In this document: one piece after another, positions 1 to 64,000 of the stretch
Numbering within the stretch: the first letter of the stretch is position 1
How the letters are laid out: each line of letters opens with the position of its first letter
Source: a bacterium
GTDB lineage: Bacteria; Desulfobacterota; Binatia; DP-6
Reading direction: 5' to 3'
DNA: 64,000 bases
Assembly (NCBI GenBank): GCA_026129405.1
Contig: JAHCID010000001.1
Coordinates: 465,237 to 529,236, forward strand
Made by a program: the position numbers and the translations under genes
Notes under the pieces: model-generated
Seen by the model: the letters and a program-made list of their open reading frames with translations, nothing else
The model's database searches: none
What the model was told of the DNA's origin: nothing

Positions 1-996
1 GACGCCGGCTGCATCTGGCTGCGCCGCGAGGCGCTGCCGGGCCTGCGTCGTCTCGTCGACGCCGTCCACGCCGAAGGGGCGCTGGTCGCCGGGCAGATCG
101 GCCACGCCGGCCCGGTCGCGAACGCGAAGAGCAACGGCGTGCCGTCGCTCTCGCCCGGGCGCATGTTCAGTCCGCTCTCGATGCGCTTCTCGCACGCCAT
201 CACGCCCGCCGAGATCGCGCGCGTGACGGACGACTACGCGCGCGGCGCCGCGCTCATGGCCGAGGCCGGGTTCGACTCCATCGAGATCCACCTCGCCCAC
301 AACTACCTGCTCTCGTCGTTCCTGAGCCCGCGCTTCAACAAGCGGCGCGACGCCTGGGCCGGCAGCCTCGAGAACCGCGCCCGCTTCGCGCGCCAGGTGG
401 TCGCGGCGGTGCGCGGCGCGGCGCCGCCGCACATGGCGGTGACGGCGAAGATCTCGCTGCACGACGGCGTGCCCGGCGGCTTCAAGCCGCCCGAGAGCGT
501 GGCGTTCGCGCGCATGCTGGAAGCCGACGGCCACCTCGACGCGCTAGAGATGACCGGCGGCTCGTCGCTCGCGAACCCGATCTATCTCTTCAAGGGCGAG
601 GCGCCGCTCGCCGACTTCGCCAAGGTCCTGCCGCCGATCCCGCGGCTCGCGTTCAGGCTCTTCGGCAAGCGCTTCATGCCGTCGTACCCCTTCACCGAGG
701 GCTACTTCCGGCCCATGGCGCTCCAGGTGCGGGAGGCCGTCGCGATGCCGCTCGTCTTCCTCGGCGGCGTCAACAGGCTCGCGACCGTGCAGCGGGCGAT
801 GGCCGACGGCTTCGACTTCGTCGCCATGGGCCGCGCCGTCCTGCGCGAGCCCGACCTCGTCCAGCGCATGCAGGACGGCATCCAGACCGAGGGCACCTGC
901 ATCCACTGCAACCGCTGCATGGTGTCGATCTACAGCGGCAGCCGCTGCGTGGTGGACCACCCGGAGCCGATCGTCGCGTCGGGGCCGGTGGCCTGA
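1..996 (+). CDS. Old Yellow Enzyme-family FMN oxidoreductase, 5' end outside window
   Basis: The frame is open from the first base, so the N-terminus is missing. About 331 residues are present. Seen: GQIGHAGP near the start, the segment EIHLAHNYLLSSFLSP followed by N-x-R-x-D and a GS-x-ENRARF stretch, all hallmarks of the FMN-binding TIM barrel of NADH:flavin oxidoreductases. The C-terminus carries CIHCNRC and a further Cys nine residues on, the 4Fe-4S cluster motif of the dienoyl-CoA reductase/enoate reductase branch. The protein ends there, so the second FAD/NAD domain of FadH-type enzymes is absent. It probably reduces an activated C=C bond; the substrate is unknown. Confidence 0.85.
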   Translation, partial: DAGCIWLRREALPGLRRLVDAVHAEGALVAGQIGHAGPVANAKSNGVPSLSPGRMFSPLSMRFSHAITPAEIARVTDDYARGAALMAEAGFDSIEIHLAHNYLLSSFLSPRFNKRRDAWAGSLENRARFARQVVAAVRGAAPPHMAVTAKISLHDGVPGGFKPPESVAFARMLEADGHLDALEMTGGSSLANPIYLFKGEAPLADFAKVLPPIPRLAFRLFGKRFMPSYPFTEGYFRPMALQVREAVAMPLVFLGGVNRLATVQRAMADGFDFVAMGRAVLREPDLVQRMQDGIQTEGTCIHCNRCMVSIYSGSRCVVDHPEPIVASGPVA

Positions 997-1094
997 GCAG
1001 CGGCGCATTGCGCGGCTTACGCCGGGGCGCAAGGAGACCGCAGGCCGGGCGGCGCACACGCGCCGGTCCGTGCCCGACGAAAGGAGCCCCCACC

Positions 1095-1290
1095 ATGTCC
1101 CGTATCGACGCCAGCCTCTCCGGCCAGTTCCGCATCGGCGGCGAGATCACGATCAACCGTCTCGGCTTCGGCGCCATGCGCATCACCGGCCCTGGCATCT
1201 GAGGCGATCCGAGGATCGGAGGCGCTGCGCGTGCTGCGACACCTGCCCGAGCTCGGCGATGAGCTTCATCGACACCGCCGACACTCGCCC
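1095..1290 (+). pseudogene. aldo/keto reductase, N-terminal remnant
   Basis: A good Shine-Dalgarno (GAAAGGAG, 1079-1086) precedes an ATG. The first 35 residues end in INRLGFGAMRITGPGI, the standard start of an aldo/keto reductase, and then hit TGA at 1200-1202. Downstream in other frames come EALRVLRHLPELG and then SFIDTADT (to about 1286), the next conserved blocks of the same family. The gene is therefore frameshifted at least twice, and everything after the first quarter is missing. The TetR gene follows tail-on. Confidence 0.75.
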
Positions 1291-1321
1291 ACATCTCGGC
1301 AGGGGTCGGCGGCCCGGCCGC

Positions 1322-1945
1322 TCAGCGCCGGCGGCGCAGGGCGTCCCGGCGGCCTGCCGCCACCAACGCGCCGAGATACGCCTCCATCAGGCGTACCAGC
1401 TCGTCCTCGAGCGCTGCCGGATCGAGGCCCAGCTCCGGCTCCGCGCTCGCCGCGCGCAGGAGGCCGATCGCCGCGTGCGTCAGCACGAACGCGGACTCGG
1501 GCGTGAGCGCGACGTCGAGCCGCGCCTTGCCGGCGATCGCCGCGAAGAACGCCTCGTGATGCCGCTGGAGCACACCCTCGCCGCCGCGGTGGAAGAGCGC
1601 GTCGAGCAGCGTCCGCCGCGTCGACGGCGAGCCCTCGAAACCGCTCATGAGCGCGCGCACGATCGGGCGCACGGTGCCGAGATCGGGGCGCTCGATCAGC
1701 ATCGCGGCGATGCGCTCGCGCACCGCGGCGGCGCTGCGCTCGGCGAGCGCGGAGAGGATCGCCTGCTTGTCGGCGAAGTACTGGTAGACGGTGCCGATGC
1801 TCACGCCTGCACGCTCGGCGACCTGGTTCGTGGTGAGCCGCTCGACGCCGCCGCTCTCCAGAAGTTGAACCGCCGCCGTCAGGATCGCGTCGACGGTCGA
1901 GCTCGCGCGCGCCTGGCGGGGGATTCTTCTTGGCTTTTCCGTCAT
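1322..1945 (-). CDS. TetR-family transcriptional regulator
   Basis: 207 residues from the ATG at 1945. The start is chosen because the protein then begins MTEKPRRIPRQARASSTVDAI, and an earlier start would run into the divergent oxygenase gene. Residues ~15-60 form the TetR helix-turn-helix (LTTNQVAERAGVSIGTVYQY-F, then DKQAIL). The rest is a variable ligand-binding domain (TetR_C type). It diverges from the MpaB-like gene with about 80 bp between them. That gap holds an AT-rich stretch (cttatcacatat, ~2007-2018) suited to a promoter/operator, so local control of the oxygenase gene is likely. The ligand cannot be read. Confidence 0.85.
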   Translation of the reverse strand: MTEKPRRIPRQARASSTVDAILTAAVQLLESGGVERLTTNQVAERAGVSIGTVYQYFADKQAILSALAERSAAAVRERIAAMLIERPDLGTVRPIVRALMSGFEGSPSTRRTLLDALFHRGGEGVLQRHHEAFFAAIAGKARLDVALTPESAFVLTHAAIGLLRAASAEPELGLDPAALEDELVRLMEAYLGALVAAGRRDALRRRR

Positions 1946-2027
1946 TTGTCGTGCCTGGCCGGGCGCAGCCGGCGGCCGGGGCAAAGGCGAGTTCGAATCT
2001 GAGCACTTATCACATATCGTGGACGCC

Positions 2028-3356
2028 ATGACCGCCACGCTCGACGAGGTCCGCGCCCGGGTCGCCGCCCAGAAGACGCTGCTGCCGTCGCTCTACGGAC
2101 AGATCGATTTCGACACGATGCCGGAGCGGTACACCGACGACCCCGCGCAGGCGATCGTCCAGGACCGCGCCCCCGGCGGCGTCGCGGTCACGGACTACGA
2201 GCTCGATCTGGTGCGCGCGTACACGATGCTCGGCGACGTCGTCGCCGACGCCTACGCCGCGCTGATGCCCGCGATCCCCTTCCGCCGCCTGATCGCCATG
2301 CTCCAGGAGGCGTGCGAGCGCGGCGTCGAGCAGGTCGAGGACGCGCCGCCCGAGCTGGTCGCGTTCATCCGCTCGATGGAGCAGACGCCCGACTGGGTCG
2401 ACATGGACCTCGTGCGCGAGGGCGCGCGGCTCGACCTGAACGCCACCGCCAACGTCTCGCCGTACGCCATCCGCGGCGCGTTCATCGCCACCTTCCTGAA
2501 CAAGTACTCGGCGCTGCCGATGGCGATGACCGGCACCCTCAGCAACGAGACCGCCGCCCGCCGCGTGCGCGAGACCGCGCACTTCTTCGCCTGTACCGTG
2601 CTGCCCGGCGCGCTGGGCCGCCACGGCGAGGGCTTCAAGGCCGCCGCGATGGTGCGGCTCATGCACTCGATGGTGCGCGTCAACGTGCTGCGCTCCGGGC
2701 GCTGGGACGCGTCGGTGTACGGCGTGCCGATCCCGCAGGTCGACCAGATGCCGGCGGGCCTGATCCCGATCTTCCTGCTCGCCTTCCGCCTGATCGGCGA
2801 GGGCCGGCGCGAGTTCACGCCGGCCGAGCGCGCGCAGGTCGAGCTGGCGCGCTACCGCTGCTTCCTCCTCGGCCTGCCGGAAGACCTGCTCGCCGACACA
2901 CCGGAAGGCGTCGTGCGCATGATGACCGCGCGCAACACCACGCTGCGCAACGGCTTCGACGACGAGACCTGCGCCCCGCTGATCCGCGCCACGCTCGCCG
3001 CCTACCTCCCGAACGACGACAGCTGGGCGAGCCAGCTCTTCGATCAGGTCGAGCGGCGCTTCGCGAAGCTGATCTTCCTGAAGCACTTCCTCGGCGGCGA
3101 CCGCGCGATCGCCGACAAGATCGGCGTGCCGATCGACAACCTCGACATGGCGATCGGCATGACGGTCGGCCTCGGCATCGCGGCGCAGGTGAAGCTGTAC
3201 GACATCGCCGAGAGCATCCCGCTCGTGCGCGACGTCGCGCACGCGCTCCTCGTGCGGCGCGTGGAGGGCCTGCTCGACGGCTACGGCAAGGCGCGCTTCA
3301 CCACGGACGCGTCGAAGTACCGCTCGGCGGCGAAGTCGCCCGCGCACGCGGCGTGA
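2028..3356 (+). CDS. MpaB/Lcp-like oxygenase-domain protein (DUF2236 type)
   Basis: 442 residues from ATG 2028; a GTG at 2019 is an alternative, and neither has a clear ribosome site. The segments RRVRETAHFFACTVLPGAL and VRLMHSMVRVNVLRSG match the conserved helices of the ER-bound oxygenase MpaB/rubber oxygenase family, whose members bind heme b through a His. The conserved Arg/Thr and His are present. There is no signal peptide, unlike secreted latex-clearing proteins. The divergent TetR gene suggests inducible expression for a hydrophobic substrate (inference). The LOG gene starts 11 bp downstream. Confidence 0.7.
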   Translation: MTATLDEVRARVAAQKTLLPSLYGQIDFDTMPERYTDDPAQAIVQDRAPGGVAVTDYELDLVRAYTMLGDVVADAYAALMPAIPFRRLIAMLQEACERGVEQVEDAPPELVAFIRSMEQTPDWVDMDLVREGARLDLNATANVSPYAIRGAFIATFLNKYSALPMAMTGTLSNETAARRVRETAHFFACTVLPGALGRHGEGFKAAAMVRLMHSMVRVNVLRSGRWDASVYGVPIPQVDQMPAGLIPIFLLAFRLIGEGRREFTPAERAQVELARYRCFLLGLPEDLLADTPEGVVRMMTARNTTLRNGFDDETCAPLIRATLAAYLPNDDSWASQLFDQVERRFAKLIFLKHFLGGDRAIADKIGVPIDNLDMAIGMTVGLGIAAQVKLYDIAESIPLVRDVAHALLVRRVEGLLDGYGKARFTTDASKYRSAAKSPAHAA

Positions 3357-3367
3357 GATAGGCGGCG

Positions 3368-4129
3368 ATGAGCGGCGCCGCGCGCACCGGGGAGCGTCGA
3401 TGGGGCAAGTGTCCCCCGGCCAGCGAGGAGATCCGCTTCCTCCAGGGGCCGCAGTCGCGGCGCACCGAGCTGCTGCGCGTGCTCGGCATCGCCTGGGAAT
3501 TCATCCGCGGCTTCCGCACGCTCCACTTCGTGGGCCCCTGCGTCACGGTGTTCGGCTCGGCGCGATATCCCGAGTCGCACCCGTACTACGGCATGGCGCG
3601 CGACGTCGGTGCAGCCCTGGCGCGGGCGGGCTTCACGGTGATGACGGGCGGCGGGCCGGGGATCATGGAAGCGGCGAATCGCGGCGCGCGCGAGGTCGGC
3701 GGACGCAGCGTCGGATGCAACATCGAGCTGCCGAAGGAGCAGCGGCCCAACCCCTACCTCGACGCGTTCGTCACCTTCCGCCACTTCTACGTGCGCAAGG
3801 TGATGCTGGTGAAGTACTCGTACGCCTTCGTCGTCTGCCCCGGCGGCTTCGGCACGCTCGACGAGGCCTTCGAAGCGCTCACGCTGATCCAGACCGGCAA
3901 GATCGAGGACTTTCCCGTCGTGGTGATGGGCACCGACTTCTGGAGCCCGCTGCGCCGGACGATCGACGAGCTCGCCCGCGGCGGCACCATCGATCCGCAG
4001 GACGTGCGCCGCGTCACGTGGTGCGATTCCCCTGCCGAGGTGGTGGCGGCGATCCGCGATCGCGCGCTGCACGAGTTCGGCCTGTCGTACGCGCCGAGGA
4101 TGCGCCGTCGCCGCCTCCTCGGCGAGTGA
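3368..4129 (+). CDS. LOG-family protein (TIGR00730 Rossmann fold)
   Basis: 253 residues. The two family signatures are intact: GGGPGIMEAANRGA (residues ~98-111) and PGGFGTLDEAFE (~157-168), which bind nucleotide phosphate and carry the catalytic Glu. LOG enzymes are cytokinin-riboside monophosphate phosphoribohydrolases. Many bacterial members act on AMP-like nucleotides or have unknown roles. The N-terminal extension of about 50 residues (FLQGPQSRRTELLRVLGIAWEF) occurs in a bacterial subgroup. It lies 11 bp after the MpaB-like gene on the same strand and may be cotranscribed. Confidence 0.85.
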   Translation: MSGAARTGERRWGKCPPASEEIRFLQGPQSRRTELLRVLGIAWEFIRGFRTLHFVGPCVTVFGSARYPESHPYYGMARDVGAALARAGFTVMTGGGPGIMEAANRGAREVGGRSVGCNIELPKEQRPNPYLDAFVTFRHFYVRKVMLVKYSYAFVVCPGGFGTLDEAFEALTLIQTGKIEDFPVVVMGTDFWSPLRRTIDELARGGTIDPQDVRRVTWCDSPAEVVAAIRDRALHEFGLSYAPRMRRRRLLGE

Positions 4130-4228
4130 GGACGCTCGACGGGCTTCAGCGCAGAGCCGCCGTGCACACGCACGCTGCCGCGCGCCTGCTCGTGCCGGCC
4201 CTGCATGACTGCGTCCGGGTGAGACGAG

Positions 4229-4405
4229 TCAGCGAGACTCGGCCGCGACCGGCAGGGTGACGGAGACGCGGGCCCCTCTCTCTGCGCCGTCGTCGTCGAC
4301 CGCGATCCGGCCCCGTGCGCCGTCACGATCGACCGGCAGATCGCGAGGCCCATGCCCATGCCACGCTCCCTCGTGGTGGAGAAACTCGCGAACAGCCGCT
4401 CGGTG
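4229..4405 (-). pseudogene. sensor histidine kinase, C-terminal ATPase remnant
   Basis: On the minus strand one frame reads ERLFASFSTTRERGMGMGLAICRSIVTAHG, broken here into F-box (RLFASFSTT) and G2 box (GMGMGLAICRSIV) of a HATPase_c domain. One base later the neighbouring frame continues GRIAVDDDGAERGARVSVTLP to a stop at 4229-4231, the usual end of a histidine kinase. The relic thus has one frameshift and lacks its sensor, HisKA and N/G1 boxes. It sits downstream of the LOG gene in opposite orientation. Confidence 0.7.
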
Positions 4406-4566
4406 CTGGAGCTGGACGCGATCGCCGCGCAGCGGCGGCGCGCCCGGGAGGGAGCGGTGGGAGATGAACGATGCATGCGACTCTACCTCGTGGCGGAGGA
4501 AGAGGAGCGCCGGGCCGACGGGGCCGCCGCTTGCGCGGCGCCGGCTCGGCGTAGAACTGTCGCCCG

Positions 4567-4926
4567 ATGCGGCGGCGGCAGGCGGCGATCGTACACGCGC
4601 TCACCGCCGCCATCGTGTCCGAGCGCTGGCCGGACCGACCCGCCGACGCCGAGCGCCTGGCGCGCGTCACGGCGGCGGCGCTGGCGCAGGCCGGCCGCGC
4701 CCCCGACGTCATGCGGCTGCCGCTCGCCGTCCTGCTGCACCTCTTCGACGCGGCCCCGCTGGGGCGCGCCGGCCGCCGCTTCGCGCGCCTCGACCGCCGG
4801 GCGCAGGCGGCGGCGGTCGCACGCTGGCGCGACGCCCGGCTCGGCGTCCTGCGCAGCTTCGTGCGCTACTGGGAGAGCGTCGTCGTGCTCGCCTGGTACG
4901 CCGACGACGAGATCCGTGCCGCCTAG
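4567..4926 (+). CDS. small protein preceding a GMC oxidoreductase, function unknown
   Basis: 119 residues, Arg/Ala-rich, all-alpha in appearance. It contains LPLAVLLHLFDAAPLGRAGRRF and a C-terminal segment FVRYWESVVVLAWYADDEI, each broken by polar residues, with no signal peptide. It overlaps the GMC gene by 11 bp, so the two are translationally coupled. Some GMC and gluconate-dehydrogenase-type oxidases have a small partner subunit encoded just upstream, and this protein could play that role. That is inference from position; I recognise no family. Confidence 0.6.
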   Translation: MRRRQAAIVHALTAAIVSERWPDRPADAERLARVTAAALAQAGRAPDVMRLPLAVLLHLFDAAPLGRAGRRFARLDRRAQAAAVARWRDARLGVLRSFVRYWESVVVLAWYADDEIRAA

Positions 4927-6316
4927 CGGACTCGACGCCGAGGTCGTCGTCGTCGGCTCCGGGCCGGGCGGCGCCATCACCGCGGCGCTGCTCGCCGAAG
5001 CCGGTCGCGACGTGGTGGTGCTCGAGGAGGGCCCGGCGCCGATCGCGGCGTGTCCCCCGTACTCGCTGCGCGAGCTGGCGGAGAAGTACCGCGGCGGCGG
5101 CGGCCTCGCGGCCATCGGCCGCGTCCCCGTCGCCTACGCCGAAGCCCGCTGCGTGGGCGGCGGCAGCGAGATCAACAGCGGGCTGCACCACCGGCCACCG
5201 GACGAGGTGCTCGACGCCTGGCGGCGGCGCTTCGCGATCGAGGACTTCGACGCGACCGCGCTGGCGCCGCACCTCGCCGCCTGCGAGCGCGACGTGGGCG
5301 TGCACGCACGTCCCCACGCGGCTCCGCCGGCGTCGCAGAAGCTGCTCGACGGCGCGGCCCGTCTCGGCCTCGCCGCGCTCGACGTGCCCCGCTACGCCGA
5401 CTACGCCGCCGGCGGCGACGGCCGCCGGCTCGGCATGACGACGTCCTACCTGCCGCGGCTCGCGGCCGCCGGCGGACGTCTCGTCGCCGACACCCGCGTG
5501 CGGCGACTGCGACGCACCGGCGGCGACTGGGAGCTGCTCGCCGAGCAACCGGGCGGCCGCGTCACGTTGCGCGCGCGCACCGTCTTCGTCGCCGCCGGTG
5601 CCGTGCAGACACCGGCGCTGCTGCGGCGCAGCGGCGTCACCCGCAACGTCGGAGATACGCTCGCGCTGCACCCGATGGTGCGCGTGCTGGCGCGCTTCCC
5701 CGACGCCGTGAACCCGCCCGACGCCGGCATCGCCACGGCGCAGGTGAAGGCGCTGGCACCGCGGCTCAGCCTCGGCTGCTCGGTGAGCACGCGGCCGTTC
5801 CTCGCGCTCGCGCTCGCCGAGCATCGCCGGCGGCTCGACGACGTCGATGCGGACGCGAGCCGCATGGCGCTCTACTACGCCATGTCGACCGGCGGGCGCG
5901 GCTCGGTGCGGGTGCTGCCGGGACTGCGCGATCCCCTCGTCCGCTACCGGCTCGAGCGCGACGATCTGGCGACGCTCGCCGACGGCCTGCGCGTGCTCTG
6001 CCGCACGCTGCTCGCCGCCGGCGCGACCGAGGTCTACCCCGGCGTGCTTGGGCTCGGCCCGCTGCGCAGCGAGGCAGACGTCCCGCCGGTGCTGCCGCCG
6101 GACCGCACCAGCGTCGTGGCGCTGCACCTGTTCGCGTCGTGCCCGATGGGCGAGGACCGCCGCCGCAGCGCCGTCGACTCCTTCGGCCGCGTCCACGATC
6201 GCCCCGGGCTCCACGTCGCCGACGCCTCGTTGCTCGGCGGTCCGCCGAGCGTCAATCCGCAGGGCACCGTGATGGGCATCGTGCGGCGCAACGCGCTGGC
6301 GTTCCTCGCCCGCTGA
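4916..6316 (+). CDS. GMC-family FAD-dependent oxidoreductase
   Basis: 466 residues from GTG 4916, which overlaps the end of the upstream small gene. Residues ~10-32 form the FAD Rossmann motif VVVVGSGPGGAI followed by an acidic strand end (VVLEEG). CVGGGSEINSGLHHR is the GMC substrate-loop signature. The C-terminus has HLFASCPMGED and ADASLLGGPPSVNPQGTVMG, including the conserved Asn-Pro segment that closes the FAD site. Such enzymes oxidise alcohols or sterols. At 466 residues it is compact compared with the 500-700 of long-chain alcohol oxidases. There is no export signal. Confidence 0.85.
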   Translation: MPPSGLDAEVVVVGSGPGGAITAALLAEAGRDVVVLEEGPAPIAACPPYSLRELAEKYRGGGGLAAIGRVPVAYAEARCVGGGSEINSGLHHRPPDEVLDAWRRRFAIEDFDATALAPHLAACERDVGVHARPHAAPPASQKLLDGAARLGLAALDVPRYADYAAGGDGRRLGMTTSYLPRLAAAGGRLVADTRVRRLRRTGGDWELLAEQPGGRVTLRARTVFVAAGAVQTPALLRRSGVTRNVGDTLALHPMVRVLARFPDAVNPPDAGIATAQVKALAPRLSLGCSVSTRPFLALALAEHRRRLDDVDADASRMALYYAMSTGGRGSVRVLPGLRDPLVRYRLERDDLATLADGLRVLCRTLLAAGATEVYPGVLGLGPLRSEADVPPVLPPDRTSVVALHLFASCPMGEDRRRSAVDSFGRVHDRPGLHVADASLLGGPPSVNPQGTVMGIVRRNALAFLAR

Positions 6317-6359
6317 GCGGCCGGTTCCCAGCCGGCGCGGCGCGCGCTACACGGGGGCC

Positions 6360-7094
6360 ATGGACAGCACCATCACCGAGATCGCGCCGTCGGTCTTCCG
6401 CATCTCCACCTTCCATGCCGACTACGGGATGCAGTTCAATCAGTTCCTGGTGCGCGACGACGAGCCGCTCCTGTTCCACACCGGCTTCCGCGCGCTCTTC
6501 CCGACGACGTGCGCGGCGGTGCGCTCGGTGCTCGATCCGGCGACGCTGCGCTGGATCACCTTCAGCCACTTCGAGGGCGACGAGTCCGGTGCGCTGAACG
6601 AGTGGCTCGCGGTGGCGCCGCGCGCGCAGGCGGCCTGCGGCCTCGTCGGCGCGGTGACGAGCGTCAACGACTTCACCGGCCGCCCGGCGCGGGTGCTCGA
6701 GGACGGCGAGGTGCTGGAGCTCGGAACCCGGCGGCTCCAGTTCCTGCGCACGCCGCAGGTGCCGCACGGCTGGGATGCGAGCCTCCTCTTCGAGCAGACC
6801 GAGCGCACGCTCTTCTGCTCGGACCTCTTCTTCCAGCCGGCCGATCCGCCGCCGCTCAGCGAGGGCGACATCGTCGGTCCCGCGCGCGACGCCATCCTCG
6901 CCAATCGCAGCACGCCGTTCGCCAACGACCTGCCGTACACGCCCCACACCGACGCCACCATCGCACGCCTCGCCGCGCTGGCGCCGCGCACGCTGGCGGT
7001 CATGCACGGCTCGAGCTACCGCGGCGACGGCGGCCGCGCGCTGCGCGAGCTCGGGGCGGTGATCGCCGCGGCGCTCGGCGGGCGCGAGCGCTGA
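6360..7094 (+). CDS. MBL-fold protein of the ODP/flavodiiron type
   Basis: 244 residues. The metal site has the flavodiiron/ODP form H-x-E-x-D (SHFEGDESG, H70, E72, D74) instead of the hydrolase HxHxDH. Later ligands are visible at TPQVPHGWD, FCSDLFF and MHGSSYRG. Stand-alone ODP proteins bind a di-iron centre that reacts with oxygen and can act as O2 sensors or reductases. There is no flavodoxin domain. The gene starts 43 bp after the GMC gene on the same strand. Confidence 0.8.
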   Translation: MDSTITEIAPSVFRISTFHADYGMQFNQFLVRDDEPLLFHTGFRALFPTTCAAVRSVLDPATLRWITFSHFEGDESGALNEWLAVAPRAQAACGLVGAVTSVNDFTGRPARVLEDGEVLELGTRRLQFLRTPQVPHGWDASLLFEQTERTLFCSDLFFQPADPPPLSEGDIVGPARDAILANRSTPFANDLPYTPHTDATIARLAALAPRTLAVMHGSSYRGDGGRALRELGAVIAAALGGRER

Positions 7095-7232
7095 GCGCCT
7101 CCGTGCTGCCGAGAAAGAGCCGCTTCAGGAGCAGGCGGCAGATCGTACCCGGGCCCTCGAGCCGGCCGAGCGCCGCCGCCGATCTTGTCGCTGCTCGTCC
7201 ACCCGTATAGCGGGCGGCGAGGAGGCATCGAC

Positions 7233-7700
7233 ATGGTTTCGCTACCGCTCGAGGGAGGCTGCCACTGCGGCGCGCTGCGATACGGCGTCACGCAGCCGCC
7301 GCTGATGGTCTACAACTGCCACTGCACGAACTGCCAGAGGACGAGCGGCGGCGCGTTCTCGACGCCGGCCACGATCCTGGAGGCGGCGTTCGCGTTCACA
7401 CGGGGAGCACCGCAGCGCTTCGAGTGGACGTCGGATGCCGGCACCACGCGCTTCGGGCTCTCGTGCGGCCGCTGCGGCGGCCGGATCGCGAACGGGCAGG
7501 TCCCGACCAACGGGATACTCAGCCTGCGCACGGGTACGCTCGACGACCGGAGCTGGGTCGAGCCGGTCGGCGACATCTGGGTGCGCAGCGCCCAGGCGTG
7601 GGTGACGCTGCCCCCGGGCCGCATCCGCGCCGAGCAGCAGCCGGCGGACTACGCGCCGTTCCTGGCGGCGTTCCAGGCCCAGGGCCGCACGTTTTCATGA
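7233..7700 (+). CDS. GFA (glutathione-dependent formaldehyde-activating)-family protein
   Basis: 155 residues. The start is fixed by the ribosome site GAGGAGG (7219-7225) eight bases before the ATG. The Zn-binding pattern of the GFA/CENP-V fold is complete: GCHCGALRY, NCHCTNCQRTSG, and a later CGRCGGRI. Family members bind zinc; a true glutathione/formaldehyde role is shown only for a few. Single-gene unit between the MBL gene and the lipid-transport cluster. Confidence 0.85.
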   Translation: MVSLPLEGGCHCGALRYGVTQPPLMVYNCHCTNCQRTSGGAFSTPATILEAAFAFTRGAPQRFEWTSDAGTTRFGLSCGRCGGRIANGQVPTNGILSLRTGTLDDRSWVEPVGDIWVRSAQAWVTLPPGRIRAEQQPADYAPFLAAFQAQGRTFS

Positions 7701-7764
7701 CCGCGTCAGACTTGGGCCGGCAGCATCGCGCACCATGCGTGCAGCGGACGGGCCGGAGTGGGCC

Positions 7765-7796
7765 GTGGTGCCGACGTGCCGGCCCGTCGGCACCAC
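7765..7796. repeat. 12-bp perfect inverted repeat between GFA gene and mlaA
   Basis: Arms GTGGTGCCGACG (7765-7776) and CGTCGGCACCAC (7785-7796) flank an 8-base loop. No T-tract follows on either strand. It may act as a factor-dependent terminator for the GFA gene or as a regulatory site for the mlaA cluster that begins 115 bp on. The remaining 7701-7911 stretch shows nothing else. Confidence 0.55.
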
Positions 7797-7911
7797 GCGG
7801 GTCACGCCGCCTGCCGTCGTAGCGCGCCGTCGTACGGCAGCATCTTTGCATCGTAGTGCTCGAGATGTGGTTTCCGCGCCGAGTGCGCGCGACATGGCGA
7901 GCGGAGATGTC

Positions 7912-8778
7912 ATGAATCGCGGCGGGCGAAAGGTCACAGCAGCACAAGGGATCGCGATCCTCGTGCTCGTCGTGGCTGTCGGCTGCGCACGCAGCCCGGG
8001 CGTCCCCGACCCCGACGGGTCGTTCCACGCGTCCGATTTCTTCTCGCGCGCGAACGACCTCGACGACGCGCCCGACTACGATCCGTGGCGCCCGTTCAAC
8101 GAGGTCGTCTTCAGCTTCAACCACGACGTCCTCGACGGCTGGCTGGTGAAGCCGGCCGCCACGGGCTGGGAGAAGGTCATGCCCGCGGCGGCACGGCGGG
8201 CCATCGGGCACGCCTTCGACAATCTCGACATGCCCCGGCGCCTGGTGAACAACCTGCTCCAGGCGCGGCCGATCGGCGCGGCCCGCGAGCTGGGCCGCTT
8301 CGTCGTCAACACCACGATCGGCGTCGGCGGGCTGATGGACATCGCGGGGATGCTCCACATCGAGCCCAGCAACGCCGACCTCGGGCAGACGCTCGCCCTA
8401 TACGGCGTCGGCGCGGGACCGTACCTCGTGCTGCCGGCGAAATCCCCGCTCACCCTGCGCGATGCGATCGGCTCCACCGCCGACGGCTTCCTCGATCCGC
8501 TCGGCTTCGTGCTTCCCTTCGTCGCAGACGAGGCACGTGCCGTGGTGAACGCCATCAACGAGCGTTCGCTGAAGCTCCAGACGTTCGCCAACGTCGAAGA
8601 AAGCGTCCTCGACCTCTACACGGCCGCACGCAACGGCTACCTCCAGCGACGACGATTCGTCATTCGAGAGGCCGCCGAGTCGCGCGACGAGGAATGGCGC
8701 ACCGAGCTGGGCTGGATCATGGACGAGCCGGATCGACCCATCGCCGCCGCCATCCCCTCTCCGGAGAACCCCTCGTGA
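7912..8778 (+). CDS. mlaA: MlaA/VacJ-family outer-membrane lipoprotein
   Basis: 288 residues from ATG 7912, with GGAG just upstream. A basic N-terminus plus hydrophobic stretch ends at VAVGC, a lipobox with a non-canonical Ala at -3. The MlaA domain starts YDPWRPFNEVVFSFN and continues through GRFVVNTTIGVGGLMDIA and a conserved GVGAGPYLVLP. MlaA sits in the outer membrane with porins and removes mislocalised phospholipids from the outer leaflet. The last codons overlap the next gene by GTGA. It heads a four-gene cluster with an ABC ATPase, an MlaC-like protein and an ABC-2 permease. Confidence 0.88.
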   Translation: MNRGGRKVTAAQGIAILVLVVAVGCARSPGVPDPDGSFHASDFFSRANDLDDAPDYDPWRPFNEVVFSFNHDVLDGWLVKPAATGWEKVMPAAARRAIGHAFDNLDMPRRLVNNLLQARPIGAARELGRFVVNTTIGVGGLMDIAGMLHIEPSNADLGQTLALYGVGAGPYLVLPAKSPLTLRDAIGSTADGFLDPLGFVLPFVADEARAVVNAINERSLKLQTFANVEESVLDLYTAARNGYLQRRRFVIREAAESRDEEWRTELGWIMDEPDRPIAAAIPSPENPS

Positions 8779-9770
8779 AGATCTCCACGCGTCCGCATCC
8801 GGCCGCTTCCGTTCCACGTCCTCGCCTGCACGCCGTCTCGACGGCTGTCGTGCTTCGCGACCTGCGTCGCGAGTACGACGGGCGCGAGGTCGTGCGCGGC
8901 GTTTCGCTCGAGATCCAAGAGGGCGAGATCTTCGGCCTCCTCGGCCCGAACGGCGCCGGCAAGACCACGCTGCTCTCCATGATCTCGACGCGGCTACGAC
9001 CGACGAGCGGCGACGTGTGGGTGCACGGCAAGCACGTCGTGCACGACGTCGACGCCGCCCGCCGCTTGCTGAACGTCGCGCCGCAGGACGAAGGCCTCTA
9101 CCCGAGCCTCAGCGGCGCGGAGAACCTGACGTTCTTCGCCGAGCTGTACGGCGTGCCGCGCCGGACGCGGCCCGCCGCCGTCGCCGACGCGCTCGAGGCC
9201 GTCGGCCTCACGGCGCGCAAGGACGACCGCGTATCGATCTACTCGGGCGGGATGCGACGACGCCTGAACCTCGGTTGCGCGCTGGTGAGCAGCCCGCGCG
9301 TCCTGCTGCTCGACGAGCCCACCGTCGCAGTCGATCCGCAGTCGCGCGCCAACATCTTCGACGCGGTCCGCGCGCTCCGTGCACGCGGCATGACGATCCT
9401 CTACACCACCCACCAGCTGCCCGAGGCCGAGGGGCTCTGCGACCGCATCGCCGTCATGGACCAGGGCCGCGTCGTCGCCTGCGGCACGCTGCCGGAGCTG
9501 CTGGCGCTGTCGCACGCGACCGAGATCATCGAGCTGCGGCTCATGCAGCCGCTCGCCACCACGGCGCCGATCGAGGCCATCGAGGGCGTCCGCTCCGTCG
9601 ACGCCACCGGCCACGAGCTCCGGGTCTTCACCACCCGCGCACAGCACGTGCTGTCGCGCGTCTACCAGGTCGTGGGCAGGATGGGGCACGGCATCGTGCG
9701 CACCCGCGTCACGCCGGTGACGCTCGACGACGTCTTCCTCGAGCTGACGGGAAAGGGGTTGCGGGACTGA
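8775..9770 (+). CDS. ABC transporter ATP-binding protein (ABC-2 export type)
   Basis: 331 residues from a GTG overlapping the mlaA stop. Walker A is GLLGPNGAGKTTLLS (~residues 51-65), the signature is YSGGMRRRLNL, Walker B is VLLLDEPTVAVDP, and the switch His is in TTHQLPEAE. The D-loop, signature and C-terminal extension (TLDDVFLELTGKGLRD) are typical of DrrA/YbhF-like ATPases that pair with ABC-2 membrane proteins, not of MlaF. The partner permease is two genes downstream. It overlaps mlaC by TGATG. Confidence 0.9.
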   Translation: MKISTRPHPAASVPRPRLHAVSTAVVLRDLRREYDGREVVRGVSLEIQEGEIFGLLGPNGAGKTTLLSMISTRLRPTSGDVWVHGKHVVHDVDAARRLLNVAPQDEGLYPSLSGAENLTFFAELYGVPRRTRPAAVADALEAVGLTARKDDRVSIYSGGMRRRLNLGCALVSSPRVLLLDEPTVAVDPQSRANIFDAVRALRARGMTILYTTHQLPEAEGLCDRIAVMDQGRVVACGTLPELLALSHATEIIELRLMQPLATTAPIEAIEGVRSVDATGHELRVFTTRAQHVLSRVYQVVGRMGHGIVRTRVTPVTLDDVFLELTGKGLRD

Positions 9771-10348
9771 TGCGCACCGTCGCGATCCTCGCCGTGGGGC
9801 TGGCGCTGGCGAGCGCCGGCGGCGTGCGCGCCGACGACGGGCCGATGGCCTTCACCCGCCAGGTGCTCGAGCGCAGCAACCAGATCGTGCGCGGACCGGA
9901 GGATCGCAAGCAGAAGCTCGCGGCGCTGAGCGATCTGCTCCGGGGCTTCCTCGACACCGACGCGCTCGCCCGGCTGGCCGCCGAGAAGCATCTCGAGGGC
10001 CGCAGCGACGCCGAGGTGCAGGAATTCCTCGGCCTGTTCCACGACTTCTTCGTCCGCACCTACGTCCAGCGGCTGCTGCTGTTCGACGCGCCCGACTTCG
10101 CCTACCACCAGGAGCGGATCGACGGCGACACGGCGCACGTCTCGACCGAGGTGGTCACGCCCGGCGATCGCTTCGCCGTCGACTACACGTTCCGGCACAC
10201 GCCGGGCGGCTGGCGCGCCACCGACATCGACGTCGAGGGCGTCAGCCTCGCGAAGAACTTCCGCGCCCAGTTCGACTCGGCGGTCGCGAAGGACTCGTTC
10301 CAGGGGCTGCTCGATCGGCTGCGGGCGAAGGTGAACGGGACGGCGTAG
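9770..10348 (+). CDS. mlaC: MlaC/Ttg2D-like periplasmic phospholipid-binding protein
   Basis: 192 residues. A cleavable signal peptide (MRTVAILAVGLALASAGGVRA) precedes an MlaC domain: VLERSNQIVRG, KLAALSDLLRGFLDTDALAR, FLGLFHDFFVRTYVQRLL, VDYTFRH, GWRATDIDVEGVSLAKNFR. These match the helix-sheet pattern of MlaC, which ferries a phospholipid between MlaA and the inner-membrane complex. The start codon overlaps the ATPase stop. Only 4 bp separate it from the permease. Confidence 0.85.
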   Translation: MRTVAILAVGLALASAGGVRADDGPMAFTRQVLERSNQIVRGPEDRKQKLAALSDLLRGFLDTDALARLAAEKHLEGRSDAEVQEFLGLFHDFFVRTYVQRLLLFDAPDFAYHQERIDGDTAHVSTEVVTPGDRFAVDYTFRHTPGGWRATDIDVEGVSLAKNFRAQFDSAVAKDSFQGLLDRLRAKVNGTA

Positions 10349-10352
10349 CGGC

Positions 10353-11456
10353 ATGTGGTCCGTCTTCGTCAAGGATCTGCGGGTCTTCCTGCGCGACCGC
10401 AACGCGCTCGCCTTCGCGCTCCTGATGCCGGTCCTCGTGATCACGGTGATCGCGCAGGGCTTGTATCGCTCCGATTCGGAGGACCGCCGTCCGCCGCTCG
10501 TCCCCGTGGTGAACGAGGACCAGGGCCCCGTGGCGACGACGTTCGTGAAGCTCCTCGGCGAGCACGCCGACGTGCGCGAGGTGAGCCGCCCCGAGGCCGA
10601 GGCGCTGGTGCGCGACCGGCACGCAGCGGCGGCGGCGATCGTCTTCCCGCCGAAGCTCAGCAAGCGGTACTTCCAGGGCGTCTCGAGCGAGCTGCTGCTG
10701 CTGACGGATCCCGCCGCCGGCAGCGACCTCCAGACCGTGAAGGTGCTCCTGCTCCTGATGGACAAGGATGCGGCCGCGCTCGCCGATCCCTTCGCCGAGG
10801 AGAAGATCACGCTGCGCGAGGAGAACCTCACCGGCAACAAGCTCGAGGTCTCGGTCTTCGAGGAGCGCGTACCGGGCTTCGCGTTGATGTTCGTGCTGCT
10901 CGCGGTGGTCTTCGGAACGTCCATGAGCATGCACGACGAGCGCGACTCCGGGACGCTGCCGCGACTGCTGATCGTGCCCGGGGGCTTCACCCGCATCATG
11001 CTCGGCAAGCTCGCCGCACGGCTCGTCGTCGGCGTCGTGCAGATGCTGGGCCTGCTCCTGTGGGCCCACTGGGTATTCGGCGTCTCGCTCGGGACGTCGC
11101 CGGCGGGGATGCTGGTGCTCACCGTCGCCTGCGTGTTCGCGGTGGTCGCCGCCGGCATGGTCGTCGCCGGGCTCACCCGCTCGCGCGAGCAGACGCTGCC
11201 GCTGGGCCTCTCGGTGGTGATCGTACTGTCGGCCGTCGGCGGCTGCTGGTGGTCGCCGTCGATGCAGCCCGATTGGATGAACCGCGTCGCCCCCGCCGTC
11301 TTCTCGACCTGGGCGATGCGCGGGCTCAACGATCTGATCCTGCGCGAAGGCGGCCTGGCCGCGATCGCGCTGCCGGCGAGCGTGCTGTTCGCCTACGGGG
11401 CGGTGACCCTGGCCGTGGGGATGTACCTCTTCCGCCTGCGCCACGCGGGGCGGTAA
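10353..11456 (+). CDS. ABC-2 type transporter permease
   Basis: 367 residues. An N-terminal TM anchor (FVKDLRVFLRDRNALAFALL) is followed by a ~130-residue soluble periplasmic part. Five or so TM helices occupy the C-terminal half, with the ABC-2 motif SGTLPRLLIVPGGFTRIMLGK between them. This layout is that of the YbhR/ABC2_membrane_3 group. With the adjacent ATPase it should form an inner-membrane exporter. Because MlaA and MlaC homologues share the transcript, lipid is the likely cargo (inference). Confidence 0.85.
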   Translation: MWSVFVKDLRVFLRDRNALAFALLMPVLVITVIAQGLYRSDSEDRRPPLVPVVNEDQGPVATTFVKLLGEHADVREVSRPEAEALVRDRHAAAAAIVFPPKLSKRYFQGVSSELLLLTDPAAGSDLQTVKVLLLLMDKDAAALADPFAEEKITLREENLTGNKLEVSVFEERVPGFALMFVLLAVVFGTSMSMHDERDSGTLPRLLIVPGGFTRIMLGKLAARLVVGVVQMLGLLLWAHWVFGVSLGTSPAGMLVLTVACVFAVVAAGMVVAGLTRSREQTLPLGLSVVIVLSAVGGCWWSPSMQPDWMNRVAPAVFSTWAMRGLNDLILREGGLAAIALPASVLFAYGAVTLAVGMYLFRLRHAGR

Positions 11457-11474
11457 CGCTGGGGCCGCGGCGTC

Positions 11475-12164
11475 CTACTCCGCGTCCGGCGGGCAGAACC
11501 CGTCGGGGGCCGCCGTCGCCTTCACCTTGCTCGCCGGCGTGGCCGCCGCGGCGACCTCCGGAAGGCCGTCACTCCCTGATCCCTTCGACACCAGCGCCTT
11601 GAAGGCGGCCCACGGGAACGCCGACCCGGGGTCGGAACGGCGCTTGGGGTCGAGCTTCGCGTGCGAGACCACGTGGGCGAGGTTCGGATACTTGCTCCAG
11701 CAGTACCGAACGATCTGCGCCGTGACCTCGATCTGCCAATCGGAGAAGGGGTCGTTCTTCTGCGTGTTGACCACCTCGATGCCCAACGACCAGTGGTTCA
11801 CCCGCTTGGCGCCGCCGTTGACGCTCGGATGGCTGGCGGTATTGCGCACGTGCCACGCTGCGCGTGCCTCGGGGGCGCACGCCCAGACCAGGGTCCCGTG
11901 CTGCGGCTCCTTCTCGGCGGGAACGAGCCAGTGGAACGAGGCGTCACCCGCCTTCATCACCGAGATGGCGCCCTCGGAGCTGGCCCCCGCGGTCGCGTGG
12001 ATGACGACCGTCGTAACGCCGAGGATCGGGTCGACGCTGCGCTTGGTGGTGCAGGCCTCCCAGTACTTCTGGATGCCGGGATACCAGACCTCGCTCAGCG
12101 CGACGTCCGTCGGACGCCCGCGGCTGGAGAGATCGAACTGATACTTGTCGGCCGGACCACTCAT
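11475..12164 (-). CDS. N-acetylmuramoyl-L-alanine amidase (Amidase_2)
   Basis: 229 residues from ATG 12164, chosen for the strong GAAGGAGA site upstream. The zinc/catalytic residues of the T7-lysozyme-like fold are visible: H56 in VVIHATAG, E130 in NHWSLGIEVVN, H168 in VVSHAKLDPK, D178 in RSDPGSAFPW. It would cleave the MurNAc-L-Ala bond of peptidoglycan. No signal peptide is seen, so it is either exported by another route or acts on recycled or phage-released wall. It converges with the ABC-2 permease gene. The 12165-12412 stretch behind it shows no gene. Confidence 0.85.
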   Translation of the reverse strand: MSGPADKYQFDLSSRGRPTDVALSEVWYPGIQKYWEACTTKRSVDPILGVTTVVIHATAGASSEGAISVMKAGDASFHWLVPAEKEPQHGTLVWACAPEARAAWHVRNTASHPSVNGGAKRVNHWSLGIEVVNTQKNDPFSDWQIEVTAQIVRYCWSKYPNLAHVVSHAKLDPKRRSDPGSAFPWAAFKALVSKGSGSDGLPEVAAAATPASKVKATAAPDGFCPPDAE

Positions 12165-12412
12165 CAGCGTGTCTCCTTCGCAACGCGCCGTCGAGCGCGC
12201 CGGGGTCACGCGCGCGGGTGTGCAAGAAGGAGACCGACGGCGCAGACGCCTCCGTGCAGGCACTGTGCGGGCCGGATGTCTGCTTTGGGGGACGCAACGT
12301 CCAGAGACACGGACGCTACGGGCCTGTCACCGGCGGCGCCCTCGGGACCGAACGCCGTGACACGCGATCGGCCGCCGACGGATCCCTCGGCGGCACGGAG
12401 CATGCCACTGCC

Positions 12413-13783
12413 TCAGCGGATCATCTTCGCCTTGAACAGACTCCCGTCGTCCCGGGCGACGGCGCCGGCGTCGTAGGTCGCCTCGACGCAGCCCATGGTG
12501 TCGGCGCGCACCAGCTGCGCGACCACGGGAGCCGCAGCGAACGGCAGCAGGCCGTCGGGCGGGTTCGGGCCCTTCGCGGTGAGGACCACCTTCGCCTTGC
12601 CGGCGACGCCCGGCTTCAGCAGTGCGGTTTGTACGCCGTGCGGCGTCCGCGACCCGCTCTTGTACTTGAAGCCCTTGGCACCGAGCGACGTCCACGACGC
12701 GCCGGGCGGCAGCGCCACCTCGCCGACCAGCGCGGACAGCGCGCCGCGATACAGGCACAGCGAGTAGCGGGTGGCGTTCGTCGGCGTGCCGAAGTCCGCG
12801 AGCGACGTCGCATCGCCCCGGAGCCACTGCCAGACCAGCTCGTCCTTCTGGTCCCGGGCGAGGTCGCGCAGCCGGAGGGTCGAGCGCAGCGCGCTCCGGC
12901 AGCCGGCCTCCGCCATCGGCTGGCAGATCGCCTGCGTCGTGCCCAGCACCGGGTAGAGCACGTCGCGCCCGCCGCGGTCGTCGTTGCGCAGCGAGACGTT
13001 GAAGAGCGCGTCGAGGTCGCTCGGGATCTGGTTCATCACCGCGAGCGTGTCGAGGTTCGGCGACGACGTCACGGTCGCGAGCGGATCCGCGGCGTCGACC
13101 AGGATGGCGTTGTTCGGGTTCGTGTCGGTGTCGAAGTTGACGGTCGGGCCGTCGTGCGGGTGCGCGAGGCCGAGCGCGTGTCCCAGCTCGTGCATCATCA
13201 GGCGCTGGAAGATGCGCAGCTGCCGCTCGCGCGTGAACGACGGCGCCACCGCGGCGAGTCGGTCCTTGGCGATCAGGATGTCTGCCCCGTGGATGACCTT
13301 GCCGGCGAGCGTCGTGCCGTTGGTGAGCAGCCGATCGGGACGCGCCGTCCACACCATCTGCGCGAGACCGAAGCTGGCGCCGCTGGCCGCGAAATCGGGA
13401 TCGGTGGAATCGACGGCGAAGACGTCGATCTCCGCCCCCAGCGTACGGCCGCGCACGACCGGCCCGCCGAACGTCAGCTCGAACGCCAGCGCCGGGCTCT
13501 CCCAGGCAGCGAACGCCGCCACCACGGCGCGCTCGATGGCGGCGACGTCCTGCGGCGCATTCGCGCCGGTGACGGCGAGCGTGACGGCGGCGGCGAAGCC
13601 GGGCTCGATCGCGACGGCGATCTTGCCGTCGGCGAGCCCGCGGCCGCCGACCTCGGTGGCCGACCAGCGCGGCGCCTCGGCGAGGTTCGTGCCGAGGTCG
13701 ATGGGCACGAACGCGACGCCCGGCGCGGGAGCGACGGCGACCAGCAGCGCCAGGCTCCACGCGGGAAGGAGTCGTCGCGCCAT
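12413..13783 (-). CDS. secreted matrixin-like zinc metallopeptidase with C-terminal Ig-like/unknown domain
   Basis: 456 residues from ATG 13783, where a clear signal peptide starts (MARRLLPAWSLALLVAVAPA). The peptidase core has HELGHALGLAHPHD, with H198, E199, H202 and H208 as the metzincin zinc motif H-E-x2-H-x2-G-x2-H in its expected form, and a downstream Met-turn-like NLDTLAVMNQIP. The last ~110 residues form a separate domain: GAKGFKYKSGSRTPHGVQ, then LLKPGVAGKAKVVLTAKG, then a Cys-containing end. I recall that C-terminal module attached to many secreted proteins of related lineages, but its role is not known to me. Confidence 0.8.
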   Translation of the reverse strand: MARRLLPAWSLALLVAVAPAPGVAFVPIDLGTNLAEAPRWSATEVGGRGLADGKIAVAIEPGFAAAVTLAVTGANAPQDVAAIERAVVAAFAAWESPALAFELTFGGPVVRGRTLGAEIDVFAVDSTDPDFAASGASFGLAQMVWTARPDRLLTNGTTLAGKVIHGADILIAKDRLAAVAPSFTRERQLRIFQRLMMHELGHALGLAHPHDGPTVNFDTDTNPNNAILVDAADPLATVTSSPNLDTLAVMNQIPSDLDALFNVSLRNDDRGGRDVLYPVLGTTQAICQPMAEAGCRSALRSTLRLRDLARDQKDELVWQWLRGDATSLADFGTPTNATRYSLCLYRGALSALVGEVALPPGASWTSLGAKGFKYKSGSRTPHGVQTALLKPGVAGKAKVVLTAKGPNPPDGLLPFAAAPVVAQLVRADTMGCVEATYDAGAVARDDGSLFKAKMIR

Positions 13784-13960
13784 CGGGCCGGCGTACTCGG
13801 GGCGTCGTCGGGCTGTCAATGTGAAACGAGTCCCGCGCAAGTGCATCGTACGACGCCAGGGTGCGCGCCTCTGCACCATGTCGCTTCACCGGATCGGCAT
13901 GCCGCGGTATGGCGCGTTTCGCCGGGGAGTGCACGAACACGTGAAGAGCGAAGGCGACCG

Positions 13961-15191
13961 ATGAAGAGCCCGCTGCGGCGATCCCGCCGCCGGCGCGGGA
14001 TGGTGGCGGTCGTGGCCGTGGGGGCGCTGCTGCTGACGCCGGGCCGGTTCGCGGCCGCGGCCGGCTCCCCGCGGATCACGGGCATGGCGGCGGCGACGTC
14101 GCCCCGGATGGATGCCAAGGAGCTGCGTCGCCTGCTGGGCCAGATCGTCGCCGCCGGCGCGCCGGGCGCCGCCGCACGAGTCGTCGACGGCCGCCGCGTC
14201 GTCCAGGTCGCCAGCGGCGTGGCCGATCAGCGGACCGACCGGCGCATGCGCCCCGGGCTGAACTACCGCATCGGCAGCATCACCAAGTCGTTCGTCGCCA
14301 CCGTCGTGCTCCAGCTGGCCGGCGAAGGACGGCTGTCGCTCGACGACACCGTGGAGCACTGGCTGCCGGGCATCCTGCCCTATGGCTCCCAGGTGACCGT
14401 GCGCAGCCTGCTCAACCACACCGGCGGCGTACCCGAGTACGTCGTGGGGCCGTACCTGCGCGTGCTCACCGACCCGCAGGAGCGGCTCCGCTCCTGGACG
14501 CCGCGCGAGCTCGTCGCGCTGGTCGCCGACCGGCCCCCGAGCTTTCCGCCGGACACCGCCTGGTCGTACTCGAACACCGGCTACGTGCTGGCCGGGATGA
14601 TCGTCGAGGCCGCCACCGGGAACGAGCTCGGCCACGAGCTGCGCCGACGCATCTTCCGGCCGCTGCGGCTGCGTGACAGCGCCTTTCCCGGTCGACCGGC
14701 CGACCATTCCCGGTCCGCACGCGGCTGGCCATGCCTTCGCACTCGGCCAGGCGCAGGGGCCGCCCCAGGAGCTCACCGACTTCAACCCGTCGATGGCGTG
14801 GGCGGCGGGCGCGCTGGTGTCCGACCTCGGCGAGGTGGGGAAGTTCTTCCGCGCCCTGCTGCGCGGTCGCCTGCTGCCGCCCTCGCTGCTGGCCGAGATG
14901 AAGACGCCGTTCCCCACCGATCGGGGCTTCGGCTACGGCCTGGGGATCCTCGTGATCGAGACGCCGGCCGGGCCCGTCTTCGGACACGACGGGGCCATTC
15001 CCGGCTTCCGCGACGTCGTGCTGAGCACCGAGGACGGCCGCCGGCAGATCGGCCTGATGATGAACGCGGAGCTCGCCACCCCGGCGGTGTCGGCGGCGTT
15101 CGTCGAGGCGGCCACGGCGCTGCAGACGCGAGTGTTCGGACGACGAGGCGCCTTCCGGCGCCGCGCCGTTTCGATCACAGTCGCTCCATGA
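13961..15191 (+). pseudogene. serine hydrolase (class C beta-lactamase / D-Ala-D-Ala carboxypeptidase fold), single frameshift
   Basis: Starts at ATG 13961 with a signal-like N-terminus. The active-site Ser-x-x-Lys lies in GSITKSFVATVV, the Tyr-x-Asn in WSYSNTGYVLAG, and the third motif is GHDGAIPGFRDV. Between the second and third motifs the frame shifts by one base at about 14681-14690: RLRDSAFP continues as VDRPTIPGPHAAGHAF only in the next frame. Everything else is intact, with stop at 15189-15191 overlapping the next gene's ATG. This is either a recent inactivation or a sequencing error; one extra T would explain it. Confidence 0.8.
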
Positions 15192-15661
15192 ACAAGAACA
15201 CCCTCTGCCTCTGGTACGACGGGGACGCCGAAGCCGCCGCGCGCTTCTACGCGCAGACCTTTCCCGACAGCGCCGTCGGCGCCGTGCATCGCGCGCCGAG
15301 CGACTATCCGGACGGCAAGCAGGGCGACGTGCTGACGGTCGAGTTCACCGTCGTCGGCATCCCCTGCATCGGCCTCAACGGCGGGCCGCAGTTCCCGCAC
15401 ACGGAGGCCTTCTCCTTCCAGATCGCCACCGAGGATCAGGCCGAAACCGACCGCTACTGGAACGCGATCGTCGGCAACGGCGGCGAGGAGAGCATGTGCG
15501 GCTGGTGCAAGGACAAGTGGGGCCTCTCCTGGCAGATCACGCCGCGGGTGCTGACCGAGGCCATGGCCGCCGGCGGCGCCGAGGCCAAGCGCGCATTCGA
15601 CGCCATGATGACGATGAAGAAGATCGACGTCGCGGCGATCGAGGCCGCGCGGCGCGGTTGA
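15188..15661 (+). CDS. VOC-superfamily protein (PhnB / 3-demethylubiquinone methyltransferase-like)
   Basis: 157 residues. The pattern CLWYDGDAEAAARFYAQTFPDS, shown in parts, plus GIPCIGLNGGPQFPHTEAFS and CGWCKDKWGLSWQITPRVL is the single-domain PhnB-like glyoxalase/dioxygenase fold, in which most members have no proven enzyme activity. The ATG overlaps the stop of the serine-hydrolase gene (ATGA), suggesting cotranscription. No recognisable metal triad can be assigned with confidence. Confidence 0.82.
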   Translation: MNKNTLCLWYDGDAEAAARFYAQTFPDSAVGAVHRAPSDYPDGKQGDVLTVEFTVVGIPCIGLNGGPQFPHTEAFSFQIATEDQAETDRYWNAIVGNGGEESMCGWCKDKWGLSWQITPRVLTEAMAAGGAEAKRAFDAMMTMKKIDVAAIEAARRG

Positions 15662-15719
15662 GCGCTCGTGGCGCGGGCGGCACGGGGTTCGTCCCGACGC
15701 TCGTCGCCTGTCATCATCG

Positions 15720-15965
15720 GCCCTGGCAGCTCAACGGCCTCACCGACATCGCCGTCGGCCCGGGCGGGCGCATCTTCGTCGGAGACTTCCTCAACAACCG
15801 CGTCCAGCGCTTCGACGCCGGCGGGGCGTACCTCGGCGAGTGGGGGAGCGGGGCACCGGTGAGGGGCCGTTCGACACGCCGACCGGCATCGCGACCGACG
15901 GCCACGGGCACGTGTTCGTCGTGGACCGCAACAACGACCGCGTGCAGAAGTTCGGCTGTCAGTAG
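15720..15965 (+). pseudogene. NHL-repeat protein remnant
   Basis: One frame gives LNGLTDIAVGPGGRIFVGDFLNNRVQRFD followed (after a one-base slip near 15850) by GTGEGPFDTPTGIATDGHG and VFVVDRNNDRVQKFGCQ ending in TAG at 15963-15965. These are two NHL beta-propeller repeats, quoted here in pieces. The rest of the propeller and any start are absent. It is a decayed fragment between the VOC gene and the carboxylesterase. Confidence 0.7.
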
Positions 15966-16003
15966 CCGCGAGGAGGCGACGAGGAGATCGGGCGGGACGT
16001 CGC

Positions 16004-17554
16004 CTACCCGCCCGCGAGCGAGCGCCAGAACGTACACTTGTGCGCGGCGCTGAAATCGGACGCCGCCAGGCGGACGGGCCGCGGGGGGACGAGCGAGGCG
16101 AAGAAGCCGTCGCCCGAGCGCCGGAGCGGCTTCCACGTCCCTCCCGGCCTCCCGCGCTTCGCGAAGCTGGACCACGCGCGAATCATGCGGTCGGACAGCT
16201 CCTGCTGGTCGGCGCTGAAGGTCGGGACGAAGCCGGCGTAGTCGAACAGATAGGGCAGCTCGAAGCCGTGCGACGCGCCGTACGGGAAAGTCGCCGGGGG
16301 GAATCCCAGCGTGGGCGCGTTCTCGTCGGCGAACTCGTACGCGAAGACCTTCACGAACCGCGCCATCGCCGTGTCGGCCTCGAACGCCGGACAGGCGAAG
16401 ATGTAATCCGTCAGGAACGCCGTGTAGTTGAGGTCGGGATTCGGGTAGTCGCTCGCCGGGTATGCCGCCAGCACCGCATCGGTATTCGCTCCGAAGAAGA
16501 CCGCGGTGAGCCCCGGCAGCTGAGACGGCGTGATCGGCCCGACGACCTGGTTCACGTACAGGCCGATGTAGATGCGCATCTCGTCGCGGTTCGTACCGTT
16601 GATCACCGACACGCGATGGAACTCGCCGCTCGCGAGCGCGGCATCGATCGACTTCGGCAGCACGTAGCCGTCGACGTTGGGCGTCGCCGCGATGCCCAGC
16701 AGGGCGGGACTGCCGAGCAGGCTCTGCTGCGCGAGCAGCGTCGCGACGGGCAGCGCGCGCAGACATGCCGCCGTCTGATCCGCGCAGCCGACCGCGCCGG
16801 CAAACGTCCGCCCGGTGGCCTCCGCTTCGGCCAGCGTCGGCAGCCGCTGCTCGGACGTTCCGCTCTCGCTGATGACGCGACGGAACAATCCCTTCGCCGT
16901 CGGGGAGACGAGATGCGCGAACATGCTGTTGCCGCCCGCGGACTCGCCGAAGATCGTCACGCGCTTGGGATTGCCGCCGAACGCGGCGATGTTCTGCTGC
17001 ACCCACTGCAGCGCCAGCTGCTGGTCCATGATGCCGTAGTTCCCGGAGCCGCCGTAGGACGATTCGGCGCTCAACCCCGGATGCGCCAGGAAGCCCAGCG
17101 CGCCGAGCCGGTAGTTCACGGTGACGACGATGACGCCGCCGGTCGTCACCAGCTTCGTGGGATCGAACTGACTGCCGGAGCCGAGGAAGTAGGCGCCGCC
17201 GTGCATCCAGACCATGACGGGAACCCTCCGTCGCGGATGCTTCAGCGCCTTCGTCGGAACGTAGACGTTCAGGAACAGGCAATCCTCGTCGGTGCCGGCG
17301 CTCTGCGGACACGCGTTGCCGAACGCCGTCGCGTCGCGCGGGGCCGCCCACGGAGCCGGCGCCTGCGGCGGCTTCCAGCGAAGCCCGCCATCCGGCGGTG
17401 CGGCGTACGGAACGCCGAGGAAGGCTCCCATGCGGTCGGTCACCGTGCCCGTCACCGGACCGTTCGCGGTTTGGACGGTCGGCGACGGCAGCGCTTTCAT
17501 CGCGAGGGCCGGCGTCGCGACCGTGAGCGCGAGGACGAGCAGACTGCGTAGCAT
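16004..17554 (-). CDS. secreted type-B carboxylesterase
   Basis: 516 residues with a signal peptide (MLRSLLVLALTVATPALA). Alpha/beta-hydrolase landmarks: GVPYAAPP, EDCLFLNVYVP, MVWMHGGAYFLGSG (oxyanion hole), VTVNYRLGALGFL, and the nucleophile elbow TIFGESAGGNS. The acid and His follow in the C-terminal half (GASHGFELPYLF carries the probable catalytic His). It hydrolyses esters in the periplasm or outside the cell; the substrate is unknown. Length is normal for the family. Confidence 0.88.
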   Translation of the reverse strand: MLRSLLVLALTVATPALAMKALPSPTVQTANGPVTGTVTDRMGAFLGVPYAAPPDGGLRWKPPQAPAPWAAPRDATAFGNACPQSAGTDEDCLFLNVYVPTKALKHPRRRVPVMVWMHGGAYFLGSGSQFDPTKLVTTGGVIVVTVNYRLGALGFLAHPGLSAESSYGGSGNYGIMDQQLALQWVQQNIAAFGGNPKRVTIFGESAGGNSMFAHLVSPTAKGLFRRVISESGTSEQRLPTLAEAEATGRTFAGAVGCADQTAACLRALPVATLLAQQSLLGSPALLGIAATPNVDGYVLPKSIDAALASGEFHRVSVINGTNRDEMRIYIGLYVNQVVGPITPSQLPGLTAVFFGANTDAVLAAYPASDYPNPDLNYTAFLTDYIFACPAFEADTAMARFVKVFAYEFADENAPTLGFPPATFPYGASHGFELPYLFDYAGFVPTFSADQQELSDRMIRAWSSFAKRGRPGGTWKPLRRSGDGFFASLVPPRPVRLAASDFSAAHKCTFWRSLAGG

Positions 17555-17849
17555 ACGAACCTCAGACTTCCTGCGGCGCGTCGCCGCCGTCGGGCGGCTC
17601 GCCGACGATGCCGCAACGAGGGTCCGGAGCGACCTTCTCGACGGTGCCGGCGAGCCGTTCGCGGCCGTACCGCAGCGAAACCCGGACGGTCAAGGAGTTC
17701 CGCGAATTCCTCAGTCGTCGCCGCTGTTTGCAGAACACCCCCCTCGTCCGACCTGCTTCCGGGAGCTGCTGGCGCGCGGCAGGTGCTCCGCGATCCGCGG
17801 CCGACCGCGGCGGCCGACGCGGTCGGGCAGCGCGCGGCACGCTGACCGC
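17555..17849. other. no supported gene
   Basis: Between the carboxylesterase start and the cyclase relic no reading frame has family features. A minus-strand frame across 17562-17840 is open but has no credible start or recognisable motif. Fragments in the plus frames (for example FRELLARGRC near 17755) may be further decayed N-terminal parts of the neighbouring ATPase/cyclase relic. Confidence 0.5.
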
Positions 17850-19858
17850 TGGTGGCGCCGCTCGGCTGGCTCCTGCAGCTCCCCCGGGCGGGTCGACGAC
17901 GCCACCGCCGACGGCCTGCGCGCGCGGCGCATCCGAGCTGGGAAGGTCGGCCGCTCGAGCTGAGCGAGGTGGCGGAGCGCCTCGCTGCCGAGCGGCCGCT
18001 CGCGCTGGTGATCGAAGACCTCCACTGGAGCGACGCCTCGACGATCGACGCGCTCGCCCATCTCACGCGCCGTGCGGTCCCGGCGCAGCTGCTCGTCGTT
18101 GCTTCCTGGCGGCCGGCCGGCGTGACCGCCGGCCATCCGTTCGTCCAGGCGCGAGAGCAGCTGCGCGCGGCGGGCCTGTGCAGCGAGATCGCCCTCGGTC
18201 GGCTCTCGCGCGAGCAGGTCGCGTCCTACCTCGTGCGCCGCTTGGCACCGGACCCCTTCGACGGCGACGTCGCGCGCGCCCTCTTCGACCACGGCGACGG
18301 GCACGCGCTGCGGCTCGTCGGAGCGGTCGACCACCTGCTGGATCGCCGGCGCCTGGCGCTGCGCGACGGCGAGTGGAGCCTCGACGGGGCGCTCGCGGAG
18401 GCGACGCTCGACGGCGTCGACTCGCCGCCATCGCCGGCGCCGGCCGCGACGCCGGCGAATCGTGGGCTCGCCGCCGAGCGCCGCCAGCTGACGGTCATGT
18501 CGTGCGACCTCGCCGACGCGAGCGCGCTCGCGCAGCGTCTCGATCCCGAGGATCTGCGCAGCGTCGTCCGCGCTTTTCAGGAGTCGGCGTCGACGGTCAT
18601 CGAGCGCTGGGAGGGACACGTCGCCCAGTACCTAGTGGACGGGCTGCTCGCGTACTTCTGCTATCCGCAGGCGCACGAGGACGACGCCGAGCGGGCCGTG
18701 CGCGCCGGGCTCGAGATACTGAGCGCGCTGCAGGCGTCGAACGACGCCATCGAGCGCGAGCACGGCATCCGCCTGGCCGCCCGCGTCGGCATCCACACGG
18801 GGCCGGTCGTGATCGGCGAGATGGGCGGCGGCGCGTCGAGCGCGATGATCGCCCTCGGCGACGTCCCCCACATGGCGGCGCGCGTACAGCGCGCGGCGGA
18901 GCCCGACAGCGTCGTCATCACGCGCGCGACGCGCCGTCTGGTGGCCGGGACGTTCGTGATCGAGGACCGCGGCACGCACGTGCGCGAGGGCGGACATGAG
19001 CCGCTCGCGCTCCATCGCGTCGTCAGCCCAAGCGGCGTACGCGGCCGCATCGCGACCGCCGCGGGGCGCCTCACGCCGAGCGCTTCCCCGAGCAGGCCGC
19101 GGCGGAGCCCGAGGTGGTCGCGCGCCACTACGACCAGGCAGGACTCGCCGTGCAGGCGATCGCGCACTATCGCCGCGCCGGCGAGCGCGCGGCGGAGCGG
19201 TCGGCGAACGAGGAGGCGATCGGCCACCTGCGGCGCGCGCGAGGCGGCGCACACGCGCGCACGCGAGCTGGCATCCCGGATCGGCAACGCACCGGAGCTG
19301 GCGCGCGTGCTCGTCGGGCTGGGAACCGCCTACTTCGTGAAGGGTGACCTCGCCACGGGGGAGGCGGTCGGGCACGAGGCGCTCGCCGCCGCCGAACGCA
19401 CCGCAGATGCGCTCGATCTCCTCCTGGCGCACGTCGTGGCCGTCGGCATCGGCGCGTCCGGCTTCCTCACGCTGTTCGCCGATCGCCTGTGCCGGGTCGG
19501 CCGTTTCGACGACGCGTCGATGTACGTCGGGCTCGGCCTCGTGCGCGCCGAGGGTCAGGGCGCGCACTGGGTCGACGCCGAGCTGCACCGCCTGCACGCA
19601 CAGATCGTGGTCGACCGGGGCGGCGCGGAGGACGAGGCGGAGGCGCGTTTTTCGCGCAGTCCCTCGAGATCGCGGGGCGGCACGAGAACCGGCTGCACGG
19701 GCTGCGGGCTGCCATGGGCCTCGCACGGCTCTGGCAACGGCAGGGCAGGCGCGCCGACACGAGCAGCCTGCTCGCGCCGGCCCACGGCTGATTCACCGAC
19801 GGCTTCGACCTGCGCGATCAGGAGGACGCCGCGGCGCTGCTGGCCGAGCTGGGCTGAC
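17850..19858 (+). pseudogene. decayed AAA-ATPase / class III nucleotide cyclase / TPR regulator
   Basis: A mosaic of family blocks in shifting frames. First a STAND-type ATPase piece (LALVIEDLHWSDASTIDALA, 17997 on). Then a class III cyclase domain: RRQLTVMSCDLADASALAQ, YLVDGLLAYFCYPQAHEDDA, ARVGIHTGPVVIGEMGGG, GDVPHMAARVQ. Then a TPR-like part (EPEVVARHYDQAGLAVQA) one frame away. Frame slips occur near 17890, 19030-19090, 19240 and 19650. Near 19790 TGA replaces an expected Trp codon (LAPAHG, stop, FTDGFDLRDQEDAAALLAELG), then a final stop. The ATPase block usual between cyclase and TPRs is missing. Confidence 0.75.
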
Positions 19859-19933
19859 GCGACGCGGGACGCCTCCCGCGCGCTTGGAAGGAGCGCGCGA
19901 TCGGGGCTCTGCCGCCGTCGTTCCGCGGCACCG

Positions 19934-21532
19934 TCAGTCGAGCATCGGAAGCACCTCATCACGAGCCTGATCGAGAACGTCGGTGAGGGCCGTCGCGCAA
20001 GACGCGCCCACCGCGCCTTTCGCCGCAGCGTGTTGCAGCGCATTTCGCGCTCGCTTCGTTGCTCGCAGCAGGTTGCGCAACCGCCGATGCCGGCGCAGCT
20101 CCATGCTCTCGACCAGCGCGAGATCGGCCCATTCGACGGCGCGCTCGAGTGGCCGGCGCACCCGTGGGGGCGGTGTGGCCCCGCACGCATCCAAGGCTTG
20201 GCCGCGAAGGAGGTGGCACCGCGCGGCTGCGAGTCCGGAGCGGTCGGCGCACTGATCCAGGGCGCACGCGGTGCGGAAGAGCCACGAGTAGGGCGCGACG
20301 GGCCGGCCCCGGGCATCGATGAGCGGCGTCGCCACGCCGACATCGACCCGGTGCCAGGCGCAGGTGCGCAGGTCGACCGCGGGCTGGACGTCGATCAGGT
20401 GCTCACCGGGGTCGGCGGTGTACGGCACGATCCGCGGGTAGCCGGACATGATCGGCACGGCCTCGCCGGTGGCCCCGTCGGTGATCGTCATCGTGCCCGC
20501 GGGCAGCTGGTTGGACACCGGCGCGCCCCCCGGCCGCCGGTACGGCATCGAGTCGGTGAGCACGGCGGTGATCCGCGTGACCGCGCCGCCTCGCCCGCGG
20601 GCGGAGCCCGGCTCGTAGGTGCGCACCCAGCCGGTGGAGGGCAGGTCGTCCTGGCCGGGCGCCGGGTGGGTGATCGACACCGCGGTCGCGGGTTCGAGGC
20701 CCTGTAGACGCTGCCAGATCGACGACCAGTAGCCGGCAATGGCGACTGCGGCGAAGTCGACGCCGCCCGGTGCGGTTCTCATGTTGGCCGACATCCATGG
20801 CATCGAGGCCTGGACGCCGGCCAGGTGCTCCGTCGCCCAGAGCGATTCGACGTCCCACACGAGCTCCGGGAGCGCGGCCAGCTCGAACTGCTCCTTGGTC
20901 ACCCCGGCGAGGCCGGCATCCGCGAACGCCTGGAGGAGCAGGTCGAGGTCGGGCAGCGGCCGGATGACGGGACGCGGGATGCCGTGCACGCCGATCGCGA
21001 CGAGGTCCATCTGCGTCTCCGCACCGCCCTCGCTGAAGAGCGAGTTGCCCGGCACGAGGTAGTACTCCTCGAGGTCGGCGCCGTACGGCTCGAACAGCCA
21101 GTCCCACACTTCGTCGCCCATGCCGTGCCCCGCCATGCCCATCACGTGGGCGACGAAGTCGGCGCACGGCCCGGCGGGGTCGACGAGCTCGGCGCGATCG
21201 TCGCACCCTTTGGCGCGGATCAGGGCGACGTACGCGTCGATGAAGCGCTGCCAGTGCGCCTCCTCGCCGAACGTGTTGGCACCGAAGTAGCCGGCGTCGG
21301 GGAGCATGGCGCCAAGCCGAACCTGGTGCGCGTGCGCACGCAGCAACGCCTGCAGCTCGGGGTCGGCCACGTGGTCGATGGCCTCGACGGCCATCCAGCC
21401 ATGGGTCGTGACGCCCGCGGCGTCAGCGGGCCGGGCCGGGAGCAGGAACCCGGCGATGAGGGTGACGGATGCCGCGACGGCCGCCGCCAGGCGGCGACGG
21501 GGCCGTGGGACTCGTTCGATGGTGCCCAGCAT
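19934..21532 (-). CDS. secreted zinc-dependent phospholipase C-like protein
   Basis: 532 residues if ATG 21532 is used (an upstream Met at 21586 is possible; neither has a clear ribosome site). A signal peptide (AAAVAASVTLIAGFLLPARP) is followed by THGWMAVEAIDHVADPELQ, RLGAMLPDAGYFGANTFGEE, and FVAHVMGMAGHGMGDEVWDW. These are the His/Asp-rich helices of the zinc-dependent phospholipase C/S1-P1 nuclease-like fold. The C-terminal third is a beta-rich part plus a Cys-containing helical tail (DQCADRSGLAAARCHLLRG) that I do not recognise. It converges with the cyclase relic. Confidence 0.72.
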   Translation of the reverse strand: MLGTIERVPRPRRRLAAAVAASVTLIAGFLLPARPADAAGVTTHGWMAVEAIDHVADPELQALLRAHAHQVRLGAMLPDAGYFGANTFGEEAHWQRFIDAYVALIRAKGCDDRAELVDPAGPCADFVAHVMGMAGHGMGDEVWDWLFEPYGADLEEYYLVPGNSLFSEGGAETQMDLVAIGVHGIPRPVIRPLPDLDLLLQAFADAGLAGVTKEQFELAALPELVWDVESLWATEHLAGVQASMPWMSANMRTAPGGVDFAAVAIAGYWSSIWQRLQGLEPATAVSITHPAPGQDDLPSTGWVRTYEPGSARGRGGAVTRITAVLTDSMPYRRPGGAPVSNQLPAGTMTITDGATGEAVPIMSGYPRIVPYTADPGEHLIDVQPAVDLRTCAWHRVDVGVATPLIDARGRPVAPYSWLFRTACALDQCADRSGLAAARCHLLRGQALDACGATPPPRVRRPLERAVEWADLALVESMELRRHRRLRNLLRATKRARNALQHAAAKGAVGASCATALTDVLDQARDEVLPMLD

Positions 21533-21726
21533 GGGGCGGGACCGTAGCGCAAGAGGGGTCGCGCCGTCCGGGCGTCTCGGCGACATTCGTGTGAACCACG
21601 GATGGAATCACCGGTAGCAGGCCGTCGGCGTCGGCGTGGTCCGCAGATCGACTTTTGGGTGTTCCGGCTCGGTCTGCGGCCGCCGAAGGTCGCACGCGTC
21701 AAGCCGGCGCTCGTGGTTGGAGCACC

Positions 21727-21754
21727 TGTGGTGTTCCCCTCGGGGAACACCACA
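21727..21754. repeat. 13-bp perfect inverted repeat, 2-nt spacer
   Basis: Arms TGTGGTGTTCCCC (21727-21739) and GGGGAACACCACA (21742-21754) are separated by TC. It is nearly a full palindrome and carries no T-tract, so a protein-binding or recombination site is as likely as a terminator. Confidence 0.6.
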
Positions 21755-21962
21755 CGTTTGGGCTTCTACGGCTTTCACGGCCTTTCACTGAGTTTCGCTG
21801 CTCAACCGGCACCACTACCGGCACCAGCTACCAAGGCGATGCACAGGAGACGCCGCAGCAGCCAACGCCGTCTCCGCCGCGGCCTTAAGCTCGCGGAGAG
21901 CGAGCACACGCCACCGATGATGACGAACGTCTCGTGCACGAGCGCCCGATGGGACGGCGACT

Positions 21963-21988
21963 CGGGAAGTCTCGCGAGAGACTTCCCG
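21963..21988 (-). terminator. probable transcription terminator after the first cysteine-rich paralogue
   Basis: An 11-bp stem (CGGGAAGTCTC / GAGACTTCCCG) with a GCGA loop begins 12 bases past the stop codon of the minus-strand gene ending at 22000. There is no T-run, so efficiency without Rho is uncertain. Confidence 0.5.
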
Positions 21989-21999
21989 GATCATCGGAA

Positions 22000-22881
22000 T
22001 CAGCGTTCGATCTTGAAGGGGGGCGTGACGTTGCCCAAGCCCAAATCGACGGTCTCCACGCGATACAGACTGACTGCGGGATCGGGCGGCTGGACGTCAT
22101 GCGTCACGCAGCAGCGGATGCACGTACATGCGCCAGTCTCCACTCCGAACATCGTCGTCGGATGGCACTGGAACGCCGATCCGACGGGAACAACGACGCC
22201 GACGGGGTCCGGTGCAGGGTCGAGGTCGTCGCAAGTGACGGTCGGAGCCGCCGTATCGGGAGGCGTCGCGCACTTGTAGGCGAAAGCGTCTTGCGAATAA
22301 GAGCCGGTGCTGACTTCGGCGTCCACCTCTGACGTGAAGAGATAGCCGCTCTTACCGTCCGCGCTGGGAAGGACCACCCTCATCAGGTCGCCAGCAAACA
22401 GGGCGGTACTACTATCGGTGAGTGAGAAGCGGCCTCCTACGCATTGCGCCCCCTGATGTGCGAACTGGTATTGGAAGTCGTCTAATATGGATGAGAAGCC
22501 CAGGCCGTCGGTGCTCATGGGGAATACGGTCGGCTGACCGTCGATCGTGCGCAGCGCCGCAACCCCAAAGCTGCCGAACGACATCAGCGAGCCGACCTCG
22601 TTGCCGGCGCTGTCCACGATCCGCGGTCGTGTTCCCGACAATGTCGGCAACGTGGTGGTCGTAGTGGGGAGTGTAGTCGTCGTGGGGAGCCCGAGCAGAA
22701 CGCTCGCATCCCCGACGCTCTCCTTCTTTTTGCAGGCCGCGCCTCGGATCGTCACCTTGGTGACGACGCCCTTCTTGTTCTTCGCAACGCAAAGCACGGC
22801 GTTCGCATCGCTCCAGCCGAAAAGCGTGGCGCCGATGAACATGCCGGCGAGTGCGCAAACTTCGACGCCCTTCAATCGCAT
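22000..22881 (-). CDS. secreted cysteine-rich protein, tandem paralogue 1, function unknown
   Basis: 293 residues. It has a signal peptide (MRLKGVEVCALAGMFIGATL, cleavage after DANA) and then VLCVAKNKKGVVTKVTIRG followed by ACKKKESVGDASVLLGLP, a short N-terminal module. A Thr-rich linker (TTTTLPTTTTTLP) leads to a ~190-residue domain ending in a Cys cluster (CTCIRCCVTHD) and LGLGNVTPPFKIER. The ribosome site AAAAGGGA precedes the ATG. The neighbour at 22970 shares signal peptide, module, linker and C-terminal motif. Probably an exported surface or periplasmic protein; I know no function. Confidence 0.75.
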   Translation of the reverse strand: MRLKGVEVCALAGMFIGATLFGWSDANAVLCVAKNKKGVVTKVTIRGAACKKKESVGDASVLLGLPTTTTLPTTTTTLPTLSGTRPRIVDSAGNEVGSLMSFGSFGVAALRTIDGQPTVFPMSTDGLGFSSILDDFQYQFAHQGAQCVGGRFSLTDSSTALFAGDLMRVVLPSADGKSGYLFTSEVDAEVSTGSYSQDAFAYKCATPPDTAAPTVTCDDLDPAPDPVGVVVPVGSAFQCHPTTMFGVETGACTCIRCCVTHDVQPPDPAVSLYRVETVDLGLGNVTPPFKIER

Positions 22882-22969
22882 ACGAGATGTCCCTTTTCTG
22901 GAGAAGCAGTGGGTTCGAAGGAGAGCTTGGAACTATGCGCGAGGGGCCTCACTGACGTCCTTCCGCGGT

Positions 22970-23833
22970 TCAGTGCTCGACCTTGAATGGGGGCCTGCTG
23001 TCTCCCAAACCTAGATCGATGGTCTGCACGCGCCAGAAAGGCAGCGGCACGTCCGGCAACGTCGCACAGCAGCGGCGGCATGTACATTGGGTCGTCGAAT
23101 CCAGTTGGCACGGGTACTCCGATCCGATGGGAGCGAATTCCGGACCGTTGCAAGCGACGTTCGTGGGCGCTGGATCGGGAGGCGTGGCACACGCGACCTG
23201 GATATCCTCGTGCGACCAGACCCCGACGTGAAGCTCCGACGTCAGCACATAACCGCTCCTACCGTCCATGCTGGGATAGGCGATCTTGACCAGGTCGCCG
23301 TAGCCCTGACTCAAAGGCAGGAGGGCACTAAAAAATGGTGCGACGAGGTCTCCTTCGCAATCGGTCCCCTCGTGCTCGAACCCGTAAAAGAAGTCGTCCC
23401 GTGCGATTGGGGGTTCCACGTACCCGAGGGCCTTCAGGCCATCTATGACGGCCGGGCCGCTGCTGCGCATGGGGAATGTGATCGCCTGATCGTCGATCGT
23501 GCTCAGCGCCCAAACCCCCTCGCCGAGCAACCCGACGTTCGGGTTCACCCAGGCGACGTCGTTGCCGGCACTGTCGACGATCCGCGCGGCTCGTTTTCCC
23601 GGCAACGTGGTGGTCGTCGTGGAGGACGTAGTCGTCGTGGGGAGCCCGAGCAGGACGCTCGCATCCCCGACGCTCTCCTTCTTTTTGCAGGCACCGTCTC
23701 GGATCGTCACCTTGGCGATGACGCCTTTCTTGCTCTTCACGCAAAGCACTGCGTCCGCATTGCTCCAGCCGAAAAGCGTCGCGCCGAGGACCATGCCGAC
23801 GAGCGCGCCAATGTGGACGCCCTTCATTCGCAT
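22970..23833 (-). CDS. secreted cysteine-rich protein, tandem paralogue 2, function unknown
   Basis: 287 residues from ATG 23833 (AAAGGGGA upstream, matching the paralogue's start MRLKG with MRMKG). Signal peptide, then VLCVKSKKGVIAKVTIRDG and ACKKKESVGDASVLLGLP, nearly identical to the neighbour. The Thr linker is shorter (TTTTSSTTTTTLP), and the C-terminal domain has diverged except for the blocks RIVDSAGNDV, SGYVLTSEL, CTCRRCC and TIDLGLGDSRPPFKVEH. The leader sequence upstream is also shared, so the duplication included the promoter region. Confidence 0.75.
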   Translation of the reverse strand: MRMKGVHIGALVGMVLGATLFGWSNADAVLCVKSKKGVIAKVTIRDGACKKKESVGDASVLLGLPTTTTSSTTTTTLPGKRAARIVDSAGNDVAWVNPNVGLLGEGVWALSTIDDQAITFPMRSSGPAVIDGLKALGYVEPPIARDDFFYGFEHEGTDCEGDLVAPFFSALLPLSQGYGDLVKIAYPSMDGRSGYVLTSELHVGVWSHEDIQVACATPPDPAPTNVACNGPEFAPIGSEYPCQLDSTTQCTCRRCCATLPDVPLPFWRVQTIDLGLGDSRPPFKVEH

Positions 23834-24041
23834 GCGAGGTGTCCCCTTTCCGGAGAGACGGTGGGATCGTTCCGAAGGGGAGCTTGGGACTATGTGCGGG
23901 GGCCTCATCTGCGCCCTTCCTTCGCAGGCGGACGTGTGGACGGCCAGCCCGAGTCGATCGTTGTTCCGAGGGGTCTACCGCGGACTTTTGCGTCAGTCTA
24001 GCCCGCTGGCTTCCCGGGCAATCCCCTGATGTGTGGCACGC

Positions 24042-24091
24042 AGAGAGCGGGCGATCGGGGTCGAACCGGCGACGTCCAGCTTGGGAAGCTG
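24042..24091 (-). repeat. left attachment-site copy: displaced 3' part of tRNA-Gly
   Basis: Identical to 29899-29948 except T at 24055 where the tRNA has C. It runs from the outer 3' flank through acceptor, T-arm and variable region to the anticodon stem, then homology stops abruptly (TTCTTCG replaces GCATTCT). It lacks the 5' half and cannot form a tRNA. Confidence 0.85.
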
Positions 24092-24296
24092 TTCTTCGAT
24101 GAAAGCCCGGAGGACTACGATCCGTGGGAATAATCTCAGCAGAGTCGAGAACGTAGGTCTCGATACGGTTTGTATGAGCTTCACTGAGCTTCACGGATCT
24201 CCGCTGCTCAACCGGCACCAGCATTTCGGCTGTCCTGCGTGGAACGACAGCGGCCTTGGCGAAGGACTGCCGCCACAATCGGACAGCGGCGCTTTC

Positions 24297-25514
24297 CTAG
24301 GCAGACCTCGCGGGCTCCAGCATCGGTGCTTCCGAACGCCCGAGGTGCACCATCCATAGCGTGCCAAGGAGCCCCATACCCGCCGGGAGGAGAAAGGCGA
24401 GCACGGTATGGCCCGCGGAGAGCAGAAGGCCGACGGTGACGCTCGAAGCCATGTCACCTACGGCATTGGCTGCGGCGAGAACCCCGAAGCCGAGACTTCG
24501 CTGCTCGCGCAAAAGTATCTCGGCAGCGACGGCCTTCTCGAGCGTCTCCTCCGTCGCGAGGTAGACACCCGAACACATGATGGCAAGGACAAGGAGTGCG
24601 GGAGCACCGCTACTGAAGGCGAGCAGGATGTTGGTGACAACGCCGAGTGCATATCCGCCGGCAAGAACGCGGAGCTTGGAGCCGCGGTCGCCGAGGCGGC
24701 CTGCAGGATACGCCGCGGCAGCGCTGATGGCATTGTGGACGGCGTAGAGAAGCACGGGGACCGATAGCGTGCTCGGTGTGGACCCAGTGCCGTGTGCGAA
24801 TGTCGCGGCGGCTAACAGAATGAGAAAGGTGCGAGAGAAGTCGCCCAGGCCAAAGAGCGTGACGCCGGTGAGGTAAAGCCAGAAGCGGCGCGGGAGTCGG
24901 AGGCTCGCCGACGTAGTCGGTGCATCGTCCGCGACCGGGCGGTCCCGGGTTAGCGAGAAGAACGAGAGGACCGCCACTAGGGCTGGCACAAGTGTCAGCA
25001 GGATGATGCTGGAGACGCCGACGCCGAATGCGATAAGCAGCGCAGCCAGGAGGGGCCCGGCTACCGCGCCGAGCATGTCCGCGGCGCGTTCGACACCGTA
25101 GGCCCGGCCAAAGTGCGTGGGGCCGACCTCATCGGCAAGCATGCAGTCGCGGAGCGGCGCGCGGAAGCCGCGCCCTAGCCATGCGATCGAGCGTGCCGCG
25201 AGAAGACCGGTGAACGTCTGCATCAGCGCAAGTGATGCCGTTCCAAGCGCCGTGACGAGGTATCCGAGGGAGCCCCATCGGCGCTTGTGCTCTGTGTGAT
25301 GTCCGACCCAACCGCCGACTAGCTTGGAGAGGCTGAATAGCAAATCGGCGAAGCCTTCCATGACACCCAGGGCCGCGGCGCCAAATCCGATGGTCTGCAG
25401 GTACAACGGCAAAGTGGCGGTCGCCATTTCGTGCGCGACGTCCGAGAAGAAGGTCGCGAGCACGATGCCGACGATTCCCCGGCCAAGCCAGGTAGGTCCG
25501 AACCAGCGAGTCAT
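24297..25514 (-). CDS. MFS transporter
   Basis: 405 residues with about 12 hydrophobic segments. Between TM2 and TM3 lies KLVGGWVGHHTEHKRRWGS, and after TM4 GRGFRAPLRDCMLADEV, typical of a drug-efflux-like MFS subgroup. The mid-protein loop contains the charged stretch SLTRDRPVADDAPTT. It lies 141 bp downstream of the NYN gene on the same strand, so it could be the last gene of the fluoride operon or an independent unit. Substrate unknown. Codon use is less GC-biased than outside the island. Confidence 0.85.
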   Translation of the reverse strand: MTRWFGPTWLGRGIVGIVLATFFSDVAHEMATATLPLYLQTIGFGAAALGVMEGFADLLFSLSKLVGGWVGHHTEHKRRWGSLGYLVTALGTASLALMQTFTGLLAARSIAWLGRGFRAPLRDCMLADEVGPTHFGRAYGVERAADMLGAVAGPLLAALLIAFGVGVSSIILLTLVPALVAVLSFFSLTRDRPVADDAPTTSASLRLPRRFWLYLTGVTLFGLGDFSRTFLILLAAATFAHGTGSTPSTLSVPVLLYAVHNAISAAAAYPAGRLGDRGSKLRVLAGGYALGVVTNILLAFSSGAPALLVLAIMCSGVYLATEETLEKAVAAEILLREQRSLGFGVLAAANAVGDMASSVTVGLLLSAGHTVLAFLLPAGMGLLGTLWMVHLGRSEAPMLEPARSA

Positions 25515-25655
25515 GTCCCAGCGGAGAAGAGGTGTCTCAGTCGCCCGCGGGAGTGAGGCCGCTCAAGACTCCAAGGCGATCGTGAACCAATCGCGGAGGA
25601 TCGCCGCGTCGAGATCGCACCTGATGAGGTGGATTCTGCTCTTGTCAAAGCAGGT

Positions 25656-26234
25656 TCACGTAAGACGGCGCCTGTGGGAACGGCGTCGACGGCTGCATTC
25701 GTTGTAGCTCCGCGCAGACGACGGAGTCGCCTCTCGGCGTTGATCGAGAGCGCGCAGGGACAGCCGCCGAAATGCCACGCCTCGGGTCGCGGCGACGTCG
25801 CCGACCGCGTCGAAGGCCTGATCGTCACTGACGATCTCCAGCGTATCCCCCGCGAAGGCATCACCGAGCCAGCGACCTACATCCACTGCGATGCGCAGAT
25901 CGCTCCAGTCCTTCACGCCGATGACCGGCGCACTGTGAAGCAGCGTCGCGCCGGCACGCGACAGAAGATGTGACGTCTCGACGCTGACGACACGCCAATT
26001 GCCGACTGCCGACACATAGCTGCGCCCCCCATCCGGCAGGCCGAGATGATCGAGCATGGCGGCGATGTGTGTGGCGCGACTGGCGTTCTCCACGTCGAAG
26101 AAGATGGCCCGGCGCGGCTCCCGCGGCACATCCGAACCGAGCGCCGGCTTCGCGGCAGATGCAGTGGTCGTAGCGGAAAGCTTCCTATTGCACGGCAGAA
26201 GCGCCCCGACGTCGATGGGCTTACTCCGTGGCAT
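25656..26234 (-). CDS. NYN-domain (PIN-like) putative ribonuclease
   Basis: 192 residues. Acidic residues of the NYN/PIN nuclease fold are in place: AIFFDVENAS (residues ~43-52), KDWSDLRIAVDVGRWL, and EIVSDDQAFDAVGDVAATRG. The start overlaps the DUF190 gene end by 14 bp, so the genes are coupled. NYN proteins are single-strand or structured RNA nucleases in several pathways. The C-terminal ~30 residues are Arg/Ser-rich and disordered. Its presence behind crcB and DUF190 under a fluoride riboswitch is unusual. Confidence 0.75.
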   Translation of the reverse strand: MPRSKPIDVGALLPCNRKLSATTTASAAKPALGSDVPREPRRAIFFDVENASRATHIAAMLDHLGLPDGGRSYVSAVGNWRVVSVETSHLLSRAGATLLHSAPVIGVKDWSDLRIAVDVGRWLGDAFAGDTLEIVSDDQAFDAVGDVAATRGVAFRRLSLRALDQRREATPSSARSYNECSRRRRSHRRRLT

Positions 26235-26577
26235 TCCCGTGCACGTATCGAATGACCTCGGCCTTCTCGAGAGTGACGAGTCCGCCGCTTCCTGCTGCCT
26301 CGATCATCGCGCCGAACTCGGGGAGCGCTGCCCGGATTTTCTCGTCCGTGTCTACAATCTCGAGAATGACCGGGAGATCCTCCGACAGGCGGAGAATTTT
26401 GGCGGTGTGGATCCGACTGTGCACGCCGTATCCTGCGATTCCGCGACACACCGTGGCACCTGCCAGCCCCAATGTGTGGGCCTTCTCCACGAGCAGCTCA
26501 TAGAGCGGCCTGCCGTGGAAACGGTCCGACTCTCCGATGAACATGCGTAAGAGCTTGCCTTCGTCGATGATGTTCAT
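26221..26577 (-). CDS. DUF190-family protein
   Basis: 118 residues from ATG 26577 (GAGGAC upstream). MNIIDEGKLLRMFIGESDRF begins the family, followed by PLYELLVEKAHTLGLAGATV, RGIAGYG and DLPVILEIVDTDEKIRAALP, a ferredoxin-like PII-related fold. DUF190 genes are commonly found next to crcB. A regulatory or accessory role for the fluoride channel is assumed but I know no direct proof. Eight bases separate its start from the crcB stop. Confidence 0.88.
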   Translation of the reverse strand: MNIIDEGKLLRMFIGESDRFHGRPLYELLVEKAHTLGLAGATVCRGIAGYGVHSRIHTAKILRLSEDLPVILEIVDTDEKIRAALPEFGAMIEAAGSGGLVTLEKAEVIRYVHGNATE

Positions 26578-26584
26578 GATGTCC

Positions 26585-26971
26585 TCACAGTAGACGCGCC
26601 GCGATGCTTCCCAGCCACACGGCGCCAAGGCACGCGGCGAACGTAACGCCGAGGTTTCCCATGGCGAGCCATCGCTCCCCCTCGCGGAGGAGCGCGAGCG
26701 TCTCATAGCTAAACGTGGACATGGTCGTGAACCCGCTGCAGAACCCCGTCGTCAGCAGGATGCGGAGGTCGGCGCCGACGAGCCCGCGCTCGAGAGACAG
26801 CGTCATTACCAGGCCAATGAGGAAGCTCCCGAGGATATTCACGACGAGTGTTCCCCACGGGAAGCCATGGTTGGCGAGGGTCTGCACGACGTCGATGAGC
26901 CAGTAACGCGCGACGCAGCCGGCGAGTCCGCCGAGGGCTGCGAGGGCAAAGCGTGAGAGCGACAAGCTCAT
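26585..26971 (-). CDS. crcB: CrcB/Fluc fluoride ion channel
   Basis: 128 residues, four TM helices. Family motifs: GGLAGCVARYWL, the pore Asn in PWGTLVVNILGSFLIG, and GFCSGFTTMSTFSYE, where the conserved Phe box and TM3 break (TTMSTFS) line the F- pathway. Fluc channels are dual-topology dimers that let cytoplasmic fluoride leak out. A single gene is enough. It overlaps the upstream dynamin-like gene by ATGA and lies in an operon headed by a fluoride riboswitch, which confirms the assignment. Confidence 0.94.
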   Translation of the reverse strand: MSLSLSRFALAALGGLAGCVARYWLIDVVQTLANHGFPWGTLVVNILGSFLIGLVMTLSLERGLVGADLRILLTTGFCSGFTTMSTFSYETLALLREGERWLAMGNLGVTFAACLGAVWLGSIAARLL

Positions 26972-27972
26972 GGAGCGTATCCGTGCCGTTGGAGAATCGC
27001 TCGGATCGCCTCTCGAGCTGCGGTTAGTCGCTCGCGCTCTTCGGCGGTCGCTTCCGCGCCTCGCCGTTGCTGCACTTGGGCGCGCTGTAGAGTACGTTCA
27101 GCAATCCCATAGCCGTCTCGGATTCGCTCGCGGAGCTCTTGTTCGAGCCGCCGGTGGCTCTCGCGCACTTGGTCGTCGAGGTCACTAGTCACGCGAGTCG
27201 AGTTGGCGACGATCAGTCGATCCAGGTAGTCGACGGGGTGCTCCATGAGGGTCGAGGTGAAGAATCCCGGGAGCCGAAACAGATCGCTGAACCATCGCGC
27301 CGGAGAGCGGCTGGTTATGTATATTAGCTCCGTGAAGTAGATTCCGCTCTTGCCGTGAAATCCGCGTCCAGCTTCGAGAACGGGCGGTATCTCCGCTGGT
27401 TGACCACCACTCTGGGAGACCACCCTGGCGAGAAAATCGTTGGCGAGGTCGACAAACCATTTCATCGCGGAACGATATGCGGCCTCGGCTATCGGTTGTT
27501 CTTCCTGTCGCCAGGAATCGAGGAGGCGACGATAGATGTGCTGGGCAACCTGATGCGCGTCGCGCCAACGCTTGACGCGAGAATGCGACTCGCCAGCCCC
27601 GATGACGCTGCGGAGTTCCTCCTGCGCAGCCGGGCCTACGCGCATCCGGAATGCCTGCTGTCGTTCGACGAACTGGGCTCGAAGTCGGCTCTCTTCTGCG
27701 GTCAGCAAGGAGCCGAAGGCACGCAGCGAGTGCTCCGCAGATGCCGCGACCTGCCTCAACGCCGTGATGCGCTGTTGGGATTCGGCAAGTGGTCGTGTCA
27801 GCGGGCCGACGCATGCTACGTAAAAGAGCCCCGCGGCGACCCGATCGGCGAACTCAGCGGTCTCAACGGAAAGCGCGCTGATTTCAAGCTTGGCCGCGAT
27901 GGCCGCGAACTCGCGCAAGCCTGCGGGACCGACGGGGGAGGGGCTGGCGGTTTGAAGGGCGATCGCTACCAT
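26968..27972 (-). CDS. dynamin-like protein lacking its GTPase domain
   Basis: 334 residues. The N-terminus runs ISALSVETAEFADRVAAGL then FYVACVG. In bacterial dynamin-like proteins FYVACVG is followed at once by the G1 loop GQFKRGKST. Here it joins directly to PLTRPLAESQQRITALRQ, a segment that normally follows the GTPase domain. No G1, G3 (DxPG) or G4 motif exists. The remainder is helical coiled-coil rich, with a hydrophobic-amphipathic segment RWFSDLFRLPGFFTSTLMEH. First gene after the fluoride riboswitch; its stop overlaps the crcB start. The start is uncertain: ATG 27972 lacks a clear ribosome site. Confidence 0.6.
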   Translation of the reverse strand: MVAIALQTASPSPVGPAGLREFAAIAAKLEISALSVETAEFADRVAAGLFYVACVGPLTRPLAESQQRITALRQVAASAEHSLRAFGSLLTAEESRLRAQFVERQQAFRMRVGPAAQEELRSVIGAGESHSRVKRWRDAHQVAQHIYRRLLDSWRQEEQPIAEAAYRSAMKWFVDLANDFLARVVSQSGGQPAEIPPVLEAGRGFHGKSGIYFTELIYITSRSPARWFSDLFRLPGFFTSTLMEHPVDYLDRLIVANSTRVTSDLDDQVRESHRRLEQELRERIRDGYGIAERTLQRAQVQQRRGAEATAEERERLTAAREAIRAILQRHGYAP

Positions 27973-27985
27973 CGTTGTTGCTCAT

Positions 27986-28034
27986 GGTAGGAGTCATCAG
28001 CCCTTCGGGCAGTTATACGGCGAACCCCATCGCC
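27986..28034 (-). promoter_or_regulatory. fluoride riboswitch (crcB motif)
   Basis: Reading the minus strand: GGCGATGGGGTTCGCC, then GTATAACTGCCC, GAAGGGC, TGATGACTCCTACC. This has the full crcB-RNA layout: stem GGCG/CGCC closed over ATGGGGTT, conserved ATAACTGCC, hairpin GCCC-GAA-GGGC, and the terminal TGATGACTCCTAC that pairs back (GGGGT with ACTCC forms the pseudoknot arm). It ends 13 bases before the ATG of the first operon gene. Fluoride binding should raise expression of the operon including crcB. No terminator stem is visible, so control may be at translation. Confidence 0.92.
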
Positions 28035-28182
28035 GAAGATGTTAGGTTAGCTGCCCGCAACGGGGGACGCAACTATTCTCTCATCGCGTCTCGCGCTGAA
28101 CGTCCAAGTGGAGCTGCTTCTTCGCGCGGATGGCCGCGTCCTCGAAGACTTTGGTCATCAGCGCGCCGCGGTTCGTGAGGCC

Positions 28183-28347
28183 TCAACGAATCTCGGACGG
28201 GATCGGGGATACGAGGTGCAGCCGATGGAGCGACCCGGACCACGCCTCGTACTCCGGCGCATGGCATTCGCGGCACGCCTCTGAGCCGACGAAGTAGCCC
28301 TCGTCGAGACGAGATGACTGACAGCCTGCCGCGGGTACAACTGGCAT
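28183..28347 (-). pseudogene. c-type heme protein fragment (one CxxCH)
   Basis: A 54-residue frame from ATG 28347 contains LDEGYFVGSEACRECHAPEY and then EAWSGSLHR, with C25, C28 and H29 as a heme-attachment site. VGSEAC-x2-CH-x2-EYEAW-x-GS is the usual first heme block of multiheme cytochromes. No further heme motif follows before the stop at 28183. It has no proper signal peptide, so it is best read as a broken end of a larger gene carried by the island. Confidence 0.6.
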
Positions 28348-28468
28348 GCGCTCCCGACAACAGCCACACGCTCGCCGAACTCACCGCATCGAAAGGAGGG
28401 GTCCATTGGTAGAATCTCTGAAGTTTCGAGCGCTCGCTCAACCACCCTCGTGAGGTGTCACGCAAAAG

Positions 28469-28618
28469 GTGAAACCGCGCGCCCTGCTCGGCGCATTGGT
28501 AGGTGTCGGCGCGACGCTGTTAGTGCCCGTGGTTCCGACTTTGGTGCGGCCCGCTACCCCGGAGATGGCCTCGTGGCTGTGGCCCGGATGGTTCAGATGG
28601 CGCAGACTTGATGCTTAA
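28469..28618 (+). CDS. small membrane protein, possible
   Basis: A 49-residue frame from GTG 28469 to TAA. One hydrophobic helix (LLGALVGVGATLLVPVVPTL) is followed by a Trp-rich end (ASWLWPGWFRWRRLD). The start context is weak (AAAGG directly abuts). It is the only plus-strand candidate inside the island. It could be a real small protein or chance. The surrounding 28035-28652 stretch otherwise holds only the heme fragment. Confidence 0.3.
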   Translation: MKPRALLGALVGVGATLLVPVVPTLVRPATPEMASWLWPGWFRWRRLDA

Positions 28619-28652
28619 GAACTACGGCCGTGATCCGGGCGTCATCACTGGT

Positions 28653-29069
28653 CTACGCCTCCTGCATTGAGCGGATGCGGGAGTCCCTGAGATGCCATCC
28701 GGGGGCTGCATTCGCCTCTCTGGTTGCGCGCCTGGCGACCTCCTCGTGCGAGCGCGCGTGTTGGATATGCTGATCGATCTGGACGATCTCTTCTCCGTTC
28801 GCCGCCGGTAGTTCGAGAGTTGCGAGTTCGTTGAAGATCGCGATGGTCCGTCGGCCAGCATTGCTTGCCAGCCACTCGTGAACTTGTAGCTTTGACCAGA
28901 CGACGTGGGCGATCTCGTGGCATGCGACGAAAGCGCAAACCTGCGCGAGGAGGTCCGAAATTGTGGCGCGATGCGCATCGGACCTCTCCAGGAGGATGTC
29001 CAGAAGGTTCTTGTCGCACTCTTCTTGGCGTAGTCGATCGTAATAGGCCTCGGCTGGCCTACGCCCCAT
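28653..29069 (-). CDS. HExxH putative zinc peptidase, C-terminal half of a split pair
   Basis: 138 residues. The motif is VACHEIAHVVWSKL, H51, E52 and H55, within a helix preceded by LLAQVCAF; a possible third ligand is the Glu in NELATLELP. No membrane segment. The frame begins 11 bp inside the end of the upstream gene (29059-29598), so the two may once have been one protein of about 310 residues, or are coupled genes. I do not recognise the family. HExxH proteins beside mobile DNA are often peptidases of the ImmA kind, but the motif alone cannot show that. Confidence 0.5.
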   Translation of the reverse strand: MGRRPAEAYYDRLRQEECDKNLLDILLERSDAHRATISDLLAQVCAFVACHEIAHVVWSKLQVHEWLASNAGRRTIAIFNELATLELPAANGEEIVQIDQHIQHARSHEEVARRATREANAAPGWHLRDSRIRSMQEA

Positions 29070-29598
29070 CGTCAGTTGACCACAACAGCGTGTCCATCAG
29101 TCGTGCTCGGTGGGTGTCGTTCTTCACTATGCCGTCCAGCAGTTTGCAGGCGATGTCCCTCATGATCATCGAGCCCGATATGCCGATGTCTCGAGCGAAC
29201 GCGTCGGAGGGTTCCGGTTGACCCGCCTGAAACCATGCGGCCACCAGCCCTTGGTCGGTCACGGACAGGTGCTCGACCGTGAGATTGTCGATCAGTAGTT
29301 CGACGAATCCGTAGTCGAGCAGGACATGCGCGGTCTGTGCGGATGGAAACGAGGAGCAGAACCTGTCCAGCGTATACACCTCGACGACGTTGATGGTCGC
29401 GGGATGGCTGGGAGCCGAGGTCGCGTAGATGTCGCGGATGAGCCGGTGGACGGCATCAGTGTCGAAGTCGTAGCGATGTGACGCCTGGCGACGTTCCTGA
29501 AGCCTATGGCGGGTGTCGGACAAGACACCTCGCCTGCCGTTACGAATCGAATGCCCGCTGACTCCGATGGCGCCATGTTTAAGGCAATTTCGCACCAT
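29059..29598 (-). CDS. unknown island protein upstream of the HExxH gene
   Basis: 179 residues, soluble, acidic in the second half. DTDAVHRLIRDIYATSAP, TAHVLLDYGFVELLIDNLTV, DIGISGSMIMRDIACKLLDG suggest an alpha/beta fold. No known motif is seen. It overlaps the HExxH gene by 11 bp on the same strand. The start is unsure, since the first ~40 residues (RHRLQERRQASH region) look unlike the rest. Nothing recognisable lies between it and the tRNA (29599-29898) apart from a short repeat at 29825-29839. Confidence 0.45.
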   Translation of the reverse strand: MVRNCLKHGAIGVSGHSIRNGRRGVLSDTRHRLQERRQASHRYDFDTDAVHRLIRDIYATSAPSHPATINVVEVYTLDRFCSSFPSAQTAHVLLDYGFVELLIDNLTVEHLSVTDQGLVAAWFQAGQPEPSDAFARDIGISGSMIMRDIACKLLDGIVKNDTHRARLMDTLLWSTDDGA

Positions 29599-29898
29599 CC
29601 CTGTCTTGCGATCAAGGGATGTCAGCCAGACACACCGTTAGCGTACAAGCCCCGTATGCGCGCGTGCGAACACTCGAAGCCGTTGCGGTGTTCAGCTGCC
29701 CCGGGGCCTCGAGCCGGTGCGCCATCACTTCGGCATAGCAATGCTTGCAGCGGGATGAGTCGGTACATGTTGGCCGGGCTCATGCTGGTCGACGGCAGCA
29801 ACTCAGGCGCCTGACCAGACGCCCAACCGGCACCAGCTAAGAGACCGCCGAGGAGCGCCGCGAGAGCGCGACGCAAGTGCGTGATCGGCGAAGCAAAA

Positions 29899-29974
<76 letters not shown>

Positions 29975-30023
29975 GACGGTCCGAACCCTAGCCCACGGAC
30001 CAGAGCCGGGCAAGGCGAAACCG

Positions 30024-30992
30024 TCAGGACGACGCCGGTGCCGCCGCCGCGCTCGCCGTGAGCAGGACGAGCACGATCCAGAGGAGATCCGCCAGCAGCA
30101 GATGGAGGAGCTGGAGCGGAATCGGCGCCAGCAGCCAAACGTTCGCGAGGCCGATGACGAGCTGGAGCGCATAGAGGCCGACGGCCGCTCCGGCGAGACG
30201 TGCGACGCCGCCGCCCGGGACGCTCCGCAGCGTCACCAGCGACGCGACGAACACCAGCGCGCCGACCAGCATGGCCAGCGTCGGGTGCCAGATGCGGAGG
30301 CGCACGAAGAGGTGCGCCGTCGGGGAGAAGGTGAGCGCGGCGCCTTCGGCACGGGTCGCGACCGGGAAGAGCGTGTCGCCGAGCGCCGTCACGGCCCCGC
30401 TGATGCCGAGCACGAGGACGCCGCCGAGCGCTGCGCCGAGCGCGATGCGGGCGCCGAGCGGCATCGCGCCGCGCGGCCGCGCGGCGCGGCCCGCCCAGTA
30501 CGCCGTCAGCGCCATGGTCGCAACCAGCAGGAACGTGTTCATCAGGTGGCCGGCCATCCACACGGCGCGCGCCGTCGACGTGTCGCCCGCGACCAGCTCG
30601 AGCAGGACGAGCCCGGCGCCGATCAGCGCCTCGAGCACCATGAAGACCGCCGTCCAGGCGGCGGCGCTGCGGACGAGGTCGCCGCGCGGGAAGCGGCGCC
30701 AGGCGCCGACGACGAGGCCGATCACCAGCAGCAGCGCCGCGCCGCTGGTGAGCCGATGGCCGAACTCGACGAGCGTCTCGGCGGTCGGCGAGCGCGGCAC
30801 GACCTCGCCGTTGCACAGCGGCCAATGACTGCCGCAGCCGGCGCCCGAGCCGGTGGCGCGCACGAAGGCGCCCCAGAGGATGACGAAGAGGGTGGCCCCG
30901 AGCGTCCACCAGGCGTAGTGCGCGAAGCCGCGGGCCGCCGGGCGGACGGCGGGCGAAGCGGGGACGTCGAGGACCGCGGCCGAGGTCGCCAC
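30024..30992 (-). CDS. ctaA: heme A synthase, COX15/CtaA family
   Basis: 322 residues, eight TM helices. Characteristic segments: [20 protein letters not shown] with the Cys pair region (GCGSHWPLC), [33 protein letters not shown] and [11 protein letters not shown]; the four conserved His are the heme ligands. It converts heme O to heme A for aa3-type cytochrome oxidase. No oxidase genes are nearby, so it is a detached assembly gene. Divergent from the sigma-54 activator; the island tRNA lies just downstream. Confidence 0.93.
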
Positions 30993-31120
30993 GGGCGGAG
31001 CCTAGCGCCTGCGATCCGAGACGCAACCGCGGGCCGGTTGCGGAGAGCCGTGCCGCCCGCACCGCGGAGCGCCTGTCCCACGTTGAAGGCCGCGCCGCTC
31101 GCAGGCTAGCATCGCCGCTC

Positions 31121-32686
31121 ATGGCTCGTGAGGCCGACCGCCTGCGGCTGCTCCACGAGCTCGGATGCGCCTTCGCGGCCCGGACCGAGCTCGACGAGCT
31201 CATGCCGCTCATCGTCGAGCGTTGCCGCACCGTGCTCGACTGCGACGGCGTCGCCGTCCTGCTGCACGATCCCGAGCAGAACGAGTTCTACTTCCCGTAC
31301 ACGGCCAGCGATCCCAGCGTCGCCGCCGAGCTGGCGACGCTGCGCTTCCCCGCCGAGCACGGCATCGCCGGCGCCGTCTTCCGCAGCGGCCATCCGCAGC
31401 GGGTCGACGACGTCTCGCGGGACACCCGCTTCTGGCCGGGCGTCGATCACCGCACGGGCGCGGTCACACGCAACCTCCTCGCCGCACCGTTGACGACGGC
31501 GCGCGGCACCATCGGCGTCATAGAGGTCATCAACCGCCACGGCGGCGACTTCACCGACGACGACCTCGCGCTGCTCGAGGCGCTCGGCGGCAGCGTCGCC
31601 GTCGCGCTCGAGAACGCGCGGCTGTGGGAGGAGCTGCGCGCTTCCGAGGAGCGGTTGCGCGCGCAGGTGGTGGCGCTGCGGCGCGACCTCGCCCGGCGCG
31701 ACCGCTTCGTCGAGATCGTCGGCACCACGCCTGCCATGGCGGAGGTATTCCGGCTGATGGAGAGCGCGGCGCCGGCGGCGATCGCGGTGCTGGTCGAGGG
31801 CGAGACCGGCACCGGCAAGGAGCTCGTCGCGCGCGGCATCCATCGCGCCAGCCCGCGCGCGGACCGGCCGTTCCTCGCCGTCAACTGCGCTGCGTTCACC
31901 GAGACGCTGCTCGAGAGCGAGCTCTTCGGCCACCGCCGCGGCGCCTTCACCGGCGCGGACCGCGACCGGCGCGGGCTGTTCGAGGCGGCGGACGGCGGCA
32001 CCGTCTTCCTGGACGAGGTCGGCGAGATGCCGTTCCCGATGCAGGCGAAGCTGCTGCGCGTCCTCCAGGAGGGCGAGGTGACGCCGCTGGGCGACGCCCG
32101 CCCGCGGCGGGTCGACGTCCGCGTCGTGTCGGCGACCAACCGCGAGCTCTCCGGCGAGGTCGCACGCGGCACCTTCCGACAGGACCTCTTCTACCGCCTG
32201 GCCGCCTTCCCGATCCGCCTGCCGCCGCTGCGCGAGCGGCGCGACGACATTCCCGTGCTCGCGCAGCACCTGCTGGCGGCGGCCGCGGAGCGGCAGCACA
32301 AATTCATCGCCGGGCTGTCGCCGGAGGTGCTGGGACGCCTCGTCCAGCACGATTGGCCCGGCAACGTGCGCGAGCTCCAGAACGAGATCGAGCGCGCGGT
32401 GGTCGTCGCCCAGCCGGGCGACGCGATCCAGCCGGAGCACCTCTCGCCCCGACTGCGCAGCGGCGTGCGCCCGTCGGCCGCCGCGCGACCGTCCCCCGCG
32501 CCGCCGCCGGCGACGGACGGCAACGCGACCACCGGCTCGCTGCGGACCGCGCGCGCCGCGTTCGAGCGCGGCTACGTCGCCGAGGCGCTGCGGGCGCACG
32601 GCGGCAACGTCTCGCACACCGCTCGCGCGCTCGGCCTCTCGCGCGTCATGCTCCAGAAGAAGATGAAGGAGTACGGGCTGCGCTGA
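31121..32686 (+). CDS. GAF-domain sigma-54-dependent activator
   Basis: 521 residues. GAF domain at ~20-165 (a small-molecule sensor), a coiled linker, then the AAA+ core: Walker A GETGTGKE (227-234), sigma-54 contact loop GAFTGA (274-279), Walker B GTVFLDEVGEMP, and the Arg-finger region FRQDLFYRLAAFPIRLPPLRER in parts. A Fis-type HTH ends the protein (HGGNVSHTARALGLSRVML). No receiver domain, so a bound ligand, not phosphorylation, should control it. It lies next to a TPR gene with a sigma-54 promoter, its probable target. Confidence 0.93.
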   Translation: MAREADRLRLLHELGCAFAARTELDELMPLIVERCRTVLDCDGVAVLLHDPEQNEFYFPYTASDPSVAAELATLRFPAEHGIAGAVFRSGHPQRVDDVSRDTRFWPGVDHRTGAVTRNLLAAPLTTARGTIGVIEVINRHGGDFTDDDLALLEALGGSVAVALENARLWEELRASEERLRAQVVALRRDLARRDRFVEIVGTTPAMAEVFRLMESAAPAAIAVLVEGETGTGKELVARGIHRASPRADRPFLAVNCAAFTETLLESELFGHRRGAFTGADRDRRGLFEAADGGTVFLDEVGEMPFPMQAKLLRVLQEGEVTPLGDARPRRVDVRVVSATNRELSGEVARGTFRQDLFYRLAAFPIRLPPLRERRDDIPVLAQHLLAAAAERQHKFIAGLSPEVLGRLVQHDWPGNVRELQNEIERAVVVAQPGDAIQPEHLSPRLRSGVRPSAAARPSPAPPPATDGNATTGSLRTARAAFERGYVAEALRAHGGNVSHTARALGLSRVMLQKKMKEYGLR

Positions 32687-32691
32687 GCGGG

Positions 32692-33255
32692 TCAGGGACC
32701 GCTATGGGCCACTGCCAGCGGGCGGCCGCCGTCGGCTTGGGCCAGGTAGAGGTGCGCGGCCATGTTCTCCGGATCGAGCTCGAGGGCGCGGCGGAGCAGC
32801 TCGCGGCCGCGCTCGGCGTTGCCGCCGGCGATGGCTGGCGTCTCGATCAGCGCGGCGCCCTTGCCGACGAGCGCCGGCACGTGGTCCGGGTTCAGCGCCA
32901 GCGCGCGATCGACGGCGGCGCGGGCACGGCGCAGCTTTGCGAACGCGGTGAGGGCGAACCCCTCGTCCCGCAGCTGCTTGCCCAGGGCGCAGAAGACGGC
33001 GAAGTGCGCGTCGGCATCGGCGTCGTTGGCCTCCACCGCCCGCTCCGCCGTGGCGAGGGCGCGGTCGAGGATCGCTTCGCGGGCGTCGCCCGTGAGGGCG
33101 TCGGCGCGGGCACAGAGCGCCAACGCTGCCGCGGCCCGCGGACCCGCGGCAGCGGGCGCGGCGAGCGAGAGCACCGACGCCACGACGGCGAGGAGGATGA
33201 TCGTCCGCGGCGCGGCTGGGATGCAGGCGATCGGGCGTGTCGTCGGGGCGAGCAT
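32692..33255 (-). CDS. secreted TPR-repeat protein
   Basis: 187 residues from ATG 33255, set by the strong AGGAGGAG site. A signal peptide (PRTIILLAVVASVLSLAAPA, cut after AAA) is followed by about three tetratricopeptide repeats: AVEANDADADAHFAVFCALG, AVDRALALNPDHVPALVGKG, LLRRALELDPENMAAHLYLA. This is a periplasmic scaffold type. It converges with the sigma-54 activator gene, 5 bp between stops. Its own promoter is of the -24/-12 class, so it is likely switched by such an activator. Confidence 0.8.
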   Translation of the reverse strand: MLAPTTRPIACIPAAPRTIILLAVVASVLSLAAPAAAGPRAAAALALCARADALTGDAREAILDRALATAERAVEANDADADAHFAVFCALGKQLRDEGFALTAFAKLRRARAAVDRALALNPDHVPALVGKGAALIETPAIAGGNAERGRELLRRALELDPENMAAHLYLAQADGGRPLAVAHSGP

Positions 33256-33295
33256 CTCGTCTCCTCCTCTGCGTGCGGACTCGTTCGGAGCCAGA

Positions 33296-33311
33296 AGCAA
33301 GCGCGGTGCCA
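33296..33311 (-). promoter_or_regulatory. sigma-54 (-24/-12) promoter of the TPR gene
   Basis: On the minus strand TGGCACCGCGCTTGCT matches TGGCACG-N4-TTGCW at all positions but one (C for the G after TGGCAC). The expected start would be near 33284, leaving about 30 nt of leader with the AGGAGGAG site before ATG 33255. An inverted GCTCG...CGAGC pair lies upstream (33343-33378), a possible activator site. The promoter is also one arm of a 13-bp inverted repeat spanning 33299-33330. Confidence 0.75.
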
Positions 33312-33480
33312 TCCCACTGGCACCGCGCTTCGTCGGGGGCCGGCTCGTACGAAGCTCGTTTTGTAGAACGTTCGAGCGCACCCGCCGGGCGGCGGCGGAC
33401 CGCTGCCTGAGTATCGGCAGCTTCGCCGAAAAGGTGCGGCGCTACCGGGATGGCCGCGGGGGGATTCACGTCTGTCTGCG

Positions 33481-33504
33481 CTGCCCGCGCAGATGCGCGG
33501 GCAG
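33481..33504. repeat. 11-bp perfect inverted repeat, 2-nt loop
   Basis: CTGCCCGCGCA, GA, TGCGCGGGCAG. It lies in the gene-poor stretch 33312-33707 that otherwise shows no coding signal. No T-tract. Confidence 0.5.
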
Positions 33505-33707
33505 GGTGCGACTGGCGCCGCGGCGGTTATCCATATAAGTCAACGGATGTCGGCTTGTTCGCGCGCGACCTCGCGCCGCTCCCCCCGGGAGCAACGCGTC
33601 CTCCCCGCTGGCAATCGCGACGACGTCTGAAGCCGCCCCGGCTGGGGCAGACCAGGAGCGCGACGTGGGTTCGAGAGAGTTTCGCCGTCCGGGAGGGGGT
33701 CGTTAGC

Positions 33708-34100
33708 GTGTCGACTCCGCAGCGTCCCGTTTTCCCTTCGCGCATTCCCCGTCCTCGAAGCGCCGGCTCGGACGGACCCGTTCTCGCGGTCGGCCATCGC
33801 GCCACCATTCGCTCCGCGGGCCCCGGCACCAAGGGTGCCACCCTGACGGACGAGAACGGCACCACCGCCCTTATGACGCTCGACGAAGGCACCGTCGTCG
33901 ACATCGTCGCCTGGAAGCCGCGCGGCTCGGGGGGGACGCGCTACCGCATCCGCTGCACCGACGACGCGGGATGCGAGGGTTGGGTGGGCTCGGCGAACCT
34001 CGCCGCCATCCCGACGCCGCCGCCCCGACCCCGGGTCCTGCCGCCGGCGACGGCCACCCCGAAGGGTGTCACCGCGCGGCCGCGTCGCTCGACGCGCTGA
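33708..34100 (+). CDS. small SH3-like domain protein
   Basis: 130 residues from GTG 33708, preceded by GGGAGGGGG at good spacing. After a basic, Pro-rich N-terminus the segment AVGHRATIRSAGPGTKGATL, ALMTLDEGTVVDIVAWKPRG and GCEGWVGSANLAAIP resembles a bacterial SH3 (SH3b) domain with its closing Trp-Val. The tail is Pro/Arg-rich. No signal peptide. Function unknown; SH3b domains often bind cell wall. Confidence 0.55.
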   Translation: MSTPQRPVFPSRIPRPRSAGSDGPVLAVGHRATIRSAGPGTKGATLTDENGTTALMTLDEGTVVDIVAWKPRGSGGTRYRIRCTDDAGCEGWVGSANLAAIPTPPPRPRVLPPATATPKGVTARPRRSTR

Positions 34101-34124
34101 ACCGTCTCCGCTAGAGCCACCGGC

Positions 34125-34529
34125 GTGAAGGGTCACGCACGCAACCTCATGACCGAGCGGGTGACCTCGGTGGCACCCGATACGCCGCTCGACGCGATCG
34201 CCGCGACGCTCGTCGGCGAAGCGATCAGCGGCGTCCCCGTCGTCGACGCCAGCGAAGCCGTCGTCGGCATGGTGACGGAGAGCGACATCATCACCGCGCT
34301 GCTCCGTCAGGACGCCGCCGACACGCCGGCCCGCACGCTGATGTCGGCGCCGGCTATCACCATCGACGAGTTCGCGCCCACCGACGAGGTGATCACCGTC
34401 CTGCGCGAGCGGCGCATCCACCACCTGCCGGTGGTCCGTGCCGGCAAGCTGGTCGGCATCATCGCGCCGTCCGACGTGCTGCGCTACTTCGTCGAGCGCG
34501 ACCTGCCCACGCCGCCCGAGGCGGGCTGA
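34125..34529 (+). CDS. CBS-domain pair protein
   Basis: 134 residues, GTG start. Two CBS motifs in tandem: ARNLMTERVTSVAPDTPLDA to VVGMVTESDII, then ARTLMSAPAITIDEFAPTDE to LVGIIAPSDVL. A stand-alone CBS pair usually binds adenine nucleotides and regulates a partner. lhgO starts 8 bp downstream, so it may modulate that enzyme or an unlinked one. Confidence 0.85.
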   Translation: MKGHARNLMTERVTSVAPDTPLDAIAATLVGEAISGVPVVDASEAVVGMVTESDIITALLRQDAADTPARTLMSAPAITIDEFAPTDEVITVLRERRIHHLPVVRAGKLVGIIAPSDVLRYFVERDLPTPPEAG

Positions 34530-34537
34530 CGCCGCGC

Positions 34538-35755
34538 GTGTCCGGCGCCCGCTTCGACGTCGCCGTCATCGGCGGCGGCATCGTCGGTCTGGCCACGGCG
34601 CTGGCGCTCGGGCGCCGGCGGGCGCGGCTCGTGGTGCTCGAGGCCGAGGCCGCGCTCGGCCAGCATCAGAGCGGCCACAACAGCGGCGTCATCCATTCCG
34701 GGCTCTACTACAAGCCGGGCTCCTCGAAGGCGCGGAACTGCGTCGTCGGACGCGACCTCATGTACCGCTTCTGCGCCGAGCACGGCGTCATGCACGAGCG
34801 CTGCGGCAAGCTCGTCGTCGCCACCGACGAGCGCGAGCTGGGACCGCTCGTCGAGCTCGAGCGCCGCGGCAACGCCAACGGCCTCCGCGGCATCCGCCGC
34901 CTCGCGGCCGAGGAGCTACGCGAGCATGAGCCCAACGTCGCCGGTATCGCGGGCCTCTTCGTCCCCGAGACGGGCATCGCCGACTACCCCCGCGTGGTCG
35001 AGACGATGGCGACGCTGGTGCGCGGGTACGACGGCGACATCCGCACGAACGCGCGCGTCGTCGGCTGCCGTCGCACGTCCGACGGCATCGTGCTCGAAAC
35101 CGCGGTCGGGCCCGTCACCGCGGGCGCGCTCGTCAACTGTGCCGGGCTGCAGTCGGACCGCATCGCGCGGCTGTGCGGCGTCCCGCCGGGCCTGCACATC
35201 GTGCCGTTCCGCGGCGAGTACTACGAGCTGCGCCCGGAGCGCGCCCACCTCGTGCGCAACCTCATCTACCCGGTACCCGACCCGTCGTTCCCGTTCCTCG
35301 GCGTGCACTTCACTCGCATGGCGCGCGGCGGCGTCGAGTGCGGGCCGAACGCGGTGCTGGCGCTGAAACGCGAAGGCTATCGGCACGTGGACGTCTCGCC
35401 GCGCGACGTCGGCGACATGGTCGGCTTCGGTGGCTTCTGGCGCATGGCGGGTCGCTACTGGCAGACGGGCATGGCGGAGGTGTGGCGGTCGTTCTCGAAG
35501 CGCGCCTTCGTCGCATCGCTGCAGCGGCTCGTGCCGAGCCTTCAGATGGACGACGTCGTGCCCGCCGGCGCCGGCGTGCGCGCACAAGCGGTCGAGCCGA
35601 ACGGCCTCCTCGTCGACGACTTCCGCATCGTCGAAGCGCCCGGGATGATCCACGTCCTCAACGCACCCTCCCCCGCCGCCACGGCGTCGCTCAGCATCGG
35701 CGAGACCATCGCCGACATGGCCGCCGCCCGCTTCGGGCTGCGCCACGCGGGTTGA
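34538..35755 (+). CDS. lhgO: L-2-hydroxyglutarate oxidase (LhgO family)
   Basis: 405 residues, GTG start. Rossmann FAD motif VAVIGGGIVGLATALALG, then LGQHQSGHNSGVIHSGLYYK in which HNSGVIHSG is the LhgO/DAAO-type flavin loop. The C-terminus has GAGVRAQAVEPNGLLVDDF and HVLNAPSPAATASLSIGE, diagnostic of LhgO. It oxidises L-2-hydroxyglutarate to 2-oxoglutarate, passing electrons to the quinone pool or oxygen, a metabolite-repair function. It lies 8 bp after the CBS gene. Confidence 0.92.
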   Translation: MSGARFDVAVIGGGIVGLATALALGRRRARLVVLEAEAALGQHQSGHNSGVIHSGLYYKPGSSKARNCVVGRDLMYRFCAEHGVMHERCGKLVVATDERELGPLVELERRGNANGLRGIRRLAAEELREHEPNVAGIAGLFVPETGIADYPRVVETMATLVRGYDGDIRTNARVVGCRRTSDGIVLETAVGPVTAGALVNCAGLQSDRIARLCGVPPGLHIVPFRGEYYELRPERAHLVRNLIYPVPDPSFPFLGVHFTRMARGGVECGPNAVLALKREGYRHVDVSPRDVGDMVGFGGFWRMAGRYWQTGMAEVWRSFSKRAFVASLQRLVPSLQMDDVVPAGAGVRAQAVEPNGLLVDDFRIVEAPGMIHVLNAPSPAATASLSIGETIADMAAARFGLRHAG

Positions 35756-35788
35756 CTGTCTCGCGACGCCGCTCATACGGTTTCCAGC

Positions 35789-36379
35789 GTGTCGGCGAGC
35801 CAGGACGATATCCGGGCCCTCTTCGCGGAGAGCGCCCAGGTGCAGCAGACGTTCGCGGCCGAGCAGGCCGCGAATCTGGAGAAGGCCGTCGATACCGTCG
35901 CCAAGGCCCTGTCGGCCGGCAACAAGGTCCTGCTCTTCGGCAACGGCGGCAGCGCCGCCGACGCCCAGCACATCGCCGCCGAGCTGGTCGGCCGGCTCCA
36001 GCGCGAGCGCCGGCCGCTCGCGGCCATCGCGCTCACGACCGACACCTCGGCGCTGACCGCGATCGCGAACGACTATGGCTACGACGAGGTGTTCGCGCGC
36101 CAGGTGCGGGCACTCGGCCGGCGCGGCGACGTCGCGCTCGCGTTCTCGACGAGCGGCAACTCGCGCAGCGTGCTGAACGCCGTCGACGCCTGCGGCGAGC
36201 ACGGCGTCACCACCATCGGGCTCACCGGCGGCACCGGCGGCGAGCTCGCGAAGAGGGCCGACCTCACGCTCTGCGTGTCCGCAGGTCGGAACTCGAACCG
36301 CATCCAGGAGACGCACATCCTCGTCGGCCACGTGCTCTGCGACCTGGTCGAGCGCCGCCTGTTCGGCGACGCGCCATGA
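35789..36379 (+). CDS. gmhA: phosphoheptose isomerase (SIS domain)
   Basis: 196 residues, GTG start. SIS-domain motifs: LLFGNGGSAADAQHIAAELV with the substrate Ser, ALTTDTSALTAIANDYGYDE, AFSTSGNSRSVLNAV, IGLTGGTGG, and IQETHILVGHVLCDLVE with the catalytic Glu/His. It converts sedoheptulose 7-phosphate to D-glycero-heptose 7-phosphate for LPS inner core, which supports a Gram-negative envelope. It overlaps the next gene by ATGA. Confidence 0.92.
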   Translation: MSASQDDIRALFAESAQVQQTFAAEQAANLEKAVDTVAKALSAGNKVLLFGNGGSAADAQHIAAELVGRLQRERRPLAAIALTTDTSALTAIANDYGYDEVFARQVRALGRRGDVALAFSTSGNSRSVLNAVDACGEHGVTTIGLTGGTGGELAKRADLTLCVSAGRNSNRIQETHILVGHVLCDLVERRLFGDAP

Positions 36380-37142
36380 GCGACTGCGCGATCACGCTCA
36401 CCACCGACTTCGGGCTCACCGATCCCTTCGTCGGCATCATGAAGGGCGTGATCGCGCGGCGTGCGCCGGGCGTCGCGGTGATCGACGTCTCGCACGGCAT
36501 CCCGCCGCAGGACGTGTTCGCCGGCGCGCTCGTGCTGCGCCACGCCGTCGCCTGGTTCCCGCCGGGCAGCGTCCACGTCGCGGTGGTGGATCCGGGCGTC
36601 GGCAGCGCGCGGCGGGCGCTCGCGGTCGAGATCGACGACGGCATCCTCGTCGGCCCCGACAACGGCGTCCTGGCGCTCGCCTTCGCGGACGGCGTCCGGC
36701 GCGCGGTGGTCCTCACCGAGGAGCGCTTCTTCCTCCGGCCGCGCAGCCACACGTTCCACGGTCGCGACGTGTTCGCGCCGATCGCCGCGGCGATCGCGAC
36801 AGGGACGGACCTCGACGCGCTCGGGCCGCGCGTCGACGATCCAGTGCGTCTCGCGCTCCCTGCCGTCCGGCGGGAGGGAGCGCGCCTCCACGGCACCGTG
36901 ATCTACGTCGACCACTTCGGCAACCTGGTGACGAACATTGCGGAGCCAGCGTTGCCAGCGGGCGCGGGACCGGTCAGCATCGCCGGCGTGACGCTGCCCC
37001 GGGTCGATGCCGCCTATGCAGCCGTCGACGCCGGGCAGCCGGTGGCGCTGATCAACAGCTGGGGGCTCCTCGAGGTCGCCGTCCGCGACGGCTCGGCCCG
37101 CACCATGCTCGACGCCGGCGTCGGCACGCCGGTCGCCGTGGG

Positions 37143-37152
<10 letters not shown>
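36376..37152 (+). CDS. SAM hydrolase / SAM hydroxide adenosyltransferase (DUF62) family
   Basis: 258 residues. The fluorinase/chlorinase fold is recognisable: ITLTTDFGLTDPFVGIMKGV, DVSHGIPPQDV, VVDPGVGSARR, VGPDNGVL, HTFHGRDVFAPIAA, and YVDHFGNLVTNI. Bacterial housekeeping members use hydroxide, not halide, to split SAM into adenosine and methionine. The 23-residue loop specific to halogenating enzymes is not evident. The stop overlaps the next gene's start region by 10 bp. Confidence 0.88.
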
Positions 37153-38069
<917 letters not shown>

Positions 38070-38079
38070 CGAGGAGACC

Positions 38080-38532
38080 ATGAGCGACCGACCGAGCTGG
38101 GATCAGTACTTCATGACCATCACCCGCCAGGTGGCCGAGCGGTCGACCTGCTGCCGGGCCAAGGTCGGGGCCGTGATCGTGCGCGACAAGAACATCCTCG
38201 CGACCGGCTACAACGGCGCGCCGGCCGGCATGCCGCACTGCCTTGACGTCGGCTGCCTCGTCTACAAGTCGACGACGCCGTCGGGCGAGGTCGAGGAGAA
38301 CTGCTTCCGCACGATCCACGCCGAGATCAACGCGATCGCGCAGGCCGCGAAGAACGGCGCGCAGATCCGCGACGGCGACATCTACATCACGCACACGCCG
38401 TGCATCCATTGCTTCAAGGTGCTGATCAACGTCGGCATCCGGCGCGTCTTCTACGAGAAGCCGTACAAGCTGCATACGCTCGAGGAGTGGCGGCCCTACG
38501 CCGAGGGCGTCGAGCTGGTGCAGGTGAGCTGA
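38080..38532 (+). CDS. deoxycytidylate deaminase
   Basis: 150 residues. Zinc/catalytic residues: H80-A-E82 in TIHAEINAIAQA, and C108 and C111 in THTPCIHCFKVLIN. GYNGAPAGMPHC forms the nucleotide pocket. It deaminates dCMP to dUMP for thymidylate synthesis. A GAGGAG site sits just before the ATG. It is in a run of same-strand genes with pgeF 9 bp downstream. Confidence 0.93.
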   Translation: MSDRPSWDQYFMTITRQVAERSTCCRAKVGAVIVRDKNILATGYNGAPAGMPHCLDVGCLVYKSTTPSGEVEENCFRTIHAEINAIAQAAKNGAQIRDGDIYITHTPCIHCFKVLINVGIRRVFYEKPYKLHTLEEWRPYAEGVELVQVS

Positions 38533-38541
38533 GCGTCGCGC

Positions 38542-39216
38542 GTGGTGCTGCGTCATCCCGGGTGGACGTGGCCCGGCCTGCATCACGGCTTCCTCGGCCG
38601 AGCCGCGGCGGGCGCCGACGGATGGGACGCGGCCGCAGCCGCGGCGGGCATGCCGCTGCCGGTCGTCACGGCGCGCCAGGTGCACGGCACGGCGGTCGTC
38701 GAGGCGGCGCGCTGGGACGAGCGGCCGCCGGCGGACGCCGTCGTCACCGGCGCGCGCGGGCTTCTCGTCGGCGTCGTCACGGCGGATTGCACGCCGGTGC
38801 TGCTCGTCGATCCACAGCGCCGCCTCGCCGCGGCGGTGCACGCGGGCTGGCGCGGCGCCGCGGCAGGCGTCGTCGAGGCGGCGATCGAGGCGTTGCGCGC
38901 GCGGTTCGCCGTCGAACCGGGAGACCTGCACGCGTGCCTCGGGCCGACGATCGGCGGCTGCTGCTACCAGGTCGGGGCGGAGGTGCGCGAGGCGTTCGTC
39001 GCGCGCACCGGCGAGCGCACGGCCGCCGCGTGGCAGCCCGACGGCGATCGCCATCGCCTCGACCTGCGCGCTGCGGTGACGTCGCTGCTGCACGCGGCGG
39101 GCGTCGGCGACGTCGTGTCGGTCGGGCCGTGCACCGCGTGCGACGCGGGCTGGTACTCCTACCGGCGCGACGGCGCAGGGGCCGGACGCCAGGTCGGCGT
39201 CATAGGCTGGGCATAG
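38542..39216 (+). CDS. pgeF: PgeF/YfiH-type purine nucleoside phosphorylase, laccase domain
   Basis: 224 residues, GTG start. Motifs: TARQVHGTAVVEA, TADCTPVLLVDPQ, AAVHAGWRGAAAGVVEAA, and GPTIGGCCYQVGAEV, with the conserved His and Cys of the zinc site. Family members act on purine nucleosides or correct mis-incorporated L-Ser in UDP-MurNAc peptides. The 3' end overlaps the convergent E2-type gene by 17 bp. Confidence 0.88.
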   Translation: MVLRHPGWTWPGLHHGFLGRAAAGADGWDAAAAAAGMPLPVVTARQVHGTAVVEAARWDERPPADAVVTGARGLLVGVVTADCTPVLLVDPQRRLAAAVHAGWRGAAAGVVEAAIEALRARFAVEPGDLHACLGPTIGGCCYQVGAEVREAFVARTGERTAAAWQPDGDRHRLDLRAAVTSLLHAAGVGDVVSVGPCTACDAGWYSYRRDGAGAGRQVGVIGWA

Positions 39217-40066
39217 CGCCCGCCGCCGCAGCCGCGGCGACCGGCCGCGGCAGCCGCAGCTCGTGCGGCTCGGGATTCTCGAGGTAGCCGCGGCATATCT
39301 GGATCATGTGGCCGCCGTGGTAGCCGTCCATCACGCGGTGATCGAGCGTGACCCCGAGCGTGATCGTGGGCTGGATCACGATACGCCCGTCGACGGCGAC
39401 GACCTTGTCCTCGAGGGCGCCCATCAGGACGACCATCGGCGTACGGCTGAACGGGATCAACGGCGCCAGCGCGACGCCCACCCCGAACGTTCCGGCGTTG
39501 CTCACCATCGCACTGCCGAACTCGTCCTTCACGATGCCGAAGCGGGTGAGGTCGAGGTCGAGGTCGTAGACGAGGTAGGCGATCGACCGCATCACCCGCC
39601 CCAGGATGCGGCTCGGGATGCGGTCGAGCATGGACTTCGTGCGCTCGACCTGCTGATCGCGCCGGGCACGGATGCGCGCCACCCGCTCCTCGACCTCGCG
39701 CGCGATCTCGAGGACGCTCTTCTGGTCGGCGCTGGTGATCTTGAGGCCCGACAGCTCGGCCCCGCCGCCGGTCGCGACCTGCATGAAGATGTCCGTCGTC
39801 TCACGCAGGTAGATGCGTCCGTGCGCGACGATGCCGTTCATCTCCGGGAAGCGGGCCAGCGCGAGCGCGACGCCGCGGACCACCAGGTGGGTCAGGGTGA
39901 TGTGGACGCCGGTCTCCTGGCGCAGGCGCTCCATGTAGTCGATGGCGCCCTGCATCGGGATGTCGACCAGCGCATAGGTGCTGGGGTCGCCGGTGCCATA
40001 CCAGGAGTGCACCGCGAGCTTGCGCCAGCCGCGGAAGGGCTCCAGCGGCTTGAACCTCCGGCCCAT
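39200..40066 (-). CDS. 2-oxoacid dehydrogenase E2-type acyltransferase, catalytic domain only
   Basis: 288 residues. The catalytic signature near the C-terminus is TLDHRVMDGYHGGHMI (His and Asp of the acyltransferase), with FGSAMVSNAGTFGVG before it. There is no lipoyl or E3/E1-binding domain, so it cannot serve a classical complex by itself. Such stand-alone domains occur in lipid metabolism clusters, with unknown acceptors. An internal stretch MLDRIPSRILGRVMRSIAYL is amphipathic and may touch membrane. Confidence 0.82.
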   Translation of the reverse strand: MGRRFKPLEPFRGWRKLAVHSWYGTGDPSTYALVDIPMQGAIDYMERLRQETGVHITLTHLVVRGVALALARFPEMNGIVAHGRIYLRETTDIFMQVATGGGAELSGLKITSADQKSVLEIAREVEERVARIRARRDQQVERTKSMLDRIPSRILGRVMRSIAYLVYDLDLDLTRFGIVKDEFGSAMVSNAGTFGVGVALAPLIPFSRTPMVVLMGALEDKVVAVDGRIVIQPTITLGVTLDHRVMDGYHGGHMIQICRGYLENPEPHELRLPRPVAAAAAAGAMPSL

Positions 40067-40209
40067 CGCGCGCCGTCGTATTCCCGGGCCGTGACGCTGT
40101 CAAACTTCTGTCCGGAGCCCTCGGAGCGCCGGTCGAATCGGCTTGAGCACGCCATGGGCCGCTGCTACGGTCGACGAGGGTGCTGCGGCCCCAGGCCTGG
40201 AGGACGGAC

Positions 40210-40488
40210 ATGAAGAAGCTTCTCGTGGTGCTCGGAGTGGTGGTGGGGATGGCCTGTGCGGGTGGAACGGCGCGTGCGCACGACGCGTACAACGACGCCT
40301 ACTCGCATCCGCTCTTGCTGGCGTCGTACCCGGTACATGCCGTCGGCTGGACGCTCGAGTGGCTCGTGATGCGGCCGATCCACTTCTTCGTCTCGCAGCC
40401 CGACATGGTGCCGATCTTCGGGCACGAGCCGCAGGACGATCCCTTCGGCAACTACCCGTCCTACGATCCCGTCGATTCGCCCGAGTGA
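40210..40488 (+). CDS. small exported protein, conserved-looking, unknown
   Basis: 92 residues from ATG 40210 (GGAGGAC upstream). Signal peptide MKKLLVVLGVVVGMACAGGT, cut after ARA. The mature part contains HPLLLASYPVHAVGWTLEWL and RPIHFFVSQPDMVPIFGHEP, a motif I recall from small proteins of deltaproteobacterial genomes, without function. Divergent from the E2-type gene and 24 bp before rlmE. Confidence 0.7.
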   Translation: MKKLLVVLGVVVGMACAGGTARAHDAYNDAYSHPLLLASYPVHAVGWTLEWLVMRPIHFFVSQPDMVPIFGHEPQDDPFGNYPSYDPVDSPE

Positions 40489-40512
40489 GCGCTGCGGGCA
40501 TCCGAGCGCCGG

Positions 40513-41127
40513 GTGAGCTACGAGCGCAAGGACGCCCACTACCGCAAGGCCAAGGCCACCGGCCTGCGGGCACGGAGCGCCTTCAAGCTGGAGGAGCTCG
40601 ACGCCCGCTATCGTCTACTGCGGCCGGGGGATCACGTCGTCGATCTCGGTGCCTGGCCGGGCGGCTGGCTCCAGGTCGCGGCGGCGCGCGTGGGACCGCG
40701 GGGGCGCGTCGTCGGCGTCGACCTTCAGGCGATCGCACCGCTCGGACCGAACGTCGTAACCCTGAGCGGCGACATCGGTGATCCCGCCACCGTCGCGCTC
40801 GTGCGCGAGCGGCTCGGCCGCCCGGCCGACGTCGTCCTCTCGGATCTCGCACCGAAGCTCTCCGGGATTCGCGACGCCGACGAAGCGCGCGCCACCGCCC
40901 TCGTCGGCACGGTGCTCGACGTCCTGCCGATGCTCCTGCGCCCGGACGGGCGTCTGCTCGTGAAGCTCTTCACGAACCCGAGCCAGCGCGAGCTCGTCGC
41001 CCGCATCGGAACGCAGTTCCACGACGTCCGCACGACCCGACCCGAAGCCTCGCGCCGCGGCTCGTCCGAGCTGTATGCCGTCGCCACGAGCTACCGGGGG
41101 CCTGGGGATAACTTGGGGACTTACTGA
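40513..41127 (+). CDS. rlmE: 23S rRNA 2'-O-methyltransferase RlmE (FtsJ)
   Basis: 204 residues, GTG start. The K-D-K-E tetrad is complete: K25 in RSAFKLEELD, D112 in VLSDLAPKLSG, K152 in LLVKLFTNPS, E187 in RGSSELYAVA; SAM motif VVDLGAWPGGWLQVA. It methylates U2552 in the ribosomal A loop. The last residues (RGPGDNLGTY) are encoded by the start of a TGGGGAC repeat array, so the native C-terminus may have been replaced. Confidence 0.93.
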   Translation: MSYERKDAHYRKAKATGLRARSAFKLEELDARYRLLRPGDHVVDLGAWPGGWLQVAAARVGPRGRVVGVDLQAIAPLGPNVVTLSGDIGDPATVALVRERLGRPADVVLSDLAPKLSGIRDADEARATALVGTVLDVLPMLLRPDGRLLVKLFTNPSQRELVARIGTQFHDVRTTRPEASRRGSSELYAVATSYRGPGDNLGTY

Positions 41128-41151
41128 AGCTCCTGGGGACGAGTCTGGGGA
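41100..41151. repeat. array of four TGGGGA units at the rlmE 3' end
   Basis: CCTGGGGATAAC, TTGGGGACTTAC, CCTGGGGACGAG and TCTGGGGACAGC follow each other within about 52 bp across the rlmE stop codon. Such units often flank REP-type or IS200-like insertions. No transposase is seen nearby. Confidence 0.55.
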
Positions 41152-41607
41152 CAGCGCGGCGGCGCCACGCGATTTCGCCTGATACCTAAGGCTCTGTGCT
41201 GACTGAGAAATCGTCACCATCGACGCATCCGAGTCGGGCGCATCCTCCGCTCCGGATGCGTTCCAGGGCCCGGATCGGCGCGTTCCCCACGGTGTTGATA
41301 AGTCCTTCGACGCAATGGGCCGCGACCGACGCGGGTTCCGTCGGGATCGCCTAGTGCACAGCCTTGTGCCGCAAGCGTACGCGGCGGCGAGCGCGCGTGT
41401 GACGCGCGTGTGACGGGCACTTCGCATACACCACTTCACGCACGGCGTTGGGACGCAATGCATCCAGCGACGCGCGCGTGATCGTCGCGCGACGGCATGT
41501 CGGCGAGAGTTGATTTTGTACGCCCTGCTTGCTCTAACGCGGCGTCGCCGCCGGCGACACGAACCGTACTCGTAGATGTGCCGCAGCGGGAGCGGAAGGA
41601 GGACGGG
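41152..41607. other. 456-bp gap, no gene recognised
   Basis: No frame with family features. The stretch holds a direct repeat GCGCGTGTGAC occurring twice (~41392-41413) and a self-complementary pair (GCATCC...GGATGC, 41227-41260). It probably contains the promoter of the coiled-coil gene; no box is convincing. Confidence 0.5.
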
Positions 41608-42447
41608 ATGGCACGGGTCAAGGATGAGCCGTCGCGTGGAACACTCGCTGCGCTCCAGGACATGCTGACGGGAAGCGGGCAGGCGCTGCTCGACCAGGCG
41701 CAAAGCCTCGCTGGCGCCGCCGGACGAACGCTGGAAGTCGTCGGCCGCACCGCGCAGTACCAGTTCGGAACCCTGGTCGACGCCGTCGGCGAGCAGCTCG
41801 GTGAGCGTCTCGACGCCATCCTCAGCGCCTTCGCGGTCTCCATCCGCCGCGATCTCGACGACATCGACGAGCGTCTCGGGGTGCTCGAGAGCCGCCTCGG
41901 GGAACGCGACACGAACGACCTCGCCGAGGTCGTCGCGCCGGTTCGGACGCTGGCGAACAACGCCGTCGAAAGCGCCGCGGCGGCGCAGGTCCGGCTCGAC
42001 GAGCTCACCGCGCGGCTCCAGGCCGCCGAGCAGCGCACGAGCGAGATCGCGCGCGAGACGCCGCGGGCCGCTCCGGTCGCGGACGCCGAAGGCGTCCGCC
42101 AGCACATCGAGCGCATCGATCAGCGCATGACCGACCTCGGACGTGAGGTCGGCGGCAAGCTCGGCGAGGTTGGAGCCCTGCGCGAGCGTCTCACCCGCGT
42201 CGAGGCGCGTGTGCTCGAATCCGGCAAGGATCAGATCGCCCGCGCCGGGGAGACGACGGGGCTGCGCGATCGCCTCGCCCGTCTGGAAGCCCGCCTGAGC
42301 GACCTGTCGCGCGAGCAGGTTGCGCGCGCGGTCGAGGCGGCCGGGCTGCGTGAGCGCGTCTTCCGCCTCGAGCAGCGCGCCACCGGCGGCGAGGCCGTCC
42401 GCATTCCGGCCGAGCAGTCGCACGCGACGAACCTGCAGCAGCCCTAG
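41608..42447 (+). CDS. coiled-coil (phasin-like) protein
   Basis: 279 residues from ATG 41608, with GGAAGGAGG upstream. N-terminal ~80 residues (LAALQDMLTGSGQALLDQAQ ... VVGRTAQYQFGTLVDAVGEQ) are amphipathic helices. The rest is long coiled coil with heptads such as LRDRLARLEARLSDLSREQV. No signal peptide or membrane helix. Resembles granule-associated or polyphosphate/PHA phasins in composition, but no signature proves it. glyoxalase II follows 14 bp later. Confidence 0.65.
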   Translation: MARVKDEPSRGTLAALQDMLTGSGQALLDQAQSLAGAAGRTLEVVGRTAQYQFGTLVDAVGEQLGERLDAILSAFAVSIRRDLDDIDERLGVLESRLGERDTNDLAEVVAPVRTLANNAVESAAAAQVRLDELTARLQAAEQRTSEIARETPRAAPVADAEGVRQHIERIDQRMTDLGREVGGKLGEVGALRERLTRVEARVLESGKDQIARAGETTGLRDRLARLEARLSDLSREQVARAVEAAGLRERVFRLEQRATGGEAVRIPAEQSHATNLQQP

Positions 42448-42461
42448 GGAGTCCAAGCCGC

Positions 42462-43241
42462 GTGGACGTCGTTCCCATTCCGCAGCTGAGCGACAACTAC
42501 GCGTACCTCGTCGTCGATCCGGCGACGCGTGCGGCGGCGGTGGTCGACTGCGCCGAGGCAGGGCCGGTGCTGGACGCGGTGACCGCGCAGGGAGTGCGGC
42601 TGACGACGGTACTGGCGACGCATCACCACTACGACCACGTCGGCGGCAACGCCGACCTGCTCGCCACGCTGCCGAACCTGCGCGTGTACGGCTCGGCGGG
42701 CGACGCCCCACGCATCCCCGGGATCACGAACCAGCTCGGCGACGGCGATCCGGTCGAGGTCGGCAGCCTGCGCGCTCGTGCCATCCTCATCCCGGCGCAC
42801 ACGAGCGGCCACGTCGCCTACTATTTCGCCGAGGCCGGGGCCGTGTTCACCGGCGATACCCTCTTCGCCGGCGGCTGCGGCCGTCTCTTCGAGGGCGACG
42901 CGGCCCAGATGATGGCGTCGCTCGGCAAGCTCGCGGCCCTGCCCGACGCTACCCGCGTCTATTGCGGGCACGAGTACACCCTGAAGAACCTCCAGTTCGC
43001 ACACGAGCTGGAGCCGGGGAACGAGGCCCTGACGCGCAAGCTCGCGGCCGTCGAGACGCTGCGTCGCGACGGCAAGCCGACCGTCCCCAGCACGATCGCC
43101 GAGGAAAAGGCGACGAACCCGTTCCTGCGCGTCGACAGCCCGGAGCTCTCGGCGTCGGCGCGGGTCCGGGTTCCCGACCTCCCGGCGGGCGATCGGGTGG
43201 CGCTGTTCGCCGCGGTGCGTGCGTTGAAGGACCGCTTCTGA
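42462..43241 (+). CDS. gloB: hydroxyacylglutathione hydrolase (glyoxalase II)
   Basis: 259 residues, GTG start. The di-metal site is THHHYDHVGG (H54, H56, D58, H59), with further ligands at PAHTSGHVAYYF, FTGDTLFAGGCGRLFEG and VYCGHEYTLKNLQFA. The C-terminal HAGH domain is complete (STIAEEKATNPFLR). It releases D-lactate and glutathione from S-lactoylglutathione in methylglyoxal detoxification. It lies in a same-strand run between the coiled-coil gene and the crotonase. Confidence 0.93.
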   Translation: MDVVPIPQLSDNYAYLVVDPATRAAAVVDCAEAGPVLDAVTAQGVRLTTVLATHHHYDHVGGNADLLATLPNLRVYGSAGDAPRIPGITNQLGDGDPVEVGSLRARAILIPAHTSGHVAYYFAEAGAVFTGDTLFAGGCGRLFEGDAAQMMASLGKLAALPDATRVYCGHEYTLKNLQFAHELEPGNEALTRKLAAVETLRRDGKPTVPSTIAEEKATNPFLRVDSPELSASARVRVPDLPAGDRVALFAAVRALKDRF

Positions 43242-43261
43242 GACGGTAGACCCTCGGCCCC

Positions 43262-44050
43262 ATGGCCGAGAAGAGCGCCTCCCGCGAAGTCCTCAGCTCC
43301 ACCGAGGACTACGTCTGCACGATCACGCTGAACCGCCCCGAGAAGCGGAACGCGCTGAACGCTTCCGTGATCGCTCTGCTCAGCCGGGAGCTGCGCCGGG
43401 TGGCCAAGGATCCGAGCGTGCGCGTGGTCGTGATCCGCGCCAACGGCCCGGCGTTCTGCGCCGGCATGGACCTGGCCGAGATGGCGGCCCAGCGTGAAGC
43501 TGGCGAGGCCGATCTCGGCGGGCTCGAGCAGATACTCGAAGACCTCGAGAGCTGCCCCCAGCCGACGATCGCCGCCGTCCAGGGTGACGCCGTCGCCGGC
43601 GGCTGCGAGCTGGCGCTCTATTGCGACATCCGGGTCGCATCCGACGCCGCGCGCTTCGGCATGCCGCTCGCGCGAATCGGGCTCGCCGTTCCCGTGACCC
43701 TCACCTGGAAACTGCTCGACGTGATCGGATCCGCCAAGACTGCCGAGCTGCTCTTCACCGGGGAGGCGATCGCCGCCGAGGCCGCACGCTCGCTCGGCAT
43801 GGTGAACCGCGTCGTACCGCCGGAGGAGCTCGATTCCACGGTTCTCGGCCTTGCACGGCAGATCACGCAGAATGCCCCGTTGTCGGTGCGAACGATGAAG
43901 GCGTTCATCCAGCGAGGCATGGCGCTGCGCAAGACCGTGTCCCGCGACGACCTCGAGGAGATGCATCGTGTCGTGCGCCAGAGCGCCGATCTGCAGGAGG
44001 GCCTCGCCGCGCGACGGGAACGGCGCGCGCCGAAGTTTCGCGGCGAGTAA
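43262..44050 (+). CDS. crotonase-family enoyl-CoA hydratase/isomerase-like protein
   Basis: 262 residues. CoA/oxyanion loops: RPEKRNALNASVI, GPAFCAGMDLAEM and GDAVAGGCELALYCDIRVAS. The first hydratase Glu (in GGCELAL) is kept, but the position of the second catalytic Glu, normally PE in the QPEI-like segment, reads MPLARIGLAVPV. A classic syn-hydration of enoyl-CoA is therefore doubtful. Isomerase, hydrolase or another crotonase reaction is possible. Confidence 0.85.
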   Translation: MAEKSASREVLSSTEDYVCTITLNRPEKRNALNASVIALLSRELRRVAKDPSVRVVVIRANGPAFCAGMDLAEMAAQREAGEADLGGLEQILEDLESCPQPTIAAVQGDAVAGGCELALYCDIRVASDAARFGMPLARIGLAVPVTLTWKLLDVIGSAKTAELLFTGEAIAAEAARSLGMVNRVVPPEELDSTVLGLARQITQNAPLSVRTMKAFIQRGMALRKTVSRDDLEEMHRVVRQSADLQEGLAARRERRAPKFRGE

Positions 44051-44056
44051 CGGCGC

Positions 44057-46114
44057 TCACCCGGCACGCGGTGCGACGAGCAACGCTGCCAGCTCCTCCG
44101 GCGTATGCACCGGCGCGGCGCACGCGAAGTGCCGGCAGACGTACGCGGTGGGCTTGCCGTCGACCGTCGGACGGTCTCGTGCGGGTGCGAGCGCATCTCG
44201 ATCGTCGGCATCGGCGCGAAGCAGGACCCGATTCGGCAGAAACTGCTCCGCAACGACGCGCCACAGCTCGCGCGCGCCGGGAGCGTCGCGCGGACCGACG
44301 ATGACGATCTCCGTCGCGCCCTCGGACCAGCGCTCCAATGCCTCAAGCCAGGTCGCATAGCCGAACGGATTGCGGGTCGCGGCCTCGACGTAGAGCCTCA
44401 GTATCTCCTCGGCGCGCTCGCGGTACCGATCCTCGGCCGTGAGCGCGTGCAGGCGAAGCAGCGTGACCGCCGCCGTCGCATTCCCCGAGGGAATTGCACC
44501 GTCGGCGCCGCTCTTTCCGCGCGCGATGAGCGCCTCGGCGTCGTGGGCCGTGAACCAGTATCCGCCGCCCGCCGAGTCGTGGAAGCGGGCCTCGAGCGTC
44601 ACGACGAGCTCGAGGGCGCGCTCGAGATGCCGTCGGTCGGCGGTCGCCTCGAACAGATCCAGACATGCCGCGGCAAGGAATGCGTGGTCGTCGAGGAAGC
44701 CGTCCTGCTTCGCCTCGCCCGCCGTCCATTGGTGCAGCAGGCGGCCGTCACGGCGCACCGAGCTCCACAGGAACTCCGCAGCGCGCTCGGCCGCGGCGAC
44801 GAATCGGGGCGCGTCGACGACGCGACCGGCCTCGGCGAGCGTGCCGATCATGAGCGCGTTCCAGGAGGTCAGGATCTTTTCGTCGCGCAGCGGCGGGACC
44901 CGTCGCTGTCGCTCGGCGTAGAGTGCGGCGCGCGCCCCGGCGAGGGCGGCGAACACGTCGTCTGGAGAGCGCCCGAACATCTTCGCCGTCTGCTCCACCG
45001 TGAGGGTGGGGTGGGGAATGCTCCGGCCCTCGAAGTTGCCCTCGTCCGTGACGTCCCAGAAGCGAGTGACGAGATCGACGTCGGCGGGATCGACGACCGC
45101 GGCCACCTGCGCCGGCGTCCAGAGGAAAAAGCGCCCTTCCTCGCCCTCGCTGTCGGCGTCGGTGGCGGAGAAGAAGCCGCCGTCGCTGTGGGTCATCTCA
45201 CGGAGCACGTAGTCAAGCGTGCCCTCGACGATGGATCGCAAAAATGGCTCCCGCGTCATCTGCCAGGTTTCGAGATACAGCCGCGGCAGCTGCGCGTTGT
45301 CGTAGAGCATCTTCTCGAAGTGCGGCACGAGCCAACGGGCGTCGACGGAGTAGCGATGGAAGCCGCCGCCGATCTGGTCGTACATCCCCCCCTCGGCCAT
45401 GCATCGACAGGTGAGGACGACCGCGGCGAGCAGGTCGTCACGGCCGGTGGCGCGATGCTGCCGCAGCATCAGCTGGAAAATCTGCGAGTGGGGAAACTTC
45501 GGCGCGCTACCGAGCCCGCCCCACTCGGTATCGACGTGGGCCAGCAGCGCCTCGGCCGCCCGGCGCGGCAGCGACGGATCGAGAGCCATGCCCGGCGAAG
45601 TGGCTTCGTCCGACGCAGTCACGCCGGCGACGAGCTGCGCCGTCGCCTTGTCGACGTCGACACGACGTTCGCGATACGCCTGCGCGACCGCCGCGAGCAC
45701 GCGCGGGAACCCGGGGAGCCCGTGCCGATCCTGCGGCGGGAAGTACGTTCCACCGTGGAACGGCTTGCGCTCGGGCGTGAGAAAAACGGTGAGGGGCCAT
45801 CCGCCGCGACCGATCAGCAGCTGGACGGCGCGCATGTAGACGTCGTCGACGTCGGGCCGTTCCTCGCGGTCGACCTTGATGTTGACGAACAGCTCGTTCA
45901 TCAGCTCCGCGATGTGCGCGTCCTCGAAGCTCTCGCGCTCCATGACGTGACACCAGTGGCAGGACGAATAGCCGATCGAGAGCAGGACGGGGCGATCTTC
46001 CGCTCGTGCTCGTGCGAACGCCTCGTCGCCCCACGGGTACCAATCCACCGGGTTGTGGGCGTGCTGCAGAAGATACGGGCTCGTCTCGCGCGCGAGGCGG
46101 TTCGGACCGGCCAT
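44057..46114 (-). CDS. DUF255 thioredoxin-domain protein (YyaL/SPATA20 family)
   Basis: 685 residues from ATG 46114. The family start [20 protein letters not shown] leads to a thioredoxin-like domain with CHWC in [19 protein letters not shown]. This is followed by a six-hairpin-like alpha/alpha barrel, with [20 protein letters not shown]-type segments (here [15 protein letters not shown]) and [14 protein letters not shown]. Broadly conserved; a redox or sugar-epimerase-like function is suspected but unproven. No signal peptide. Converges with the crotonase gene. Confidence 0.9.
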
Positions 46115-46282
46115 GGAGCGATCGTACACGCCGAAAGTGACCTGACAACCCGCGACCGCGCCAACGTCCGGACGTCGTAACCAACGTGCAAGATTGTCAT
46201 CCGCCTCCGTCCAGGGACGATCGGCGCCCTTGACAGCGGGTACCTCTTCGGCCAGAACGCCCCCCCGAATCTAAGTAAACAT

Positions 46283-46412
46283 ACCCACGCCGAATCCCCG
46301 AGTCGGGGAGCGGAGGACCCAGCGTTCTCTGGGGTGAATCCTGGTCAGCGGCAACGCCAGGACGGGCCATGCTCTTGGGGTCCGAACCCGTCAGCTAACT
46401 TCGCAGGCGTAC
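46283..46412 (+). promoter_or_regulatory. cyclic di-AMP riboswitch (ydaO/yuaA motif)
   Basis: Conserved blocks in order: GCCGAATCCCC, GGGGAGCGGAGGACCCA, CTGGGGTGAATCC, GGTCCGAACCCGTCAGCTAA and CTTCGCAGGCGT, with P1 formed by ACGCC (46287-46291) and GGCGT (46406-46410). This is the ydaO pattern. A TTGACA box lies upstream at 46230-46235. The aptamer ends just before the rlpA ribosome site. c-di-AMP normally turns such genes off; the probable off-switch is the terminator at 46446-46476. Confidence 0.92.
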
Positions 46413-46426
46413 GAGGAGCGGGATCC

Positions 46427-46840
46427 ATGACGACCGTGCTCATACGAGCCGGGGGAGCGATCCCCCGGCTCTTTTTGCTTTGCCTTGGACTGGCTTTCTG
46501 CCTGACGACGGTGCCGGCCCGTGCCGATCTGGTGTCGGATGACGACTATCCGCCCGAGCGGATCGGCAAGGCATCCTGGTACGGCCCCGGGTTCGTGGGC
46601 CGCAAGACTGCCAGCGGCGATCGTTTCGATCCGAACCTGCTGACGGGCGCTCATCGCACGCTGCCCCTCGGCACGAAGGTTCGCGTCACGAATCTCAAGA
46701 ACGGCCGGTCGGTCCTGATCACGATCAACGATCGTGGTCCCTTCATCCGCCATCGCGAGCTCGATCTCTCCGAGGGAGCAGCGCGCGAGCTTCAGATGAA
46801 GGGCCAGGGCGTGGCTCAGGTTCTGATCCAGCCGCTCTGA
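46427..46840 (+). CDS. rlpA: RlpA septal-ring lytic transglycosylase-like protein
   Basis: 137 residues from ATG 46427 (GAGGAG at 46413-46418). Signal peptide: RAGGAIPRLFLLCLGLAFCL, cut after ARA. The mature protein is one double-psi barrel: GKASWYGPGFVGRKTASGDR, AHRTLPLGTKVRVTNLKNGR and INDRGPFIRHRELDLS, with the catalytic Asp in NDRGPF. It lacks the SPOR domain of E. coli RlpA. It cleaves denuded peptidoglycan glycans. Codons 7-17 overlap an intrinsic terminator, which links its expression to the c-di-AMP riboswitch. Confidence 0.9.
   Translation: MTTVLIRAGGAIPRLFLLCLGLAFCLTTVPARADLVSDDDYPPERIGKASWYGPGFVGRKTASGDRFDPNLLTGAHRTLPLGTKVRVTNLKNGRSVLITINDRGPFIRHRELDLSEGAARELQMKGQGVAQVLIQPL
46446..46476 (+). 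terminator. intrinsic terminator inside the 5' end of rlpA
   Basis: An 11-bp GC-rich stem (GAGCCGGGGGA / TCCCCCGGCTC) with a GCGA tetraloop is followed at once by TTTTT. It lies 34 bp beyond the c-di-AMP aptamer and within the rlpA reading frame. It is the best candidate for the riboswitch expression platform. Confidence 0.85.
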
Positions 46841-46865
46841 CGCGCGGCGACGCTTCGCGCGACGG

Positions 46866-47945
46866 CTACCCGGCCAGCGTGAAGCGCCCGTCGCGTCCGA
46901 CCAGACCCTTCGGTCGGACGCGGATCGTGCGCTCGGGATCGTCGGTGGCGATACCGAGCACGTGTGCCTGCACGCCGGTTTCGGCGAGCAACGCCAGCGT
47001 GCGGTCGGCGTCGCTCGGCGCAACGACGATCCCGAAGCCGATGCCCATGTTGAACGCCCGCCACATCTCCTCGTCGGGCACGCCGCCGAGCCGCTGAATC
47101 AGGCGGAAGATCGGCGGCACGTCGGGCCATCGCTCGATGTCGAAGCCGACCGCACGCGTCGTGCGCGTCAGGTTGAACAGGCCGTCGCCGGTGACGTGGG
47201 CGAGCGCGCGGACGGCAATGCCGGCGTCGAGCACCCCCAGCACGGGCCGCACGTAGATGCGGGTCGGCGCGAGCATCGCGTCGGCGAGCGTCGTGCCGAG
47301 CTCCGGCACCACCGCATCGAGCGCGAGACCGCCGGTCTCGAGCAACGCGCGGCGCGCGAGCGTGAAGCCGTTCGAGTGCAGGCCGGTGCTCTCCAGCCCG
47401 ACGAGGACGTCGCCAGGGGAGACGGCCTGACCGCTCAGGACCCGATCCAGCGGCACGACGCCGATTGCCGTCGCCACCAGGTCGAAGGCATGGCCCGGAC
47501 TGGTGCCGCGCAGCATCTCCCGAACCTGGGCCAGCTCGCCCCCGGGACAGTTGACGCCCGCCTCTTCGCACCCGCGCGCCAGCCCTTCGCCGAGCGGGCC
47601 CAGCAACGCCGGGTCGGCGACCTCGACCGCGATGTAGTCGACCAGACTGATCGGCCGCGCCCCGACGCAGAGGACGTCGTTCACGTTCATGGCGACGCAA
47701 TCGATGCCGACCGTGTCGAAGCGGCGCGCCATTTCGGCGACCAGGATCTTGGTGCCGACACCGTCGGTCGAGATCGCGATCCCGAGGTTCGGCGCCACGG
47801 GGACCACATTGGCGAAGTAGCCGATGTCGAGGACCGGCCGATGCCCGGGCGCATTGTCGAAGGTCGGGCGGATCCAGCGCAGCAACGCGCCGAGACCACC
47901 ACCGACCGATCCGACGCCGACGTCCGCTTCTGTAAGGACCGTCAC
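46866..47945 (-). CDS. purM: phosphoribosylformylglycinamidine cyclo-ligase (AIR synthetase)
   Basis: 359 residues. PurM features: ISTDGVGTKILVAEM (ATP/FGAM loop), DCVAMNVNDVLCVGARPISL, CPGGELAQV in place of the usual GGET, GLESTGLHSNGFTLARRALL, AHVTGDGLFNLTR and AFNMGIGFGIVV. It forms the imidazole ring of purines. The N-terminus is of the shorter type. No other pur gene is adjacent. Confidence 0.93.
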   Translation of the reverse strand: MTVLTEADVGVGSVGGGLGALLRWIRPTFDNAPGHRPVLDIGYFANVVPVAPNLGIAISTDGVGTKILVAEMARRFDTVGIDCVAMNVNDVLCVGARPISLVDYIAVEVADPALLGPLGEGLARGCEEAGVNCPGGELAQVREMLRGTSPGHAFDLVATAIGVVPLDRVLSGQAVSPGDVLVGLESTGLHSNGFTLARRALLETGGLALDAVVPELGTTLADAMLAPTRIYVRPVLGVLDAGIAVRALAHVTGDGLFNLTRTTRAVGFDIERWPDVPPIFRLIQRLGGVPDEEMWRAFNMGIGFGIVVAPSDADRTLALLAETGVQAHVLGIATDDPERTIRVRPKGLVGRDGRFTLAG

Positions 47946-47979
47946 GCGTGGGGCGTCCGATCGGGACGAAGGTGAGGAA

Positions 47980-48011
47980 CCGGGCCCTCCAGCCGACGCT
48001 GGAGGGCCCGG
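47980..48011. terminator. terminator-like hairpin upstream of purM
   Basis: A 14-bp perfect stem (CCGGGCCCTCCAGC / GCTGGAGGGCCCGG) with a CGAC loop lies between the unknown minus-strand gene ending at 48152 and purM. No real T-tract. It should end the upstream transcript or stall it ahead of purM. Confidence 0.5.
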
Positions 48012-48151
48012 GGGACGAGTGGTTGCTCGAGCATCATCACGTCCGCTGCGACGCGATGCCTTATCGCAGGAAAGGCCTGGGGGGGGAAGGCGATCGCCTG
48101 CTCGACTCGATCCCGCTCGTCAGAGGACCTGGTGCGATATCTCGAGCGCCG

Positions 48152-48607
48152 TCAGGCGCTCTTGCGCAGGCCGACCGCGCGACCGGTGATGGCGTGGCGC
48201 GAGCCGTTCACGCGACGGAACGGGAAACGCACGACCTTGCCCTCGGCTGCGGCCGAGTCGTGGCGCTGCTTCCAGCCGTTCAGGCCGCGGCGCATGTACT
48301 CGACCTCGAGGCCCAGCGCATTGCAGACGTTCACGAACGAGAACGGCCACTCGTGCTCGTCGGCCATGAACCATTCCTCGACGTCGGTCAGCATCCGCTG
48401 CGCGGTGCGGTCACGCGTCGAAGCGTACTTCTGGAACGTGCCGACCGCGTCCTCGAGGACGGCGAGCATCAGCCGCTTCTCGGGCTGAAGCGACGCATCG
48501 ATGAGGACTCGGGAATAGAACTGCGAAGGGAGGACCGCCTCGGGCTCCAGTTCGACGCCGCTCCGCGATCCCGCGCTCCGCTCCTGCTGCTCTGCACGGT
48601 GCTCCAT
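48152..48607 (-). CDS. conserved-looking protein of unknown function
   Basis: 151 residues from ATG 48607 (an upstream Met at 48760 would add a low-complexity 51-residue lead). Core: SRVLIDASLQPEKRLMLAVL, DVEEWFMADEHEWPFSFVNV and CNALGLEVEYMRRGLNGWKQ. The pattern W-x-FSF-x-NVC-x2-LGL-x3-Y-x-RRGL-x2-W looks like a compact helical DNA-binding module and recurs, as I recall, in deltaproteobacterial genomes. Basic C-terminus (VRFPFRRVNGSRH). Same strand as parB and purM. Confidence 0.6.
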   Translation of the reverse strand: MEHRAEQQERSAGSRSGVELEPEAVLPSQFYSRVLIDASLQPEKRLMLAVLEDAVGTFQKYASTRDRTAQRMLTDVEEWFMADEHEWPFSFVNVCNALGLEVEYMRRGLNGWKQRHDSAAAEGKVVRFPFRRVNGSRHAITGRAVGLRKSA

Positions 48608-48770
48608 GGCAGCCCTGAGATGCCAGCAACGTGCCAGGTTCTCCGCGCGGTCAGAATCCCGTCGACACGAGGGATCGACGCTGCGACTGCCTTCCGGTGT
48701 CGAAACACGAGTAACGAAACGCCACGCCACCGGGTGAAAGGCGCAACGTGGAGTTAGCACCGATCCGCGA

Positions 48771-49640
48771 TCAGCGCTGCGGCTCGAGGGCGGACAGGTG
48801 ACGCTGGACCAGGCGCTGGGTCCGCCGCAGGATCCGGGCGACGCTGGCCTGATCGTCCGGGTCCACGCTTCGGCCCTCGTCGAGGAGCCTGCGCAGGACC
48901 CGGTTCAGGCGGCGAGCCGTCTGGAGAATGCCCTGGGCGGGCGAGCGCTCGGTGACGGCCTTACCAGCCCGCTCGGCCCGGAACTGCCGGACCGACATGA
49001 CGTCCAGCTTGAGGCGCGTCCACAGGGCCATCGCCGCGTCGGGAGTCTCCTGACGCGCGACGCCCATGAGGAGCTCACGCGACAGGCCCCGTCCTTCGCG
49101 GTGGAGATCGGCCTTCACCGGCTCGGGCAGGCGGTTCAGGGACAGGGTGTTGGAGACGTAGGGACGGCTCTTGCCGAGGAGGTCCGCGACCTCCCGATGG
49201 CTGTAGCCGTGGCGCTCGATGAGCAGGGCCAGCGCCTCGGCCTCCTCGAGCGGCGCCAGATCTTCGCGCTGGATATTTTCGATCAGCGCGATCTCGAGGG
49301 GGTCGTCGCCTTCGCGGATCAGAGCCGGCAGGCGATCCACGCCGGCCAGCTGCGACGCCCGGAACCGGCGCTCGCCGGCGAGGAGCTCGAATCCCCCCTC
49401 GACGCGGCGAACCACGATCGGTTGCAGCAGCCCGCGATCGCGGATCGAGGTCGCCAGCTCCTGGAGCTTCTCTTCCGCGAAATGCTTGCGCGGCTGCTCC
49501 GGGTTCGGACGAACCGACGTGACGGGCAGCAGCGTCAGCACGGTGCGCCGCCGCCGCTGCATGGTCCCGGCTACCGCCAGAGACCGGGGGGCCGTCTGGA
49601 CGGCCTCCTCGTCGTGCGCTTCAGGCACGTTCCACCACAT
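48771..49640 (-). CDS. parB: chromosome-partitioning protein ParB
   Basis: 289 residues. The ParB N-terminal CTPase domain: NPEQPRKHFAEEKLQELA, LLQPIVVRR, LLAGERRFRASQLAG (the Arg-rich GERRFRAS box) and ENIQREDLAPLEEAEALA. The HTH is SHREVADLLGKSRPYVSNTL. The C-terminus is a basic dimerisation region. It loads at parS sites and organises the origin region. Start ATG has GGAGG just upstream. No parA is adjacent on this side, unlike the usual parAB pair. Confidence 0.92.
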   Translation of the reverse strand: MWWNVPEAHDEEAVQTAPRSLAVAGTMQRRRRTVLTLLPVTSVRPNPEQPRKHFAEEKLQELATSIRDRGLLQPIVVRRVEGGFELLAGERRFRASQLAGVDRLPALIREGDDPLEIALIENIQREDLAPLEEAEALALLIERHGYSHREVADLLGKSRPYVSNTLSLNRLPEPVKADLHREGRGLSRELLMGVARQETPDAAMALWTRLKLDVMSVRQFRAERAGKAVTERSPAQGILQTARRLNRVLRRLLDEGRSVDPDDQASVARILRRTQRLVQRHLSALEPQR

Positions 49641-49714
49641 ACCGCACCTCCGCCCAACCTGGGTGTGTCATTCGGTCGTATACGGAGCAGACCACCACCA
49701 CACACGAACCTGCA

Positions 49715-49741
49715 CCGGCCGCCCCGCCCTGGGGCGGCCGG
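49715..49741 (-). terminator. terminator-like hairpin after atpE
   Basis: An 11-bp perfect stem (CCGGCCGCCCC / GGGGCGGCCGG), loop GCCCT, 13 bp past the atpE stop and before parB. No T-tract on the minus strand, so it may depend on Rho or only separate the atp and parB transcripts. Confidence 0.55.
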
Positions 49742-49753
49742 CACACGCTGCCA

Positions 49754-50065
49754 TTACTGGATCTTGAGGAATGCGATCACGAACGGGTACAGCGCGAGCG
49801 CCTCCATGAGCGCGAGGCCCAGGAGCAGCGGCGTGAAGAGGCGATCGGTCGAAGCCGGGTTGCGCCCGATCGACTCCATCGCTGCCGCCGTGGCGCGGCC
49901 CTGACCGAGCGCGGCGCCGAGCGCCGCCAGGCCGAGACCGGCACCGACGCCGAGGCCCGTGAGGCCCTTGTCCATGCCGCCCGACGCGGCCTCCTCGGCA
50001 AGGGCGGGCCCCGCGGTCAGCACCATCGTGCCGAGCGCCAGGCCCAAAGTACGAATCATTCGCAT
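49754..50065 (-). CDS. atpE: ATP synthase F0 subunit c
   Basis: 103 residues. An N-terminal signal-like segment (MRMIRTLGLALGTMVLTAGP ... ALA) precedes two TM helices with a polar loop ESIGRNPAST. The ion-carrying Glu is E89 in ALMEALALYPFVI. Q55 matches the Gln that helps bind Na+ in sodium ATPases, but the residue after E89 is Ala, not Ser/Thr, so protons are the more likely ion. Good site (GGGAGAGA) before the ATG. Confidence 0.93.
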   Translation of the reverse strand: MRMIRTLGLALGTMVLTAGPALAEEAASGGMDKGLTGLGVGAGLGLAALGAALGQGRATAAAMESIGRNPASTDRLFTPLLLGLALMEALALYPFVIAFLKIQ

Positions 50066-50156
50066 TGCTTCTCTCCCAAGGTCGCCAAAGATGCCCTGCC
50101 TCTCCTCTTATCCTCTACCGCTCCCACCGGGCGGCGACCGCAGCGAAAACGTCGTC

Positions 50157-50843
50157 TCAATGCTCCTCGTGCACCGCTCCCGAGATGTAGACAGCCGTCA
50201 GCATGGTGAAGACGACTGCCTGGACCACGCAGACGAGCGTACCGAGGACATAGAAGATCACCGGAAAGCCGAAGAACGTGAGCTCCGTGAAGATGCGGAT
50301 GAGCTCATGGTCGGCGAACATGTTGGCGAAGAGCCGGATGCCGAGCGAGAGCGGCCGGAAGGCGTGGCTCATCAGCTCGATCACCAGCAGGAGGGGGGCG
50401 AGAAACAGCACTGGCCCGAGGAAGTGCTTCAGGTACTTCGCCCCGGACGCCTTCAAGCCATAGACGTTGTAGGCGATGAACGAGGTCACACCGAGGGCGA
50501 ACGTCACGTTGCTGTTCGAGGTCGGCGGGCTTACGCCCGGGATGAGCCCGAGCAGGTTCGACACCAGGATGAAGGCGAAGAACGTCGCCAGCAGCGGCAC
50601 GTACTGCTTGTAGTGATGCCCGATGACGCCCTCGGCGATGCTCGACATGCCCTCGACGAAGGCCTCCGCGACGTTGCGCGCTGTGATGCCGTCCTCGGGC
50701 TCGATCGCCTTGCTCGTGTCGGTGAGCTTCGGCCGCACGCGGAGCGCGAACACGATGAGGATCAGACAGACGAGAATCGCCGTCGAGGTGTGCTCGGGGA
50801 GCGGGAGATGGGAGAGAAATGTGAACGGATGATGATCCATCAA
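50157..50843 (-). CDS. atpB: ATP synthase F0 subunit a
   Basis: 228 residues, 5-6 TM helices. The essential Arg is R170 in SLGIRLFANMFADH, and PVIFYVLGTLVCVVQAVVFT forms the last helix pair. N-terminal HHPFTFLSHLPLP is common in this branch. It forms the ion half-channels against the c ring. The start overlaps the atpI stop by ATGA. The b, delta and F1 subunits are not in the window, so the ATP synthase genes are split in two loci. Confidence 0.94.
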   Translation of the reverse strand: MMDHHPFTFLSHLPLPEHTSTAILVCLILIVFALRVRPKLTDTSKAIEPEDGITARNVAEAFVEGMSSIAEGVIGHHYKQYVPLLATFFAFILVSNLLGLIPGVSPPTSNSNVTFALGVTSFIAYNVYGLKASGAKYLKHFLGPVLFLAPLLLVIELMSHAFRPLSLGIRLFANMFADHELIRIFTELTFFGFPVIFYVLGTLVCVVQAVVFTMLTAVYISGAVHEEH

Positions 50844-51190
50844 ACCTTCCGCATGCGGATCGCTTCACATGCCACGGCGATCGGTAGGCAGCTGACACCG
50901 ATGGCGAAGCCCATCGGGTCTGGTCGGTACGCCCCTCCGTACAGCGCCAGCCACCCGAGCGCCAAAACCGCGGCGACTTTAACAAAAACGATGCCGACTG
51001 CAAGGCGAACGCGGCCTCCGCGCAGGATGATCTGCAGGCTCGCCGCCCAGATCGCCGTCGAGAAACCCACCGCCGCCCCGCCGACGAGAATCCCCCACGC
51101 GTACGGCAGCCCCAGGACCCAGGCCAGCAAGGCCACGGCGACGACCATGAGCCAGAGCGTCGCCTGGAAGCGGCTAGCGCTCGCGTCCAC
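50840..51190 (-). CDS. atpI: ATP synthase subunit I (assembly factor)
   Basis: 116 residues from GTG 51190. About four hydrophobic helices (FQATLWLMVVAVALLAWVLG, AWGILVGGAAVGFSTAIWAA, VGIVFVKVAAVLALGWLALY) match the short AtpI family that helps assemble the c ring. The start lies 17 bp within the atpZ end. The stop overlaps the atpB start, so atpZ-atpI-atpB are translationally linked. Confidence 0.8.
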   Translation of the reverse strand: MDASASRFQATLWLMVVAVALLAWVLGLPYAWGILVGGAAVGFSTAIWAASLQIILRGGRVRLAVGIVFVKVAAVLALGWLALYGGAYRPDPMGFAIGVSCLPIAVACEAIRMRKV

Positions 51191-51404
51191 GGTCGACCGC
51201 CGAGAACTGCCGTGCCATCTGGACGAGGCGGACGAAGCCGCCGACCGCCCCCAGCACCGTGAGCCCGATGGTCGCCCATGGAGCGGTGCCGTAGCGCCCG
51301 TCGATCCACCAGCCGACGAAGGCCCCTCCAACGATGGCGCCGCCGAACTCGAACGCGAGCGCCAGCCCACGCGCGTACCGGGCCATGGAGGAGGACGGCG
51401 GCAT
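51174..51404 (-). CDS. atpZ: AtpZ/AtpI-like small membrane protein
   Basis: 76 residues from ATG 51404 (a second ATG at 51386 is possible). Two helices with GLALAFEFGGAIVGGAFVGW and TIGLTVLGAVGGFVRLVQMA form the conserved AtpZ/F0F1-ATPase subunit hairpin containing WWIDGRYGTAPW. AtpZ with AtpI forms a small channel or assembly factor in other bacteria. It starts 5 bp after the hemL stop and lacks its own ribosome site, so translation is probably coupled. Confidence 0.82.
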   Translation of the reverse strand: MPPSSSMARYARGLALAFEFGGAIVGGAFVGWWIDGRYGTAPWATIGLTVLGAVGGFVRLVQMARQFSAVDRGRER

Positions 51405-51409
51405 GGCCG

Positions 51410-52690
51410 TCAGCGCGTGAGGACCCGCCGCGCTCCCTGCACGAGCCTGTCGATGTCGGCTTCGCCGTGGGCGAGGGAGATGAACATCGCCTCGAACTGC
51501 GACGGGGGAAGATACAGACCCTCGTCCAGCATGCCGCGGAAGAATCGGCCGAAGGCCTCGGTGTCGGCCCGGGTCGCCGAGGCGTAGTCCGTCACGCGGT
51601 CCACCCCGAGGAAGAGGGTCAACATCGAGCCGACGCGGTTCACACAGCCCGTGCGTCCGGCCGCAGCCAGCGCCGCGGTGAGACCTTCCTCCGCCAGGCG
51701 GCCGAGGTCGTCGAGGCGACGGTAGGCACCCTCGTTCTGACGCAGGAACCTGAGCGTCGCGATCCCGGCCGCGACGCTGAGCGGATTCCCCGACAGGGTA
51801 CCCGCCTGGTAGACGGGACCGGCCGGCGCAATCTGCTGCATCAGCTCCCTGCGACCGCCGAAGGCCGCCAGCGGCATTCCGCCGCCGACGACCTTGCCGA
51901 GGCAGGTGAGGTCGGGACGGATGCCGTAGAGACCCTGAGCGCCGCCGAAGCCGAGGCGGAAGCCCGTCATCACCTCGTCGAAGACGAGCAGGGCGCCGCA
52001 GCGCGCAGTCTCCTCGCGCAACGCCTCGAGAAACCCGCCGGCCGGCGGGACCGTGCCCATGTTGCCGGCGACCGGCTCGACGATGACGGCCGCGATCTCC
52101 TGCCCCCGCTCGCGCAACAAGGTCCGCACGCCGTCGACGTCGTTGAATTCGCAGACGTGCGTCAGCGCCGTCACCGCGGACGGAACGCCCGGGCTGTCCG
52201 GCACCCCGAGCGTCAGTGCCCCGGAGCCCGCTCGGACGAGCAACGCATCGACGTGTCCGTGGTAGCAGCCCGCGAACTTGACGATGCCGTCGCGCCCGGT
52301 CGCCGCGCGGGCGAGACGCAGCGCCGACATCGTCGCCTCCGTCCCGGAGCTGACGAGGCGTACCTGCTCGACGCACGGCATGGCCTCGTTCACCAGACGG
52401 GCGAGCTCGATCTCGATCGCGGTCGGCGCGCCGAAGCTGGTCCCGAGCTTGGCGCGCTCGGCGACGGCGCGCACGACGTCGGGATGCGCGTGGCCGAGGA
52501 TCATCGGGCCCCACGAGCCGACGAAGTCGACGTAGGTCTCGCCGTCGGCGTCCGTCACGGTTGCGCCGCGCGCGCGCTGGATGAAGACGGGGTTTCCTCC
52601 GACGGCACGCCAGGAGCGCACCGGGCTGTTGACGCCCCCCGGAATGACGGCGCGCGCCTCGGCGAAGAGCTTGTCGGAGGTGTCGCCCAC
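51410..52690 (-). CDS. hemL: glutamate-1-semialdehyde 2,1-aminomutase
   Basis: 426 residues from GTG 52690, the same length as E. coli HemL; the protein then begins VGDTSDKLFAEARAVIPGGV as in relatives. PLP lysine is K266 in LTCLGKVVGGGMP. Other family blocks: LVSSGTEATMSALRLARAAT, GCYHGHVD, FDEVMTGFRLG and AGTLSGNPLS. It makes 5-aminolevulinate for heme by the C5 route. Divergent from dnaA, and first gene of a hemL-atpZ-atpI-atpB-atpE run. Confidence 0.93.
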   Translation of the reverse strand: MGDTSDKLFAEARAVIPGGVNSPVRSWRAVGGNPVFIQRARGATVTDADGETYVDFVGSWGPMILGHAHPDVVRAVAERAKLGTSFGAPTAIEIELARLVNEAMPCVEQVRLVSSGTEATMSALRLARAATGRDGIVKFAGCYHGHVDALLVRAGSGALTLGVPDSPGVPSAVTALTHVCEFNDVDGVRTLLRERGQEIAAVIVEPVAGNMGTVPPAGGFLEALREETARCGALLVFDEVMTGFRLGFGGAQGLYGIRPDLTCLGKVVGGGMPLAAFGGRRELMQQIAPAGPVYQAGTLSGNPLSVAAGIATLRFLRQNEGAYRRLDDLGRLAEEGLTAALAAAGRTGCVNRVGSMLTLFLGVDRVTDYASATRADTEAFGRFFRGMLDEGLYLPPSQFEAMFISLAHGEADIDRLVQGARRVLTR

Positions 52691-52810
52691 GTTGCGCGGG
52701 TAACACGCCCCTCCCGGAGCCGCAATGAAGCCCGCACGGCCTTGCGTGGGGAGCATGGCATCGCCTACAAGGTCGACCCTTCCGGCAACGCGGCGGACAC
52801 GACGACAGCG

Positions 52811-54172
<1,362 letters not shown>

Positions 54173-54354
54173 ACAATCCCGCTCCGCGGTGTGGACAAAG
54201 GACGGCCCGATCCACTAGGAAAATCGCCAGCGGACGCGGTTTGTCCACGACGTCCACAGGCCCTACGGCGACGACGGATCTCTTAGAACACAGGAGATCG
54301 GAAGTAACCGGGATCGGGGATGACGGGGACAACGCCCCAATTCCGAGGTGAGGC
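54173..54354. other. probable replication origin (oriC) between dnaA and dnaN
   Basis: DnaA-box-like 9-mers of the high-GC type TTGTCCACA: TGTGGACAA at 54190-54198 (perfect, reverse), TTGTCCACG at 54241-54249 (8 of 9) and ACGTCCACA at 54250-54258 (7 of 9). An A/T-richer stretch (TCTTAGAACA, 54281-54290) follows and could be the unwinding element. The 182 bp contain no gene. The neighbouring order dnaA-dnaN-gyrB-gyrA and ParB nearby support the location. Confidence 0.65.
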
Positions 54355-55470
54355 ATGGAAGTCACACTGAAGCGTGACGACCTGGTACGGGGGCTGCACC
54401 TCGTTCAGGGCGTCGTCGAGCGGCGGACGCCGCAGCCGATCCTGGCCAACGTGCTGCTCGAGCCGAGCGAGGGCGGCATCGCGCTCACCGCGACCGACAT
54501 GGAGGTCGGCCTCCGCGTCACGGTGCCGGCCCAGATGAAGAAGCAGGCAGCCGTCACCGTGAACGCGCGCAAGGTCTACGAGATCGCGCGCGAGCTGGCG
54601 GCCGAGGACGTCACGCTGAAGGTCGGCACGGCGGGCTGGGTCGACGTGGTCGCGGGGCGATCGCGCTTCAAGGTCGTCAGCCTCGATCCCAAGGACTATC
54701 CCCAGCTGCCTTTCGGGGCCAACGCTGGCACGGGCACCCCGATCCGGATCGCGGCGGGTACGCTCCGCGAGATGATCGACAAGACGCTGTTCGCCGTCTC
54801 GCAGGACGAGACCCGCTTCAACCTCTCGGGCGTATACGTCGAGTCGGCCGAGGGCGGCATCCTGCGCATGGTGGCCACCGACGGTCACCGCCTCGCGATG
54901 ATCGATCGCTCGGTCGCCGACGCCAAGCTGCCGCGCGGGGTCATCATGCCGCGCAAGGGTCTGGTCGAGGTCCGCAAGCTCCTCGACGAGACGGGCGAGG
55001 CCGAGCTCACCCTGGTCGTGGCCGAGAAGGACGTTCGCGTGCACACGCCGCAGCTGTCGTTCTTCATGCGCCTCGTCGAGGGCGAGTTCCCCGACTACCG
55101 CCAGGTGGTTCCCGCCTCGACCCGCGCCCGGGCACAGGTGAACCGCGACGATTTCCAGGCGGCCGTCCGGCGCATCTCGCTGCTCGCGAGCGAGCGTTCC
55201 CACGGCGTGAAGCTGCACTTCGAGAAGGGCAGCCTCGAGCTGTCGGCGAGCAACCCCGATCTCGGCGAGGCCAGCGAGGACATCGAGGCCTCCTACGGCG
55301 GCGAGTCGATGAGCATCGGCTTCAACGGGCGCTACCTGCTCGACGTCCTCAACGTGCATGCCCAGGGCGACGTCATCGAGCTGGGGCTCACCGAGGAGGT
55401 GGGTCCGGGCCTGCTGCGCGGCTCCCAGGACCCGACCTACACCTACGTCCTCATGCCCATGCGCCTGTAG
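54355..55470 (+). CDS. dnaN: DNA polymerase III sliding clamp
   Basis: 371 residues, with GAGGTGAGG just upstream. The three beta-clamp domains are complete, from MEVTLKRDDLVRGLHLVQGV and ANVLLEPSEGGIALTATDME to NGRYLLDVLNVHAQGDVIEL, and the protein ends in PTYTYVLMPMRL, the canonical clamp C-terminus. It is the processivity ring of replication. It lies behind the origin and 115 bp before gyrB. Confidence 0.96.
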   Translation: MEVTLKRDDLVRGLHLVQGVVERRTPQPILANVLLEPSEGGIALTATDMEVGLRVTVPAQMKKQAAVTVNARKVYEIARELAAEDVTLKVGTAGWVDVVAGRSRFKVVSLDPKDYPQLPFGANAGTGTPIRIAAGTLREMIDKTLFAVSQDETRFNLSGVYVESAEGGILRMVATDGHRLAMIDRSVADAKLPRGVIMPRKGLVEVRKLLDETGEAELTLVVAEKDVRVHTPQLSFFMRLVEGEFPDYRQVVPASTRARAQVNRDDFQAAVRRISLLASERSHGVKLHFEKGSLELSASNPDLGEASEDIEASYGGESMSIGFNGRYLLDVLNVHAQGDVIELGLTEEVGPGLLRGSQDPTYTYVLMPMRL

Positions 55471-55561
55471 TGGGGACCTTCGGACGTCCCCGGGCGGCTC
55501 TCGCCGACACGCCCGCGGACCGTGGTCGCGAAGTGGCGCCCCGGGGGCGGGGACGGTATAA

Positions 55562-58036
<2,475 letters not shown>

Positions 58037-58051
58037 GAGCGCCGCCGAGCG

Positions 58052-60586
58052 ATGGAGCACGACCCGCAGCGGGTACCCGTCAACATCGAGGACGAGATGC
58101 GCTCGTCCTACATGGATTACGCGATGTCGGTCATCGTGGGTCGAGCCCTGCCGCTCGCCCGCGACGGCCTGAAGCCGGTCCATCGGCGCATCCTCTACGC
58201 GATGTTCAACGAAGGCCTGCTGCACAACCGGCGCTACTCGAAGTGCGCCGGCGTCGTCGGCGAGGTGCTGAAGCGCTACCATCCGCACGGCGACTCGGCG
58301 GTCTACGACGCCCTCGTCCGCCTCGCCCAGCCGTGGAACGTGCGCTACCCGCTGGTCGACGGCCAGGGAAACTTCGGCTCCGTCGACGGCGACCCGCCCG
58401 CGGCGTACCGCTACACCGAGTGCCGTCTCACCCAGCTCGCCGAAGAGCTGCTCGCCGACATCGAGAAGGAGACGGTCGACTTCGTCCCGAACTTCGACGA
58501 CTCGACCTCCGAGCCTCTCGTCCTGCCGACGAAGGTCCCGAACCTCCTCATCAACGGGGCCGCCGGCATCGCCGTCGGCATGGCGACGAACATCCCTCCG
58601 CACAACCTCACCGAGGTCTGCGACGGGCTGATCGCGCTCCTCGAGAACCCGGCGCTGACCATCGACGAGCTGATGAAGTTCATCCCCGGTCCCGACTTCC
58701 CGACCTACGGCTTCATCTGCGGCAAGAAGGCGATCCGCGACGCCTACCACGACGGCCGCGGCATTCTCACGATGCGCGCCAAGGCCGAGGTCGAGACCGA
58801 CGAGAAGACCGGCCGCTCGGCGATCATCGTCACCGAGATCCCGTACCAGGTGAACAAGGCGCGGCTGATCGAGCGCATCGCCGAGCTCGTGAACGAGCGC
58901 AAGCTCGACGGCATCGCCGACCTGCGCGACGAGTCCGACCGCGAGGGCATGCGCATCGCGATCGACCTGAAGCGCGACGCCGTGGCCGAGGTGCTGCTGA
59001 ACCAGCTCTACAAGCACACCCCGCTGCAGGAGTCCTTCGGTGTGAACATGCTGGCCATCGTCGACGGCCGGCCGAAGCTGCTGAACCTGAAGGACGCGCT
59101 CGAGGTCTTCCTGCGCCACCGGCGCGAGGTCATCGTCCGCCGGACGATCTACGACCTCCGCAAGGCCGAGGAACGCCTCCACATCCTCGCGGGCCTCAAG
59201 ATCGCGGTCGAGAACCTCGACCAGGTGATCCAGATCATCCGCGCCGCCGCCGACCCGCCGACCGCGCGCGCGAACCTCATGTCGGCCCTCGGCCTGACGC
59301 AGATCCAGGCGCAAGCCGTGCTCGACATGCGCCTCCAGCGCCTGACCGGGCTCGAGCGCGACAAGATCATGCAGGAGTATGCCGAGGTCGAGGCGCAGAT
59401 CGCGCGCTACCGGCAGATCCTGGGCGACGAGAGCGAGATCACGAAGATCATCGTCCAGGAGCTGACCGAGCTCCGCGACAAGTACGGCGACGAGCGCCGC
59501 ACGAAGATCGTCGGGGAGGTCGGGACGATCTCCGTCGAGGACCTCATCGTCGAAGAGGACATGGTCGTCACGATCTCCCACGAGGGATACGTGAAGCGGA
59601 ACCCGGTCACGCTCTATCGCGCCCAGCGGCGCGGCGGACGCGGGAAAATCGGGGCGACCACGCGCGACCAGGATTTCGTCGAGCATGTCTTCGTCGCGTC
59701 GACGCACTCGTACATCCTGTTCTTCACCACGGCGGGCAAGGTGTACTGGCTGAAGGTCCACGAGATCCCGCAGGCCGGACGCACGGCGCGCGGGCGCGCG
59801 GTGACGAACCTGCTCAGCCTGAAGGCCGACGAGAAGCTGTCGGCGTTCCTACCGGTGCGCGAGTTCCAGGAGGGCTGCTACCTCCTCTTCGCGACCCGCC
59901 GCGGTCTCGTGAAGAAGACCGACCTCATGTCGTACGCCTCGCCGCGGCCGTCGGGCCTGATCGCGATCGCGCTCGAGGCGGGCGACGAGGTCGTCGGCGT
60001 GAAGCTCACCGACGGCAAGTGCGAGGTGATCCTCTCGACCGCCGAGGGGCAGGCGATCCGATTCGAGGAATCGGAGGTCCGCCCCATGGGACGCTCCACC
60101 TACGGCGTCGTGGGCATGAAGCTCGACGAGGGGGACAGCGTCGTCGCCATCGACCTCGTCGAGCCGGGCAACGCGCTGCTCGCCGTCTCCGAGAACGGCT
60201 ACGGCAAGCGCACCGCGATGGACGAGTACCGGTGCACGCACCGCGGCGGCAAGGGCATCATCACGATGCGCACGACCGACCGCACGGGCCGGGTGATCGG
60301 CGTCCGCATGGTCAGCGAGGACGGCCAGCTCATGCTGGTCACGAGCGGCGGCAAGGTCATCCGCATCCGGGCCGCCGAGATCCGGGTCATCGGCCGCAAT
60401 ACCCAGGGCGTCAAGCTGATCGATCTCGAGGAGGGCGAGCGCCTGGCCTCGGTCGCACGCCTGGCGGAGGCCGACGCCGAGAGCGACGCGACGACGGCGG
60501 TGGTCGAGGATCCGACCGAAGGGACGCTTGCCGACGAAGCGCCGGCCGGCGAGGACCCAGGCCCCGATCCCGACGCCGAGGTCTGA
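58052..60586 (+). CDS. gyrA: DNA gyrase subunit A
   Basis: 844 residues. The catalytic Tyr is Y122 in [11 protein letters not shown]. The quinolone pocket reads [14 protein letters not shown] with Ser82 and Asp86, the susceptible form. The C-terminal beta-pinwheel contains the GyrA box [10 protein letters not shown]. The acidic tail ([19 protein letters not shown]) is longer than in E. coli. With gyrB it forms an operon (15 bp gap). Confidence 0.96.
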
Positions 60587-60702
60587 TCGGTTCGACGCGA
60601 TTCCGCTCCGGGTTCGGCGTCGAACCCGGCGACGGAGGCAGACGGGCCTCACGGTTGCGCGTCGCCTCCAGCCGTTCGATCGGCTCTTCCTCTCGATCGA
60701 CG

Positions 60703-60731
60703 TTGACAAGCGCAGGAGCCCGTGATGTTGA
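60703..60731 (+). promoter_or_regulatory. possible rpmH promoter
   Basis: TTGACA at 60703-60708 followed about 16 bp later by a weak -10 (TGATGT region, 60723-60731), 13-20 bp ahead of the rpmH ATG. The -35 is perfect; the -10 is poor. Gene order makes a promoter here expected. Confidence 0.4.
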
Positions 60732-60743
60732 CTGCGGGTTCCC

Positions 60744-60902
60744 ATGAAGCGGACCTATCAGCCGAGCAACCGGCGCCGAAAGCGGACCCACGGGTTCCGG
60801 GCGCGCATGGCCACTCCCGGAGGGCGCAACATCATCAAGCGCCGCCGCGCCAAGGGCCGCAAGCGCCTGACCGTCAGCATCCCTCCCAAGCAGCCGGGGT
60901 GA
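60744..60902 (+). CDS. rpmH: 50S ribosomal protein L34
   Basis: 52 residues: [20 protein letters not shown], then [20 protein letters not shown] and [12 protein letters not shown]. The first 44 match the universal L34 pattern, and the C-terminal tail is a few residues longer. It follows gyrA by 157 bp and precedes rnpA by 10 bp, the classical rpmH-rnpA arrangement. Confidence 0.95.
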
Positions 60903-60912
60903 TGCGACGGGC

Positions 60913-61266
60913 GTGACGGGCTCTTCCGCCAGCTTCCCGAAGAGCGCCCGTCTCCGACGGCGGCGTGAGTTTCTGCTCCTCCAGCGAGAGGGGCGACGCC
61001 GGCACACGCCCCATTTCGTGGTCATCCGCGTTCCCGCCCGAACCAGCGAGTCGCGCGTGGGCATCACCGTGAGCTCGCGGGTCGGCGACGCGGTCACCCG
61101 CAATCGCTTGAAGCGCTATGTTCGCGAGATCTTCCGGCGTCGTCGCGCGGCGCTGGCGACGGCCGTGGATATCGTCGTCATCGCGAAGCCCGGCGCCCAC
61201 ACCCTCACCCATGCCCAAGCGGTCACCGAGATCGAGCGCGCCCTGGAGCTGGCACCAGCGCGCTGA
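60913..61266 (+). CDS. rnpA: ribonuclease P protein component
   Basis: 117 residues from GTG 60913. The basic RNase P signature SRVGDAVTRNRLKRYVREIF follows RVGITVSS and the N-terminal block RLRRRREFLLLQREGRR. It binds the RNase P RNA to process tRNA 5' ends. The end overlaps no gene; yidD starts 22 bp later. Confidence 0.94.
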   Translation: MTGSSASFPKSARLRRRREFLLLQREGRRRHTPHFVVIRVPARTSESRVGITVSSRVGDAVTRNRLKRYVREIFRRRRAALATAVDIVVIAKPGAHTLTHAQAVTEIERALELAPAR

Positions 61267-61288
61267 CCGGATCGGGGCGGCGGTTCTG

Positions 61289-61495
61289 GTGACGGGGGTG
61301 CATGCCTACCGGCTGCTCGTTCGTCCGATCCTACCACCGGCGTGCCGCTTTGCTCCGAGCTGCTCCACCTTCGCGCTCGAAGCGCTGCGCACGCATGGAG
61401 CCTGGCGGGGGAGCCGTCTGGCGATTCGGCGCCTCCTGCGCTGTCACCCCTGGAATCCGGGCGGCTACGATCCCGTGCCGTCCCGACGAGGTTGA
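61289..61495 (+). CDS. yidD: membrane protein insertion efficiency factor YidD
   Basis: 68 residues from GTG 61289. YRLLVRPILPPACRFAPSCS, then TFALEALRTHGAWRGSRLAI and RRLLRCHPWNPGGYDPVPS carry the invariant three Cys and the GYDPVP end. It is an amphipathic membrane-bound helper of YidC. The start could be a few codons earlier, since the ribosome site is unclear. The yidC start is 3 bp after its stop. Confidence 0.93.
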   Translation: MTGVHAYRLLVRPILPPACRFAPSCSTFALEALRTHGAWRGSRLAIRRLLRCHPWNPGGYDPVPSRRG

Positions 61496-61498
61496 TCC

Positions 61499-63079
61499 GT
61501 GGATCAGAGACGCGTCTGGCTGGCCGTTGGCCTCTCGCTCCTGCTGTTGCTCGTATACGAGCAGTTCATCGTCCGTCCGTACCGCGAACACGCCGTGCCG
61601 CCCCCGGAAGCGGGGTCGCCGGCGGCGCCTGAGGCCCGGGCGCCGCAGCCGCTCACGATGGTGAACCCGGCGGAAGCCCCGGCGAAGCCGACGGGCGCCC
61701 TCGCGGCACCGGTGGCGGACGAAGCGGGAGCCCGTGTGTCGATCCGCACCGATCTGTTCGAGGCGCAGCTGAACCTCCAGGGTGGGCGGCTCGAGCAGTG
61801 TCTGCTGACGCATTTCCGGCGCACGGTGGATCCGTCGAGCCCGCTCCTGAACCTCGTCGAGCCCGGCGACGTCTTGCCCCTCACGGTGCAGGTAGGGAGC
61901 GGCAGCGACGTCGGTGTCCGCTACACGGCCGACCGCGCGGAGCTGCTCGTGACGGGCGCCGACGAGGGCGAAGTGGTCCTGTCGGGAACCCTGCCCAGCG
62001 GGGAGCCGATCAGCAAGACGCTGCGCTTCAAGGGAGATAGTTATCTATTTGATATGCACGTCGCGGTGGCGGGGGGCGGGGTGGGTCTGGTCCTCACCCC
62101 GGTCGCGAGTGAGGGCGCCCTCGGGGGAAACCAGCCCGGCTACGAGACGGCGGTCGTCTTCGCGGACGACAAGACCACGTCGAAAACTCCGCACGATCTG
62201 AAGGAAGAGAGCACCACGATCGAGAACGCGGTGTGGGCAGGGTTCTCTGCCCAGTACTTCGTGGTGCTCGGCCTTCCGTCGACGACCGGGAAGGCACTGC
62301 TCGGCGCGACCGATGGGACGCCGATCGTGCGCATCGACGAGGAGACGGTGGATGGGCGGGCGTCGTTCCACCTCTTCGTGGGACCGAAGGAGCGCGGTGT
62401 GCTGGCGGACGCCGGACATCAGCTCGATCGCGTCCTCGACTTTGGCTACTTCTGGTTCATCGCGATCCCGCTCCTCCAGGCGCTGAAGCTGCTCCACAAG
62501 ATCAGCGGGAACTACGGCGTCGACATCATTCTGCTGACGGCGTGTGTGAAGGCGGTCACGATCCCGCTTACGCAGCAGTCGCTGCGCAGCATGAAGGCCA
62601 TGCAGAAGCTCCAGCCGGAAATGCAGCGCCTGCGGGATCGCCATAAGGACGACCAGGTCGCGCTCCAGAAGGAGATGATGGAGCTGTACCGGCGCAACAA
62701 GGTGAACCCGCTCTCCGGGTGCGTGCCGATGCTGCTCCAGATCCCGATCTTCGTCGGCCTCTACAACGCCCTGATGCACTCCATCGAGCTGCGGCACGCG
62801 CCGTTCATGCTCTGGATCAACGACCTCGCCGCGCCGGACCGCCTCATGGTTGCCGGGATCGGCATCCCGGTGCTGGTGCTGCTGATGGGAGGCAGCATGA
62901 TTCTCCAGCAGTGGCTGACCCCGCAGCAGGGAGATCCGACACAGCAGAAGATCATGCTGCTGATGCCGGTGGTGTTCACCTTCATGTTCATCGGATTCCC
63001 GTCCGGGCTGGTGCTCTACTGGCTGGTGAACAACGTCCTCAGCATCGCCCAGCAGTACTGGATGCTACGCCAAGCCTGA
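61499..63079 (+). CDS. yidC: membrane protein insertase YidC
   Basis: 526 residues, GTG start. TM1 is RVWLAVGLSLLLLLVYEQF, followed by a large periplasmic domain (~residues 25-320) as in Gram-negative YidC. The conserved core begins FIAIPLLQALKLLHKISGNY and runs through MKAMQKLQPEMQRLRDRHKD, PLSGCVPMLLQIPIFVGLYN and the final pair GFPSGLVLYWLVNNVLSIAQ. It inserts and folds inner-membrane proteins, including ATP synthase subunit c. Confidence 0.95.
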   Translation: MDQRRVWLAVGLSLLLLLVYEQFIVRPYREHAVPPPEAGSPAAPEARAPQPLTMVNPAEAPAKPTGALAAPVADEAGARVSIRTDLFEAQLNLQGGRLEQCLLTHFRRTVDPSSPLLNLVEPGDVLPLTVQVGSGSDVGVRYTADRAELLVTGADEGEVVLSGTLPSGEPISKTLRFKGDSYLFDMHVAVAGGGVGLVLTPVASEGALGGNQPGYETAVVFADDKTTSKTPHDLKEESTTIENAVWAGFSAQYFVVLGLPSTTGKALLGATDGTPIVRIDEETVDGRASFHLFVGPKERGVLADAGHQLDRVLDFGYFWFIAIPLLQALKLLHKISGNYGVDIILLTACVKAVTIPLTQQSLRSMKAMQKLQPEMQRLRDRHKDDQVALQKEMMELYRRNKVNPLSGCVPMLLQIPIFVGLYNALMHSIELRHAPFMLWINDLAAPDRLMVAGIGIPVLVLLMGGSMILQQWLTPQQGDPTQQKIMLLMPVVFTFMFIGFPSGLVLYWLVNNVLSIAQQYWMLRQA

Positions 63080-63093
63080 CGGATGCCGGGGCG

Positions 63094-63696
63094 GTGCACT
63101 CGCTGGAGGTCGAGGCGGCGATCGAGGGTAGGCTGACTCGGCTCGAGGGCGAGAGCGTAGGGCGACCGTCGGGCGGGGGGAAGGCACGCGTCCGGGTCAC
63201 ACCCGGGACCGGGGTTTCCCCGGAAACCTCAAGTAGAAAGCGTGGCGTGCCCGCCGCGCTGGTCCTCGTCGATGTGCGGCGTCGACTCGAGCTCTCCTGC
63301 GACGTCAGCCGGAGCACCGGGAACGAGCCAGGGAGCGTCGTCGGACCAGACGATGGGTCGGTGATCGGTCGCCACGCGCAAACCCTCGACGCGGTCGAGC
63401 ACGTCTTGGGCCGCATCGTGTTCGGCGACTACGTTCGCACCGCCAAGGTGACCACCGATGTCGAGGCCTATCGGGAGCGCCGCGAGCGTTCGCTGGTTCC
63501 GATGGCGCATCGGTCGGCGGAGCGGGCGCTTGCCAAGGGAACTGGCGTCGCCATCAGCCCGACGGGCGCCCGAGATCGGCGCATCATCCGACTCGCTCTA
63601 CGAGCGGGAGGAGGCGCCACGACGCGCCGTGAAGCCGAGGGGAAGCTCCGTCGCGTGAGGATCGTCCCGCAGTATCCTGGGCATTCGCGACCGTAG
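63094..63696 (+). CDS. jag: Jag/KhpB-like RNA-binding protein with altered motifs
   Basis: 200 residues from GTG 63094. A Jag-like N-terminus ([12 protein letters not shown]) and a ~40-residue linker precede the KH domain ([20 protein letters not shown]) and R3H region ([20 protein letters not shown], then [13 protein letters not shown]). Two key motifs differ from the family: the KH GxxG loop reads GRHA, and the R3H R-x3-H reads RRIIR. RNA binding may be weakened or changed. Position after yidC is typical. Confidence 0.82.
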
Positions 63697-63710
63697 GCGG
63701 AGGATTCCCG

Positions 63711-64000
63711 ATGGAGCGGCCCGAGTCGCGAATCGCCGGCGCCGCGCGCCAGGTCGGCTACAGAGAGCTGGACGCCGCCTCCACGGAGCGGCTGGTCCGC
63801 TATCTCGATCTGCTGATGCTGTGGAACCGGCGGTTCCACCTCACAGGGGACCGTGATCGGGACAGCCTGGTCGACCGCCACGTCGCGGACTCCTTGGCGG
63901 TCGCAGCGGAGGTTTCGACCTCCGGACACCTCGTGGACATCGGGTCCGGGGCCGGATTTCCCGGCGTCGTCGTAGCCTGCGCCAGACCCGACGCCCGCGT
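63711..64000 (+). CDS. rsmG: 16S rRNA m7G527 methyltransferase RsmG, 3' end outside window
   Basis: The first ~96 residues are present, with GGAGG eight bases before the [23 protein letters not shown], then [14 protein letters not shown] and [20 protein letters not shown] contain the RsmG SAM motif ([10 protein letters not shown]). It methylates G527 in the 530 loop of 16S rRNA. It directly follows jag without mnmE or mnmG in between. Confidence 0.93.

Follow-up and report, generated by a model that had tools for sequence, protein, structure and literature searches.

A complete fluoride riboswitch heads a compact gene cluster in the 64,000-nucleotide stretch analyzed here (the window). The first gene of the cluster encodes a dynamin-like protein (DLP) of a family that is linked to fluoride riboswitches in at least three phyla. 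The cluster was interpreted as a fluoride-switched resistance operon, and in at least three phyla the DLP family would be a so far overlooked component of the fluoride response that acts at the membrane; this reading was given a probability of roughly 60%. The window copy of the DLP has lost exactly its GTPase (G) domain.

Riboswitch and probable operon layout in the window

The RF01734 covariance model matched above its gathering score of 34 bits (Table 1), and this match was the only one in the whole 5.63-Mb genome. It encloses positions 27986 to 28034 of the minus strand, where the original prediction had placed a complete crcB-motif RNA. The predicted CrcB, DUF190, and downstream MFS genes were confirmed by Pfam, with CrcB also scoring 93.2 bits against TIGR00494 (cutoff, 80.45 bits) and DUF190 scoring 124.6 bits against its Pfam model (cutoff, 23.4 bits). 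Overlapping or nearly overlapping gene ends had also been claimed and were measured as a 4-nt overlap between the DLP and CrcB genes, a 7-nt gap between the CrcB and DUF190 genes, and a 14-nt overlap between the DUF190 and NYN-like genes, with the MFS gene located approximately 140 bp past the last of these. Judged by spacing, the DLP, CrcB, DUF190, and NYN-like genes probably constitute a tight operon, with the MFS gene a short distance beyond it.

Table 1. Features of the riboswitch-led cluster (window positions)
Feature	Position	Strand	Details
Fluoride riboswitch aptamer (RF01734)	27981-28043	-	cmscan 57.2 bits, E 3.2e-13; model positions 1-64, complete
Predicted expression-platform hairpin	27954-28006	-	MFE -42.1, z -4.0; DLP start codon paired
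Dynamin-like protein (DLP), 334 aa	26968-27972	-	First gene after riboswitch
CrcB/Fluc fluoride channel, 128 aa	26585-26971	-	PF02537, E 3e-28
DUF190 protein, 118 aa from ATG at 26577	26221-26577	-	PF02641, E 2e-36
Stand-alone NYN-like protein, 192 aa	25656-26234	-	Homologues match PF01936
MFS transporter, 405 aa	24297-25514	-	PF07690, E 4e-30

The best predicted fold of the leader contained two pairings: GAAGGGC (a P2 strand of the aptamer) with GCCCUUC, which lies within the DLP gene, and CUACCAU with AUGGUAG, which closed the DLP start codon. No terminator-like site was found in the leader, so a terminator-type expression platform was dropped and a translational platform was considered. Aptamer P2 would compete with the outer stem, suggesting a translational ON switch of the DLP gene. 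This model is a weak one, since the inner stem may persist: the predicted pairing probability of the start codon was 0.90 to 1.00 without the aptamer helices and 0.78 to 0.99 with those helices enforced.

A dynamin-like family and its GTPase-less member

The window DLP had no Pfam or NCBIfam match of its own. Comparison with 98 genomes (its own and relatives) produced matches in seven other genomes, in which it aligned to the C-terminal half of reading frames of 591 to 816 aa, except for one copy ending at a contig edge. Full-length DLPs matched with E values down to 1e-47 and were 38 to 39% identical to the window protein across the C-terminal helical domain; the N terminus of the window DLP resembled the first ~60 residues of these proteins. 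The full-length relatives (~587 to 620 aa) contained intact G1, G3, and G4 motifs (GQFKRGKS, DTPGIGS, and NKAD or SKAD), matched PF00350 (Dynamin_N) above its cutoff (E values of 5e-26 and 1.5e-26), and showed sequence matches to CjDLP, BDLP, and IniA in the PDB. A low-confidence AlphaFold model (pLDDT 64) of a Terriglobia relative (L071) had BDLP and IniA as its top fold matches, and the matches included an OPA1 GDP-AlFx entry. The tip segment RSPxRWxLDxxRP, or a near variant of it, was present in several members of the class. The family is apparently undescribed and widespread in bacteria.

In an eight-row alignment, columns 76 to 324, which contain the whole G domain, were absent from the window DLP and both ends were present, with FYVACVG followed in frame by PLTRPL. 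The G1, G3, and G4 motifs of a GTPase domain were therefore missing from a protein that is homologous to dynamin-like proteins in the stalk/helical domain and that has long predicted helices. Since it aligns to both ends of a GTPase family and lacks the G domain, the protein is GTPase-less, as the original description of a "GTPase-less dynamin-like" protein had held, and it represents a derived deletion; full length with a GTPase domain is the usual form in the family. A search of the window genome with PF00350 found no clear G domain of a separate dynamin, giving weak, split matches within very long frames. AlphaFold modeled the window DLP with low confidence (pLDDT 61), and a fold search with this model returned no significant match. 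A scan of contigs with the window DLP alone returned nothing, whereas the full-length alignment was effective as a query. A pairwise alignment of the window DLP and the L071 protein misplaced the N terminus of the former and was left out of the conclusions. A second G-less copy, messier than that of the window, was observed in another phylum (L187).

Within the helical domain, the window DLP retained 31 of the 37 positions that were invariant in the seven other rows (84%), and those rows retained 89 to 100% when each was left out in turn. Mean identity and invariant-site retention were the lowest of the eight rows, and the window branch (1.13, compared with 0.58 to 0.71 for most kin over the same columns) was 1.7 to 1.9 times longer than those of the nearest kin (0.58 and 0.68). 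With faster evolution and no GTP binding possible, the protein's own function may have been lost. The gene may accordingly be read as a remnant, in which the G domain was deleted in frame, the rest is drifting, and the operon works via CrcB alone. This is a real possibility that we hold at somewhat less than even odds: the long branch, the low identity and retention, the restriction of the G-less window form to a single genome, and the messier L187 copy all agree with it, and it is opposed by 334 codons that have stayed open, a deletion that is in frame at the domain borders, a gene start kept beside the riboswitch, the retained 4-nt overlap with crcB, and the number of invariant positions that survive. 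The overall pattern, seen in a single genome, is easier to reconcile with altered or relaxed constraint than with free decay, and the window DLP would be either a GTP-independent membrane or oligomer protein or a gene in early decay.

Association with fluoride riboswitches and neighboring genes

The DLP family was detected at E ≤ 1e-50 in 64 of the 395 genomes surveyed in the phylum, including the window genome, and the riboswitch search covered the remaining 63, in which there were 68 DLP loci. A riboswitch was located upstream on the same strand within 3 kb of 54 of these loci and within 600 bp of 49, compared with ~0.01 expected by chance at the shorter distance; chance colocation was thereby ruled out. 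The remaining 14 loci had no riboswitch within 3 kb, and some unlinked loci were at contig ends or in riboswitch-free genomes. Within the class, the DLP gene was directly downstream of the riboswitch in four genomes (G003, G081, G076, and G082); in a fifth (G018), it was an internal gene of an operon led by a riboswitch. In the phylum of the Terriglobia genome (L071), 396 genomes yielded 30 DLP loci, of which 20 followed a same-strand riboswitch at a distance of ~1.9 kb or less. L071 itself contained one riboswitch, at the head of genes for CrcB, three DUF190 proteins, and the DLP. Both riboswitches of an actinomycete genome (L072) were at its DLP gene, and a member of the Acidobacteriaceae (L073) had the order riboswitch, enolase, DLP, CrcB. 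Other, unrelated DLPs, which served as a negative control, had a riboswitch at 0 of 12 loci, which ruled out the idea that all DLPs sit near riboswitches. Dozens of genomes from at least three phyla thus have the conserved DLP gene under a fluoride riboswitch, and the occurrence of this gene at crcB loci other than that of the window, on which the original prediction depended, was established.

An alternative reading makes the DLP, with the NYN-like protein, an antiphage defense module that sits here by chance. Full-length relatives weakly resembled LeoA/LeoBC models (PADLOC; E values of 3e-19 to 2e-8), and DynA confers phage tolerance in Bacillus subtilis (PMC8844932). Against these resemblances stand the linkage, across three phyla, to riboswitches and genes of the fluoride response, the absence of noticed defense genes beside the DLP, and the lack of a meaningful defense-model match for the window DLP and NYN-like protein; the defense reading was rejected as highly improbable.

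Gene clusters containing the DLP also carried the established fluoride genes, namely CrcB, DUF190 (in some cases fused to CBS domains), a Na+/H+ exchanger, Usp, and enolase, with MutS-V pairs in some clusters. In G018, one riboswitch led genes for the exchanger, Usp, DUF190-CBS, CrcB, DLP, and enolase, and a divergent riboswitch led an MFS gene and a broken NYN copy. Enolase adjoined the DLP in several loci, an arrangement that agrees with a different explanation, in which the DLP is a fluoride-inhibited, Mg-dependent target, like enolase and pyrophosphatase, whose dose is raised by the riboswitch. GDP with AlFx, BeFx, or MgFx traps dynamin-family G domains, which was also counted in favor of a target. 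Overproduction of an inhibited enzyme has been put forward for enolase, and pyrophosphatase is among the genes most commonly associated with fluoride riboswitches (PMC11139923). A target role for the DLP was nevertheless considered improbable, since no housekeeping Mg-GTPase (Era, Der, or EF-Tu) was noticed in DLP operons and the window DLP was kept under the riboswitch despite its missing G domain.

The window NYN-like protein had no Pfam match, including to PF01936. Its original assignment as NYN was upheld by homology: 8 of 13 homologues in the family matched PF01936 (best E value, 1.8e-6), and the window protein shares the acidic residues among the family-invariant positions D47, E49, N50, D109, D112, D138, and D142 (A3 numbering). 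These acidic positions may be equivalent to PIN/NYN catalytic residues. A PDB profile search for the NYN-like protein returned chance matches only. Identity to relatives in two same-family genomes was 62 to 69% over 124 aa, a paralogue was present elsewhere in the window genome, and longer paralogues with a conserved C-terminal segment occurred across the class. For the MFS transporter, a subgroup defined at E ≤ 1e-60 was found in 14 of 148 class genomes, including that of the window.

Whether the NYN-like and MFS genes are passengers, neighbors that one lineage has taken up into its fluoride operon and that have no role in the fluoride response, was judged evenly balanced. Stand-alone NYN genes with a riboswitch were confined to three genomes of near kin, one with a broken copy (G018), and the longer paralogues are widespread in the class, as would be expected of passengers. 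Other observations run the opposite way: MFS and NYN genes were adjacent in three genomes of two families (in G003, the stand-alone NYN adjoined both MFS and DLP), and the MFS subgroup was in riboswitch clusters in 10 of the 14 genomes, in a similar place ~5.2 kb downstream of the riboswitch five times and, in one case, following its own riboswitch at ~170 bp. The NYN-like protein and the MFS transporter may have some role. The original prediction had proposed that DLP and NYN proteins might protect membranes or RNA from fluoride and had named a survey for both genes at other crcB loci as a check. That proposal stood in part: the DLP, not the DLP/NYN pair, was the conserved member, and the NYN gene recurred at two further loci beside an MFS gene, a thin record given that one of these copies is broken.

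Proposed role and relation to known systems

In the favored reading, a fluoride-switched operon with a membrane-directed DLP, fluoride would enter the cell as HF, the riboswitch would turn the operon on, and CrcB would let fluoride out. The DLP would act at the cytoplasmic membrane, most likely assembling via the long stalk of helices together with a tip of conserved aromatic and basic residues (RSPxRWxLDxxRP), a segment that is a plausible membrane contact. There it may stabilize or tether the membrane, or reseal it, under the stress of HF and of a lost proton motive force, a repair role suggested by analogy with DynA, IniA, and LeoA-type proteins under other membrane stress. Because the window copy has lost the GTPase and kept the stalk and tip, only a GTP-independent scaffold or tether would be possible for it, or else early decay. 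A broader proposal, that many bacteria possess a dedicated fluoride-stress DLP family working at the membrane beside export and that in at least one lineage it does so without GTP hydrolysis, with the stalk and tip as the active part, is speculative and on balance unlikely.

Current understanding of fluoride toxicity centers on enzyme inhibition, with export as the countermeasure. To our knowledge, the triggers of bacterial dynamins are mostly unknown. If the favored reading is true, a riboswitch-controlled membrane-remodeling protein across phyla would implicate the membrane itself as a fluoride or HF target, bacterial dynamins would gain a defined chemical inducer, and engineering of organofluorine degradation would gain a candidate gene. 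The natural G-less variant is a built-in test of the need for GTP hydrolysis. No paper joining fluoride riboswitches and dynamins was found in the open-access literature, but a supplement may already list the association; papers mentioning crcB together with dynamin, or fluoride together with bacterial dynamin-like proteins, were unrelated by title and abstract.

The window shares a complete aptamer, CrcB, and DUF190 with the fluoride riboswitch regulon (RF01734; Weinberg 2010, Baker 2012), and the enolase, Na+/H+ exchanger, Usp, pyrophosphatase, and MutS-like genes of related clusters are known or expected partners. Published lists of this regulon include exporters, antiporters, enolase, pyrophosphatase, haloacid dehalogenases, formate hydrogen lyase, and mutS (PMC11139923, PMC2864571), but neither the 2024 review (PMC11139923) nor the main text of the 2010 paper on the motif (PMC2864571) names a dynamin. 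Members of the NYN-like family resemble NYN proteins (PF01936) in matching the model and in their conserved acidic residues and differ in the short, stand-alone form found in a fluoride operon; the window protein is a putative nuclease. Among bacterial DLPs (BDLP 2J69, IniA 6J72, CjDLP1/2 5OWV, DynA, and LeoA), DynA has been associated with membrane surveillance and phage tolerance (PMC8844932), IniA with fission (PMC6715688), and the CjDLP pair with tethering (PMC6104087). The full-length relatives described here share Dynamin_N and a long helical stalk with these proteins, but the fluoride-linked DLPs form a separate family that is far below NCBIfam cutoffs (for the LeoA model, 22 versus 325 bits where matched at all), and they are distinguished by their linkage to riboswitches and, in the window copy, by a stalk that persists without the G domain.

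Dynamin-like proteins and MFS partners

Behind a fluoride riboswitch at locus L171, genes for a dynamin-like protein (DLP), a Na+/H+ exchanger-like protein, a Usp-like protein, and an MFS protein were found in a row. This MFS protein was weakly Tet(A)-like and differed from the window MFS type, which suggests that MFS partners were recruited more than once. A second DLP without most of the G domain was encoded in another phylum (L187); the start of its ORF appeared broken, and no riboswitches were found within 1.5 kb.

Other features of the window genome

The second NYN protein of the window genome showed 57% identity across the domain, and its relatives across the class contained a conserved C-terminal segment, GFxRPPGSPRLVTRLRRxKD. 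Within the window, a c-di-AMP riboswitch overlapped the 5' end of an RlpA-like protein frame. Two adjacent paralogous proteins, each with a threonine-rich linker, are apparently secreted.

Coordinates of loci and features
Feature	Location	Strand	Description
DLP-MFS row	L171 (G196:C29), 4688-9695
Second G-domain-poor DLP	L187 (G613:C25), 1429-2604
Terriglobia operon	L071:8056-11809		fluoride riboswitch (sole one of genome), CrcB, three tandem DUF190 genes, full-length DLP
Second NYN protein	G000:C2:555009-555479
c-di-AMP riboswitch	window 46278-46425	+	RF00379, 89.9 bits
RlpA-like protein frame	window 46334-46840
Paralogous pair	window 22000-22881 and 22970-23908	-	47% identity
Fluoride island	L034 and L161 (G082:C61:126000-162000)
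Fluoride island	G076:C4:119000-140000
Fluoride island	G504 C191/C321
Fluoride island	G489:C227

Fluoride riboswitch islands

Genomes with "fluoride islands" contained 4 to 11 fluoride riboswitches each, many within 20 to 40 kb. Island genes in G082, a genome from the same class as the window genome, encoded an IlvD-like dehydratase, two MutS-V proteins, MgtC-DUF4010, pyrophosphatase, enolase, a MetK-like protein, CrcB, DUF190, and NADH-dehydrogenase/formate-hydrogenlyase-like membrane subunits. Several of these names were assigned from sequence only. The gene content of this island resembles a backup set of functions that are sensitive to fluoride.
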